Of a stretch of 64,000 bases of DNA, positions 1 through 64,000 are shown in pieces; within the stretch, counting starts at the first letter, position 1; each line of letters starts with the position of its first letter. Made by a program: the position numbers and the translations under genes. The notes under the pieces were generated by a model. The model was not told the origin of the DNA. It did not search any database and worked only from the letters and a program-made list of their open reading frames with translations. The DNA lies in NCBI GenBank assembly GCA_951230915.1, contig OX579636.1, positions 44,643,912 through 44,707,911 on the forward strand, given 5' to 3'. Source of the stretch: Antitrichia curtipendula (Eukaryota; Streptophyta; Bryopsida; Hypnales; Leucodontaceae).

Positions 1-290
1 GTCCTCCTCACGTTCCCGCCCCAGTCGCTGGAGTTCCCGCCCCAGTCGCTGGAGTCCCCGCCCCCACTGTCTGGAGTCCCTGCCCCCACTCAATGGAGTC
101 CCCGCCCTGACTCTGGAGTCCCCGCCCTGCATGTTCCTAAATCCACGTGGCGTCCACGTGGCCTACTTTTTTGGTTTCATAAAGTCAACTTTGTGTTGAC
201 TGTATCGGGCGGGTGAGACCTCTAACGGACGTCCCGGACGGACGGACGGGCGAACCGGACGTCCGTACAGTATGACAACCATGAATCATA
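1..290. repeat. GC-rich imperfect tandem repeat and inverted CG-rich block
   Basis: The first 130 bases repeat a unit of about 18-21 bases built on CTGGAGTCCCCGCCC with small changes. At 142-160 the word CCACGTGG occurs twice around a short spacer, giving two ACGT (G-box-like) cores. At 221-272 ACGGACGTCC and its reverse complement GGACGTCCGT bracket a GGAC-rich run. Composition differs sharply from the AT-rich DNA that follows. It could be a transposon end or a minisatellite; no coding frame is supported. Confidence 0.6.
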
Positions 291-299
291 CACCTATCA

Positions 300-1080
300 T
301 TTTTTGAAAACCTAGACTATGCTATCTAGTTTCAAGCACTTCGTCAACTCCATGTTTTTCACCAAACATTCTTTTCAATTCTTGAGACAAAACCATCTTT
401 TTACATTTTCTACAAGGTGAGATTGACATCAACTTTTGCATCTCAATTATAAACCAACAAGTATCTACCTGTTATGCAAAATTCAAAAATTCTCTATCAA
501 TACCAAAAATTCAATATTCTTTATTATAAAGCATTAGGTGTGAAGCATTGGTGAGTATTATTCACACAAAACTAGAAATCCAAAAAATAAATAAATAGTA
601 AGGAAAGAGAGGGAAAAATAGTAGGAAAAGAGAGGGAGAAAAGTCATTAGAAATAGAGAGGTGCACAAAGAGTGGGCAAGGCATACTTGTTAATATAAAA
701 TGTCAATATCACAATTTGCATCTACTCCAAACATGACATTAATACCATTTTTCCATTTGACAAAACATGTTGTTAGAAAGCTAATGGTTATATCATTTTT
801 CCTTATTTTGTAAGAACGCCAATATCATTCTTCACATGAAAATGATGTAACCATATGCAGGAATGTGTCTAGATGTTAGTTTAGTCTCGAATGTTTTCTC
901 AATTTGAAAGTAGTTATTATGCTCCAGATAGCAGTAAAATCTCAGAAAAATTCTCAAACAAGATCTTTACTACGTGCACCCATGTCATTTGAATGATATG
1001 TAGATAATTATTATTAGTTGAGTCTCAAAATGTTTGCTCAAATTAGTTACTATGCAACGGTAGCGGGGCAACCACATGAA
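300..1080. other. AT-rich intergenic DNA, no gene seen
   Basis: No recognisable coding frame or RNA gene. A purine-rich stretch of GGGAAA/GAGAGG words lies near 600-665. Nothing else stands out. Confidence 0.6.
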
Positions 1081-1202
1081 TTTGGCAAAACTATGCTAGC
1101 TAAGTTGCTCAGAAGTTATGCAGGTGCTAGCTATGCAGGTTGTGAGTGCAGTGGTGCATGCTTGGCAAAACTTCTGCTTGTCAAGTTGCTCAGAAGTTAG
1201 AA
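1081..1202. repeat. Short direct duplication, two copies of about 40 bp
   Basis: A segment with TTGGCAAAACT followed by AAGTTGCTCAGAAGTTA appears at about 1081-1118 and again at about 1162-1199, separated by about 40 bases. It sits just upstream of the P450 relict. Confidence 0.65.
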
Positions 1203-1910
1203 GTGGCAAACACACAAATTTACCTCCAGGCCCATGAGGTCTCCCCGTCATTGGTTCCTTGCATTTGTTGGGCAAATTCTCAGTGCGGGATTTAACCAAA
1301 CTGGCCGAGACGTATGGTCCGCTGATGTGCATATGATTGGGGCCAAGGATAATTGTGGTGGCGACCTCTCGTGTAGCAGCGGAGGAGATTCTCAAGACCC
1401 AAGGCTCCAATTTCACAAACCAAATCACAACTTTTGTTTCAGATCTGATTGTTCCAAAAAGTATTGTGTTGCCTCTTTTTCCGATCCTCCTCTGGCTTGG
1501 AAATTAGATTCTGTGAGGATGTTGCAATTGAATCATATAACGTCGTTATGAGAACTAAGTGCTAGCATACAAAACGTGGTAGTGGTGAGGGATGTTATTT
1601 CCATAACAAGGCTCCATTTTCAAGCTAACTTCAATGAACAACTAATAGCAAATAATCGTAATGTTAGACAAACGTTTAAGCTTTGGAAAATTATATGACT
1701 CTCCTTTGTAAAAACGGCAATTAGTGAGTGATTTCCATTTGTACAAATTGAATTTGATTGAGGTTATGGAGATGATGTTTTGGATCATTGCATTTTGTCT
1801 TCAGATACGGAAGAGATACTGAGAAGCTTGAGTGTCTAGAATGCTCAAGATGGTAGGTAGTAGAATGATCGAGTTTAGGAAAATTAAGGTTTGCGCACCT
1901 ATTATCAACA

Positions 1911-2110
1911 CTAATGACACCTAAGCATGGTTAATATTTTTTAAACAAGAATTATTTACACTAATGACACCTAAGCATGGTTAATATTTTTTAAACAAGA
2001 ATTATTTACACTAATGACACCTAAGCATGGTTAATATTTTTTAAACAAGAATTATTTACACTAATGACACCTAAGCATGGTTAATATTTTTTAAACATGA
2101 ATTATTTTTA
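1911..2110. repeat. 50-bp tandem repeat, four copies
   Basis: A 50-bp unit starting CTAATGACACCTAAGCATGG is repeated head to tail at 1911, 1961, 2011 and 2061. The first three are identical; the fourth differs near its end (ACATGA for ACAAGA, then ATTTTTA). The near-identity implies recent expansion or conversion inside the dead P450 locus. Confidence 0.97.
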
Positions 2111-3167
2111 TTAGACCTCATTGGCAATTGAAAGTGAATTCCAACGCACTTTAGGTTGCATTATATAGACAATGTATGAATAAGTTATAAATTTTTAAGA
2201 TAATGTCTCTTGATCTACCAAAAAACCAATTGTAGGCTTTCATAGACTTTTGTGTACATCTTGAGTATCAATATCTAGTTATCTTTTACGTTGTTTGATT
2301 CAAATGTAGGTGTCGCATTTTGAATAGTATTGATAATGGGTGTTTATATCCCACTGCCATTTCAATTGTGTGACTAACATCTCCACTCTAAAGTATTTTA
2401 TAGTTTTAGAGCTCTAGGCATTTTAAAGTCCTTCATTTTTTAACTTGAATTGAAAGTCTTTTTATTTTAATTCTTTCTAGTTCAGTTCAATTTTTGTAGT
2501 GTGAAACTCATCCTTTTTTAACAATTGTGACCACATTTGATATCAGATATATCTTTGACGATAGACTCACCTATAAGGCTATACATGAAGAAGATACTAC
2601 ACATACAACTTAGTACAAGCAAACAACTTCAATTAGGAGCAAATATGCGAACAAAAAAAATTGTTCATGTCATACATGTGATTCCCCAAGATGGTGTCAC
2701 ATCAGTGCCTATGAAGAACCACATTGAAGTGGCCATAACTAACATCATGTCGCGCGTGATTCTTAAAAGGCGTTTCACTACTATGACATCAGGGAAAGAA
2801 CATGATGAAAAAGAACTTGAGCAAGTGAGCAATTTTCGAAAGATTTTTATGGGCATTGTCAAATATGCTCAAATTATAAATCTAGGAGATTTCATCCCTA
2901 TAATCAAGTGGATGGATGCCTTTGGGTTTGAAAGACAAATATAGGAGCTAAGAAAGAGAATGGATGTTTTTATGTGCTCAATCATTTTTGAGTATGTTGT
3001 GCAAAGGAAAAGCAGTTTGATTTTTGTCAAAGACATGGAAAATGTTCTTTTAGACCAGATGGAAGATAAGACATTGCAATTTGGCATTACTAATGACAAT
3101 GTCAATAGTGCATTGTGGGTAAGAGTTCAATTCCTTTCATTAAGCAAATGCTATTAAAAATTTATGT

Positions 3168-3431
3168 GGAAAATTTCATTAAAATGGCGCCATTCCGCCA
3201 CTTTGGCAGTTTTTATGTTTTAGATTGGGCGGTTTGAAATTTACAACTATCCTAGATGTCTAAAATCTATACTTTTTAAAAAAAAAATTTACAATTTAGA
3301 CCGTGTGGTCTGAAACCTATATCAGTTCTAGATTTTTGAAATCTATACCTATCCTAGATGTCATTTTTACAGTTTAGACTAGGCAGGCTGAAAATGGCAC
3401 ATGGAATACTGCCATTTTAATGAAATTCCCC
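3168..3431. mobile_element. MITE, about 260 bp, with 20-bp terminal inverted repeats
   Basis: The left end at about 3169-3188 carries AATTTCATTAAAATGGC and the right end at 3411-3431 its reverse complement GCCATTTTAATGAAATT. The inverted similarity continues inward less perfectly (CATTCC / GGAATA). Inside, CTATCCTAGATGTC occurs twice. There is no ORF. The element lies between two P450 pseudogene pieces. The target duplication is unclear, so the superfamily is not assigned. Confidence 0.75.
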
Positions 3432-4350
3432 ATTCATATATTTTATTTCTCTTTAATTTAAAGATTTCATGAGGTGAATTTTTGAAGTTAAGATTAAAAA
3501 CTATAGTCATAGGCAAACCACTTGAAGGTATTTTCGTGTTGAGTTGATGATCTGTTTGTTAGAAAATGATATGATGAAATTCATACATTAAATTTTCTAT
3601 TCTCTTGTCAAAGTTTTAAAATCATATTGTTGATTTTAAGTCTTTAAGTTCATCTTGTGAATAGGTTCAAATAATGCACCTTGAAATTTTCCTTTTCTTT
3701 TGAAAAACAGGATGCTTTTGCAGCAAGTATCAATATAACTATTGATACAATAGAGTGGGCAATTGCAGAATGCAATCACAATTCCATTGTCATGAAGAGG
3801 GTGCAAGTAGAGCTTGATACTATTGTAGGAAAGTTTCAAAGAGTGGAAATTGTTGATGTTCCTAACCTCAAGTATTTACAAGCCATCATCAAAGAAAACT
3901 TTCGTCTTCATCCAATAGTCCCAATGCTACTTCTTCATGTGAGTGAAAAAACTTGCAAGGTTTTAGAGTATCATATACCAGTAAAAACATCAGTTTTTGT
4001 AAATATTGCAACAATCGCTCAAGATCCAAGGTTGTGGGAGGATCCTATGACTTTCAAGCCTGAAAAATTCCTAGATGAGATGCCTCATGCTAACGTGCAC
4101 TTTGAAGGGCAAAATTTCAAATTGCTACTGTTTGAATCAGGGTGAAGACAATGTCCAAGCGTCATGCTAGCTTCAGCATTGATTCACATTATGGTCGCAA
4201 CTTTTATGCAATTTTTTGACTAGTTTCTTCCTAATGGTTTGCAACCTATGAATTTAGATATGTCACAAGATGAAGGGATTGGGCATGTATTAGCTCACCC
4301 TTTGATTGCCATACTGAAGGCTTGCTTGTCTATTATGACATTAAATTAGC

Positions 4351-5640
4351 ATTTTTGAAATAGTTATTTATATATAGATATCATCTACAATTTGTTTGAC
4401 AAAAAAGATGAGACAATGAACTTGTATTCATATCTGCACTTATATGAATATGTACTCAATCCATATTCATATTTGTATTGATACATATATATTCTATATT
4501 TGTATTTGTACCTATATACATATATTTTTGGAAGGTGGCTTTTTTTTTTTTAGCAAAGGTGGCTAGTGTTTTTATTGAATAGAGTTGGCTAGTGTTTTTG
4601 ATGAGATAGTAGGATGTGAACAATTTACTTGTGTAAGCTCTTGTCTTGGAGCTTCTTCATAAGTGAGATTATAGAGTTGAGTGTACATTCTTCCCAAAGC
4701 CTACTTCATATTGTCCACATTGTGGTGGGCAAGTATAAAGTCTCCCAAAGTAAGGAGATCTACAACTTACAATCCTACAAAGACAACTAGTTGTGCTATT
4801 TTTTGTACATAATTGGAAAGCTTGTTTCATATAAGCCCATAACAAAGAGAGTCGTTGATGTGTTTGAATAGCCATATTTGTGAAATTGAGACAAAATGCA
4901 CATTTTGAGCTTTCCTCCCCATTATGGGGGACCATCATTCTAATGAATTAAAGTTTTATAAATGAATTAAAGTTTTATAAATGAATTAAAGGTTTATAAA
5001 TGAATCTACTTTCAATGATCAAAGGTTTATAAATGTTTTCACATATTAAGCCTCAATTTATCAAATTATCTTGATATTGAACACTTGATATCTTCTAAAT
5101 GTAAGATAATATGAGATTCATTTTAATTGATCAAGCTCCTTGCAATCTTGATGGAAAGGATTTCTTTAAGATTTTAAGAATTACATTTTCATTAGTTTGA
5201 GATCCCAATTTAAGCAAGTTAAACTCAATCTTCACCACTAAGTGGCCAGTAAACTAAAATATTAGGATCACCTCTTTCAATTATCAAAGGTCTCAATGTC
5301 TATACCACCTAAAGTTGTTCAAATAAACAAATATGGTCTCTCTAGTTATATCATTAATGCTTGAATTCAATTCATAGGAATTCAACTACTCTACAATGGT
5401 GGGACTATGTGCTTCATTGAATATATAATTTCACCTATACAAGGTCAAAAGAAAAATACAACTCAAAAAGTGGAGAGGGAGTTAAATATACATTGGTTGT
5501 ACAAAGAGAATCTACATTCTTATTTTACTAGAATTTGTTTCACATTTTGGTTAAATCAATAACCTAAAACACCGAGCTGATTAATATGTGAGGCTACAGG
5601 TAACACGGGAATTCACTCACGATTGCAACAGATATAACGA
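4351..5640. other. AT-rich intergenic DNA between P450 relict and EME1
   Basis: No gene recognised. It holds the small 19-bp tandem repeat listed separately and simple AT-rich sequence. The last part, from about 5580, may be the downstream flank or 3' UTR of the minus-strand EME1 gene, but no clear polyadenylation signal decides it. Confidence 0.55.
4943..5001. repeat. 19-bp tandem repeat, three copies
   Basis: The unit ATGAATTAAAGTTTTATAA starts at 4943, 4962 and 4981, the last with GG for GT. A looser copy (AAAGGTTTATAAATG) follows near 5020. Confidence 0.85.
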
Positions 5641-5907
5641 AAGTGAGGAGCCCGCAAATCTCCACAACAAGCATACTGCAACCTCACATAGAAACAATGA
5701 CTCAAGAGCAGATTCAAAACCTTCCACCGTCACCATCCTCAAGGACTGTTGTACAAAGATCACTTGAAAAAAGGTTCAAAATGTATGACTGGGGACCATA
5801 TCTTCTGTTGTTTGGAAAATGCGAAGTGCCATACGATTGGACTCCTGAGATCTGTCAATGAGAATAAATTGACTAATAGAATTACATCTGTCTCACGAAA
5901 ATGCGGC

Positions 5908-8900
5908 TTAATCAGAATCATCAAAATGATCAGCTCCTTCTTCCACATCATCTGTCTTGAGGTTGCCATTCTGGGCCATAAAAATTCGGTAGATGCGACG
6001 AGAGCACGTTGGGCCAACCCGCCGCCGTTGCTCGGGACCGAACACGCCCACTCGGATCAGATCTTGCAAGAGGAGCTCCTTCTGGTGCACCTGCAATGGG
6101 TTTGGAGAAGACGGAAGCGAGAAACTTAGGGGTTTTGCCAGAGTTGACCCGTACACTAAAGACGGCATGCCCGCATCAACCCAAGTACCATTTTAGCTAA
6201 GTGGAATTCGTCCCACACTGCCCAAGTTGTGACAGTTAGCAAATTGGTACCTCCTAGCTCCCGCGCTAACTTACAATGAATTTACATTATTTTCATCAAT
6301 TTACTTGAAATCACCGATTCTGAAAAACGTGCATACATCTGGACAAATGCGTCCATTTTAATGATTCGAACAGCTAAATCGACTTTCACCAAGTAGTGTA
6401 AATAGTTAAATTGAAAGCCTAAATTCCCATAAAAATCTTGCAAGTGCGGGCACACAATAGCTTACTGACTTTCAAGTAGCTAGAAGGTCTGATGGGGCTT
6501 GACACCACAACTAGCTAATTAGTGCTACATACTTGGTGCGTGCGCCAGGCGGGACCATACAAGATTTGTAGAAAAAAATGCAGAATCTACAACCACCTCT
6601 AACTAGCATCGATTGGAGAAAACATCAAGAAAACTCATAAAACATTGAAATCGTCGAGAGGGCAGTCACCGTTATTGTTGGGTCAAGGTAAGCCTTGAGG
6701 AGAGCACGCATGGTGCCGAATCGCTTGGCAACTGCCAGGGCGACGGCCCCGGGAGTATGTGGAAGAGCGACGAGTGCTTTCAGCCTTCACAGATAATTGA
6801 TATTCCAAAACAGTTAGTAAATGCAACAGAATCCATAGCACTACAAATTTAGCTCCAGAAATCAATGAACTGTTCTAGTTGTAAAGAACAAATATATATA
6901 GACGATAGTTCATAGTTGGCGGACACAAGCTCAGTAAGCTATATTCACACTCGGGCTTGTGACTGAAGCATTTATTCAGTAATGAATAGAACTCTGATGC
7001 TGCACTTCTGACGCCTGTTCTAAGCACATGAGAATATGTCTTGTACGAACAACTAACTGCAGGGCACTTCACACCATTACTTAAGTGAAGTGAATGTGAA
7101 ATAAGTTAAGGTACACTGAACTTCTTCTCTAGTAAGCCATTCTGCGATCATATTCCTCCCAAGTAAGCCATTTAAGGTCAGTAACTTTTATACAGAGGTG
7201 CATGCAATTTACAAGATTCACAAGTATGGAAACTGAAAGCTAGAGGTTTGTATACTCACCACAAGCTCTTCTTGATTTCTTCCTTAAAAGTGTCGCTGGT
7301 CGTGACATGATCTCCGTTCTTGCTTACCGACAAAGAAGTAGATTTTTCTCTGCATATCAAGGCGGTCATCTTCGTCACAATAATGTATCTTTATCAAAAA
7401 TGTCAGACGAGAACCGGACCCAAAGCCCGATCAGCAGAAGGTCAAGAAAGTTGTCCATTAAGAAATTACCGTCTCAGTTCAGAATCCTTCGAGACAAACA
7501 AATCAAGGGTCAAAGATTTAAATATAACCGCAAAAACTACACACGAATGACTTAAAAAAACACGAACGACTCTCCAAGAAATTTGCAATCGGGGGAAACA
7601 AGTCACATACTTAAAGGGACAATCTGCGAGGCTCCTCATTAAACCAGTAACGTGTTCTGCCACCTCAGCTTCGTCCAAACACAACCTCGAGTGAACTCCA
7701 TTATGATGCGTCAAAAGTCTCGCTATTGCCTACAATGAACAGCAAACACATACACGACATTATACTTTCAGCGCTGAAACTTAAAATAGCACAAAAAAGG
7801 AAATACAATGGAATTATTTCCACTATCAATACAACATAGCATCCAGTAGAACTGATTTGTCTAGTGCACCCACGAAAATTGATTATCAAGCTGAAGAATG
7901 TTTTCGAAAGACTGGCAAACATGTGTACCTTCTCAACAGGTGGCCTCTTCCATACAGTATCTCCACTCTTGTAATGTGTCTGTTCTCTGAGATAATTATG
8001 AAAACACATTCAGCCACCTGGAAATATGTTGGCAAAAACAGATGACTAAGAATGAAGGTAGGGTTCCACACTCAGCGATGAAAAAGAAAAACATACTTCT
8101 TGTTGAGATACCACTTCAGCTTGTTGACCAAGAAGCAGATGGTGAAACCTGGGTAACGGGCTTGAGTGGAATTGATGAGTGTATCCAAGGTATTACCACC
8201 GACCATACCAGCAAACTCTTCAGCTTCCAATACAAAAAGTATGTAAGGGACATCAACTTCCTCCAGTACAAGCTGCGACACGACCACAAGAAAGAGGTTA
8301 TGGCAAGCAAGAAATTTTCAAATAGTCTCCCACAGGAAACCAGGGTCTCGTACTTTCACTGAGTAGTCTGTTCCTATTAAGCTGGGAGTGTCCACACATC
8401 CTGGTTCGATAGACAGTAACTGCAAACAAATGCTACCTAATTCAAGCTCCACGATGCAGTAGTTATCAGAAAATGATCAGAACCCTCGTCTGGAAGTATA
8501 CAGACAGGTATTCCCCTCAGCAGTATGGTGGCGGATCCAAGGCTCAGCTTCTGATTCCTCAGGTAACCCAAAATAAAATTCTTTAACCCCGAAAAAAACT
8601 GACTACAATTTGCCGAACAGCTGTCTGGAATAAAGATTCTGTATTAATGACCGAACTCAAGAAGGGACATGCAATCCTTGCATATTAACCATGGGTCATA
8701 CAAGCAAGTCCTTGAATTGTACCCTACAAATAAAGATTTACCTTAGAACTTGGCCCCTCGGTTTGTGAATCCGCATCTTCAGCATTCCAAAATCTGCTCG
8801 CGGCCTCCCCAGAGGAATCTTCGCTGGGACGCTTCATGCGCCATATGATTGACCTAGGGCAGGGATTGGAAACGAGTTGGTACTGTAGCTGCTTATCTGC

Positions 8901-11900
8901 CAGTTTGTTCAGCAGGTGCCCTGCCGGAATCAAAAGCAGGTAGTTCAGCTGTCTTCTGCTCATTACGAACTGGAGGGTTCACGTCATGGGAGAATTGCCA
9001 AGAATAATGGGACCTTAAGAAGTTTCGATGTTTCTTACAGAAAATAGCTCTAGTGATATAGAATACACTCATATACTAGTTGGGAACGACTGCAACAACA
9101 CAGAAAACCGATAATACACAACACATATTGATGCTCAAAGCCGGGAGCAGACGACCTCCGATGACACCATTCTCGATGATTTTGGTGTCAATCAGCGCCC
9201 GAGTATTCTGTAACGCAAACTTTCCATTCTCCCATCGTTTCTTTTCGTGCTCCAGTCTACGTCGTTCCTTCGCTTCCTCCCTTGCAGCCTCCTTCCGCAG
9301 CTTCTCCTCCTGTTAATAAGCAATACTATCAGGGACTCTGCTCCAAAAAATCAAATAAGTGGACTGATGCCAAATATCGCGGCTGGAGAAGACTAGAAGT
9401 CAGAAAAATGTTGTGCAGAACGAACAGGAATAGCTGTGTCGAGATAGCAGTTACGTTAAAGGTCGGTTTCTCTTCCTACCATGACAAGAGAATCATAACC
9501 CCTAAAGAACTGAGAGGCCCAAATCGGACCTAATTATTTTTTCAACGCTTTAATGGGTCATATGGGGTCTCACTTTTTGTCGATTTTACTAGTTTTTTTA
9601 CCAACAAGTGCAATGTTTTTCACTGATTCTGGTGAAATAAATGTAGCCCCCATCTGAATTATAATTTTCATAATATGATCAAATCAAATTTGTCATTTTA
9701 AAACCATGAAATCTCGGTCCTTCAGGGGTTCAACTTTAACTTTCAACCTGATACCCAATGCCCAAACCCGTGCAGAACATCAACAAAACATTCATTCAGG
9801 TGTATAACAAGACGTTGCAAACCTCTCGCTTTCGTCGATTATCCTCTTGCAGCTTCTTCTTCTCATCTTCCTTCCGTCGCTTCACCTCAGCCTTCTCCTC
9901 AGTTTTCCGCAACCTCTCAGCTTCTTTTGCCCGTAACATTTCACTTCGTTCAAACGCCTTCTCTTCTTCAGTCATTGGAATCCCACGTGCAGTTTTCCTC
10001 TTCTTCCTGGTGCCACCAGTCTGAACTTCCTGTACATTGTGAATCTCTGGGACCTGTGTATGTGCACGCAGAGTGCTGAAATTAGTGTCTAGATTCAGAT
10101 CAGACGTCTCTAGTTCATTTGAACGCGTAGGCTCCAACGTTGAGGACGGAAATGTCAAATTGTCCTCGTCATTCCGGTGGTCAAGACCCTTTCCGGAATT
10201 GCATCTGTTCCACAGACTTGAGGCTGGTCTTTTGGAACTTGAGGCGAATGTCGAGCCTTGCCCACTGGGAGAATTGGATCTGCCACTTCCAAACGGATCC
10301 AGTGTACAATCTCCATTGACAGAGGAAAGACGAGGTGGAGACCAGGTAGGGCCATCGTCATCCAAAAGATCATTATTCTCAGCTTCGTCATCCAACTCAA
10401 CAACATTCTCCAAGAGATTTGGCTGCTGGGACGCACTGCAAGGTGCAAGGCGGCATCGCTGGAATGACTGCTCCGAGTCAGTGTCAGAGTCCAAGCATAC
10501 CACATTGCCCGTACCTGAACAGAGTTTAAAACATGTCAACATATGCCACTTGTGGGTCTCCTTACAACAGAACATCGACAATATCGTGAGCATCGTGAGG
10601 CTCGAACGACATGTTGGATTGTAAGGCTGGCAAGGAAGAAGATACTAAGACTGTTAGGACTTGATCGAGTCTCCTATACTGACCCCAGCTACCAGCAGCG
10701 ACACTTCTGTTCACACTCTTGGTTGAGCTATCAACATGTAGTATTATCAACAGAGCATATTCTCTTTCAAACTCATACAACAAATAGAGAACGTGAAAAC
10801 CTGATGGATTTAGGCGATGAGAGTTATTGCTGGGCCTTATGATCGCGCTTCTAGGTGGCGCCGAAACGTCAGAATCTGATAAAGAAACCACCAGTTTAGG
10901 TCGAGATAAAACTTCTGGTATTGTTTTGACGGCACCGAGTACAGGTTTGACAACGACTGATTTGTCCTCCGGTACAATCACATCGGTGGAAATGGTTCCA
11001 GAAGCTAAAGTCGGCGTGTGCGTTTCCTTATATGTTGGAAGAAGTGAACTGGTGATCTTGAGTCCATCACGACGCTTGACTTGCTTAAAGGGTAAGCTCT
11101 GCTGCACCAATGATACTCTGCCTCCGTTGCCCTTCCAATCCACCAACAAATGGTTGTCTTCATCCTCAGAATCCGTGTCTGTCAACCCAGATACAGTCAC
11201 CCTATCATTAATACAATCGCGAGATCCCGCCACATATAACACACAAGAAATTTCGTATCAAATAGAAATTATAACCTCTTGTCAATAGGAATTGTGAGCT
11301 TACATAATCACTCCTGTAAGGACATACTAGCATTTGTTTAAAATTCAGAACCCTAATTGATCAACCATTTGTAACCCCACACCACATTTGAGCACTTCCG
11401 CCCAGGAATAAATCCCAATAGGTTCGGCAATAGAGATACATATGTTGAAAGGGACTCCAAAATTTCTAGCAAGAGAGAAGCTGCAAGTAACGCAAATGAA
11501 TTTGAAATGAATTAAAAAAAAAAATCAGACTGGTAAACGAACAAGGCGCATACAAAGGAAAAAGATTATGAAAACCCAGTACAGTAGTCCACAACAAATG
11601 GTATGCACATCCAATTCCAGAAACCATCACAATGAAGCAAGGAACAAGGCCATACCATTGATAGGAAATTCTCGCTCGAGAGTCGGCATTGTGAGCGGCA
11701 TGAGAAAACTCTGTCCAAGCTCATTAGAAAATTGAACCCGGAGCTGCTTCTAAGTGCGTCCCTACATTCATATGCTCCAGCTTTGATTTCCAACCCCTAC
11801 ATTGTGCACAACGCGACAACGCACATTGAAACCCTAACCAGAAACCTGCATTCCAGAACCTCAGCAGGGAGAACCTACTGAGTAAATTTTCACCATTTTT

Positions 11901-12263
11901 TAAAGCCTCGAGACTCCTCCCTCTCAAAATCCCTAGCTGCCACGCTCCATCCATCGTATCTCCATCGCCACAACGTACAACTCAAGTTCATTGAAATCCG
12001 GGATTGAAATAACCAGAAGACCCGAACCGGATCCCTGATCTTCAAACCTACACAGAAAAGCTGAGCTTTCGACAATGGAAACCTTAATCCCTCACGAAAC
12101 TCGCAACGGACATCAGAAACCTTCCATTCTCCGACCTGCCAGTGCGAAGAAATACGAATTTCCGACTTCAGAAGCAAATGGTTCCCCTTTCGAATCAGGT
12201 TTGCTGACTTTATGAGAGATTTACTTCAATAAAGCTATTCTACTCAAAGGTTCCGTCCGCCAT
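5908..12263 (-). CDS. EME1: Crossover junction endonuclease EME1 (11 exons, 741 aa)
   Basis: Non-catalytic partner of MUS81 in the nucleus; the complex cuts flaps, stalled forks and recombination intermediates. Exons, read on the minus strand: 12263-12244, 11201-10801, 10514-9823, 9309-9156, 8920-8742, 8272-8097, 7986-7929, 7729-7611, 7388-7260, 6784-6670, 6090-5908. All borders are GT/AG and all phases join, giving 2226 bases including the TAA stop. Residues 1-310 are acidic and low in complexity, with SDSD/DTDSE motifs typical of EME1 N-termini. Residues about 315-410 are a Lys/Glu/Arg-rich coiled coil ending KKRWENGKFA. The ERCC4-type nuclease-like domain follows (VIGGHLL, VDVPYILFVLEAEEF, VWKRPPVEK, LDEAEVAEHVTGL). 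The helix-hairpin-helix region contains LWLKALVALPHTPGAVALAV, and the C-terminus is RRIYRIFMAQNGNLKTDD. No MUS81-type ERK motif is seen, as expected for EME1. Weakest point: exon 1 codes only seven residues (MADGTFE) with donor GTAGAAT after a 1-kb first intron; transcript data would settle it. Confidence 0.93.
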
Positions 12264-12560
12264 AGCTCGCGAAATAGGCTGCAAAATCAGAGATGTTCGG
12301 GGCAGCAAAGGGGCTTCTGAGAGTGGGTGTACGTGACGGAGCTCCTCCGGCGATCCGTTGGGTTTTCAAATTTGCTATCTAGGAAAACCTTAGATTCTGT
12401 TCTATTCAAAATTGGATGAATGAATTGGATGTGGATGGAATAGTTTCATCCCTGAGACACAGTAATACTACCGGTTATCCTTCACTCGTAAGTCATAACA
12501 TTGGAAATTGGGATAATCCCACCCTAGATCTTTAGGAGTGAATTTAGTTTAGTTTGCAAA
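12264..12560 (-). promoter_or_regulatory. Presumed EME1 promoter and 5' leader
   Basis: This stretch upstream of the EME1 ATG is clearly richer in G and C than the DNA beyond it, as is the rest of the gene. No TATA box or other element is convincing. The call rests on position and composition only. Confidence 0.4.
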
Positions 12561-13887
12561 GAGCTATTAAAATGAAAATTGTGAAGTTCATTTATGGAGG
12601 TCACTTTTTGAAATGTGTTTTTACAAATGACATATTTCTAATTTTTATATATAGAATATCAAACAAGGAATAATTTGAAAATCCATACCAATAAATTAGC
12701 ACATGAATGAGGGAAAAATTGGCTAGGTGAAGGTTGCATCCCTAAGAGATCAACTTAGGGTTGTGTGCACTCATTCTATCATTGAAAAAATTATGTTGAG
12801 ATTGCTTTGGGAATAAAATTTGCACTACCTATTGGAAGAATACTATAAATTGGTCATTTTGAGGTATAAATTTGAGATGTAATACAAAATGAGATTTAAC
12901 TATGAAATTTCAGTGACTTATAAATATTTTATAGATATAATTGTTATAATAGTTATATTCTTATGTAAATATGTTAATGTCTTATATTTTCTTAAAGTAA
13001 ATGAATATCTATTAGATAATACAATCATTGGTGTATCAAAAAAATCAATACTTGTTTACTTCGATAAAGTCATTAAGTTTTGGCACAATGCAAATGATTT
13101 CAATCTACAATAATATTCAGAAATTCATAGGAAAATACACATTTATTAGTTTTAAATTTTATATGTAAAAAAATTAATATATTTTTGTTCTAAAAAATTG
13201 TTAAAGAATAAGAATCATAAGATGGAACTGCCAATATTTAAGGGCAATTTTTGATTTGCAATCCATGGAAATAAAACAATTCATGGAAATAAAACAATGA
13301 AGATTAACAATTTATAATGATCCATCTTATTATAATCCTATCCTTTAGAAGTTTTGTTCATCATTAGAAGGTTATGAATAGATTTTCTTCATACCAAAAG
13401 AAGGTATGTTTGTAGAACAAATTTCTAAGTTTGAATGTCTATGACCATTGCCTAGTTTTAACATACCAACCAATTGCTTTAAATTTCTACACCCAAATTT
13501 CTTTTAATAAGATAAATGGTTAACTTCTATACAAAAAAGTCATGTATTTTCATCATAAAAAAAATAAAGATATGTAAAACATCAATTTTTTTTTGTATTG
13601 TAGTGAAATTCAGTTCATTCCTTCAAGTACCATAAGTGTAAGTCAAGGTTAGAATTTTTTTTTAAATACTTTTTTTTTTTAAATAAATTTTGATAGGCTA
13701 AAAATAGAATTTTTAATTATATATATTTATTTTATTTTAATATTTAAATCAACTATTTTTATATTGAGAAGCTAATTTTCCTAAAAAATTTGACATTTAT
13801 TTTTAGAATTTTTTTGTCAATCCTTCCTTATAATTATGGTAGTCATTAGATGTTGTGCATATACAATTATATTAGCTACTAATTTGA
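12561..13887. other. AT-rich noncoding DNA
   Basis: Open frames here (for example 12889-13113) are short and Lys/Ile/Asn/Phe-rich, as expected by chance in such composition. No gene, RNA or clear repeat seen. Confidence 0.6.
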
Positions 13888-14603
13888 CCCCTAAAGATTT
13901 TTTTACTATATTTTCACCAAAAATGTTCCAAAACTACCATTTCTAGTACATGTACCAATTTATTTTTAACATTTTTGGACTTATGTAACCATACGATCTT
14001 GTAATAAGCTAGTCTGAAAAGATGTGGAAAAAAATTCAGAAATTCCCACTATTTAGACTCCAAGATATTATTGGTAGCATTTGAAGTGACAAAAATTATT
14101 TTTTGGGCTCTACAAAAAAACCAGGCAACTGCACTTCACAAGGTCAAATTTTTATGAAAAAAATTCCAAAATGGTTGTAACTCTTTGGATTCATTCTTCA
14201 AGGCAATTTGGCTACATGCTTGAAAATTTTCATATTATTTGGAATTGTACAACATATAGGAAAAAAGTAGTAATTAGAAAGAAGTAATAAATAATTAAAA
14301 ATAGTAAATAATTAATCATATATTTAGAATTAAAAAATGCCAATTCCAATGGTTGCAATGTTGTAATAAAAAATCTACGCCTATTGATTTTTGTTTTTTC
14401 CCAAAATATTGAAAATTGAGTTAAATAAAGGACTTCAAAGTTTGTTTTAGAGTAGAGAATCTATGACTATCCATAAACTTCCCACAACAAAACTCCTCAT
14501 AAATTTCATCTCATTAATCAAAATGGAATGATTCAAAGGTTTCCAATTATAATTACTCCCTCTATTCCATTTATAATTACTCGTTTTATTCCATTTATAA
14601 TTA

Positions 14604-15762
14604 CTCCCTCTATTTCACTAAAAATCTCCAAATCAAGCACAATTTTTGTCCCACTAAAAAAATCCATTTACTAATTTCAACTATTGAGTAAGCATTGGCC
14701 AAATTGAATGACCTTGTGAGAGTTAGTGGCAAGCAATCAAGGAGCATTTTTCTCCTAGCAAGCTTTGCCTTGCTGAAATGAAGCACCTTGTACTTGATGC
14801 TTCCTCAAATAGTTGTGTTGACAATGGATTTGGTAACCACTTGGGTGCCATGCAAATTTGTTCATGAAAGAGGTCAAATTTTCTAGTTGTAATATTTAGG
14901 TTGGGAGCATATATTTCTACAATCCCATTGTTGTCACCGACCTTTAAATCATCAAGAATGATGAGTTGGTAATATTCACAAACGATGCTCAAATTTGATA
15001 TTTTTCGCATAGATTTTGGGTGCTTGAACGACAACATCTAAATTGGAGATTTTACATAGATCTAGGGGATGAATAACTAGTTTATAAATGTATGTATTAC
15101 TAGCACAAAGACTAAAAATATACTCCTTCTATACTGCTAAAAACCTCCAAAGTTCTTTTTTTTGAGGGATTAACTGTATTTTTAGTCATAATGCTAACAA
15201 ACATGTAGTCAAGAACAAGTAGGCCATACTTTAGATCTATCCAAAATCTCCACCTTAGACATTGTCGTTTAGGCACCTCAAATCCATGTGGAAAGTACAA
15301 TATTTGAAAATAATTTGTAAATGTTGTCAACTTTATCATTTTAAATGATTTAAAGGGGGGGGGGGGGGGGGGAAGTTGGCAACAATAGGATTCTAGAAAT
15401 GTGTTGCCTAACCTAAAGTATGTGCATTAAGATTACCTAGCCCACTTTACAAACAAATTTTTATAGTGTTGAAGTGGTTACTAAATGCATCATCAACATT
15501 ACTATCTAAAGAAGCAATTTTACAAGGTGCCTCATATGGGTAAGACCAAACTTGCTAGGCCGAAGAAATGCTCCTAGATTGTTTCACTTGCCTCCATAGA
15601 GTTGTTCAATACGGCAAATACTTATTGAACGGTCAAAATCAAGAAACGGAGCTTTTTAGTGGGATAAAAATTCTACTTGATTTGGAGGTTTTTAGTAGTA
15701 CAAAAGAAGTACTTAATTCCTCATGGGAAGGTTTTTGAAGTTTTTTAGTTGGACAAAGGGAG
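14604..15762. mobile_element. Nested mariner/Stowaway-type element, about 1.16 kb
   Basis: The left end CTCCCTCTATTTCACTAAAAA at 14604 and the right end, whose reverse complement reads TCTCCCTTTGTCCAACTAAAAA, form long inverted repeats. Similarity extends to about 60 bp: CTCCAAATCAAG, then TTTTTGTCCCACTAAAAA on the left, its inverse at about 15649-15700 on the right. CTCCCT starts next to TA are typical of plant Stowaway/mariner elements. Partial extra copies of the end (TTCCATTTATAATTACTC) stand at 14560-14603. Broken frames lie inside (for example 14723-15037 minus), but I cannot recognise a transposase. Confidence 0.75.
15355..15372 (+). repeat. Run of 18 G residues
   Basis: An uninterrupted G18 tract within the nested element, in a region otherwise poor in G. 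Such runs expand by slippage and can form G-quadruplexes. The exact length may be an assembly estimate. Confidence 0.95.
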
Positions 15763-16261
15763 AAAATCTAAAAAATAATTTCAAAATTATTTAGTTTTAA
15801 AACTGATTTCCAAAGAATTATTTTTGTTGCCCGGGTTGCCTATTAAGCAATGAAAATTACATATTTGACAATAATTTTTTAACTATGTAGTTAAAAGTTA
15901 TAAAAATTGTTGAGCCTTAAAGCTACTCCTTGGGCATATATTGTGTGAAAATTTCAAAGAAAGAAAATAAAAATTCCATTTGTAGTGAGCTACCCAAAAT
16001 CACCATATTGTCAAAAAAAAACCCACCATTTTGTCCTTTACGGATTAAAAAATTTATGAGAAAAAAGAAAAAGTGACAACGTGCAAAGGTCAAGTTCAAT
16101 TGTACTTATTGTTAGATACACATTTTTTTAATTCTATTGTTCAAGCTTGTTTGAGATTGCAAGCCAACATCATTGAATTTAATTGAACATCCATAGGGAT
16201 ATTTTTCATAAAGATCAAAGAATGAATTTTGACTATAACTAAAGAAGATGAAGCCACAGCT

Positions 16262-17242
16262 TTAACCCCTCACCGCCCAAGGGGACCAAAAGTGTCCTCA
16301 CACAGTCTAGCAGTCAAATTCAAAGTGCTGTAACTTTTGCATCCAATGTCCAAATTCAATAAAACTTGTTGGAAAATCTGCGCATACTAGTCTATTTTTT
16401 GTGGTAAAATTTTCAGATTTATCCAATATGAATTGAGTTTTTGAAAGCCATTCAAAGTTTTCAGGTTCAATTTGAGTTCACCACACTGCATTGAGATGGA
16501 TGCAACTTTGGGGGCTTGTATCTTTTTCATCAAATTTTATTTTTCAATAAACTTTGTTGGGTTTTGTTCCCCATAAAGTCTACTTATTGTGGTAAAATTT
16601 TCATGTCAATCCAAGTTGTTTTGAATGCTTGGGAGCAATTCGAAGTTCAAATTTCAGACATTTTTGCATTACAATGAACTTCGGCGGCTTATAACTTCTT
16701 TACATAGGGCTTGTTTTCAATAATTTTTGTTGGAAAAGTTGCGCATACTAGACTAGATCTTGTGATAAAAATTTCATTTCAATCTAAGAAGTTATGATTA
16801 ACTGAGAAGCATTTTAGTAGAGGTAGGTTCAGTCATAGATGTGTTTTTCTGTTACTTTTTTCACTATTTTTTGACATTTCAAAATGATTTTGCAAACACT
16901 ATGAGTCAATTGAATGAATTTTTTTTCTACCCAAGTGTTTGTCTTTTGGTTTTGAATCACTTTGTAATTTAAAGTTTTTTCATTTGAGTAGGTTTAGAAA
17001 TCGAATTGCACCTCCAAATGTGTTTTTAGGAAAATTTCAGCATCTTTTTTCAACACTAGAACATTATAATCTTTCAATCTATACGGTCAAATGACCCCAA
17101 ATTTAATTTACACCATCTACAACATACACACTACAAGATTGTTCGGTTGAGATTTTCATACCTTATTCACATTTAGACTTATAACACTTGAAAAGCAAAG
17201 TTGTTTTTTGACATGGTTAGGCCTTGGGCGGTGAGGGGTTAA
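16262..17242. mobile_element. TTAA-flanked element, family D, 973 bp, perfect 17-bp TIRs
   Basis: TTAA at 16262-16265 is followed by CCCCTCACCGCCCAAGG (16266-16282). CCTTGGGCGGTGAGGGG (17222-17238) is its exact reverse complement and is followed by TTAA (17239-17242). TTAA target duplication with a C-rich terminus fits piggyBac, or less likely a Sola group. There is no ORF of useful length, so it is non-autonomous. The inside holds about three diverged copies of a unit of roughly 180 bp, each with a form of TGTGGTAAAATTTTCA (near 16398, 16591 and 16762). The perfect ends suggest fairly recent movement. Confidence 0.9.
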
Positions 17243-18258
17243 TGTTCCAAAATACCTCTTCAATTTTGAATTCTTCATCAAGTATTTATTATTAAATTTT
17301 TTATTTAAAATATAATAGAAATCAAATACTATGAATAAAATCAAGCTACTAGTGTTGGTTTTTTACATGTAAATCCAAAACAATTTCTAAAATTTCTAAA
17401 ATCAACTTCAAATTTAGAAACTATTTTAGAATTATATTTTAAATAGTCTTTTACTACAAAATTTCAAATGTAATACTCAAAATTCATAATACGGTATCTA
17501 TTATTGAAACTTTTGATATTAAAATTAAACAAATTTTATTGTGAAAAGTTGATGAACATAAAAAGAAACGACCAGTCACGATTGATCTAGTAGTAGACAT
17601 AATACAATCTAATAAAGTATATATGTATTTTTTAAATTTGTTTCAAAATTATTTTATTTCATTGAATAAAATTCAATTATTTTATAATCTTTGAAGTTTA
17701 TATTTCTTGTATTTATGTGATTGAAAATGTAAGAAATAAAACTACTACATATTTTAATCATTCCATATGTACTTAATTTTTCAAATCACTTGAAGTCCAC
17801 TTTATCCTCAAAATATTATACATGGAGTGATTATACACTACTCTAAGTTTCTAAATCTCTTCATGCATTCAAAGGTGTTTGAATTTGAATATTTTCAAAT
17901 TTCAAATGTTAATAAACAAATTTTGTTTATAAAAATAAATTCCTAGAAGCTATTTTGGAAAATGGAGTTCAATTGGCAACCTAACATATGATAGATGAAA
18001 AGACACTAATTGAAAGAAGCTCAAAAAATCAAAGCAATCCTATGGCTTCACCTTATGGAGCTTGAAAAGACAAATGGTAAATTAATTTCATCACTTACTA
18101 TTCTATTGCTTGAATAGACTACCACTAGCTTCACAAAATGTCGTTGGCATTATTGAAATAAGAACCACATAGGCATTCAAACTTTGACAAAAGGGACCAT
18201 GTATACATAAACACATAACCAAGTCTAAACTAAATTTTGTTATTAGAATTCAACTTGG
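17243..18258. other. AT-rich noncoding DNA
   Basis: No gene or clear repeat recognised between two TTAA-type elements. Confidence 0.6.
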
Positions 18259-19068
18259 TTAACCCCTAAGTGCCCAAGTGACCATATATGGTCGATCTGA
18301 AATTTCAGGCTCATTTTGGTGCGGGCAGTTAAATTCGTTTGACCGGTTTAAAATTTTTTTTGGGCAGTTTTTAGGATTAACTATTGAAAACTTTCATTTT
18401 TCACTGAAAAAGGTACATATTTGATTGTTGAGAGGTCTCCGAAGCCATATATGTCCATTAATGGAAGAGTAAAGCTTGCTTATTTTACTTAATTTTTCAA
18501 CTTTGAGCAATTTCACTTGATTTGGGATCTAAAAACTTATACTTATCCATTTGCTTTGAAAATGGTCTTAGTGGAAAGAGGAAAGTGTTTTCATGATTTT
18601 CACCATTGAAATTTTTTAAAGAAAATATTGATTTGGATTTATTTGTGATTTATACTTATTATAAAAAATTGCATCTCAACAATTGCAAGGTGGATTGTGT
18701 AATGAGTTTAATAGCTTTTCGTGTGAAATTAAGTTTTTTGAAAGTGTATTTTAGTGTACTAATACAATTTGTAGTTGTTCATGTCACCTCTAATCCCAAA
18801 AAAAATTTATGTGCAAATTTCTGAAACATTGTGGGGAGGGGCAGCATACTAAAAATAGAAAATTTACATTTCTCTTGTTATAATCTCACAATTCTTAAGC
18901 AATTTTGCACTCAAAATTGATGTGTGTACTAATAAGCAAGCTCTTTAAACATCCATACGGTTAGATTTTGAAAAAACAACAATTTGCTTCAATGGGGATA
19001 ACTATAAGCCAATGCTCTTTTTTCATAGTCAAAACACATTGAAAAATGCTTGGGCATTTAGGGGTTAA
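18259..19068. mobile_element. TTAA-flanked element, family E, about 802 bp
   Basis: TTAA (18259-18262) is followed by CCCCTAAGTGCCCAAG. The right end CTTGGGCATTTAGGGG stops at 19064 and is followed by TTAA (19065-19068). The 16-bp inverted repeats differ at one position. The inner GCCCAAG word is shared with the 16266 element, so the two are related. A perfect 14-bp palindrome lies just inside the left end. The longest frame (18606-18824) is AT-biased and resembles no transposase, so the element is non-autonomous. Confidence 0.87.
18280..18293. other. 14-bp palindrome with CArG-like core
   Basis: GACCATATATGGTC is a perfect palindrome whose centre CCATATATGG fits the CC(A/T)6GG pattern bound by MADS-domain proteins. 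It is 17 bases inside the left end of the family E element. It could equally be a transposase-binding palindrome. Confidence 0.5.
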
Positions 19069-20728
19069 TTTATAAATGAAAAGATACAATTAAAAGGAAT
19101 ACATCTAATATTGTGGTTGACTACCTTTAAATTTATTTTTTTTCAATCGAGAAATAATGTATTCAATTCAAAGGCTACATGACATATATAGCCATTTTAA
19201 TGTCACACAACTTGAAGTGTTACAACTTAAGACATAATTACTTTAAAATTTTGATGCCACATGAATATACAACTAAAGCGTCATAACTTTGGAGTCACAA
19301 ATGATAATTTTTTTGAATTTAGGGGATTAAAAATTTTGGATTTTTTTTAAGACAAAATTATATTTAGAACTATTAATTATTAAATTGAACATTTGCTTCT
19401 CCCTACACATTGGAATTCTAAACTAATTTAAAATATATATAGCATTAACACATTAGAAAAAAAAAAAAAAACATGTATATTTTTTACCATAAATCAACTA
19501 CAAAGTCAAATTCTAGTTTGCCAAAATCAATTTGTATAAATATTTTGAATTTCAAGCTTCTTGTTTTAATATTAGACTACTACATGTGCCCTACATCATT
19601 GCCACATTATTAAACAAACTAATTTGATATATGGAATCATCAATTTCTATTAGAACTTTGATTGTACAAATTGTCTATATAAAATTTTAGATTTGAAAAT
19701 GTATAAAATATTTGCTTGAACAACTTCAATTGAAAGCACATTTATAAAAGTTTTCATGCAAAATTTTATTTATGAAAAGATAAACTATTAAACTAATAAC
19801 TCCATCAACAACCCTATTTTATACAAAAATTTGGATATACTTATATATCCAAACATACACTATCCTAAAATAATTTGCTATATTTGTAAAAAAAGATCAC
19901 CATTTCATAAAAAGAACCCAGTGATAATGATACAAGATTAATATTTCAAAAATGACAAAATCATTTTATACCAGGATTAATTTTCTATATTAGTCCATGC
20001 ATGAGTTTGGTGAATCTCAAAATTGCCCGTCTAATGATTAGGGACAAAAAAGTAAAATAGCCTTATAGTGCATTTGTCTTTATTGCAATTTTTTTGAAAA
20101 CCTAAACTTTTAATTAATTTAAAGCAAAATATAAAATTTGAGACATTAGAAAATAGATGAGAAGGTTAAAGTTCACTTCAAATGCAAAAGTTTTTAAAAA
20201 TAATTGAAATGCAAAAAGCATATTAAAAAAAAATTGTCAAAATAAAAATAGAACTAGAGGGGTGTTTTTTTCTACTTAAAAGAGAAGGATGAATTAGAAT
20301 GCCAAAGTAAAAGATTAATTGTTCCAAATGAAAAGTAAAAGACACTTAATAGATAGTATATAAACTTCAATTTTGTAAGCTAATTGCTAATTTTGATTTG
20401 TACTAAGCAAGGTACTAAGATGCATTTATCATTCTTTATGAAATTGTATCTATATTGGCTCTCAACAAAGTTACTTGGCCAATTCCTACCAACTAATCAA
20501 GTTGTATTGAAGTAAAAAAACTTCATAAAATTTCATAATATTAAATATGCCTTCTTTTATTCAATCGTTTTATGCAGTACAATTGCCAACAAAAGATTCT
20601 ACATCAAAAGCATAGATTATGGCTTCTACAATATTTTGTGACAAGCATCAAAAATTACAAAGTGTTAAAAATCATAATATAGGAAATGCATCACCTACGA
20701 ATTCTCCACACATTGACGGTGTTGAAGC
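19069..20728. other. AT-rich noncoding DNA
   Basis: No gene, RNA or well-defined repeat seen. Homopolymer A and T runs are common. Confidence 0.6.
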
Positions 20729-21895
20729 ATTCACTACAAGGGTAATGGGCCCGAATTGATTGTATTTTTGACAGAAAAGTGTCCAAAATGACCACCATGT
20801 CTTTTGGAACTTGGCACTCTGTCAATGTGATTCATATTGCAACCTCTTTCAAAATCTTGTCAAATTTTCAGTCAATTTCTCTGTCAATTTTTGTGTTTAT
20901 CATGGTATTCCATGAGATGAGAAGACAAGTGGTTTATACAAGTGGAGTGGTAGGGAGGTAAGACAAACCATGTGGGATATCTAGTGGAAGCTCCACCGCT
21001 CATAGTTTAATGAAAATTAAGTAGGAATAATGGTTAAAGTGAAATTTCAGACCTAATTTAAGCATAGTAGAATACAAAATTTTAGAAAACTTTGAACTAA
21101 GAAAATGTGGTATTTCAAACCAAATTTTATGTCAAAAAATCCGTTTGAGATTTAAAGCTTCCATTCAAAAGTTATAGACAAATTTCAATGAGAGATTGGA
21201 AGGGACATTTGTTTTTACAATTTCAAACATCCTCACTAAAATTTGCTTATAACTTTTGATTGGAAGCTTCAAATCTCAAACGGATTTTTGGACATAAAAT
21301 GTGGTTTGAAATAATTCATTTTCTTAGTTCAAAGATTAATAAAATAAGTTATTCTACTATGTTAAAATTAGGTCTGAAATTTCACTTTAATCATTATTCC
21401 TAAACTATGAGCGGTGGAGCTCCTAACCCTCATTTACATATCCCATATGGTTTGTCTTACCTCTTACCAACCCACTTGTATAAAGCACTTGTCTTCTCAG
21501 CATTTCTAACTGTAGGGCGAGTTGCATTCAAATTTGAAGTGCAACTTAACAAAATATTCTCGAAAGTATTGTTTAAATTTACGGAAGTCCAATTCTAAAA
21601 TGCATAATGTACTTTTGAAACTTTAATTTACTTTTTCTTTAAAAATATTTTGGTTGCAAATGTGAAAAACTGGCAGTCCTTCCTACGTGGCAAAAATTCA
21701 AATGATTACAATTTTTTGGATGAAAAAGCATGATGACGTGTATTTGATGACGTGTATCTTTGTCCGAAATGACTGCCGAATTGACAGAATTCTGTCAATT
21801 CAATGTCCGAATCAAGTACTCCTAATCTACAACAGAGTTGACAGAGTTCTGTCAAATTTACTGTCAAATAGGACACTGTTTCCCTTGTAGTGATT
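20729..21895. mobile_element. Non-autonomous CACTA element, 1161 bp, TSD ATT
   Basis: The element starts CACTACAAGGG at 20732 and ends CCCTTGTAGTG at 21892, flanked on both sides by ATT (20729-20731 and 21893-21895), a 3-bp target duplication. CACTAC termini and a 3-bp duplication define the CACTA (En/Spm) superfamily. Subterminal repeats of the word CTGTCAA in both orientations occur near both ends (for example GACAGAATTCTGTC near 21784), as expected for transposase binding arrays. No transposase frame is present. Most of the inside is a long inverted repeat, listed separately. Confidence 0.93.
20914..21503. repeat. Long inverted repeat (hairpin) inside the CACTA element
   Basis: Arms of about 279 bp (20914-21192) and 272 bp (21232-21503) are reverse complements apart from small gaps, with a loop of about 39 bases. 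Shared words include GCTCCACCGCTCATAGTTTA and GTGAAATTTCAGACCTAATTT (first 20 bases matched) with their inverses. If transcribed, it would fold into a long double-stranded stem suited to small-RNA production. Confidence 0.88.
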
Positions 21896-23285
21896 TGAAC
21901 TCCCATCACCATCATGTTTAAATTGTGGAAATCCAAATACAAAAACAACACAAAGGAGTACCAAAAAAATTTGGTATAAGAAAACACTTGCATTTTGGCA
22001 TGGCATCACATTTTGTTTCAAAAAACAAGAAGAAGAAGTTAAAGTACTCTAGGGGAAGACTTTATCATTTAGAACCTCATTTCAATATTTTTAGTGGATA
22101 GATTTGTCTAATATAGAGTTTATAGATGTATTTATTCTACTACAAGAGAATTAGAAATCAAAATAAGAAAAACAAATCATTTCAAATGTCAATAAAAATA
22201 ATATTGATAGAATTAACTCTTAAATGTAATCTTTTATTTTAATTTCAAACTTGCATTTCAAAAAACATTAATAATATAGTTTAATTTTATAAATAAATTA
22301 TATAGCCATTTTATATATTTTGTATAAATTATAAATATTGGCTTTGAATACGTTTGTATATGGTATTAACTCTAAATTATGAAATATAAAAAATCTCTAC
22401 TTTAGAATTGAGTTAGCTATTTCTAGTGACAATGTTTGGGATCATATTTTTTTCTACGTTTACAAATATAGGGGTCAATTTTGAGGTGACATAACTTAAG
22501 GTTTAGAGTTTGTTTCAAACCTTAAAGTTTACAAATTTTACATTTTTAAAGAGACTTTGAGACAAAAATTTCAAGCTTTCAACAAGTTTGTCATATAGAC
22601 AATAGAGTCCAGATAGAATCATTGCCAAATCCAATTTTGGGGGAATGGATTGAACTTTCTATCATTGAATATTATTCTTTTAAATTTTTAACTACTCAAA
22701 TTTAATAATTTAAATTTGAGTGACAACTTTTAGCTTGAAGATGCCTTAAATTATTTTTTAATACATTGATGCAAATAGAGCTCATTTTTGGGGATGCATT
22801 GAAGACACAACTTTATTGTTATTGTATAATTTGAAAACATCATTTTTGGCTATCTTTTCATGTAAAATGCCATTCTCTCTATAATCCTTTGAACCTAATC
22901 CCTTTATATGGGATGTATAAGGCCATAATCATTTGAAACATATCACATAAGGTTAGATACTCATCATTTGTAATATTAAGATTAAAATTTAAAAATATTA
23001 AAAATTAAAAGTTTGTGATTAAATTTTTATATATTTAAAAATATAAAATTAATTAATTAATTTTTATTTGATTAAAAATTTTGAATTTTTTTTTGTTAGT
23101 TTAGAATATAAAAAATGCACACATTAAATATTTTTAAACAAGAAATTTAAATTAAAAAATCTAAAGTTTATAATTTTTGTACTTATTTATTTGGTGAATT
23201 TAACATTTTGAAATCTTCAATTGACATCACAATCCTACAAAGAGTGAAGAAAAGTATAGTTTGAGTTGATTTTTTAGATTTATAT
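21896..23285. other. AT-rich noncoding DNA
   Basis: No gene or defined element recognised. Confidence 0.55.
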
Positions 23286-24012
23286 GGGTAGTTGCAAGAA
23301 ACACTTGCTATTTTCTGGCCAAAATGGCTTCAGTACTAGAGTACTATGACCTTTTGAAATAATTTTTTTTTAAATAAAATAAAATATATGTAACATGTAA
23401 AGCTTTTAAAATAGTATAAGGGTAAAAATTTAGGCCTAAAAAAATTTATCTCTAAAAGTTATGCACAAAAAGCGTGATGAAAAAATACAAGAAAATAGAT
23501 ACTTTTGAATTTGATTTTTAGAAATTAGTAAAGAAATTCAAGAAATTCTCAAAAATAAATCCATTTTTACCAACATTAAGATGCTTCTTCTCAACCATTT
23601 TCATCTTGAAAAAAACAAAATTGTGTTCTTTGCGCGTGCGCAAAGGTAGTGCACTTTGAGCACATGTGGAAGGTGGAAAATTTACTATTTAAAAAAAATC
23701 CTTTGTGAGCTTGAGTAACTTTAGTACAAATCCTTATATCCCAATTTAGAGCTTCAAAATTGCATTTTTGGATCAAAAATAAGACTAAAAACCTCCAAAA
23801 TGGCCAAGGTAGACATCCAATTGGGGGCAGTTTAAAAATAGTAAATAAATTTTTTTAAGCTAGAAAAAATTAAAAAATGTCTAAAACTAGTACATGTACC
23901 TCCCTTCAAATTTTATAGAAAACGAGCATACGCTGCAAAAGTTATGAGCCAAAAACCACTTGTTCAAGACCAAAGGGACAAGAAATAGAACAAGTGTTTC
24001 TTGCAATCACCC
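23286..24012. mobile_element. Non-autonomous DNA transposon, 727 bp, 24-bp TIRs
   Basis: The left end GGGTAGTTGCAAGAAACACT at 23286 and the right end, reverse complement GGGTGATTGCAAGAAACACT, match over about 24 bases with only two or three differences. Flanking ATAT on both sides could be the target duplication, though the AT-rich setting makes this weak. No transposase frame. Superfamily not assigned; GG-starting ends would fit PIF/Harbinger but the flank does not clearly show TWA. Confidence 0.75.
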
Positions 24013-26304
24013 ATATATGTTATATTTGTATATATATGATCATATGTTTGTTTATTAGAAACAAACATATACATGAATAATTCAATACTTCAGTATGTAT
24101 ACAGTATTCGAAGACAAATAAAAGAATTCAACTTGAAACCAAACACTTTAAGTAAACAAGTTTAAATTAAAATATGTTGTGCTTTAAAACTTGACACATT
24201 TATTTACGTAAATGTAAATGTCATTAAGATACATTATAAATACAAATAATAAAAAGTATTGGTACATTGTACAATCCTAATTAGTTTATATGTTTTTTAT
24301 ATAGATTATGTGCATTAAGTAAGTAGAAGTCAAAGTTCATGCTTTCTTGTTGAAATAGAATTTTTACTCCTCATCTTCTATAAAAGTCTTGATGCTACAC
24401 TTTTTGCCAACTTGTAAGCATTAAAAAAAATTTCAAGCCTCAAGAGGGCTGAATCAGATCGGCTATTTTAAAATACTTTTAAAATATTTTTTTGAAAAAA
24501 TATCTTTTTATTTTTCTATATTTGCATTGCGGGAGGGTCAAAAATGAAAAATTAGCAACCCTCTGCATTGTTTAGATTTTTCCTAATGAGATTTTATACT
24601 AATCATGATTTCTATCTACATTATTGTTAAGAAGTATAATCTAAACAAATTTTAATCATCTTTTAATTATCATATATTTTAAAAAATAAATTGAGAATGC
24701 AATCTACAACTCCAATAAGTATACATATACAATACACCTTGATTATTGATTGAAACTTAATTTTTGGTAATTAATAAACTTTTTCATTTGTTTTAATCAA
24801 CGACCACATAATGCATATTAATTATGTAGAAAACATTTATTTTGAATTGAACTTAAAAATGTATCATAATAGCACATTTGAACTCTTTAATCCTCAAATA
24901 TTGAACCGTGTAGTCAAATTTTATTTGGGTGTTAATTCTTTAAGAATCAATTCAATTGTGCAAGAAGCATGAAGGTCCATATAAAATCTAAAAGTCACAA
25001 TAAAATAAATGTTTTCATAGATTGAAAGATTACAGTTGTTATCTTTTTATAGTTGAGTTTAGTTGCTCTCCATGCTAATAATGTAGATGAATTTGAAATT
25101 TGAAAATTTTGAAACCAATATATTTATAAACTAGCATGTAATTAAAATTCTTTAATGATTAAGTTATTATTTTTTAATTTATAATTTTTATATTCATAAA
25201 ATTGAAAAAATTTAGTTTGTAAATTATTAAATTTTTTATTTAATAAATTTGTAGTCTATAAATATGTAATTTTAATTTATTTATTTTGAAATTAAATAAC
25301 ATATACATCTAAAATTCTAATATTTTATCAAACTTCTAGTAATAGAAATAATTTATGAAGAATTTGTCAATTCAACTAGTTACGATGCTATCTAAAAGAT
25401 TTTGTATTTAAATGCCTAAGAGCTAAAGAGTTATACTTAGAAGTGACTTCAACCTTTTTTAGAGATACAATCTTAGAGAACAAATATATTCTTTACTTAG
25501 GTGTTCAAATTTTGACATGTAGACATTGTCAAATTAAATTTGTACATAACATGATATATTTTGAAGATATACTATACTATAAATTGAAAGATTGAGTGTC
25601 ATGAAAGGGTTTAATATATTAAGTAATTATATATAAAATTACTTGAATAAATATTTGAATACACCACAATTTCTTTTATTAAATTTTTGAAACCCTTAAA
25701 GGACTAGAGAACAATTTAGGACGTACATGTTCTATTGCCTTCAAATTTAGGAAAATTTGCATGATTTGCATGCTTTTCTATAGTTCATAATTATCATGAT
25801 CTACAAGAAAGGCTTTGTTTTACATCATCTCAATATGTAGTGCAAAAATTTTAGCTATGAAAATTATTTTACATCATCTCAATATGTAGTGCAATATATT
25901 TTTATTTCACTGTCAAAGTGGGCAACTAAAATTATTTTTATATTTAAATTTAATTTATTATATTTGATTGGATTAAATAATTTAGATAACTTTGAGCCAT
26001 TCCATTCGGACTAATGAACTGAGCATTATGAGGATTTGGACTAGATTTTACTAAAAATTGATGTATGATTTCAGATTTTCAAAACGAGAGTGCTATTTTG
26101 TAAGCCTAAGAGCCTATGAGTCTTAAATTTGTAAGATGTTTAGTGTGTTGTTTGTATTTTAGACCTATGACCACAATTTAGGAATTTAGGATCTTTGGAA
26201 TTAGTGAACTAAAAATAAAATATCAATTGGCCTAAAATAGGGTTGGAACTTCAAATGTTTTCCAAGCACCTTGTCAATACACTTTGTCTATTTTTTAATT
26301 GATT
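24013..26304. other. AT-rich noncoding DNA
   Basis: Nothing coding recognised. A short word, TTTACATCATCTCAATATGTAGTGCAA in part, repeats near 25819 and 25869. Confidence 0.55.
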
Positions 26305-28085
26305 TTCTTCTCAATTGTGACTCCATCACTTCTAGAGAATGAAAGATCCCTCTTGGCACCGAGAAGCCCCTGGAAGAGTTTAGAAATTAACCCCTAAAGG
26401 ACCAAACACTGTTTTTTGACAACATAGTGATTTTGGGCAACTCACTACGATCGGAATTTTTTTTTTCCTTCAAAATTTCACTCAAGATGGGTCTAAGGAT
26501 TAGCTTTGAGGCCCAACAATTTTCATAACTTTTGACTATGTGGTTAAAAAGTTATTGCATGATATGTCATTTTCATTGATCGACAGGCAGCCTAAGCAGT
26601 TGAAAAAACTTATTTAAAAATCACTTTTAAAAAATAAAAAAAAATGAAAATGGTTCTTTAGATTTATATATACGTTGGAAGCTTTGAACCATTACATTTT
26701 GATTAATGAGATGAAAGTTATGAAGAGTTTTAGTTTGAGGGTAGTTATGGAATCTCCACTCTAAGATAAACTTTGAAGTTCTATATTTAACTCAATTTTC
26801 AATATTTTTGAAAAAAAATAAAAACATTGGATGTGGATTTTTTATTTCAATGTTACAACCAATGGAATTGTCATTTTTCTATTCTATATTTAAATTCTTA
26901 ACAATTTAGTGTTTTGAACATTCTCTACCTCTTTCAACTTACTATTTGTTTCTTATATGTTTAACAATTCCAAATGATCTGAAAATTTTCAAGCATGTAG
27001 ACAACTTGCCTTGAAGAATGAATCCAAAGAGTAACCACCATTTTGGACATTTTTTCATACAAATGTGACCTTGTGAAGTGCAGCTGCCCGGATTTTTGCA
27101 GGGACAAAAAAAGGATTTTTGTCAATTCAAACGCTATTATCTTGCAATCCACATGGTGTAAATTTCTGAAATTTTTTCCACAACTTCTCAAACTAGTTTA
27201 CTACAAGATCCTGCAGTTACATTTTTCCAAAAATATTTATGTTCTAAAATTTGGTACTTGTATTAGAAGTAGCAGTTTTGGAGCAGTTTTGGTGAAAACA
27301 TGGTCTCTGACCTTTAGGGGTTAAGACTCTAAGAAAAATTCAATTTTTTTTTAATTTTTTTTTTGCAACTTCATCACCCTAGAAAAGTCCTTTCAAGGGT
27401 CTGAGGTTTGGAGCTCTCAAATTTTATTTTTAAATTTTTTAATAATATATATTTATTTTTTGTCAAAAGTCCATTACCTTGAGAAACCCCTAAGTATCGG
27501 AGTCTCAGTATCAAGAGCCCTCTTGCAAGGGTTGGGATTTAAGACTCTAAAAAAAAAAATTCAATTTTTTTTAATTCAATTTTGTTAATGCAAATCCCTT
27601 ACTTCAAGAGGTTCTTTAGGGATTCTAGCATTTGAGATTCTTAAAAAAAAATCCAAGTTTTTTTTAAGAATTTTTTTTTTGTCCACAATTCTATCACCTC
27701 CAAGAACTCTTTTAGTATTGAGAAGCCCTTTCGGGGTGCGGAGGGACTCTCCAAACTTCTTTTTATTTTTTTATTTTTATTTTTCTACAACTCCGTCATC
27801 TCAAAAAGAAATTGTTGGTACCAATAGGTCCCTTGGAGTTTGGGATTAGGATTCTTAAAAAAAAATTCAACTTTTTTTTTGGCCTGAATGAAGAGACTCC
27901 TTGTGGGATCTAGGATTTAAGACTCCTTGTGGGATCTAGGATTTAAGACTCCAAAACTCTTTTTTCCATTTTTTGGGGTGTGAGTATATATCGCAACCCC
28001 ATCACCTCCAAAAAAACTTTTGGGCACCAAGATGCTCCTTTGGGGTTTGGAGAGTTGGACACTCTAGAAATTTGCATGCACGCAA
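26305..28085. repeat. Diverged tandem array, units of about 100-130 bp, interrupted by a transposon
   Basis: About eight degenerate units follow a common plan: CATCACCT, then a stretch like AAGAACTCTTTT, GAGAAGCCCCTTTGGGG-like words, GGATTTAAGACTCTAA, and a long A/T tract. Unit starts lie near 26320, 27368, 27465, 27590, 27685, 27788, 27880 and 28000. The first unit is split by the TTAA-type element at 26387-27324. No coding potential. It reads as an old satellite or minisatellite. Confidence 0.7.
26387..27324. mobile_element. TTAA-flanked element, family A copy 1, 930 bp
   Basis: TTAA (26387-26390), CCCCTAAAGGACC at the left end, GACCTTTAGGGG at the right end (to 27320), TTAA (27321-27324). 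The 10-12 bp inverted repeats are nearly perfect. It is inverted relative to the copy at 45719-46661 and similar along its length. The flanks join to form one unit of the surrounding tandem array, and neighbouring units carry the uninterrupted site with a single TTAA. No transposase frame; the ORFs inside are chance frames. Confidence 0.9.
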
Positions 28086-28864
28086 GTGGTGCCTATTGCA
28101 TAAGCCCTCAATCAACTATTCAAAATATCTATTTTCCTTGAAATCCCTCCACAAGCTTAAGCTTGAATAAATATTTTTGTGAGAAGAAAAAAATTGGGGC
28201 TCAAGGTAGGTTAAAACTACCATCCTCCGTGTGAAAGAGCACATATTTTGATACAAGATCATGTAAGGTCTTATATACTTGTTGCTACATAAAGTGCCTT
28301 GATTTCTTGTTCACTTGTTGGAATTAGTAGATATATTGAAGTCGTTTGAACCTTTACATAAATTTTGAGGCTTAATTTCATTTATATATATTCAACAATG
28401 ATTTTTCATTACTAAAATGACTCATTCAAGTAAAACGTCTCATTATTTCATGATAGTAGGACTACAAAACAATAGATAAACAACACACCAAGTTTGCATT
28501 TGAAAACTAGCTACAATAGTTTCTTGTGCAGAATATGAAGTAGGTGATCAAGGTGCTGACTATTAAAAGGTGCCACTATTCATGCATCACTTTCTCTTGC
28601 TTCAAGGTTCCAAATGTGTCATTTTTTAGAAAGTCTAGTAATCAATTGGAGGAGCCTAGAGTATGTTGCCTCTAAAAATTTATAATATATTCTCTTATCT
28701 AAGCAACAAAAAAAAAAATCAGTATTCTCCTTGCAATATCTTTCACTACAATTTAATAATTTTGTTGAAACTTTTTTAGTTTATTTGGCAGCATGGAAGA
28801 CGCTAAAAACACTTGTATGAAATACTTACTTATAAAGATGCTTTAATAAACTTATATTGACGCT
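28086..28864. other. AT-rich intergenic DNA
   Basis: No gene recognised. Composition begins to shift towards higher GC at about 28890. Confidence 0.55.
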
Positions 28865-30822
28865 TTAAGGAGCTACTACCCTAGTAAAGGAGGAATGAAT
28901 CAAAGGGGGTGCATCTGGCATCCATTGCCATGCGAAGCCACCTTCGCAAGAAACTCCCTTCGGCACCATTATTCTTCTTACCGGTATTACCAGCGAAGAT
29001 TTCCATTGACGTCGCACTCCAAACCCTACCTCCCATCGCCACAGCTTGCGACCGCCCAAGCCAATTGTGAGTATCTCCATCTTTTGCACATCTGTGGTAG
29101 TATCTCCGCTACTCACCGCTGCGCTCCCCGTTCTTTTGATGGGCTGAACTGCTGGTACGGGACTGAATTGTTGTTTTTTCCTGAAGGTTTTGTATGTTTG
29201 TTGCAGAGTTGAGTCTGGGAGAGATTTTTGATGCTTGGTTGTGGTCGTTGGTTTTGAATTGAGCGTTTTGATTGTCTCTTTTTACGAGAATAATGAAAGG
29301 ATATAATGTGTTCATTAGATTCTTCTTAGAGCCTCAGACAGAACAAATGTTTCATATATAGGTGGTCAGTTTGCTCCTGTTGAGAGAAAAATTGTCGACG
29401 CTTTCGCAATTTTCTCTTTTTTCATGAGAAAGCGGAATTAGGAGTCGGGTTTAGAGTTTCGTTAGCGTGTTTGGACTCGAATCCAGTGCCTGCGAGCTTG
29501 GCTGACGAAGAGAACGGAAATTTTTGGATTTTATGGAAAGAATTCTGGTCTTTTTCCAGGGATTTAGTAGTGCTTCTGCCTGTGTTTGTGGAATTTTTTG
29601 GTGATCAGAAAATCTCGTTGTTGTTAGCATACAGAGGAGATCATCAAATTTTGGTTATGTTCTTGGCTTTACAGACACGTCGAAGGCCGACTTGCTTTTG
29701 CAAATTAGTGTAGTCAACTAAGTCTATGGTATGTCTGCACAAATCTCTTTGAATGAGGGTTGGCGCTTTTCAGTGTGTTCACTGGAAGGCTGAAGTGTTT
29801 AAAATAGTTGATGAATATTTCAGCGAATCCTTGTTGACCAATTCGTTTCTGTTTCGAGTTCGTCACTCTCTAAAATTTGTCCGTGCTGTGGAATATACTT
29901 CTGATAAGGCATGGGCTTGTAAAATCGAATAATCGGACTGACCAATGGTCGGAGGTTCTGTCCATTCGATGGGCCTAACTCCGCAGATGACCATTTGAGC
30001 AGGACCTGCGATTAGGGCTTGAGTTATATTGTGCTGGAAGGGTTCCGATTAACTTGTCTCCATCAAAATAAGAGATTGTGTCACCATTCATGTAGGAGTT
30101 TGGGTGGGAAATTTTACAGGAGTTCCTTTTCATACTTAATTTGTGGACAGTTTCCCTTCTAATTTTTATCGGTAGTAGGCGTGCAGACTCCCCATGAAGT
30201 GTAGGTGTTTATGATTGTAGCTACAAAACTGCAAAAAAGAAAAAAGATTAGTAGCGAGTTCCTCAAATCTGTAGCTGTTCTGTGTTGGATCTTTTGAGGT
30301 ATGACTTGGAAAATGGTTTTGAGTTTGGTCTTTGTTAACGATTGATATCTATAGCTCGATTGGATTTGAATTTTTCGCGTTAGTGGCCCCGTAACGCCGA
30401 CCAATTATGTCAATTTAGCAGCGCATTCCAATTTTGATAACTGTTGACTTTCTGGAATAACTTCTTCTTTGACCCCTGTGCTTCCATTGGAAATTTTATT
30501 TTAATATATTGGTATGTATCTCTACCTCTATGATTTTGTTTGCGATTTTTAACGGGTTTTTTTGACGATGTCTTCGAATTTTCCGGTAGTGGACGTTAGG
30601 CATCTTCGGTATTTTGACAATGCTATTTCCTTGGTGTGAACTTATTTTCGATGAACATGTTTTGGTGTTGGCTTTGGAGCCCTAATATGTAAGAGTCCTG
30701 ATCCCTGTGGTTTACTTCCAGCAGGGTTCGAAGGTGGATCCAAAGGACAAAGATAAATCTCATGGGGCTTGATTAAGCTTTTTTGAAGACAAATTTGTGT
30801 GATCCTAGGTCAAAGGACAAAA
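28865..30822 (+). promoter_or_regulatory. Upstream and probable leader region of the Frizzled-like gene
   Basis: Richer in G and C than the DNA to its left, like the gene it precedes, and without a credible protein-coding frame. Several pyrimidine-rich tracts and GT/AG words would allow a spliced 5' leader. No TATA box or start site can be fixed by eye. The region probably contains promoter, 5' UTR and one or more leader introns. Confidence 0.4.
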
Positions 30823-33165
30823 ATGGGGCTCCAGTATAGGATATGGGTGACTGTTACCTTGATGTTGTCCTGCAGTGTGTTAACTACTGCAAAATTCAAT
30901 CCTCGTGTGCCTCATTTACTTGATGCGGGTGAGCTTCCTACCTCCTTTGCCAATTTTAAGTTTGTTATTTGCATAAGTTGCTATTTCTGGAATCTCACTG
31001 CGTTCAACCAGGATCGTTTAGGCATTATTGATGTCTGTACTAGGAATCTCTCAGTTAGCTTCATTTTGAAGTCAGGTTTTTGTTTTGCCTTTTTTTTTCA
31101 GAATTGTAACTGTAGTTCCTGTTTTCTCTTCTTCGATTTTCTTAGCTGCAGTCAACGTTTTTCAGCATTTGTGATAACTGACTCTGGGAGAGCATCTAAA
31201 TTAAACTTATTTATTTCAGACACATGCTTATGTTGGGGTGTCATTTTCTATTGTGCAGAATGGAAGAACATGAATGATATTGGAAAATTGCTGGCTCAGG
31301 CTGTTCATCTCCCTTTGCATTCACAGAAAATGCTATTGAAAGAGATTGGAAACGTTTATGCAAAGACGGGTGAAGATCGCTGTAATCTCTTTGCGGGTTC
31401 GGCATCTTGCCAACCTATTCCCAAAGACTCTGACTATGCAAGAGTTTGTCATAACTCCAATGAGAATGTGGATTGCGCATTTAAGATGACAGCACTTGAA
31501 CACATCTCAAGGGATCCCGAAAAACACTTCAAAGAGAAACTCGAAGAAGAAGGTAATGTATGTATACAAATAGGCGTGGAAAGACAGTTAAGTAGCTGAG
31601 TTCCCGACTTATGTGTGGGCAGTCAGTGGAATTTGCTGTCCTACCATTTGATTTAAGACTATTCCTTTTCTTCTTTTCATAGTGTTGGGGTAGTCTATAG
31701 GAACGTCAGTACCGTTTATCAACTATCTGTTCTATTGTGAATTATTTCTGATGGTGTGAAGGCATTTTTTGACCAGGATTTACTGAATGTCATGATTGCT
31801 ACAAGAATATGCACCATTTCTGGTGTGGCCAGGTAGTACCAGCATGTGGCACGTTTGACAAGGTCATTGATGAGATTCTGGTGAGTTTTCCCTCCTTTGT
31901 TGTTATTTTTGCTCATCTGTTCCAGTAGCAGTTCCTAAGCTATCACGTAGCTACAGAATCGTGATTTTCTTAAACCTTTCTCTGATTTTCTAGCATGCGT
32001 TCTTCTTTCTTTGTCTTCTTTGTTACACTTTATTCTTATTGCATTTTCAATCACCTGCTTTGGGGTAAGGATTGCATTAAAGGAAGATCAGTTTCAGAAA
32101 TTAGTCCTGTTGGTCTGTAACATTGGTCTGTCTGCAGCCCATGTTGACATCTGTTGCCGAGAAGAAAGAGAAACCCTCGGTTGCACTTCAACAGGCAGTG
32201 CCACGCATCTTGCAATCTGCGAGTTTAGGTCTTCCTTGCAAGCAGATGTGCGATGCTATAACAACTACTTGTGGGTGTGGCCGAGCTCCCACTTTTGGTG
32301 AAGTATGTCCAGGCTTTCTTATCTCTCTTTTATCTGGATTTTAATTTTCTAGATTATGGAGGTTGAACTTCTATGACATAGTTTGAGCGCATATCAGTGA
32401 TTGAAGTGAGATTAATTTACTGCAATTTAATGTTTCTTGATAAAGCATCATCACTTTCACTGAGACCCGCACTTAAGAGGGTGCACACCGTGGATGTGGT
32501 TTAGCATACTAAGATATCCTTGAATTTGCAGGTCATGGCGTCAATTCAAAGCGGCAAGCATCGGGACATGTATAGTACAAACATGTCCTTGTCAACAGCC
32601 AAGGACATTTTTAAACATGTTTGGAATAGGCCTGTCTGCGAGCTGTTTTCAGGCAAAGACACCCCAGGATTCTCCGGAGAATGCCATGTACCAGAATCTT
32701 TGAAACAATGCTCCTGGTGCGAAGGCAAAGCTGCACGACCTGAGTTTGTCCACGAGCAAATAGTTGCTCAAATGGCTCAAAGTATTTCCGGTCTGATGCA
32801 AGTAAGTTGCCCTTCGCTTGTCAAATAAACCTCTTCTTGCAAAGGAGTCGAAGAACAGAACTGTGACCACTTATAAATGCAGCTGTGAGTTGACGTTACT
32901 TTGCCTCTCGCAGGGTGGTTTGGAAGAGATTTTGTTCGCTACAGGCGGTGAGAAGGGGAAGGGCGGTTCAGGCTGGAGTTGGACACATGGAGACCATGGT
33001 CACAAGAAGAGTGGAGGTCACTCTGGCGTCTGGGCAGTTTTCATCATCTTCGTGTTCGTTGCCGCCGGTGCTTTTGTTGCAGCACTCAAGATTCAACGCA
33101 GTCGGCACAATTCATCGCAGTATGTGGACCTCAACAGCATGGGTTACACACCACCAATTTTGTAA
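30823..33165 (+). CDS. Secreted/type I membrane protein with Frizzled-like cysteine-rich domain (396 aa)
   Basis: Exons: 30823-30928, 31259-31552, 31777-31880, 32138-32302, 32532-32801, 32914-33165; all borders are GT/AG and all phases agree. The ATG at 30823 opens a signal peptide (basic start, hydrophobic VTVTLMLSCSVLTTA). Residues about 70-290 are Cys-rich. The core, C141-x8-C150-x6-C157 and then LPC202-x3-C206-x6-C213, matches the spacing of the second half of a Frizzled (FZ) domain. A Gly/His-rich linker (328-350), one membrane span (about 351-371, AVFIIFVFVAAGAFVAAL) and a short cytoplasmic tail ending YVDLNSMGYTPPIL follow. I do not recognise a named plant family. Frizzled-like folds also occur in folate- and sterol-binding proteins, so ligand and role are open. 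It converges on the CYP74 gene. Confidence 0.87.
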
Positions 33166-34761
33166 AGAATGCTTTGACTCTTGTTCCTTCAGTCTCGTTC
33201 CCTTTTGGTGTAAGGACTTATTTTGTTTTTCCGGGTCTTTGCAAGTAGGCTTTATCCAATTTTTCTGAAAGATAGCTTTGTTGTCGAATTTGTTGACGGG
33301 GTCAAGAGCAAGCACATGCACTGTTGCTCATCCCATTATACAAGTGTGTAAGTATATATAACGTATAAACGCCTTTTGACCATCGCAGTATCTTATTTTC
33401 ACAACCATGCACAATTTTGACACTCGTATGTTTTGCCAGCCGTCGGATGGAAGTCTGTAGACGTGACTGCAAAAATCAATGTATGCCACATATTTTTAGT
33501 TCTTAGTTCCTTGTTCTTAGTTCTACCATTCCTCTCTACTATTTTTCCAAACATTCTTATGTGAATGCCGAAATATTCACACATGAAGGTCAGGTGGAGA
33601 TTCACTTTTAGGCAGAGATCTTTGGGTTTGATAGACACACCCAAGACTGCCACTTCTTTTATTGTGGACAGTTTCTATTATTAGATTGATGAAATTTGTA
33701 TATTTTGTCATCGGCAAGTGATAGGAGATTTCAATGATCACAAGGCATCATTTGGATATTGTATGAAAAAGTTTTTTTGGTAAATGTCTAAAAAATTTTC
33801 TTCAAGAATAGGTGCATATTTATTAAGGAGATGTGCACAATGTGAGCATTTCAAAAAATGGTGTTGTAAGGTGACGTCATTTATCAACCATTTTTTGACT
33901 TTAGCATCCTTCTCCATTGGATTTAAGGCATAGGGGATTAGAAATAACATTCCTAACATATACAATACTCTAAATTGTTTATTTTCATCAAAGACATTGC
34001 ATCACTATGTTGAACAAAGCAACAATGTTTTTTTTAGTCAATTTGATGCCCAATTGCCTCGAAAAAATGAGCAGCTTGAAGCCTACAAAAAGAAAAGTGG
34101 ATAAATGTGTTTTTTAAATGACAAATTGTAATCATTGCCTTGAACACCACTACCATAATGTTCCAAAAACCTCATTTCACCTCATTTCATCTCCCATGCA
34201 GAGCTAGCAAATACAAAAATTGCATACTAAAAATTGTCCACCTTCAATTTCAGCCCCCCTAAAAATGAAGGACCCAGAAGACTCAGAACCTTGTCGAAAG
34301 GAAGGCCCACATAACCATTGATCCAAAAACCAAAAAAAAACCATTGCAAGGCAGTGTTTTACATTCTTGTAACACATATTTTAAAAAATGATTACACTCC
34401 AAATAAATAACAACTTAAGAATGTCACATATGCAAAGTTCTGAATTGTCTGTTTTCATCATATATAACTCACATCGCTCTGCAATGTTGAATCTCTGTCG
34501 CTTTGCCTAGAGGAAAAATGTTGGGCAAGGCGTTAACATCCTTGTTCTACCCTTTCGAGTCCGGCACGCAACAAGATCAACTACCGCACCGGAAACTCTT
34601 CCGATCGATCCTATAACCCTCACGAAGGCGAGGTTCCACACGAAATCACCCGCAGGCACACAATCGTTCCTGTGACGGATCCGCATACCTGTGGGAAATT
34701 GATTACACTTGCTGCTTTGCAAGCAAGATCGAGGAGATGAGCTTTCAATTCCTCCGACTAG
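33166..34761. other. Convergent intergenic region
   Basis: Lies between the 3' ends of the plus-strand Frizzled-like gene and the minus-strand CYP74 gene, so it should hold both 3' UTRs and terminators. AT-rich from about 33660 to 34450. No gene or clear repeat recognised. The GC-richer 34500-34760 stretch is probably CYP74 3' UTR. Confidence 0.55.
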
Positions 34762-37700
34762 CTATAGATCAGCGCGGCGTTGCAGCGAAGTGAAGGTCAT
34801 CGCCATCCCGTCGCCTTCAGTCGTGAAAGAGTCGTACCGCATGAAAATCTCCGCCAGAAACAATCTCCCGGTGAGTGGCACAATATCCTTGGCCGCACAT
34901 TGCTTGGTATTCACAGAAGACTCGTCCGTCTGGCGCCCGTTTGACCAAACCAGGTGGCGCAGCAGCTTCTCTCCCTCAGTGCCCATGAACCTCGTCGCCA
35001 CGAATTTGTTCGGTTCGGATTTGAACACCTGAGGGAATATTGGAAAAGCTCAGAATTAAATGGCGACAATGCTTTGAAAACCCTAATCTAGACACATCAA
35101 ACGCCACGCATTTCCTCGGGTCGGATTTGAAAAACCTGAGGAAGCATTGGAAAGGGAGGGAGAACTGGCGAAATTTGATTTTTGAAATTTAGGGTACCTT
35201 GGGGTCGCGGGAAACGAAGTAGTTCACCCCGCCCAAAAGCTCCCCCTTCTTGATCTGGAACCTTGCGTCGTGCGACTCCACCTCGAAGTCCTTCCTCGCG
35301 CGGGCGTACTGGAACCGGACGGGCGGTTCGAAGCGGAGACATTCGAAGACGGTGGAAGCCACCAGCGGCATGTCGTTCATTACCGTCTTCATGGTGATCT
35401 TGCCGCCGTTTGCTTCAACTGCAGCTCGCACTTCCGCTCGAATCTCCGCTTGCAACTTCGCTGTCAATGGACGACATGGGTTTCTTTAAAAGAGGCTCGT
35501 GTTTTGAATTCCATTACAAGGAAATGTACGAATGAAACTAATGAAGATGTGAGAGATGGTGTGACTAGCTTGGGTGTGCTGTGGCCTGTAGCAGGTGCAT
35601 GTCACTGTAGAGGAAGTGATATGGACCCGCTGCAAGCCATAGCGCAATACTGTAGAGTAAGCCCTGTTAAAAACAACATTAAAATATAAAATCGAGGGTT
35701 TTTTCACCCACTGAGGTTGACGCAGCATATCAATTTTTGAAGTTTCCGTTCAAAATCGTGGTAGCATGGGTTTGCACTATTGATGCGAAGCGAATGAGAT
35801 TGTATCACATACACCCCAAGAAAAGGTAGAGGTGACTATCTCGTAGTCTTGAAGAAGTTTCTCTTGTTTTAAATTATACTAGTGCATTTAAAAAAATTCA
35901 CGAGCACCGGAGAGACGTACTGACCCGGAGTAGCCGGAAAATATCATATGAACGTTGGAATGTCAGAACTACATTCAACCAGATGATGTTTCATTGCAAC
36001 GACATACCACAGGAATATCGTTTCAGCGTCACATTGGGAGGAAATGAAACCACACAACTATTGAATGACGCCTTTGTTTCTGTCGTGAACGTCGCTTTGC
36101 AAGCATTACTGAGTTAGAGCAAGCAGGAGTGGTGAAAAAGACAGGCAGAGTGATGGAGAGAGAGAGAGAGCTTACGAATTTTGCCGACTTCGCGGAGGAT
36201 GCAAGGGAGAAAGAGGCAGTATCCCCCATGCGCATTCAATATCAGGAAGAAGATCAAGTTATGCACGGCCTCTACTTTACTCAGTCCATGCCTCGTCGCG
36301 ATCTCCAGCGTCTCATCCGCGTAGTTCTGCAGAAACTTCACCATCTGATTGTAACCCCCTTCCGTGAGCTTGGCAGGAATGGGCGCAACGTGCAACAGTT
36401 CCTCCACGAACACCGGTAGCACCTTCGTATTGATCACGGGCATCAGCTGCGTCCCCGCCCACTTCTTCAGATTCTCAGCGGTGGGCTTCTCCGCCCCCGG
36501 GATCTTGGGGTCGTCCAAATCCGCGCTCGTCATGACGTTGATCATAAACCGGAACATAAACTCCGGCAACGCGGGAAAGACGAGCGCGGGCTGCTTCTGC
36601 GAGAGTTTCTGGTCCCATTCCAGAATGGCGCTGGCAATGGTGGTGTGAAACTCGCTGGCCCAGTTGGGGGAAGCCAGCTTCAGAAGCTCGAAGCAGTAGG
36701 CTTTCAGCTGCTCGTGCTTCTTGTCGCTGGTGTCGAGATAGGAGCACATCTCCAAACCGCCGGTGTAGGACGTGCTCGGCATGAACGTCCCCGCAAAGGT
36801 TCTGTACTTATCCACCTGCCATAGCCCACTTCAGTGCATCAATGTCTTGGGATACAGCCCTCCTTGATTGGAGACTTTCCATGCTCGGCACCACCACCAG
36901 ATTGCTGGAGGAACATGGGAGTACAATTCTGCTCTGCTACTCCACCAGTTTCCAACAGAGAGGGTAACTGGAAACATGAGTCCCTCTAATTTCCAATTAC
37001 CCTCTAACAGGTTGTACTTGTCAACCTACCATAGCTCACTTCGTTACAATTAATGTCTGCGATCCACCTCATTTGGTAACCCAAATGTTGGTTAGGGTGA
37101 CTGTCCATGCTCTGCTACACCACTAAATTCTTAGTACTTGGTAGCTTGGTTCCTCCCCCACATTGCTAGCAGTCTGGTGGAGCATGTGTGTACTACACAA
37201 GAAACATTTTCAATGTTCCCTGTAAGCACTATAACAAAAATCCCCTCCGAGAATTTAGTTTTTTGGCCTTTTTTCAAGTACACAGGGAATGTAGCTCTCA
37301 CAGGGAAATGTGAGACAGGGAATTTTGTGCATTTTTCAGGGGGAAATTTGTGCATTTTTAAGTGATGTCCCCACCTCCAAATCTTTTGAATTTGTGAAAT
37401 TTGATATTTCAAAATGTAGATTTATGCCTCCAAAATCTAAGCTTAACGTAGATTTTAGCTTGCATAATCAATGCAGTTTATAGATTCTGAAAGCTGAAAT
37501 CTGATGGAAATGTAGATATTGAATTTCTAATCTTATTGATTTGAACATTTCAAAATTTGTACATTCCAGATTTGCACATTCCAGATTTGCACATTTCAAA
37601 ATTTCTTAGATTGTACAAACTCTAGAGAAAAGTTAGATTATTGCGAAATCAATGAATTTCATTGCTTTGGAGATTACATGACAATTTACAAATCTTATGT

Positions 37701-39126
37701 GTCCAACCTCACCGTACCCTTGACAATTGATATGGGACAATTGCATCTTCTAAAATCTACCAAATATCAGGTGGAAAAAACATTGAAATGTAAAATGTAT
37801 ACAAAGTCCGTTGTGCTAGTAGAGAGCTGAACGTGACGTTCTCCTCCAAATTAGAAGAAGACTACCAGATCTTGGAAATCGATGATTCTCACAGTCAAAG
37901 AGGATGAGGAGGATAGCTACGTTAATGACTCGCAATCCGCTTTTCCAACTGCAATGCGTCATGTGGCAATGGGAATTGACATGAGACTGTTATGGAAATA
38001 CAATTCAGATCTCCGACAGCACCTCCGAAGTGCAAACAGTGGACGTACGTGGAAAGTCTCGTAATTGCGGGCGAATTTGGGATGGCTGCTTACGTACCTT
38101 GTCATTATCCAACACGGTGGGGTAGCTCTTTTGGTCGAGGAACATGACGCAGCGCGAATCCGTCCACGGCCACCCAGGCAGCATGTTGGTTCGGATGACT
38201 GTGCTCTTGTGTTGCGCCATTCGGCTCTCCCAGTACTTGGGCTCGCCCTCGAAGAACATAAAGCGCCATCTGTTCACCCATTGCGACAAGTACGGGATCC
38301 CATACCCGCCTGCACATGCCAAATAAGGGATGGAGCCATTTCAAAACTCAAATCTGGACCGCTTCAGATCTGGACCACCACCGTGGTGCAAGAGAACCTA
38401 CTACTGACCAAGTCAACAATGACGACACCTTCCAGAATGAACCCCAAGCAACACTTCCCGACCATCCCCAACATTCCTCCACAGAAACCTAAAATCGCAA
38501 GGAGCTACTGTTGAATTATCCCGAGTGTGAAAAATGTACGTCGAGGGTACATGGTAGTACTACGGGTGGTGTTGGACCACCAAACACTTGTATACATTTT
38601 ACAGAGGTGGGATTCAACTTTGCGAAACCGAACGGATACTAACCACCTTGAACACTGATCAACAAGAGAATTGCTACCTCAGTCACGTAAGATCTTGCAA
38701 TTCAGCTCAACACAGGCGCGAAACAAGTTTGACATTGAAACCCATTCAGACTGTCCAACCCCCTTACACACATTGTCCCCAAAACCACCCCCACATATAG
38801 AAACCATTCAACAAACTCTCAAACCAATGCGAACCATTTCCCTCTGCAACAAGTCACATACCAGGAATTCACATACCAGGAATTTCCCGGAGCGGCAGCT
38901 GCTTCGCACCATCTCGCACCTCCGCCTCCTCACCGCTGCTACTGACCTGATCCATACTCCGCAAACTCGCAGCAACAACGCCACCACCACGACTTGGACT
39001 CACCCTCACCCACACCCGTTGTCTCTGATCGGAGAATCGCAAGGCGACACCAGCATTGACGGGGGCGGAGGAGGAGCAGGAACAGGAGCAGGAGCTTCGG
39101 TGCAACGACAAAGAAGGGAGCACCAT
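34762..39126 (-). CDS. CYP74: CYP74 cytochrome P450, allene oxide synthase-like (543 aa)
   Basis: CYP74 enzymes rearrange fatty acid hydroperoxides without O2 or a reductase; AOS makes the allene oxide precursor of OPDA and jasmonates. Exons on the minus strand: 39126-38877, 38309-38098, 36815-36176, 35460-35198, 35028-34762; all phases join (1632 bases). Residues 1-75 are Ser/Arg-rich, like a plastid transit peptide. Then come LREIPGGYGIPYL, the substrate region (TFAGTFMPST, with F161), S179 in SYLD, the I-helix stretch NAHGG at 348-352 in place of the usual P450 AGTDTT, ExxR as ECLRFEPPV, and the haem loop NTKQCAAKD with C499. F161 and S179 are 18 residues apart and align with Arabidopsis AOS Phe137 and Ser155, residues tied to AOS rather than hydroperoxide lyase activity, so AOS is favoured. 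Lyase or dual activity stays possible. The ATG at 39124-39126 is the first in frame. The gene has no visible breaks. Confidence 0.93.
35094..35150 (-). repeat. Partial duplicate of the CYP74 exon 5 border inside intron 4
   Basis: TCGGATTTGAAAAACCTGAGG and following bases at 35110-35145 closely resemble the start of exon 5 with its acceptor at 35015-35050 (TCGGATTTGAACACCTGAGGG, in part). The duplicate keeps an acceptor-like CCTCAG on the minus strand. Confidence 0.65.
38862..38888 (-). repeat. Duplicated 5' splice site at CYP74 exon 1
   Basis: A 15-bp tandem duplication (CACATACCAGGAATT on the plus strand) gives two identical donor sites, CCTG/GTATGTG, in a row. Only the first keeps the frame (PGGYGIPYL); use of the second adds 15 bases containing an in-frame TGA. 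Confidence 0.8.
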
Positions 39127-39420
39127 TGGAGCACTGACATACAGTTTGAATTGGACGCTTGCTACTGTACTCAAGTAAGTCTGAATTGGAAGCTAGGGAG
39201 GTGGGTGTCGTTCTGCGTGTCCAGGAGGCGCGTGGGGAGTGCAAGTTGAAGTGGATGCTTACCAAGCTTTTGTACTCCGGGACTCCGGAGGTCGGTTTTG
39301 GAAACGGGATCCTCGTGTGGGTGACAGATAAGGAGGAGTGACAGGACAAATCAGGCAGGGCAGGAAGGGGAAGCCACACTTGCTTACCACTGTAGAAACG
39401 GATGAAAACGGGTAACATAC
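39127..39420 (-). promoter_or_regulatory. Presumed CYP74 promoter and 5' leader
   Basis: GC-richer sequence directly upstream of the CYP74 ATG, falling to AT-rich DNA at about 39420. No individual element is convincing. Confidence 0.4.
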
Positions 39421-41030
39421 AGATGAAACTTCAAATATTCATCCAAATAATATCCATTCATGCAAAATAATAATATTTTCCTAAGAATGTGGAGTAGTTC
39501 AACGATTGGAAATAGGGGAATATTCAGTCACATCAAAGAATATTTTGTGTTCAGTTTCAGTTTGTGCGTCATATGTTGAAAATGAGTGGACAAAATCCAA
39601 ATGAGTGAACATGAATGTTGTAATATCCTCTGTGTAGTGTAAAAGACTGAAAATTGCCAAAAATTACACTTACTTTTACAAAAAATTCAGTCTTTTGACA
39701 ATATCAACAATGATAATTTAAAAAATTTGGAATTTTTTGGATCAATTACGTGCATCATGAACTCTAGTCTTTAGACAAAAAGATTGAAATTAAAAACGGA
39801 TTATATGGTTGTGAAATATAAATTGAATGCATTGCCCAATTCAACAAATATTTTTCAATTGTAAGGACATTAAGATGTAACAATGGTGCATACTGCAACC
39901 TATACTCTCTCTACAATGGCTAATGCTATCCCATGCTCTCAATCCCCCCAAAAGATTCAAATATTTGTGAGAACCAACATCATTTGCATGTTTGTCAAAC
40001 TATTGTTATTTTAAATTCTATAAATGTCAATTTCCTTCAATTTTTGTGTATAAGAACTTAAAATAAGGTATACTAACATGTCAAGGCACAAAAAGTTTTT
40101 TTGGAGTTCTAAGAAAACTTTGGCTAAAGATAAAGTAATTCCAAAACATGTTGAACAAAATTGAGTTTTTGACATGGCTAACTTTGAAATTGATTTTCTT
40201 TTAAATCACAACTAATTTTTTCTTCAAACTTCTATGGTGACGTGTAGTACGTCGCATACTACAACTTTTGTATATATCTACTTTTGGACTTTGTACATCC
40301 ATGCTTATGGTATCATTGTTTGAATGAAAACGTTTCAACTTTGTACTCAGTTTCGTCAATGACTGTAGATATGAGTGTTGTATATTTATTGAATGAAAAT
40401 TGACTCAAAAATTATTCAAGAAAAATGTAGGGAATATTGGATGATGAATATTCCTTTCCAAATAGACGAATTATTCCTCCTTAAAGTCCTATTGTCCCTT
40501 CAAGAGACAAATGAAAGTTATGACAAGTTTTTTTGATCTCAATTTCACACGTGATTTGTTTCATTTTGTCTGAGATAGAAAAATGCATTAGCTTTTTAGA
40601 ATTACAATATTTTTATCAATTAGTACCCAAGAACAAAAGTTATCCAAAAATAAGACCAAAACAGCCAAGCCTAGGCAACTAAAGAAAACACTCAAATTTA
40701 GAAAAAAATTATTAAATTTTTTTCTTGTAGATCATATTTTTGTTTACATGGAAAGATTTTGATTCATTCCATTGGGGCTTAGAACAAGTGAAGTGAAACT
40801 TATAGAGCATCTTGTGTTGTAGGCAATTGTTGCATCTTCTAGAGAGTGTATTGGATTCATATTTGAACTCAAGTCTCACAATGTAAAAAAAAAAGGTTCT
40901 TCGAATTTAGTTAGTTTGTTAGAGCAATTTTATTGTAGGAAACAATGTGCATCAATTCACTTTCATAGCTAATGATAACTTACAGTTATTGTCATGGACC
41001 TTCTTTTACTTAATAATTTTTTTTAAATAA
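39421..41030. other. AT-rich noncoding DNA with a diverged family B-like stretch
   Basis: No gene. At about 40480-40890 the order TTAAAGTCCTATTGTCCCTTCAAG, GTGAAACTTATAG and TTTGATTCATTCCATTGG (in part) follows the layout of the TTAA-type elements at 42537 and 44718, suggesting an old decayed copy. Ends cannot be fixed. Confidence 0.4.
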
Positions 41031-42110
41031 TGAAAACCATTTGAACTCTTCCATTAGTCTCGCCATCGAGGATTGGAATCAACGAAAAAGAATGAACTGA
41101 GGTAGCCGACCTCATTCCAACTAGGGACCTATTCTTATTATACAGGTTACTCTCTTTCCAATCAATAGGATAAAAGCAGTAATTAATTATAGCACAATTC
41201 CCAATGCAATTGTGGCGCATTACGATTGGTTGAAGTCTTGGTCGATTTTACAACCAACCTACAGTTGAAAATAGGAATACCTATTTGACAAGACTAGGTC
41301 GAACAAAATCCTCAGCTAAAAAAATCATAGTGATTATGTTTTGAGAAATAAAATTCTGAAAAAAAATATGGAACCCTTCTAAACTCTATTTCTATGCATG
41401 GGAAAAAATTTCCACTCAAGAAACTTGTGCTCCGAATATGCGTAATTGCTTAAAATGTTTGGAATGAGGTCAGCTATCCTACCGGTGAAAACACCCATTC
41501 TTGTCCTCGTACCCAATTCTGTTGTGTTGTACCAACAGAGTACATTCTTAGGGTCAGCTTACATGTGAGCCCGGTGGGCAAGTTTCCAACTATTTCAAGC
41601 AAGATGACAAAAGCGGCTCCACCGATTGCCTTGCCAGGGTGGGCAAGCGGGAAAGGAGGAGGTGAAGTTTCACCGATACCGGTGGACAACCTCATTGGTG
41701 GAAGCTAGAGAATCTAATGCGTGTGAAATTTTTATTGTTTCCCACCCCACCCACCGGGTCCACATAAATGTGGAATGACTATTTTTCCCTGTAGCACCTG
41801 CTGTGAAGCTTCACCGATCACCGATACATGTAAGGACGGAGGCCCTTACAAAAGAATGATGTGCCCCTGGGGCACATCATGACAGAATTAAGTACAGATC
41901 AAGAATGCCGTCCACTTTTCAATTGTGCCATTGTCAGATGACAGATGGCGCGTGTTGGCTGGTGCAGGATTTCCACTAGCAGTGGCAGTCAATCATCATC
42001 CATGATGCCGAGTTCAAATGGAGACGTCGGTGTCAGTGGCCCTGCTCAAGTTCGAAAACGTCTAGGATAGAGGTAACTAACTACACCTAAGATAACTAAT
42101 TAATGGTACG
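41031..42110. other. Unassigned moderately GC-rich segment
   Basis: Composition is more even than the surroundings, but no protein frame or RNA gene is recognised on either strand. It contains the perfect palindrome at 41856 and several shorter inverted repeats, so transposon debris is likely. Confidence 0.4.
41856..41880. repeat. Perfect 25-bp palindrome
   Basis: ATGATGTGCCCC, a central T, then GGGGCACATCAT: twelve paired bases around one. A second small hairpin (TGTAAGG / CCTTACA) stands just to the left at about 41829-41850. Two stems in a row could be a transposon end or a structured transcript. No T run follows to suggest a terminator. Confidence 0.9.
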
Positions 42111-42346
42111 TTCAGACCTGGCCTCACGAAAGAGGATCGGGGTGGATTGACCCCCTTACGAGGGGTGCATGTAAAAAAAAGCCCCCTATTTTGGGCCGTT
42201 CCAGGGTACATTCTTGACTTCATTTGACAAATTTGGGGTCTCAAATCGCAAATATGAACTCAAAATTTGAAAAAAAAATCATTTGCAGTTGCCCGTGGGG
42301 CCGAGTGAGGGATCAATCCACCCTGGCCCGATAGAGCAGGTCTTAA
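42111..42346. mobile_element. MITE, about 235 bp
   Basis: AGACCTG at 42114 and CAGGTCT at about 42337-42343 are inverse ends. Inside them GGGGTGGATTGACCCCC (about 42138) and GGGATCAATCCACCCTGG (about 42309) are long inverted matches. No ORF. Target duplication not clear. Confidence 0.7.
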
Positions 42347-42532
42347 AGATAAAAGCATTCCAAAAAACAACAAACCTGAAGAACGTTATGGCAGAACCAC
42401 CGATCGTCGACCACTTAGGCAATCCCGCATGTGTTCTTGAGCAGTAGAAGGCAATGTGAATTTACAGCCCTGTAGGAAGATAGAAACGATGGGCATTGCC
42501 AAGTTTTTATGATTTTTTTTTTTTAACCCTTG

Positions 42533-43112
42533 AAGGACTGTTTGTCTTCTCGAGCGACCATTTGGGTTTGGGTAGGTTCCTATTGTCTCAATTTGAAGTG
42601 GATTTTTTTGAGTTTTTTTTGAGGTTGTGTAGTTTTTTGAGAGCTTTATGGATATATAATTTTTGTTTCAATCGGATGCTGGATGAAAAAATTATGGCAC
42701 ATTAAGCAAGAAATGAAGATAGGCAGGCAGCCCAAAATAAATTTATAAAAAGTCAAAATAATTTTTTTTTGAATTTTTTTCTAAAATATTATGTTTTTAT
42801 CTATACGTGGAGCTTTGGTTCATTTTATTTGGACAAGGGGTGAGAAAGTTATGGACAATTTTAGTTTTTCGGACAATTTAAGAACTTTCTTAAGAAAAAA
42901 CTTTTTGTCCATCTTTGAATGCTAATATCTTCCAATCCGTACGGTCAAATTTGATGAAATTTTTTACTACATGATCTCAGACAAGTTAAGTACAAAATCT
43001 TATGGTTCAATTCCAAAAACAATATATTTTTTTGGTTTCCTTAAGTGAATGCAACAGAAGTGGTAATTTTGAGTGGTTTTTGACATAACATCCTCGGGAC
43101 CTTAGGGGGGTA
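42533..43112. mobile_element. TTAA-type element, family B copy 1
   Basis: TTAA (42533-42536) then CCCTTGAAGGAC; the right end reads GGGACCTTAGGGG near 43097-43110 with a decayed flank (GTAA). The body matches the 44718-45301 copy in the same orientation, including GGTAGGTTCCTRTTGTCTCA and AATATCTTCCAATCCGTAC. A frame at 42496-42705 is a chance Phe-rich ORF. Non-autonomous. Confidence 0.8.
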
Positions 43113-44713
43113 AACTGAATTTATTATGAATTCTAGAAGCCAAAAGTTGCCCTCAATCCATACCCAAGATATAGAGTCTTCCAATTTCGACCATTCTATA
43201 ACTACTTTTCCATTCACTGCTTCCTACTTTGTTGCTCACTAAATCAAGACATGTGTCATGAATTTATAGTGCTAACCTTGCAAAAGAAAAAAAATCACAT
43301 TCCAAACTATGGTTGGAATATATACCAGCTTTGGTTGGAAATAGTTGCATCCTACAGGTTGGTTATTGATGGCCGGTTGTTAATGGATGGTTCTACCATA
43401 TTTTTTCCATCTTGATATTTTAAACAGGATACTGTTCATTTCACTTTAATCCCTAAATCTCTTTAATTATGTCTTCAACAAAAATGCTCCAAAACTACCA
43501 ATGCAAGTAGAAGTACCAAATTTTAGAAAAAATAAATTGGGACACATGTAACTGTAGGATATTGCAAGGTAAACATTCCATTGTGGTCAAAATTAGGAGT
43601 TTGACCTCATGTTGTTGCTAAAAAATTTCAATTTAAACTAATAATTTTATTCAGATTTTGCTTTCCACTAAAGTTTAAAAAAAAATTGTATATAATGCAT
43701 TGATCTTTAGCTAAATGCCTCATTTAACTATAAAGTGTTTTTTTAATTTTATTTATTTTTCAATAAATGGCATGATGATCTATATGTATAAATATTTTTT
43801 TGCATATTGGATGAATACCTTATAGTAAGTAATTTTAAATTTTAAAAATCCTAAAGAACAATGTAAAATAGTGATTTGCGACATGAAAACTAGTGCACCT
43901 ATCATACCGTTCAACTACCCCTAATACCAAATTATTTTTCAAATTTTGTTTATAATAAATCTTTGTTAAACTTCAAAATAAAAAATGAATCAATACGTTT
44001 AAGAATTTAATTTGTTTTTTATAAGTTTACTTTTAGTCCTATAAATGTCTTAAGTTTGTTTTTTTACAACAATAATAAAAGATCCTAGCATGCAATGAAA
44101 TATTTGTATCATACTAGTTGTAAATGCTTGCACTCAAAGCCAATAGGCCATGTTAGATTTAAAAATGCGTCAATTAAGTAATAGTAGATATGCCAATAGT
44201 AGATATAATCATATTTCTATATAAATGCATAATTGGTCACCTTTTTAAAAATGGGCTTTAAAGAGAAAGAAGTAGACATTTTATTGTTTATTCAATAAAC
44301 TACTTTCTAATGGACAAGGAAAAGTAGAATAGACTTAGTGCCTAAGTTCTACCCATGAATAAGCCCTTGACATTTAGAGATCTACATAAAGTCTTTGACA
44401 TTGAAGACCCCCAAAATGGAGCACCAATGGCCTATAAGAAAATGTAGCATAGACTCTACAAATATTGTCACATTTTCATCAATTGTTGAACATATAAGCT
44501 TCAACCCAATCAATAGCATGTCTCTAAAAAATGGTTGTTATGGCATTCTAGACTTGAATCTAAAGGGGCTTGCATTAATAAAAGGTATAGAAAAAATATG
44601 ATTGTTCAACAAAATTGTGGTAGAAGAATGCATCTATAATGTAACCAATTTATGGTGATATCTAAAAAGTGATTTGAGGATGAACCAAGGCCAAACTACT
44701 TATTCAAAGTATG
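43113..44713. other. AT-rich noncoding DNA with a fragment of a family A element
   Basis: About 43445-43570 (TCCAAAACTACCAATGCAAG, ACCAAATTTTAGAA, TAACTGTAGGAT) matches the first 130 bases of the 45719 element, so a truncated copy lies here. The frame at 44395-44601 is not recognised as a protein. Nothing else seen. Confidence 0.55.
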
Positions 44714-45305
44714 TAAACCCCTAAAACTCCGCTTGTCCCCTCAAGGGACAATTTGGGTCCGGGTAGGTTCCTGTTGTCTCAATTTGAAGTGAAATTTTTT
44801 GAGTTTTTTGAGGTTGCGTAGCTTCGCAAGAGCTTTGTGGATATATAATTTTTGTTTCAATCAGATGCCGGATGAAAAAGTTATGGCACAATGAGCAAGA
44901 AATGGAGATTGGCGGGCAGCCCAAAAAAAATTACAAAAAGTCAAAAAAAAAAAATTTAAATTTTTTCCCTAAAAGATTATGTTCTTACCTATACATGAAG
45001 CTTTGATTCATTCTATTTGGACTAGGGATGAGAAAGTTATGGACAATCTTAGTTTTTTTGGGCAATTTAAGCATCTTCTTGAAAAAAACCTTTTTGTTCA
45101 ACTTTGAATGCTAATATCTTCCAATCCGTACAGTCAAATTTGATGAAATTTTTACTACATGATCTCAGAAAAGTTAAGTACAAGATCCTACGATTAAATT
45201 CCCCAAAAAACAAAAAAATTGGTTTCCTTAAGTGAATACAACAGAAGTGGTAGTTTTGAGTGTTTTTTGGTAGAAAACACCCTGGCTCAGGGTCTTAGGG
45301 GTTAA
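44714..45305. mobile_element. TTAA-type element, family B copy 2
   Basis: The left end CCCCTAAAACTCC at 44718 follows GTAA-A (decayed site); the right end GGTCTTAGGGG at 45301 is followed by intact TTAA (45302-45305). It is a direct-orientation relative of the element at 42537 with similar length, about 585 bp. Shared blocks with family A (ATATCTTCCAATCC, GAGAAAGTTATGGA) place both in one group. No transposase. Confidence 0.82.
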
Positions 45306-45714
45306 ATTAAAAAAGTATGGACAATTAAGTTAAACTTTGGTTTCTAAAATACATTTGTGAATATTAATCTCCAATCAAAAGTTAGGGACAAAATTTAGAG
45401 ACAATAAAAATACACCTCCCCATATTTCTACAAAAGATTGAATAGATGGATTTCTTACACAAAATGTACAAAAAATGGTGGTCTAATAGATACATCATTC
45501 CAATTAAGTTATGACAAAAAAATTTAAGATAGGTAGCTTGAGCATTATCACGTTAAACCTTTCCAAAAAGGTTTGAAAGTTTATTATTAAAAAAAGAATA
45601 TGATACAAAGTCTTTTCCAATCTCTCTTCTGTATGTCAATTGTGATAAAAATAATCCTCCAAATTCAAAATAAAAATGGTTTTAGTCCACAATGCCTTAA
45701 AATTTTTAATTTTT
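45306..45714. other. AT-rich noncoding DNA
   Basis: Spacer between two TTAA-type elements; nothing coding recognised. Confidence 0.6.
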
Positions 45715-46665
45715 TTAACCCCTGAAGGTCAAAGACTACTATGTTTTCACCAAAACCACTTCCAAACTGCTATTTTTAGTACAAATACCAAATTTTAGAA
45801 GAAAAACATTTAAAAAAAATTTAACTGTAGGATCCTGAATTAAACTGGTTTGAAAAGTTGTGGAAAAAATTCCAGAAATTTCCACCGTGTGGATTGCAAG
45901 ATAATAGCATTTGAATTGACAAAAACCTTTTTTTGTCCTTGCAAAAATACGGGCAGCTGCACTTCACAGCTTCACAAGGTTACATTTGTATGAAAAAATG
46001 TCCAAAATGGTTGTTACTCTTTGGATTCATTCTTCAAGGCAAGTTGTCTACATGCTTGAAAAATTTCAGATCATTTGGAAGTGTAAAACATATAGGAAAA
46101 AAACAGTAAGTAGAAAGAGGTAGAGAATGTTCTAAACACTAAATTGTTAAGAATTGAAATATGGAATTGAAAAATGCCAATTCCAATGGTTGTAATGTTG
46201 TAATAAACAATCAACACCCAATATTTTTATTGTTTTTCAAAAATATTGAAAAATTGAGTTAAATAAAGGACTTCAAAGTTTATCTTAGAGTAGAGATGCC
46301 ATAACTAACCTCAAACTAAAACTCCTCATAACTTTCATCCTACTTTCATCTCATTAATCAAATGGAATGATTAAAAAATTTCCTTGTATACATAAATCTA
46401 AAGAACCAATTTTGGTTTCTTATTGATTTTTAAAGAAGATTTTTCAGCTCCCTGGGCTACCCGCCAACTAATGAATATGACATATTATGCAATAACTTTT
46501 TAACTATGTAGTCAAAAGTTATGAAGATTGTTGGGCCTTAAAGCTACTCCTTGGGCACATTTTGTATGAAAAATTTCAGAAAAAAAATTTAAAAATTCCA
46601 ATCGTAGTGAACTACCCAAAATCACTCTGTTGTCAAAAAACAATATTTGGTCCTTTAGGGATTAA
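45715..46665. mobile_element. TTAA-flanked element, family A copy 2, 943 bp
   Basis: TTAA (45715-45718), CCCCTGAAGGTC at the left end, GGTCCTTTAGGGA at the right end (to 46661), TTAA (46662-46665). It runs parallel in inverted orientation to 26391-27320 over the whole length, for example CTTTGGATTCATTCTTCAAG and AAGTTGTCTACATGCTTGAA. No transposase frame. Confidence 0.9.
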
Positions 46666-47088
46666 AGACCAACCATGACTAATGAGATGGAAGAACATGA
46701 CAATCTGGTTGATGAAGTTGTGAAACCAAGAAGTTGTGCTTCAAAATAAAAGGAGGCACTATGAAGGTGGGTCTACAATTATAATTAAGGTTTATTGTTA
46801 AAACTACACATTATTAAATAAAAATTTAACCATTTTTGCAATCATTAATAAACAAATCAATGATGTACTTCGAACAATCAAACCAAAGTACTAAAGCATT
46901 TGGTTTTTAATAAGTTGAATAATTGAAATATAATTGAAAGAAAACTACTACCATTTATGATATAAAAATATAGAGTGAAATGAAATATTATCAAGACAAG
47001 GTCATATATTATTTAGTGTTTTTTTGAAAACATGAATATATATTAATTTAGTCCAATGAGTCCAATGTTGATATTAACTCTAGAGTAA
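46666..47088. other. AT-rich DNA upstream of the first recognised TTLL exon
   Basis: No coding frame recognised. It may contain the TTLL promoter, or an intron with unseen upstream exons. Confidence 0.45.
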
Positions 47089-47093
47089 GTGAG

Positions 47094-50000
47094 AGAAGTA
47101 TGTAGAAGGGAACAAGAAGAGAGGAAGAAAAAAGATGTAAAGCAAATTTCTAAGATTCAAAGGCAAAAACAACAGCTTGCAACTTTTGAAAACATGAGGA
47201 TTTTGGAATCAAAGTTGAGTAAGCTAGAGCTAGCTAAAAAACAACAATTACTGTCTTTATGGATAAGGAATATACATCAATCAAAAAACTTGGAAAATGA
47301 TTCAAAGATTCTTATGGTGAGGACTAATTGACAACTTCAAACATTTCAAAACAATTCAGTGTTTGAATATAATGTCCATTATGCATACTGAATTATATAT
47401 GTACATATTTATAATTTTTTTTTTTTTGAGGATGAATATGAACTCTGAAATAAGTAAAAATCAAAACTTGGTGCTTTGAATTATCAAATAGTGAAAAAAT
47501 ATATCAAAATATACATATCAATTTATTTATCAAAATAATCCATTAATTTCACTCTTAATATAGTAGAGTGATATAATTTTTCTAAAGAAGTCCATCATTT
47601 TGCACTTACATTTATAAAATGTTACATTTAATTAAATTACCAAAATACTTTAGTATTAAATTTAAAAAATAGAATTATTATAAAATTGTTCTATCAAATG
47701 TCTTAAACAATAAATATTACAATATATTTATTCATTATTTTCACGTGTAAAGTGGAAATTTTTGGAAAGGTTATACAACATAAACCCTAACTTTAAGTTT
47801 TCATATGTGATCTAAACAACCTTTAAATTTTGTATTAAATTTTTTGAAGTTGAATTTTAATGATTCAAGTGAAATCCTATTAAAATACTAAATTGAATTT
47901 AACATATTGAAATTAATTTTGTATTCAATCATTTTAAGGTTTTTAATTTCTATCAATTTATTGTTCCATTGTACTAATCAATGTCAGTTGTAAAAGTTAT
48001 AAGTTATAAGAAGATTGAAATTGAAATTTTTATATATTTTTATCTATATCACTTTATTTTTAATTTGTTTTCAGAGGGATAATAAATTGTTGCAAAAAGT
48101 ACAAAAAAAGAACAAATTTAATCTCGAACAAAATGATGGAGAAATGTCTTCCATTGGCATGTCAATTCTTGGAGGGGTTAGTTTGTATCTTGCATAACTA
48201 CATATATATTAACTACTATTTCAATAAATTTATTGTATGAGGTTGTCTTTGGCATTAAGTCACTAAATAAATTAATGCATTCACCTAAGCATTATTATTT
48301 TTGAAATGAATTGATTTATTATCAAAAATAATAGGATTAGTTTAAATATAAATAAGAATAAATCTTTGGTAGTAACTAAATTAATGTTGAATTATTATCT
48401 AGAGACTTGCACGAAAGAAATTCGATAGTGTTGGAGATAAAAAAAGAGGCAAAAAGGGAGATTGTCCACTTGTAGACCTTTCTAATTGTAAATACGAAGT
48501 CTTGAGAATTGTTCTTAAGAAGAATGATTGGAAAGAAGGTCAAGAGGATGATAAATGTTGTCATCTCATTTGGACTGGTAGTATACAAGTATTTGTAATC
48601 ATCCAATTCAATCTTCTTCTTTTTCAATGTAAAATTTACATAAAATTATCCTTGTATGAAAAGATGTGAAAACTTGAAAATTTTACAAAGTATAAATAGG
48701 CTATGCTAATCCATTAGCATTTTATAATATAAAACTATTATAAATAATAATAATATTATATAATATATTTAATTATAAATTATAAATTATTATAAAATTG
48801 AGCTAAAAGATGATTTTGATATACAAAAAATAATATTCTAAATCCATTTTTGAACTTAATAATTAAGTAATAGATTGTTTAATTTGATAAAAAAAATCAA
48901 GTAACAAATGGTATAATGTCTTGACAATTTTAGGTATTTTTCAACTTGCTATTATCTAATTATTATTTTTTGTGGTTTCAATTATTAACTCCCTTTGACT
49001 CAAAATAAGATTGGTGTTTATTTTGTACAAAGGAAACTTTGGAAAGGAAACTTTGGAAAGGAAACTTTGGAAAGGAAACTTTGGAAAGGAAACTTTGGTC
49101 TGATTTTGACGGAGAAGGAGTAATGCTTTGAAACTAACATCTCACCTTTTATACATTCAAATCTTAAAACATCAATTTTCACACATTTTAAGGACTTTGC
49201 AATAATACTAGGAACACCTCTTTAATAAAGACCTTTAACTTGGTCACAACCAAAATAATAAAAGTACATATGTTAGTGTACTATACATAGCTATAGCTAG
49301 TGTTGTTTCTATGTTTGTCATGGCTCAATCAATGTTTGACTAAATTTTTGAATATTTATTGTTTTAGCTATAAAAACACTTCCAAATTTAGTCTCTCACT
49401 CTATGAATCAAGTTGTTCAAATCACCAATATTCCAACATCTTCTTGAAAATTTTTCAACAATTCAAGAAACATTTAAAAGCCTTTATGACCTTTGTAGAA
49501 ATTTATGCCTCATTGATAAATCAAACAAATCCAAGATTTGATATATAATATTTTTATAATATTTTGCAACTATAAATACAATAGAATATCAAGTTAATTT
49601 ATTTTCTATCTAAAAAAATCTAAAATTAAAAAACAACCTCAAATGAAAGTTTATTTGAATAATCATAACTACAATTAATATGAATATGCGGTGATTAGGT
49701 ACCATTCTCCTAGAGTTGTGACTAAAGCTAACAATTTTTATTAAAGAAATTTAAAACTCAAATTGTTACAAATCATAAAAATAACATTGTCTCTATTAGT
49801 ATTTCAAATGATCAAATACAAATTTAGACTATATTGACTAAATCTTTCAATTCTTGTAATATTAAACTTGATTTAGATCAAGTAAACTTTGCAATATTGT
49901 CTTATGTTCAATGTTTTACAATTCTTTATATTTCCATTTTATACATATTTGCACAAGTACATTTTTTAAGCATTGATAAATTCAAGTGTCTTCTTTCACC

Positions 50001-53000
50001 AACATTTTGTTTAAGACCAAATCATCTAAGTTTATAGCTATAGGACTTCAACTAAATTATGAAGAAATTATTACATAAACTTCAATTGAAAAGATTGTAT
50101 TATTCAAGAAAGTAACTAATAAAATAAAAAATGATTATGAATTATTTTATTATTAGATAATATATTTAAAATAAATACTATACTAGAAGATTGTATATTA
50201 TTTACATTCTTTTATAGTGTATTTGTAGATTTATCTATTGGACCTGACAAACTTATGGCATTGAAAAAAGGCCAAAAAATTAATCATTTTCATGGCATGC
50301 TTGCAATATGTCGAAAAAAATCTTTATTCAATAGTCTATCTACAATGCGCAAGTAACTCCATTACTTTGTCAAATTTAAAACTTTTTAGAACAAAACAAT
50401 TGATTAATAACATGCAAAATCTATAAAATAAATTTTGCAACATAATTTGATATAAAATAGTTATGTCATTTGAATGTTCCTAGATGAATTAGTATTTAAA
50501 TCTAATTATTAATTTTATTATTATATAGATATAAATTATATATTTATTCAACAAAAGTATGTAATTCTTTATTATTTGTATTCATAAACCCTATAATTTT
50601 TTGAAATCTAGTTATAAACTATAGATTTTTTAGATTTTTTTAAAATTGATTTAAGATTAGATTTTAGAAATATGGAATGGAACTCCTAAGAGTTGATTGT
50701 AAATAATTTAAATAAACAGAATAGAATACTTTAAAATTATATTTTTTATAAATTGCTGTAATTCTTTTAATAAATCAAAATTATGATAATTCATTTTTAG
50801 ATTGAAATCAAATAAAAAGTTATATAAGTATTAAAAAAATTTAATCTATAAATAGATATTATTGTTTTATATAGTGCTTTAGTTCCTCATAAATAGATAT
50901 TATTGTTTTATATAGTGCTTTAGTACCTATATCATAAATATTGTGCTTGCATAGTAATATTACAAAAAAAGAACAATGATTTTAGAAAGGACAGAAATAA
51001 AATTTACTTCTTTTTTATTTTTATCTATAGACTATTTCCAACACATTACAAGTTTTTTCCTCGAGCATTTGTACTTCCCAATCAATTATCAGACTTGCTC
51101 AATTGTTTTAGTTCACCAAAATCAAAAACTTATATTCTGAAACCAGATAATGGAAGTCAGGTATAAGAATGTCAAATTCAATTTAATAAATATATAAGTA
51201 AACTCTATACATCTAAAAGCTTTCATGCATCATTAAGAAGTAAAAACATCCAATTATGTAATTTATTTTTAAATAATGCTTTCGATACATGATGAAATCT
51301 ACAAAATCATTTATGATACTACCTAGAAAAAATTATGTTTAAAATCATTTTGAATGTATTTCATTTTGTATATTGTGTATATGAAATAGATTTGTTTTGA
51401 TAGATTGATGTTATATAGGATTATTTAGGGCAGAGGTGTGGTTCTAGTTCAAAGTGTTGTTGATGTTAGACATGTGCTTGATGGATTTCCTGGCTCTAAT
51501 CTTTTGGCACAAAAATACTTGACAAGTCCAATGTTGCTTAATGGCTACAAATTTGATCTTCGCATATATGTACTCATCCTTTCATGTGATCCTCTCCGCC
51601 TTTATCTTTACAGGTTTTACTTTTAGTCTATTTTTGAAGTTATAGTAAGTTTGTCAAATTGAAATAACACTTAATTGTAATAAAAAAATTCAATATAAAA
51701 ATAATATTTGAATCAATAAATAAACAATCATCATTAGGATACATATACGCACCTATGCAATACAAATTCAAAACCTATGCAATACAAATTCAATACTAAT
51801 CCAATTTATAAATGTTCCTAAGAGAAAATTTAGATTAGATTCAATAGTAATTATATTCATTTAAAATATATTTTAATATTTTAATATCATTCTATAATAT
51901 TTTCATTTAAAAAATATAAGTTCAAAAGTCTCAATTTGTATAAATGTGATTTATTTGAAAATATATAATGAATCAATAAATATCATTAAATAAATATTCA
52001 TGTAATACATCAAAATTGTTTTAATTTGAATGTTTGTAAACTAAATTAACAATCTTTCATGAAACATTTCATGTCTTGTAAATGTAGGGAAGGCATCGCT
52101 CGATTTTGCACTGAGAGATATCAAAAGCCTAGTCCAGAGAATTTGACTACAAGTTGCATGCATTTAACTAATTATGCTTTAAACAAATACAATTCTAATT
52201 TTCACTTTAATACAAACGCAACTGAAACCAATAAAGGTCATAAATGGTCCTTAAGTTCTTTGCTAAACGCTTTGTCCATTCGAGGATTTGATACAAAAAA
52301 GCTTTATAAAAAAATATGCCACATTGTAGTTATGACCATTCTTGCTATTGTACCCCTTCTCCAACATAATTATAGAACTTATATAGGAGAAGATGATAAC
52401 GGACTAGCGTGTTTTGAACTTCTTGGAATGGATGTCCTAATAGATCAAAAATGTAATCCTTGGTTGTTAGAGGTATGAACCTCACTCAATACATTGCTAT
52501 GTCTCAATTCTTTTTATTAAAATACGTGAATCAATAGCTATTTATAATTTGTTTTGGTGAAATATATATTTTGGTCTAATATAAATTGATAAAATATATA
52601 AATATGTTAAATTATTATAAAATTATAATTTTCATCACTATATGTTAATAAAAAGGTTGATTTCACTACATATAGGTCAATCATTCACCGTCATTTTCCA
52701 TTGATACACCTTTGGACCTCAAAATAAAAGAGAACTTAATTACAGATACATTGAAATTAGTTCGGATAGATCCTTTGGAATATTCAAAAATAAGACAACA
52801 AGTAATAATTATGCATCCATTATATGTACAGAGTTTGTAAAGAAATGCATTACAAAATACTTTATAACTTTACAAGTTGGATTTAATTTTTTTTAGTGTG
52901 GTTGGTATTAAAATAAATCTTATTGATGACATATGCATTTTTTCTAATGATTTATTTAAATTTCCATATGCATATGAGTTTGTTATCAAGTGTAAGTAAT

Positions 53001-55258
53001 AGCTAGCAATTTCTTCTAAGCTATAAGTAAAAGATCTCATATAAAACATTTCAACACATACATTTTTATAATAAAAGCTATTTAATCCACACTAAAGTAT
53101 GATTTTAATATTTCATTTTATTTATTTATAAAATGACATAAGTTTTGACAAAGAGAATATTTAATTTTAATTATTGTATGTAATTAAAATAATAATTTTA
53201 TCTAATTTTTATATTAGAAGTATTTGTTTCAAAAATCAAAATGGTTCCAGGATAGGAAAAGTGCACAGATGCGCCTCTATGGATGGAAACATCAACATCC
53301 AAGTGCAATGAGTAAGGCTAAACATACACCAGACCAAAGTCAAGTGGTTTTCTGTCTTAATCATGATTTTGAAGATCATGAATCAAAAAACTTAGGAAAA
53401 TATGATCGTATACATCCAGTAGATGACAAAGAAATGCAAAATTTATACAATGCATTTTTAGCAGGGGCAGAGTCAATTTTCAAACACTCATTTGATATGA
53501 AAGTAAAAGAAACAATTGCCAAAGTGCGAGAAGATCACAAACAAGAACAAATAGCAAAAGAAGAAGAAGAAAAACATAGAAGTGAGCAACAAAAGAGAGC
53601 TCAAAGAGTTGCACGCAATGCAACTTTGGCTGCACTTACTACAAAAGATGCCTCTAAAAATGCAACGCTTTCTACGGATCATATAGCAACTATTAACTTA
53701 GATCATATGGAGCATGCTAGAGAGGGCATGATTGGTTTACCCAAAGGATTGAAAGAGGATCATTGTCTTGGAAGACAATCATCAAACAAAGAGAAATTTG
53801 TCAATGACCAACATTTAGATCAAGGTACTACAAAAACTCAAGGTATTAATTTGGATACTGTCAATATAAATGATAGTTTTCTTTGTTTGCAAGAGATGAC
53901 TATGCAAGAAAAAATTGACCAATGGCAACAAAAGCTTTGTTTTGAATTACCAAAAGATCATTTATATGACAAGGATTCTGTGAGACAAGAAGGTTTTGGA
54001 AAAGAAACTATGTATAAAAATATCTTGTGTACAACCAATCATAAAACAAGTGAAAATAGTATAAATAAAGATGGAGGGATATTACTTATGTTAGAACAAA
54101 ATGAAGTAAGATTGTTGAAGAAAGAAGTGTCTACTCAACAACTAGAAGAAGATACACAAATCCTTCAACAAAAAATTTTAGAAGCAAAAAATGATATTAT
54201 TAAAGATAGTAAAAATGAGTCAAAAGGATTTATTGACAAAATTTCACTATGTCATATACAAAGTAGATTATGGAAGGAATTTGATCAATCTAATATGGTT
54301 GTTAGAGGATATCAATTACCTACTCAATGTCAAAATAGGCCACAAGGTGAAAATATATCTCTTAGTGTATAATATGTTTTCAAATAAATACAAAATAGAT
54401 CAAATAAAAAAATGATATGATATGTCTATAATGGTAATCATATTTTATCAATTATAACAAAGATCAAAATAATAATATCTTATTTTGTTATAAATATATA
54501 AAATTGAATATGCCAAGCATGAATAAAAATGCTAAATATTTTGATGGATTTTTATGTTGCAAGAAAAAAAATCTTTAGCACAAGATGAAATTCCTAACAA
54601 AAATTATAAGAAGAAACAAATCACATGGAAGCAATTGTCTTGTACAAAAAATGCTATTGATAAATGTTTGTATCCTTCTAGTTCAACTTCTGACACATCA
54701 CTACCTTGGGATCCAAATATAGATGTTTTGGATTGTAAAACTCTTATTCCACCTATTATGCAACCATCTACAATAAAACCTCCTACACCAAACGCCAAAA
54801 TTTGTGTTGATCAAGCTCCCAATACATGGCACAAATTGAAACCATCAAAACTTAAAAAGCTTAGTATAATGCGGCGTTATCACAGGAAGATTCCAGAGCT
54901 AAAACAAAATGATACCTTTTTTATTATTCGAAGGTATAGTCTACCACCATCAATGGCCCATATAACTAAATTTGCACCTAGAACACCTAAAGATAATGAA
55001 CATTTTAAAGCAGTACAACGTCCATTATTTCAAGATGTTAATTCAACACGTCTAACACCTATTGTTGTTCATCCATTCAAAACAACTATTCGATCAAAAT
55101 CTAGATTAAATAGAGATTATATAAATCGTGCACGTGACCGTGTTGAAAGAATTGATAAGTTTTGTAAAAACTGGCCAAGGAAAATGGAATTTCTTCCAGT
55201 AAAATACCAATTCATTGAAGGTAGAGTTGGAAAATCATTCACAAGGATTTTTGAATGA
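47094..55258 (+). CDS. TTLL: Tubulin tyrosine ligase-like glutamylase (TTLL6/13-like), 10 or more exons
   Basis: Likely adds glutamate chains to tubulin in axonemes and basal bodies. Exons: about 47094-47316, 48075-48176, 48403-48577, 50229-50352, 51031-51160, 51429-51613, 52088-52472, 52676-52801, 53218-54346, 54564-55258. All internal phases agree; the last nine give 1017 codons including the stop. Exon 1 codes a Lys/Glu-rich coiled coil; its start is unsettled (first in-frame ATG 47194, earlier exons possible). The TTL domain runs through [55 protein letters not shown] (ATP site), [21 protein letters not shown] and [20 protein letters not shown], with the expected catalytic residues. CMHLTNYA and PWLLEVNHSPS favour the TTLL6/13 group. 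The long C-terminal part (exons 9-10) is Lys/Gln/Glu-rich and of unknown function. Introns are AT-rich and one holds a Stowaway-like MITE. No frame breaks seen. Confidence 0.9.
48989..49120. mobile_element. Stowaway-like MITE in a TTLL intron
   Basis: The left end CTCCCTTTGACTCAAAATAAGA and the inverse of the right end, CTCCTTCTCCGTCAAAATCAGA (first 20 bases shown to match in most positions), form 22-bp terminal repeats; TA follows the right end. The middle is a 14-bp tandem repeat. The length of 132 bp and CTCCCT ends are typical of Stowaway. Confidence 0.75.
49029..49098. repeat. 14-bp tandem repeat, five copies
   Basis: AAAGGAAACTTTGG is repeated five times without change. AAAGGAAACTTT is itself nearly palindromic. 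The array expanded inside the Stowaway-like MITE. Confidence 0.95.
50848..50929. repeat. 41-bp direct duplication in a TTLL intron
   Basis: A segment starting ATAAATAGATATTATTG and ending near CTTTAGT occurs twice in tandem with a 41-base period. It does not touch a splice border. Confidence 0.85.
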
Positions 55259-55899
55259 TGTAAGATGCCCAATGTTGTTGAATATTTATAGGCAAGAACT
55301 TAATTGAATTTAGAGGTGAGGTATAGAATTGTATATTAAGAAGTTAATGAATCTTGTTTGTGGTTGAAGGTATTTTATTGACCATTTTTTAGTTTGTTAT
55401 GATATTATTTCAATAGGATTTCATTCATTCAATTTTAAAGAAACACTTCAACAAAGCTAAGTTATAAAAATGACAAGTAAGGTTATTTACAGTGATAGTC
55501 TTATAAGATGACAAACTAGAGCTATTGTTCCTAAACGTGTTGGAATATGTATATTATTTGTTTGGTGTTACACATGTAAATATTTCCATCATTATTTTAA
55601 TTTTAATTATGGTGTGTGGTTATAAAATAATTTGAAAGGTGACTATATAATTGCATAATAAGGTGACTTCATAATAGTATTTTATAGGACTCATATCAAA
55701 ATGTAATTTTAAAAATTTGAAGATGTGAGGATGTGATGAAAAGAGAAATATAGTACCTCTGGTCTAAAATATCAATGTGAATAAAAAGTCTGTTGAATGT
55801 AGTTTTACTATCTTGACCATAAGGACATGGTAATTCTCTTAGTAAACTTTTTAGAATACACTGTCCTAAAATTTCAGTTTAAAAAAACTTACCAAATGC
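55259..55899. other. TTLL 3' flank
   Basis: AT-rich sequence directly after the TTLL stop codon, presumably 3' UTR then intergenic DNA. No polyadenylation site can be fixed. Confidence 0.45.
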
Positions 55900-56623
55900 A
55901 AAACCATGATGCTTGGATTTCAAAAGGAAGTATTTTCAACACTTCCCGAATGGTCACATTTCATCTTTTAAACTTTTAACCTAAAATGTATAGATCCTAC
56001 TACTTGCAAATCTCTATAATATATTTAAGAAACGAGTTGGGAATACATGTAAAAATTCAACAAAAAACATTTCATATTTATGCTTGGAAAAAAATAGAGA
56101 ATGATTTAAAATACTAAACTGTTAAGACTATAGTTATAAAATTGAAAAATGCCAATTCCAATGGTTGTGATGTTGTAATAAACAATCTTCATCCTATAAT
56201 TTTAATTTTTTTCCAAAAAAATTCAAAATTCAATTAAACAAAAGATTTCAAATTAATTTAAAAGTAAAGATTCTATAATTGCTTGCAAACTAAAACTCCT
56301 CATAACTTTCATCTTGTTAATAAAAATGAAATGATTTAAATCTTTTCATATATATATAAATCTAAAAAATCAGTTTCAAATTTTTATTTCTTAAATTAAT
56401 ATTTTTTTTTGAGTTTGCTTGGACTCCAGAAGAAACTACATATCATAAAAAAAATTCTTAAATATGTAGTCAAAAGTTATAAAAATTGTTGTGCTTTAAA
56501 GCTACTCCTCAACCTCATGTTGTCTGAAAATTTTAAGGAGATAAATGAAAATTAATGTTTGTAAATGGATGACTGAAAAATGTTATTTTGCCAAAAATGC
56601 TACTTAGACTTTTAGGGGTCAAA
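55900..56623. mobile_element. TTAA-type element, family A copy 4, left part decayed
   Basis: From about 56060 the sequence follows the 45719-46661 element (ATGCCAATTCCAATGGTTGT, AAACTCCTCATAACTTTCAT, TTTAAAGCTACTCCT). It ends CTTTTAGGGG at 56619 before TCAA, a decayed TTAA. The left boundary is not recognisable and is a guess. Most diverged of the larger copies. Confidence 0.65.
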
Positions 56624-58950
56624 AAATAGATTTGGAAAGTATTAAAAAAATTATAATTTTCTATGCAACTTTGGATATCAATTATGAAAAGACTCATTCT
56701 AGATCACTTGCATTGTAGACCATAACTTCATAGGATTTGAACTAAGTAGTATGGAACATTGATAAACTTTGACAAATACTAGTACTTAATCAATTTGAAT
56801 AATTTCTATAAATTAGGATACTTAACCAATTTTCACAAGCTACGATAATGTTTTACAAAATTATATCAAATTCTACTTATTTTTTGGTTTAGAGGCATTA
56901 AACAGCTTGAAATGTTATTTTTCAAAATTTATCATAAACTCAAATTTATAAACTTTTAGTTTAACGTTTTAAAGGTTCTTCAAAATGGAATCACCACAAA
57001 AACCTTAAAACCATATGAGAATCTTAGTAGTAATAATCCTCAAAAATTATAAAAGTCAACTTCTTATTAAAAAAAGATGTTTCATTATACATCTTCTCCT
57101 TTTCATTATTAGAGCATGTAAGGAAGGTTGTAATAGGAAATCTATAAAATACTAGAAATTTGATCCACTTTATGTTACAAGATAATTTTGAACTTACAAT
57201 TGACAACATTCACCAACCAATCTGTATTCACCTATCAAAGCATGAATTTATAAAATGCCTCCAACAAATGCACTTGTAAACTTTCACCAACTAACCTATT
57301 TTCACCTATCAAAGCACCTCCAACAAATGTCTCTAACAAATGCATTTGTGATTTCTGACTTAGACGGTCACATTTTTCAAGAATGATGATTAAATCATGA
57401 GCGTGTAGACCTCAATGAACAAGAAGTTTATTAGTTGCTTCAAAAAATTGCTTAACTTTCATTACTTTTTCTTGAAAACTTACAAATGTTAAATTTTCAT
57501 TAGTTTCTCTTGAAAACTCATAGATGCCCTTGGTAGATTGTAGGTGGCTACTTAAAGGCCCAAATGAAAATGAAGAGATACATTGAATGACTCTAAAAAT
57601 GATTCCAAATATTGGTGACTTCAGATATGACATTTTAGTTGAGTGCCTTCAGAAGTTCATTCTTTCGGACGCACACCTCATTCTTATGAAATAAATTTAG
57701 TATGCATCAGCAAATAAAAAATAATACATAATCAAACAATTCCATTCTAAAGGTTGTCACATGAATTTTTATTAAAACTATTTAATATAAATTTGTAAAA
57801 GTGTAGGTCATATAGGTATCAAAGAGGATATCAATTGATTTAGTATCTTTAATTCTAAATATAATAGTGATTATACTGTACAAAGAAGTTATTTTAGTTA
57901 TCTTTGTGTAAAATGCAACGTTTTCCTCAAACTCACAAACAATTTTAAAGATTTTTGAGGCTCAAGGAAAAAAGTTGAAACAATAGAGTATTTTGTTTTG
58001 AAGGATAAAGGTGGGGTGGAAGTGATTGATTTTTATTGGTGTTATATAAAATGTCATCCACCTCTAAATTAACTTAGTTTGTAAAACTAAATCATGTAGG
58101 CAATATGTTTTTTCTTCAAAATTTATATTTTATTTATTTATATTGAACATAAGCAATGTAGTTCATATATTGCTAAAAATGATGTTTTTAGAATTTATAG
58201 CACCATAGATTTAAACATTTTTCTAAATGTGAAGATATGTAGTATTTTGAAGTCCAAATTTTTCTTATTTCTAGATTTTTGAAGATTTGAAATTCTAAAG
58301 AATTCTACATTTTATTTTATCTTTTTTCAAGGTACCTTTGAAAATTGATAATGCAATTTTTAGAAATCTTATGTAAAAGATTTTCTATAGAAACAACATG
58401 AAAATATTTGATATACTGAAATCAACCAATTTGAATATATAAACAAAGGATTTGTTGAAAAAAGGAAATTCCACAAGAGATTTTGAAGACGAAGTTAATT
58501 AGGGGGGAAGAGAAATAAGGTGGGGTTGGAGATGTTCCTCCACTTTCTTAGGGGAGAACTGAAATAAATCCTTCATGTTGGTACCTACGTAGGTATGAAC
58601 TATGAAAGCATCTAAATTTGTGTTTGAATTATGCCACATGTATGGAGCTGTTCATTTCCCTTTTGCATCTTTGTCTTCATTTCAAATAAGTCTCTTTGTT
58701 GCTTCTAGTAGATTCTAGATGTAATGCATGAAGCAATATTTATATACATTGTATAACTATTATAAGTTTAGATGATCAACTACAAGTGGAATACATGGAG
58801 TATTATGTTTTTGTCAATTATGATTTATTACTATTTTGATATAATAATATTTATTGATGTTTTTTTTTACTATTATTATTTAATTTTGATCAAAAACAAT
58901 TTTTTTTATTTATTGAAACTAAAAAGATTTACTAAACTTTGTGTAGAGCT
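56624..58950. other. AT-rich noncoding DNA
   Basis: No gene recognised. A loose direct duplication of about 70 bp (CTATTTTCACCTATCAAAGCA and CTCCAACAAATG words) lies at about 57205-57345. Confidence 0.5.
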
Positions 58951-59345
58951 AGATTTTTTTAGAGCATTTGCACTTGGTTCCGCAATTCGTGGCTTGCGCC
59001 ACCTTGGCCCTCTCAATGGTCTTCAACATCAAGGGCTCCCTTGACCATGGAATAATCTAAGGTCCTAGCATTTTTCTCTAGAGCAAAGATTAAAGCATAT
59101 CTCTATCAAAAGTGGTCTATACTAGGTGATCTTTGACATGGCCAAACGTGATTGTAGAAATGTTGTAACTATTGTGTCCTATGATGTCTAAGGCACCAAA
59201 AAAGGTGTTATAAAAACTCTCTTCTTGAGAGGATTAATTATTGGTCTTGTATGGTTTCTATTGAGCAAACGTTATATTTTCTTCATTTTTGCTCCATTCT
59301 CCATTCATGTGCATAGTAATTGGCTATGTGCAACTACTGGCTAGG

Positions 59346-59660
59346 ATACAATAATTAGGGTGTTCATGCAAGGAATTTTGGGAATTCAAAAAATGACTAA
59401 AAAATTTGAGCAATCCAACCTACAATATGAAGGTGATTTGGAAGGTGGACATGGTTGTTGTCAAGGTGCAAATGAGGGGAATCCAATGCTAGTGGTAAAA
59501 AGGTCAAATTTTATACCAAATGAAGAGATTGAACTTGCCCACAACATACTAGTCATTTTCTAGGATCCCGTTGTTGGAAATCAACACAAATACATTTTGG
59601 GTGAGGATATTTTCTCATTACAAAGAGACATAGGCCAAGGGATTTAGGGGGGCAATGTTC
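59346..59660 (+). pseudogene. Possible relict of a Myb/SANT-like transposon-associated protein
   Basis: In one frame the text RSNFIPNEEIELAHNILVI, then DPVVGNQHKYIF and a later KNILK-stop-K segment resembles the trihelix/Myb-like domain found in plant Harbinger-type ORF1 and NAM-associated proteins (pattern NFT..ED..L...W....DP..G..Q....FW). Several stops follow after about 59560. The expected Trp residues are partly lost. The resemblance is by eye and weak. A preceding stretch, 58950-59345, may belong to the same relict but is not recognisable. Confidence 0.35.
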
Positions 59661-61467
59661 ACAAGAATATATTGAAGTAGAAGACTATGAATCATGATGT
59701 AAAAAAGTAAATTGGTGCTTAAATCAAGACTTTGAATGAAAGTGATGTGAGTAAAATGCAACATACGTAATCAACATCCACCACAATCGGCTTAATAACA
59801 ATTATTTGTTCTATACGACTACTCCACGACTATAAGTGAGGTTATTAGCACAAGTCTAACATGTACATTGTCGGAGTTGCAAGATAGTTGTAGAAACAAA
59901 TAGAGGATTAGGAGTTAATGACAAAGTTTGCTTAATCAAATACATTCATATTTTTTCATCTCCTACACATTACAAAAGTTGATGTGGAGTTTGGAGAGTG
60001 AGGTGGTTCCAATGTCAACCATAAATGAAAAAAATTCAACTTGCTACTACTAAATGATTGTAATTTTACTTTTAAACGACTAGCCCAATAGCATTCCAAC
60101 ATCCTTGTATAATTCACATGTTCCTACATTTAATATCCAAATTTTTCATGTCTAGCTAGGACTAATTTTACTACTTACAATACATAAACAATTGACAACA
60201 TGCATGTATGTGTTATATAGAAGTTATAAGTATACTTTAATGTAGTTTGTATAACAATTAAACAACTAAAAACAATTATTCTTTTGTCATGTGTATCAAA
60301 AACTTGCAAACAACATATCGTACTGTAGCTAAAGAATATAAATGTAGGATTTTTTTTTTGGCTCAATTCTTGCACATTCATAGTTATTTTCCAACGCTAA
60401 TCTAGTTTATCCAAAGTAAATTGCAAACTTTGCTATTCTACAGTTGTTAGTGGTACATTAATAATTTAAATTAAAAACAAAAAAATTATAGTCAAACTTT
60501 TATATATTTTGTATTCCACACACTAATACTTTGCAACATAGAATACAATGGACCCAATAAAAGTGGATGCCATTGTTGGGTTTAAAGAAAACACTCAATG
60601 TGAAAAAAAAATTCATGAAAAAAATGATAAGAAATCATTATTTGAACATTTGTTGTTTCTTTGCATAATTGTATACATGTGGCCATATGCTCAAATAAGT
60701 CATTGATCAATTGTGCAATAGTCGTAGACTAGTTGAAAAATAGTCATAAATCATTTGTAGTAATTGTGTAGCAGGCTGTACAACAGTCATTCAGAAGTCA
60801 TGGCAAACATTGTAACGTGATAGTTGTTGGTGTGATCCGTTGGTAAAGAAAATGGACGGTGAAGATTTAAAGATTATTCTTCAAAATGAAGAAAAACCTA
60901 AGCCTTCTCCTCATTGTAGTTGCCTCATGTTTTTGTTTTACAATTTTTGTTCTTTTGCCTTTGCTATTGTTGCTTTTTGTTTTCCTAACACATGTTTCTT
61001 ATTCTCATTCCTAGCATGGTGTAATTTCTTTTTTATAATCATTTTTTATTCTTCCTATTATTGTTTGCTATTACAAAATTTCATTTATTCTCTTCCATTG
61101 TTATGAGGTCAATTCCGCTTCTTCTTCTAAAACACCTTTTTTGTTTAGAATCCAACATGTATTGATAATAACTTGTGATGAGCATAAGGATGGCTATTAG
61201 GAGTGTGATAAAAATGCATGTAGGAGTGCATGGGGCTGAAATGTTGTTTTCAATGAATACATACATAGAGATTGATGACATAGATTGCATGCTAGTTGGA
61301 CTACAATATTATAGACCATATGCCACATGTGCATGGATACATATTTGGGGTAATACGTGAACTTAAATACTTTATTTTTTGTAACATGTGGACTTGGATA
61401 TTGTCTTTTTAAGGGGAAGGTTTCAAATTTCATATTTTTGATGAATGTGTTGTTCACATTTTATATT
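59661..61467. other. AT-rich noncoding DNA
   Basis: No gene recognised. The Phe/Cys-rich frame at 60840-61106 has the look of a chance frame in T-rich DNA. Confidence 0.5.
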
Positions 61468-61835
61468 GATGATCATCTCAAACTTGGGGGCTGCATACTT
61501 GCGTATGATGATCATATTGATTCAGTGGCTTCATACATGCGTACTATAATTATACATATTACGTGTATTTAGACGCACTGAATCAGTGTCATTAAAAAGT
61601 TTTCCAAAAGCGTACAATTGATGTACTTTAATTATACAAATGTGATATCCAAAATGCACCTAAACTATACTGATAATAGTACAAGAATCATACGTTATTG
61701 ATATTCATTGTTTTGGCACTGATTCAGTGTATCCAAATACACATAATATGTACGATTATAGTACGCAGGTATGAAGCCACTGAATCAGTATGATATCTGT
61801 TAAAAAATCGTCCTTCCTTAAGTTTGAGATGATGA
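61468..61835. mobile_element. Foldback MITE, about 365 bp
   Basis: The outer ends match inversely: TGATCATCTCAAACTT near 61470 against AAGTTTGAGATGATGA near 61820. Inside, a longer inverted repeat pairs about 61530-61582 with about 61723-61787 (TTCAGTGGCTTCATAC and its inverse; ACACTGAATCAGTG-type palindromes at both arms). The word CACTGAATCAGTG or its near inverse occurs four times. No coding capacity. Confidence 0.75.
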
Positions 61836-64000
61836 GTGAGTGGGTAATAAATTTTGATGTGCATGGAGTGTGACAAGTTTGCATGTTTCAAAATCAATAA
61901 TTTAAACAAACTTTAGGAGATGTGAGTTCTTGAATCATGGAGAAGTTAGGGGATCCGTAGTGTGATTTAGATGACATGCAAATAACCACCCCACTTAAAG
62001 AAAACCAATGTTTAGAGTTGCAATATGTTGTGTATGTTGTGTTCAAATTCATTGATTCTTTATTTATTTTTAGAATGCTTGATGCAAAATAGAGGAGAGT
62101 GGGGATTAACAATTAGTAATAGAGAATTTATTCTACAAGAATGGAATAATAGATTTTGTGCTAGAATGTAATGGGGATTTAGTCCAAATGGTATGGAAAT
62201 TATAGAATTCAATAATATCATGATTGTTTGGTGATTTCTAAAGAAAAATTAGGATTTAGAAGTTGTAGATGGTTAAGTAAGAAATGGGCAATTAGGCAAA
62301 TAGTAGAATTTGTAGAAATAGGGAACAAAATGCTAAAATTAGGAATTAGCATTGGGAATGCGAAATGCAAATCCAAAAGGCACAAAGCAAAACATGAGAA
62401 GTAGGAAAATGCTAGTTGCACAAATATGATAGAAGCCACTCCAAATTAAAAAGAAATGCAGTGAATTAGCGTAGAGTACTTAAATTAACATAGGAATGAA
62501 TCAAACACTTGGATTGATGATAGAGTTGTAGAGAATGCCAAATGGGTATTAGCAATTGGAATTAGGATTAATAATTTTTATCTTATTTTTGTACAAAAAA
62601 ATTTAAGAGTTTACATATGGCTTCATCCATGAAAAAAAATATTAAAAAATTACTCAACCAAAATTTGATGATCATACTGCATGTAGTTCAAGATCGTGGC
62701 TTAGCTTTTCTATAATGAATAAGGATATCATGGACTAAGGAGTATAGTTTGCAATAAAACGATAACATGTAAAATTAAAAACTGATTGGTTGAAGGAGCC
62801 AAAAATTAGCTAATTGTCAAAACATTCATACATTTTCATGTAAAAAATGGATGATGTTCATCAAATCTTTTGTATACAACTTTGTTGAAAGTATGTCAAT
62901 TTTATAGGATACTATATCAAAGAATAGTAACTGCATTAGAAGCATATTTCATCTCCTTCTTTAAACAACTTAATTTTGAAATTCAAAATTCCAATTCTTT
63001 TTGCTTTTGAACCAAACTAGCAAAATGAAGTCTAATTCTACTTGAAGACTTTGAGAAATTTCTAAAAACAAATAATTTATTGCAAATTTTATTGTAAAAT
63101 AGAGCCACCCATTACCAACTAGGACCCCGTCGGCAATCTATATAGTACCAAAAATTCAATAGAAGCTAGGACTACTTTCCAACCATCAATTTTTGGTTTC
63201 TAACCATCAATTTTTGGAGTGGTCACAATACATCATCTAGGCTTGAAGAAGTAGTATTGAATGAGCGGTTGTAGAAGACTCCAAACATTGTTTATGGTCT
63301 CAAATCAACTTTTGGCTCCCAAAATTCATAGTAATTTCAATTCTACGAATAAAATTACCAAAAAATTGTACAATCACTATGATTTCTATCTTTCTACACA
63401 CAAAAATCCCATTAAAACCTTTAGAACCGAGCTTGCCCGTTTCGGTAGATTTAATCTAAAATTTGAAAATAATTTTTAGCCAACGAACCACTTGTTAGCA
63501 AGGTCTAAATGAAATAACAAGATACATAAATTGTGCATATGATGAGCCCATGTACAAGTGCATGCACATTGATTTTAAATGAATATTGACTCCTACAAGC
63601 AAGGGATCTAAGTCAGAAGGTAATGGAAATCTTTATGGTCATGCGAGCTTAGCTTGCTAGATTCTTTCCCATGAAACATTCAATAGTTTGCATTCCATCC
63701 ATGCGGATAGACCAATACAAGGTCCAACTATTTTTCTATTTTTTGCTAAAATATGCCATTGACTCAAAATATCCTTGAACTATTCGAGGATGCCTTTGGC
63801 CCTAAAGGGCTAAGATAAAACTACCTTTGACAGGCAAAATGAGTGGTTTGTTCTGTTGCCATTAGCAAAAAAATTCAGATTTTTTTCCATACAAAGACAA
63901 ATGTGAGAATTGAAAGAATGTTTCTAGAATTGAAATTTTTTGGACAAAGTATGAATTCTGGAAGTGTGTTGCCCAATTGGTCCAAAAGAGTCTCTAGACT
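61836..64000. other. AT-rich noncoding DNA to the window end
   Basis: No gene recognised. CTAACCATCAATTTTTGG occurs twice in tandem near 63180-63217. At about 63795 CCCTAAAGGGCTAAG could be the start of another TTAA-type element, running off the window, but the evidence is thin. Confidence 0.45.

What the first reader, a model, noticed from the sequence alone, without database searches (positions are those of the whole stretch)
16262..17242. TTAA-flanked element with perfect 17-bp TIRs in a plant-like genome
The sequence shows TTAA on both sides of exact inverse ends CCCCTCACCGCCCAAGG. TTAA duplication with C-rich ends is the known signature of piggyBac and of some Sola transposons. Such non-autonomous elements are seldom described in land plants. 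Together with the related copies at 13888, 18263, 26391, 42537, 44718, 45719 and 55900, this window holds at least eight members of one group.
Basis: partly seen in the sequence, partly recalled or inferred. Interest (0 to 1): 0.75.

Follow-up and report, generated by a model that had tools for sequence, protein, structure and literature searches.

The report
Moss piggyBac-type non-autonomous DNA transposon
This is a short, gene-less jumping DNA element of the piggyBac kind, best known from animals, in what appears to be a moss genome that also carries many full-length piggyBac relatives able to explain how it moved.

Summary
Window 16262-17242 is a 973-bp non-coding element with perfect 17-bp terminal inverted repeats (TIRs) and TTAA on both sides. 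Its 21-bp end occurs 644+632 times in the host genome at up to 2 mismatches; the reversed pattern gives 0. Of the 100 places listed, 66 form 33 pairs 963-1008 bp long. All 15 aligned copies have TTAA on both sides and different flanks; a nested copy shows an empty site with one TTAA.

The genome has at least 116 PF13843 transposase regions, some on TTAA-bounded elements of 5.0-5.7 kb. One, C8:12455523-12460696, ends in exactly the window TIR, though this copy is itself broken. Ends CCCCTCANNGCCC follow 11 of 12 sampled transposases of one clade and 0 of 8 outside it. The host looks like a moss: a LEAFY exon is 103/106 identical to PDB 4bhk, recalled as Physcomitrium patens.

'Eight members of one group' is only partly right: they are several families with piggyBac-type ends. 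New member of a known kind; the size of the piggyBac load in a land plant is the surprise.

The parts
16262..16265 (.). left TTAA, one half of the target-site duplication
   Evidence: 15 of 15 aligned copies, the window copy among them, have TTAA on both sides
16266..16282 (+). left 17-bp TIR CCCCTCACCGCCCAAGG
16262..16300 (+). left TTAA, TIR and subterminal stretch similar to the 5' ends of full-length piggyBac elements: C8 89% over 36 bp, C7 85% over 39 bp, C6 83% over 36 bp
16329..16797 (+). imperfect internal repeats (16329-16624 versus 16517-16797 at 67%; 16355-16415 versus 16716-16776 at 82%), non-coding interior
17222..17238 (-). right 17-bp TIR, exact inverse of the left; identical to the 3' end of the C8 piggyBac element
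17239..17242 (.). right TTAA, other half of the target-site duplication
18259..19068 (.). second TTAA-bounded element, ends CCCCTAAGTGCCCAAG / CCCCTAAATGCCCAAG, another family with the same kind of ends
26387..27324 (.). third TTAA-bounded element, both ends CCCCTAAAGG, another family
45715..46665 (.). copy of the 26387 family in inverse orientation, 84% identical
13884..16048 (.). diverged copy of the 26387 family (75-79%), left TTAA now TTGA, with about 1.2 kb of extra sequence inside
44714..45305 (.). copy of a fourth family, right end AGGGGTTAA, left TTAA now TAAA
42523..43114 (.). second copy of the fourth family, 85% identical; right limit read by eye
56087..56546 (.). fragment of the 26387 family, 73-74% identical

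Best explanation
16262-17242 is one copy of a non-autonomous piggyBac-superfamily DNA transposon family (about 981 bp with both TTAAs) in a moss-like plant genome. It codes for nothing. A piggyBac transposase made by full-length relatives of one clade (TIR type CCCCTCANNGCCC, for example the family of C8:12455523-12460696) recognises its TIR and subterminal ends, cuts it out and inserts it into TTAA, which becomes duplicated. Shown: the ends, the TTAA duplication with an empty site, the copy number, the PF13843 transposases and their shared ends. Inferred: that this transposase clade acts on it in trans, and that excision is of the seamless piggyBac type.
For: TTAA plus perfect TIRs. 644+632 genomic ends, control 0. 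33 converging pairs, 963-1008 bp, among 100 listed places. 15 of 15 aligned copies have TTAA on both sides with unlike flanks. Single TTAA at the empty site in 3 of 3 fetched uninserted copies of the host repeat. 116 PF13843 regions scored of 906 candidates, all over the cut-off. Matches of a full-length element's protein to the solved piggyBat and T. ni piggyBac transposases. TTAA- and TIR-bounded coding elements. The C8 element matches the window copy over 21 of 21 bp at its 3' end and 32 of 36 at its 5' end; the C7 element shares the subterminal AGGGGACCAAAAGTGTCC. End type follows transposase clade, 11 of 12 inside and 0 of 8 outside (Fisher P 7e-5; clade limit set after seeing the ends). 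Two copies on other chromosomes are 99.5-99.6% identical to the window copy, which suggests recent spread.
Against: The C8 copy with the identical TIR is broken (an in-frame TAG and a disturbed C-terminal cysteine domain), so no intact transposase with exactly this 17-bp TIR was found among those sampled. The interior of the window copy shows no similarity to the sampled full-length elements beyond the ends that I take as meaningful, so it is not a simple deletion derivative of them. One in-clade transposase (L049) had no TTAA end in the 1.5 kb read. Activity is not tested. The filled site has one more C beside the TTAA than the 3 empty sites.
Confidence: 0.96

Rival explanations
1. A Sola3- or Kolobok-type non-autonomous element, since those superfamilies also use TTAA (recalled, no call).
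For: A TTAA target alone does not separate these superfamilies.
Against: The same kind of ends, once the identical end, lie on elements that encode PF13843 transposases, and end type follows the transposase clade (11 of 12 versus 0 of 8). No Sola or Kolobok model was searched, so their presence elsewhere in the genome is not excluded.
Confidence: 0.02
2. An old, dead repeat that descends from piggyBac elements but is no longer mobilised by the present transposases.
For: The 15 aligned copies differ from their majority consensus by K2P 0.028-0.075, and the one transposase copy found with the identical TIR is broken.
Against: Two copies on other chromosomes are 99.5-99.6% identical to the window copy. 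Full-length loci include copy pairs at 96.5-99.6% DNA identity (6 of 7 pairs compared), and many PF13843 regions lie in frames without stops, up to 1261 aa.
Confidence: 0.15
3. The TTAA belongs to the element or is a composition effect rather than a duplicated target.
For: The window is 67% A+T and TTAA is common, at 0.9% of positions. The queries that found the copies contained TTAA.
Against: 30 of 30 junctions of 15 copies carry TTAA, two copies with decayed TIRs (L037, L038) among them, and 3 of 3 empty sites keep a single TTAA.
Confidence: 0.01

Closest known systems
piggyBac-related MITEs of corals (CMITEs, PMC2872659; passages seen)
   Same: TTAA target; TIRs within the 12-19 bp, CC[C/T]T-ended range that the paper gives for piggyBac; non-autonomous; one CMITE family has TIRs identical to a full-length piggyBac-like element and weak internal similarity; an allele without the element was seen
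   Different: Host is a moss-like plant; length 973 bp; ends CCCCTCACCGCCCAAGG; no internal similarity to the sampled full-length elements was accepted beyond the ends
piggyBac of Trichoplusia ni and piggyBat of Myotis lucifugus (PDB 6x67, 9c0f; species names recalled or from papers)
   Same: The protein of a full-length moss element (P0019) matches both (E 3e-26 and 8e-32); unnamed database relatives match as a profile (E 5e-56 and 2e-66); TTAA target
   Different: Moss open frames reach 1261 aa against PDB chains of 594 and 578; long N-terminal extensions; elements of 5.0-5.7 kb; many transposase clades side by side
PiggyBac fragments listed for the fern Ceratopteris richardii (PMC6890710; one table passage seen)
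   Same: piggyBac annotation in a land plant
   Different: There 1230 fragments, 122 kb in all, in a repeat table; here TTAA- and TIR-bounded elements, open frames and 6472+6464 matches to a general end pattern (control 1+2)

Membership tests
piggyBac superfamily | TTAA target-site duplication | tested here: met
   15 of 15 copies, and an empty site with one TTAA in 3 of 3 fetched
piggyBac superfamily | short TIRs of 12-19 bp with CC[C/T]T ends (wording of PMC2872659, passages) | tested here: met
   17-bp perfect TIR beginning CCCCT
piggyBac superfamily | PF13843 DDE_Tnp_1_7 transposase on elements with the same ends | tested here: met
   the one copy with the identical TIR is broken
piggyBac superfamily | three catalytic Asp motifs in the transposase | tested here: met
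   DEVMIAY, DNFFTS and RGVDLVD in the C8 transposase; the same stretches of P0019 align to piggyBat; that these hold the catalytic Asp is recalled
piggyBac superfamily | C-terminal cysteine-rich domain | tested here: inconclusive
   A Cys pattern is seen in C7, P0019 and the A1 consensus but is disturbed in the C8 copy; the Pfam zf-Tnp_2 match of P0019 is below cut-off
piggyBac superfamily | seamless excision | not testable with these tools
   needs an excision assay or strain comparison
Non-autonomous element / MITE | no transposase, high copy number, homogeneous length | tested here: met
   No stop-to-stop frame of 130 aa or more overlaps it; 644+632 ends; 33 pairs at 963-1008 bp among 100 listed places. 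Longer than many MITEs (recalled)
Sola | Sola transposase on elements with the same ends | not tested
   No Sola model searched; the coding elements seen with these ends carry PF13843
Kolobok | Kolobok transposase on elements with the same ends | not tested
   As for Sola

The most novel reading that the evidence does not exclude
A moss lineage hosts a large, long-lived and recently active piggyBac radiation of many transposase clades, each with its own TIR code and non-autonomous families, with thousands of insertions. Several of its transposases carry an undescribed small beta-rich (Tudor- or chromo-like) N-terminal domain that may steer insertion or chromatin recognition.
Probability: 0.4. 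Interest if true: 0.7.

Novelty: new member of a known kind. Interest (0 to 1): 0.5.

Why it matters
piggyBac is used as a genome-engineering tool, in rice too (PMC10905368, passages), and in 2017 it was said to be untested in the moss Physcomitrella (PMC5505980, passages). A moss-like genome full of native piggyBac elements would offer plant-adapted transposases and ends, would warn that an introduced piggyBac system may meet native relatives, and lets the co-variation of ends with transposases be read from one genome. It also suggests, as an inference, that TTAA elements in bryophyte genomes may be under-annotated.

Tried and rejected
Two searches of the large protein database gave 18 and 1 relatives, none with an organism name, so taxonomic spread could not be read. 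Rfam gave nothing in the window at the gathering threshold. Pfam gave nothing in the N-terminal extensions of 7 proteins even at E up to 5. The AlphaFold model of an unnamed relative (P0004) has mean pLDDT 53, so no fold search was made; it shows an island of strands at 172-225 with block pLDDT of about 48-71, so Tudor- or chromo-like is a lead, not a result. An in-frame TAG between two frames in both the C7 and C8 elements was checked as a possible conserved read-through; the two stops lie at different aligned places, so I take them as independent decay. In the Niphotrichum paper the one piggyBac passage shown was the word 'piggybacking' (2 occurrences). Ptychostomum knowltonii (408.8 Mb, 12 pseudochromosomes, GC 40.48%; passages) was considered as host and not taken up.

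Full report
Observation. The element at 16262-17242 is as described. TTAA stands at 16262-16265 and 17239-17242, with a perfect 17-bp inverted repeat CCCCTCACCGCCCAAGG inside. No stop-to-stop reading frame of 130 aa or more overlaps it. Its interior holds imperfect direct repeats at offsets of about 188 and 361 bp.

Copy number and boundaries. The window lies in an unnamed 400.19-Mb assembly of 303 contigs. The 21-bp end (TTAA plus TIR) is found 644 times forward and 632 times reverse with up to 2 mismatches; the reversed pattern gives 0 and 0. Only the first 100 places are listed. Among them 66 form 33 converging pairs of 963-1008 bp, 19 of them 981 bp; the other 34 have no such listed partner within 20 kb. 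The full-length DNA search listed 41 matches, with 40 of 2996 candidates scored. I aligned 15 copies, the window copy among them: 5 of the loci found with the end pattern and the 10 loci returned by the DNA search. All 15 have TTAA on both sides and unlike flanks. Both queries contain TTAA, so there is some selection; L037 and L038 have decayed TIRs and still keep TTAA. K2P distance to the majority consensus is 0.028-0.075. Two copies on other chromosomes are 99.6% and 99.5% identical to the window copy; the other 12 lie at 88-96%.

Empty site. The copy in L004 sits inside another TTAA-bounded element. The joined outer element was used as a query: 40 of 4348 candidates were scored, each with a main match that spans the junction, at 91-94% identity. 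The 3 that were fetched (L069-L071) have a single TTAA at the junction where L004 has TTAA, element, TTAA. All 3 also have one C fewer beside the TTAA than L004, a small difference that I do not explain.

Coding relatives. A PF13843 search of the genome scored 116 of 906 candidate regions, all over the curated cut-off, many in frames without stops, the longest 1261 aa; the 14 control genomes gave none. The protein of one such element (P0019, from L039) matches piggyBat (9c0f, E 8e-32) and T. ni piggyBac (6x67, E 3e-26) in the PDB. An inverted-repeat scan of 6 fetched loci found C-rich TTAA-bounded elements in L039 (5259 bp, 16 of 16 TIR positions), L042 (5689 bp, 14 of 16) and L043 (5161 bp, 12 of 16), and a weaker one in L041 (5513 bp, 11 of 16). 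L040 gave only an A-rich pair that I take as chance, and L044 none.

The partner clade. Downstream ends were read for 12 transposases: 11 have a TTAA with a C-rich end at 0.98-1.35 kb, L049 has none in the 1.5 kb read. Eight more were then read, 7 of them picked because they are close to L039: 8 of 8 have one at 1.0-1.4 kb, where L060 has a second end further out and the nearer was taken. Taking as clade the transposases at 56% or more identity to the L039 protein, ends CCCCTCANNGCCC follow 11 of 12 (L045-L048, L059-L064, L066; L049 without an end) and 0 of 8 of the rest (L050-L056, L065; 45-53%). Fisher P is 7e-5, but it is optimistic: the 56% limit was set after the ends were seen, and L047, L048 and L061 are near-copies of each other. 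Density control: GGGTTAA occurs 0.09 times per 1.5 kb on one strand of the window. L059 ends in exactly CCCCTCACCGCCCAAGG. With its upstream part the element is C8:12455523-12460696, 5174 bp; its 5' end matches the window copy over 36 bp at 89% and its 3' end over 21 bp at 100%. The C7 element (L057 with L046; 4993 bp) shares the 5' subterminal AGGGGACCAAAAGTGTCC. The C8 copy keeps the three Asp motifs but has an in-frame TAG and a disturbed C-terminus; C7 has an in-frame TAG at another place.

Activity. In 7 pairs of transposase loci compared, 6 match at 96.5-99.6% DNA identity over 1.35-4.1 kb and one pair (L054, L055) gave no match. Four of the 6 matches (L012/L015, L047/L048, L047/L061, L009/L017) stop at the downstream TTAA to within one base, as expected of separate insertions.

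Scale. TTAACCCCTNANNGNCC occurs 6472+6464 times, with 1+2 for the reversed pattern. The window alone shows at least four families.

Host. The genome has a LEAFY gene (PF17538, two exon matches; stops were counted inside the longer match). One exon is identical at 103 of 106 residues to PDB 4bhk (E 3e-72), against 72 of 102 for the next chain and 2e-50 or weaker for the other four. That 4bhk is Physcomitrium patens LEAFY is recalled; the answer names no species, and no liverwort reference is known to be among the five, so moss is a strong inference, not a proof. The window carries a frame similar to allene oxide synthase CYP74A in the PDB (E 1e-27; no Pfam match), and frames matching tubulin-tyrosine ligase and P450. 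The species is not known.

Literature. Held papers say in passing that piggyBac-like elements occur in fungi and plants (PMC8086355, PMC10813416; passages). A fern genome table lists 1230 PiggyBac fragments (PMC6890710; passage). A plant TE review lists PiggyBac among superfamilies (PMC10794571; passages). Eight searches (piggyBac with moss, bryophyte, PBLE and plants, moss genome, Physcomitr, mosses, MITE and plant genomes, liverwort) listed no paper whose title or shown abstract start describes piggyBac elements of a moss. Several lists were capped (20 of 22, 25 of 958, 25 of 37, 15 of 244), only passages of some papers were seen, and most subscription journals are not held. The study of Bouallegue et al. 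on piggyBac evolution, cited in PMC8086355, was sought under a recalled DOI and is not held.

Verdict. The finding is real and the piggyBac interpretation is right. It is a new member of a known kind; the scale and apparent recency of the piggyBac load in a moss-like genome is what a transposon specialist would want to follow.

Noticed in passing
L010, L012, L013 (= L041), L015 (= L039), L018, L020, L021, L022, L025, L067; P0004, P0007, P0011, P0012: A stretch of about 35-60 residues (GxV...YxVxFxGxxG...DC) in the N-terminal extension, about 510-600 residues before RGVDxxD where that motif lies in the same frame. A pattern drafted from the first examples matched 12 of 29 loci scanned (10 different places) and missed 17; in the P sequences it was read by eye. 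No Pfam match; P0004 model shows strands there at low to moderate confidence.
   Followed up: partly
L034 around 2464-2470; L008 around 2475-2481: These copies share one TTAA with what looks like the end of another TTAA element, as if element ends could serve as targets.
   Followed up: no
window 1901-2100: Tandem array with a 50-bp unit.
   Followed up: no
window 21022-21402 and 61511-61794: Two long inverted repeats (arms 171 and 122 nt, 88% and 80% complementary, 39 and 40 nt between the arms), possibly foldback elements.
   Followed up: no
P0001-P0003: Unnamed database proteins 57-67% identical to a moss piggyBac transposase, perhaps from mosses in environmental samples.
   Followed up: no
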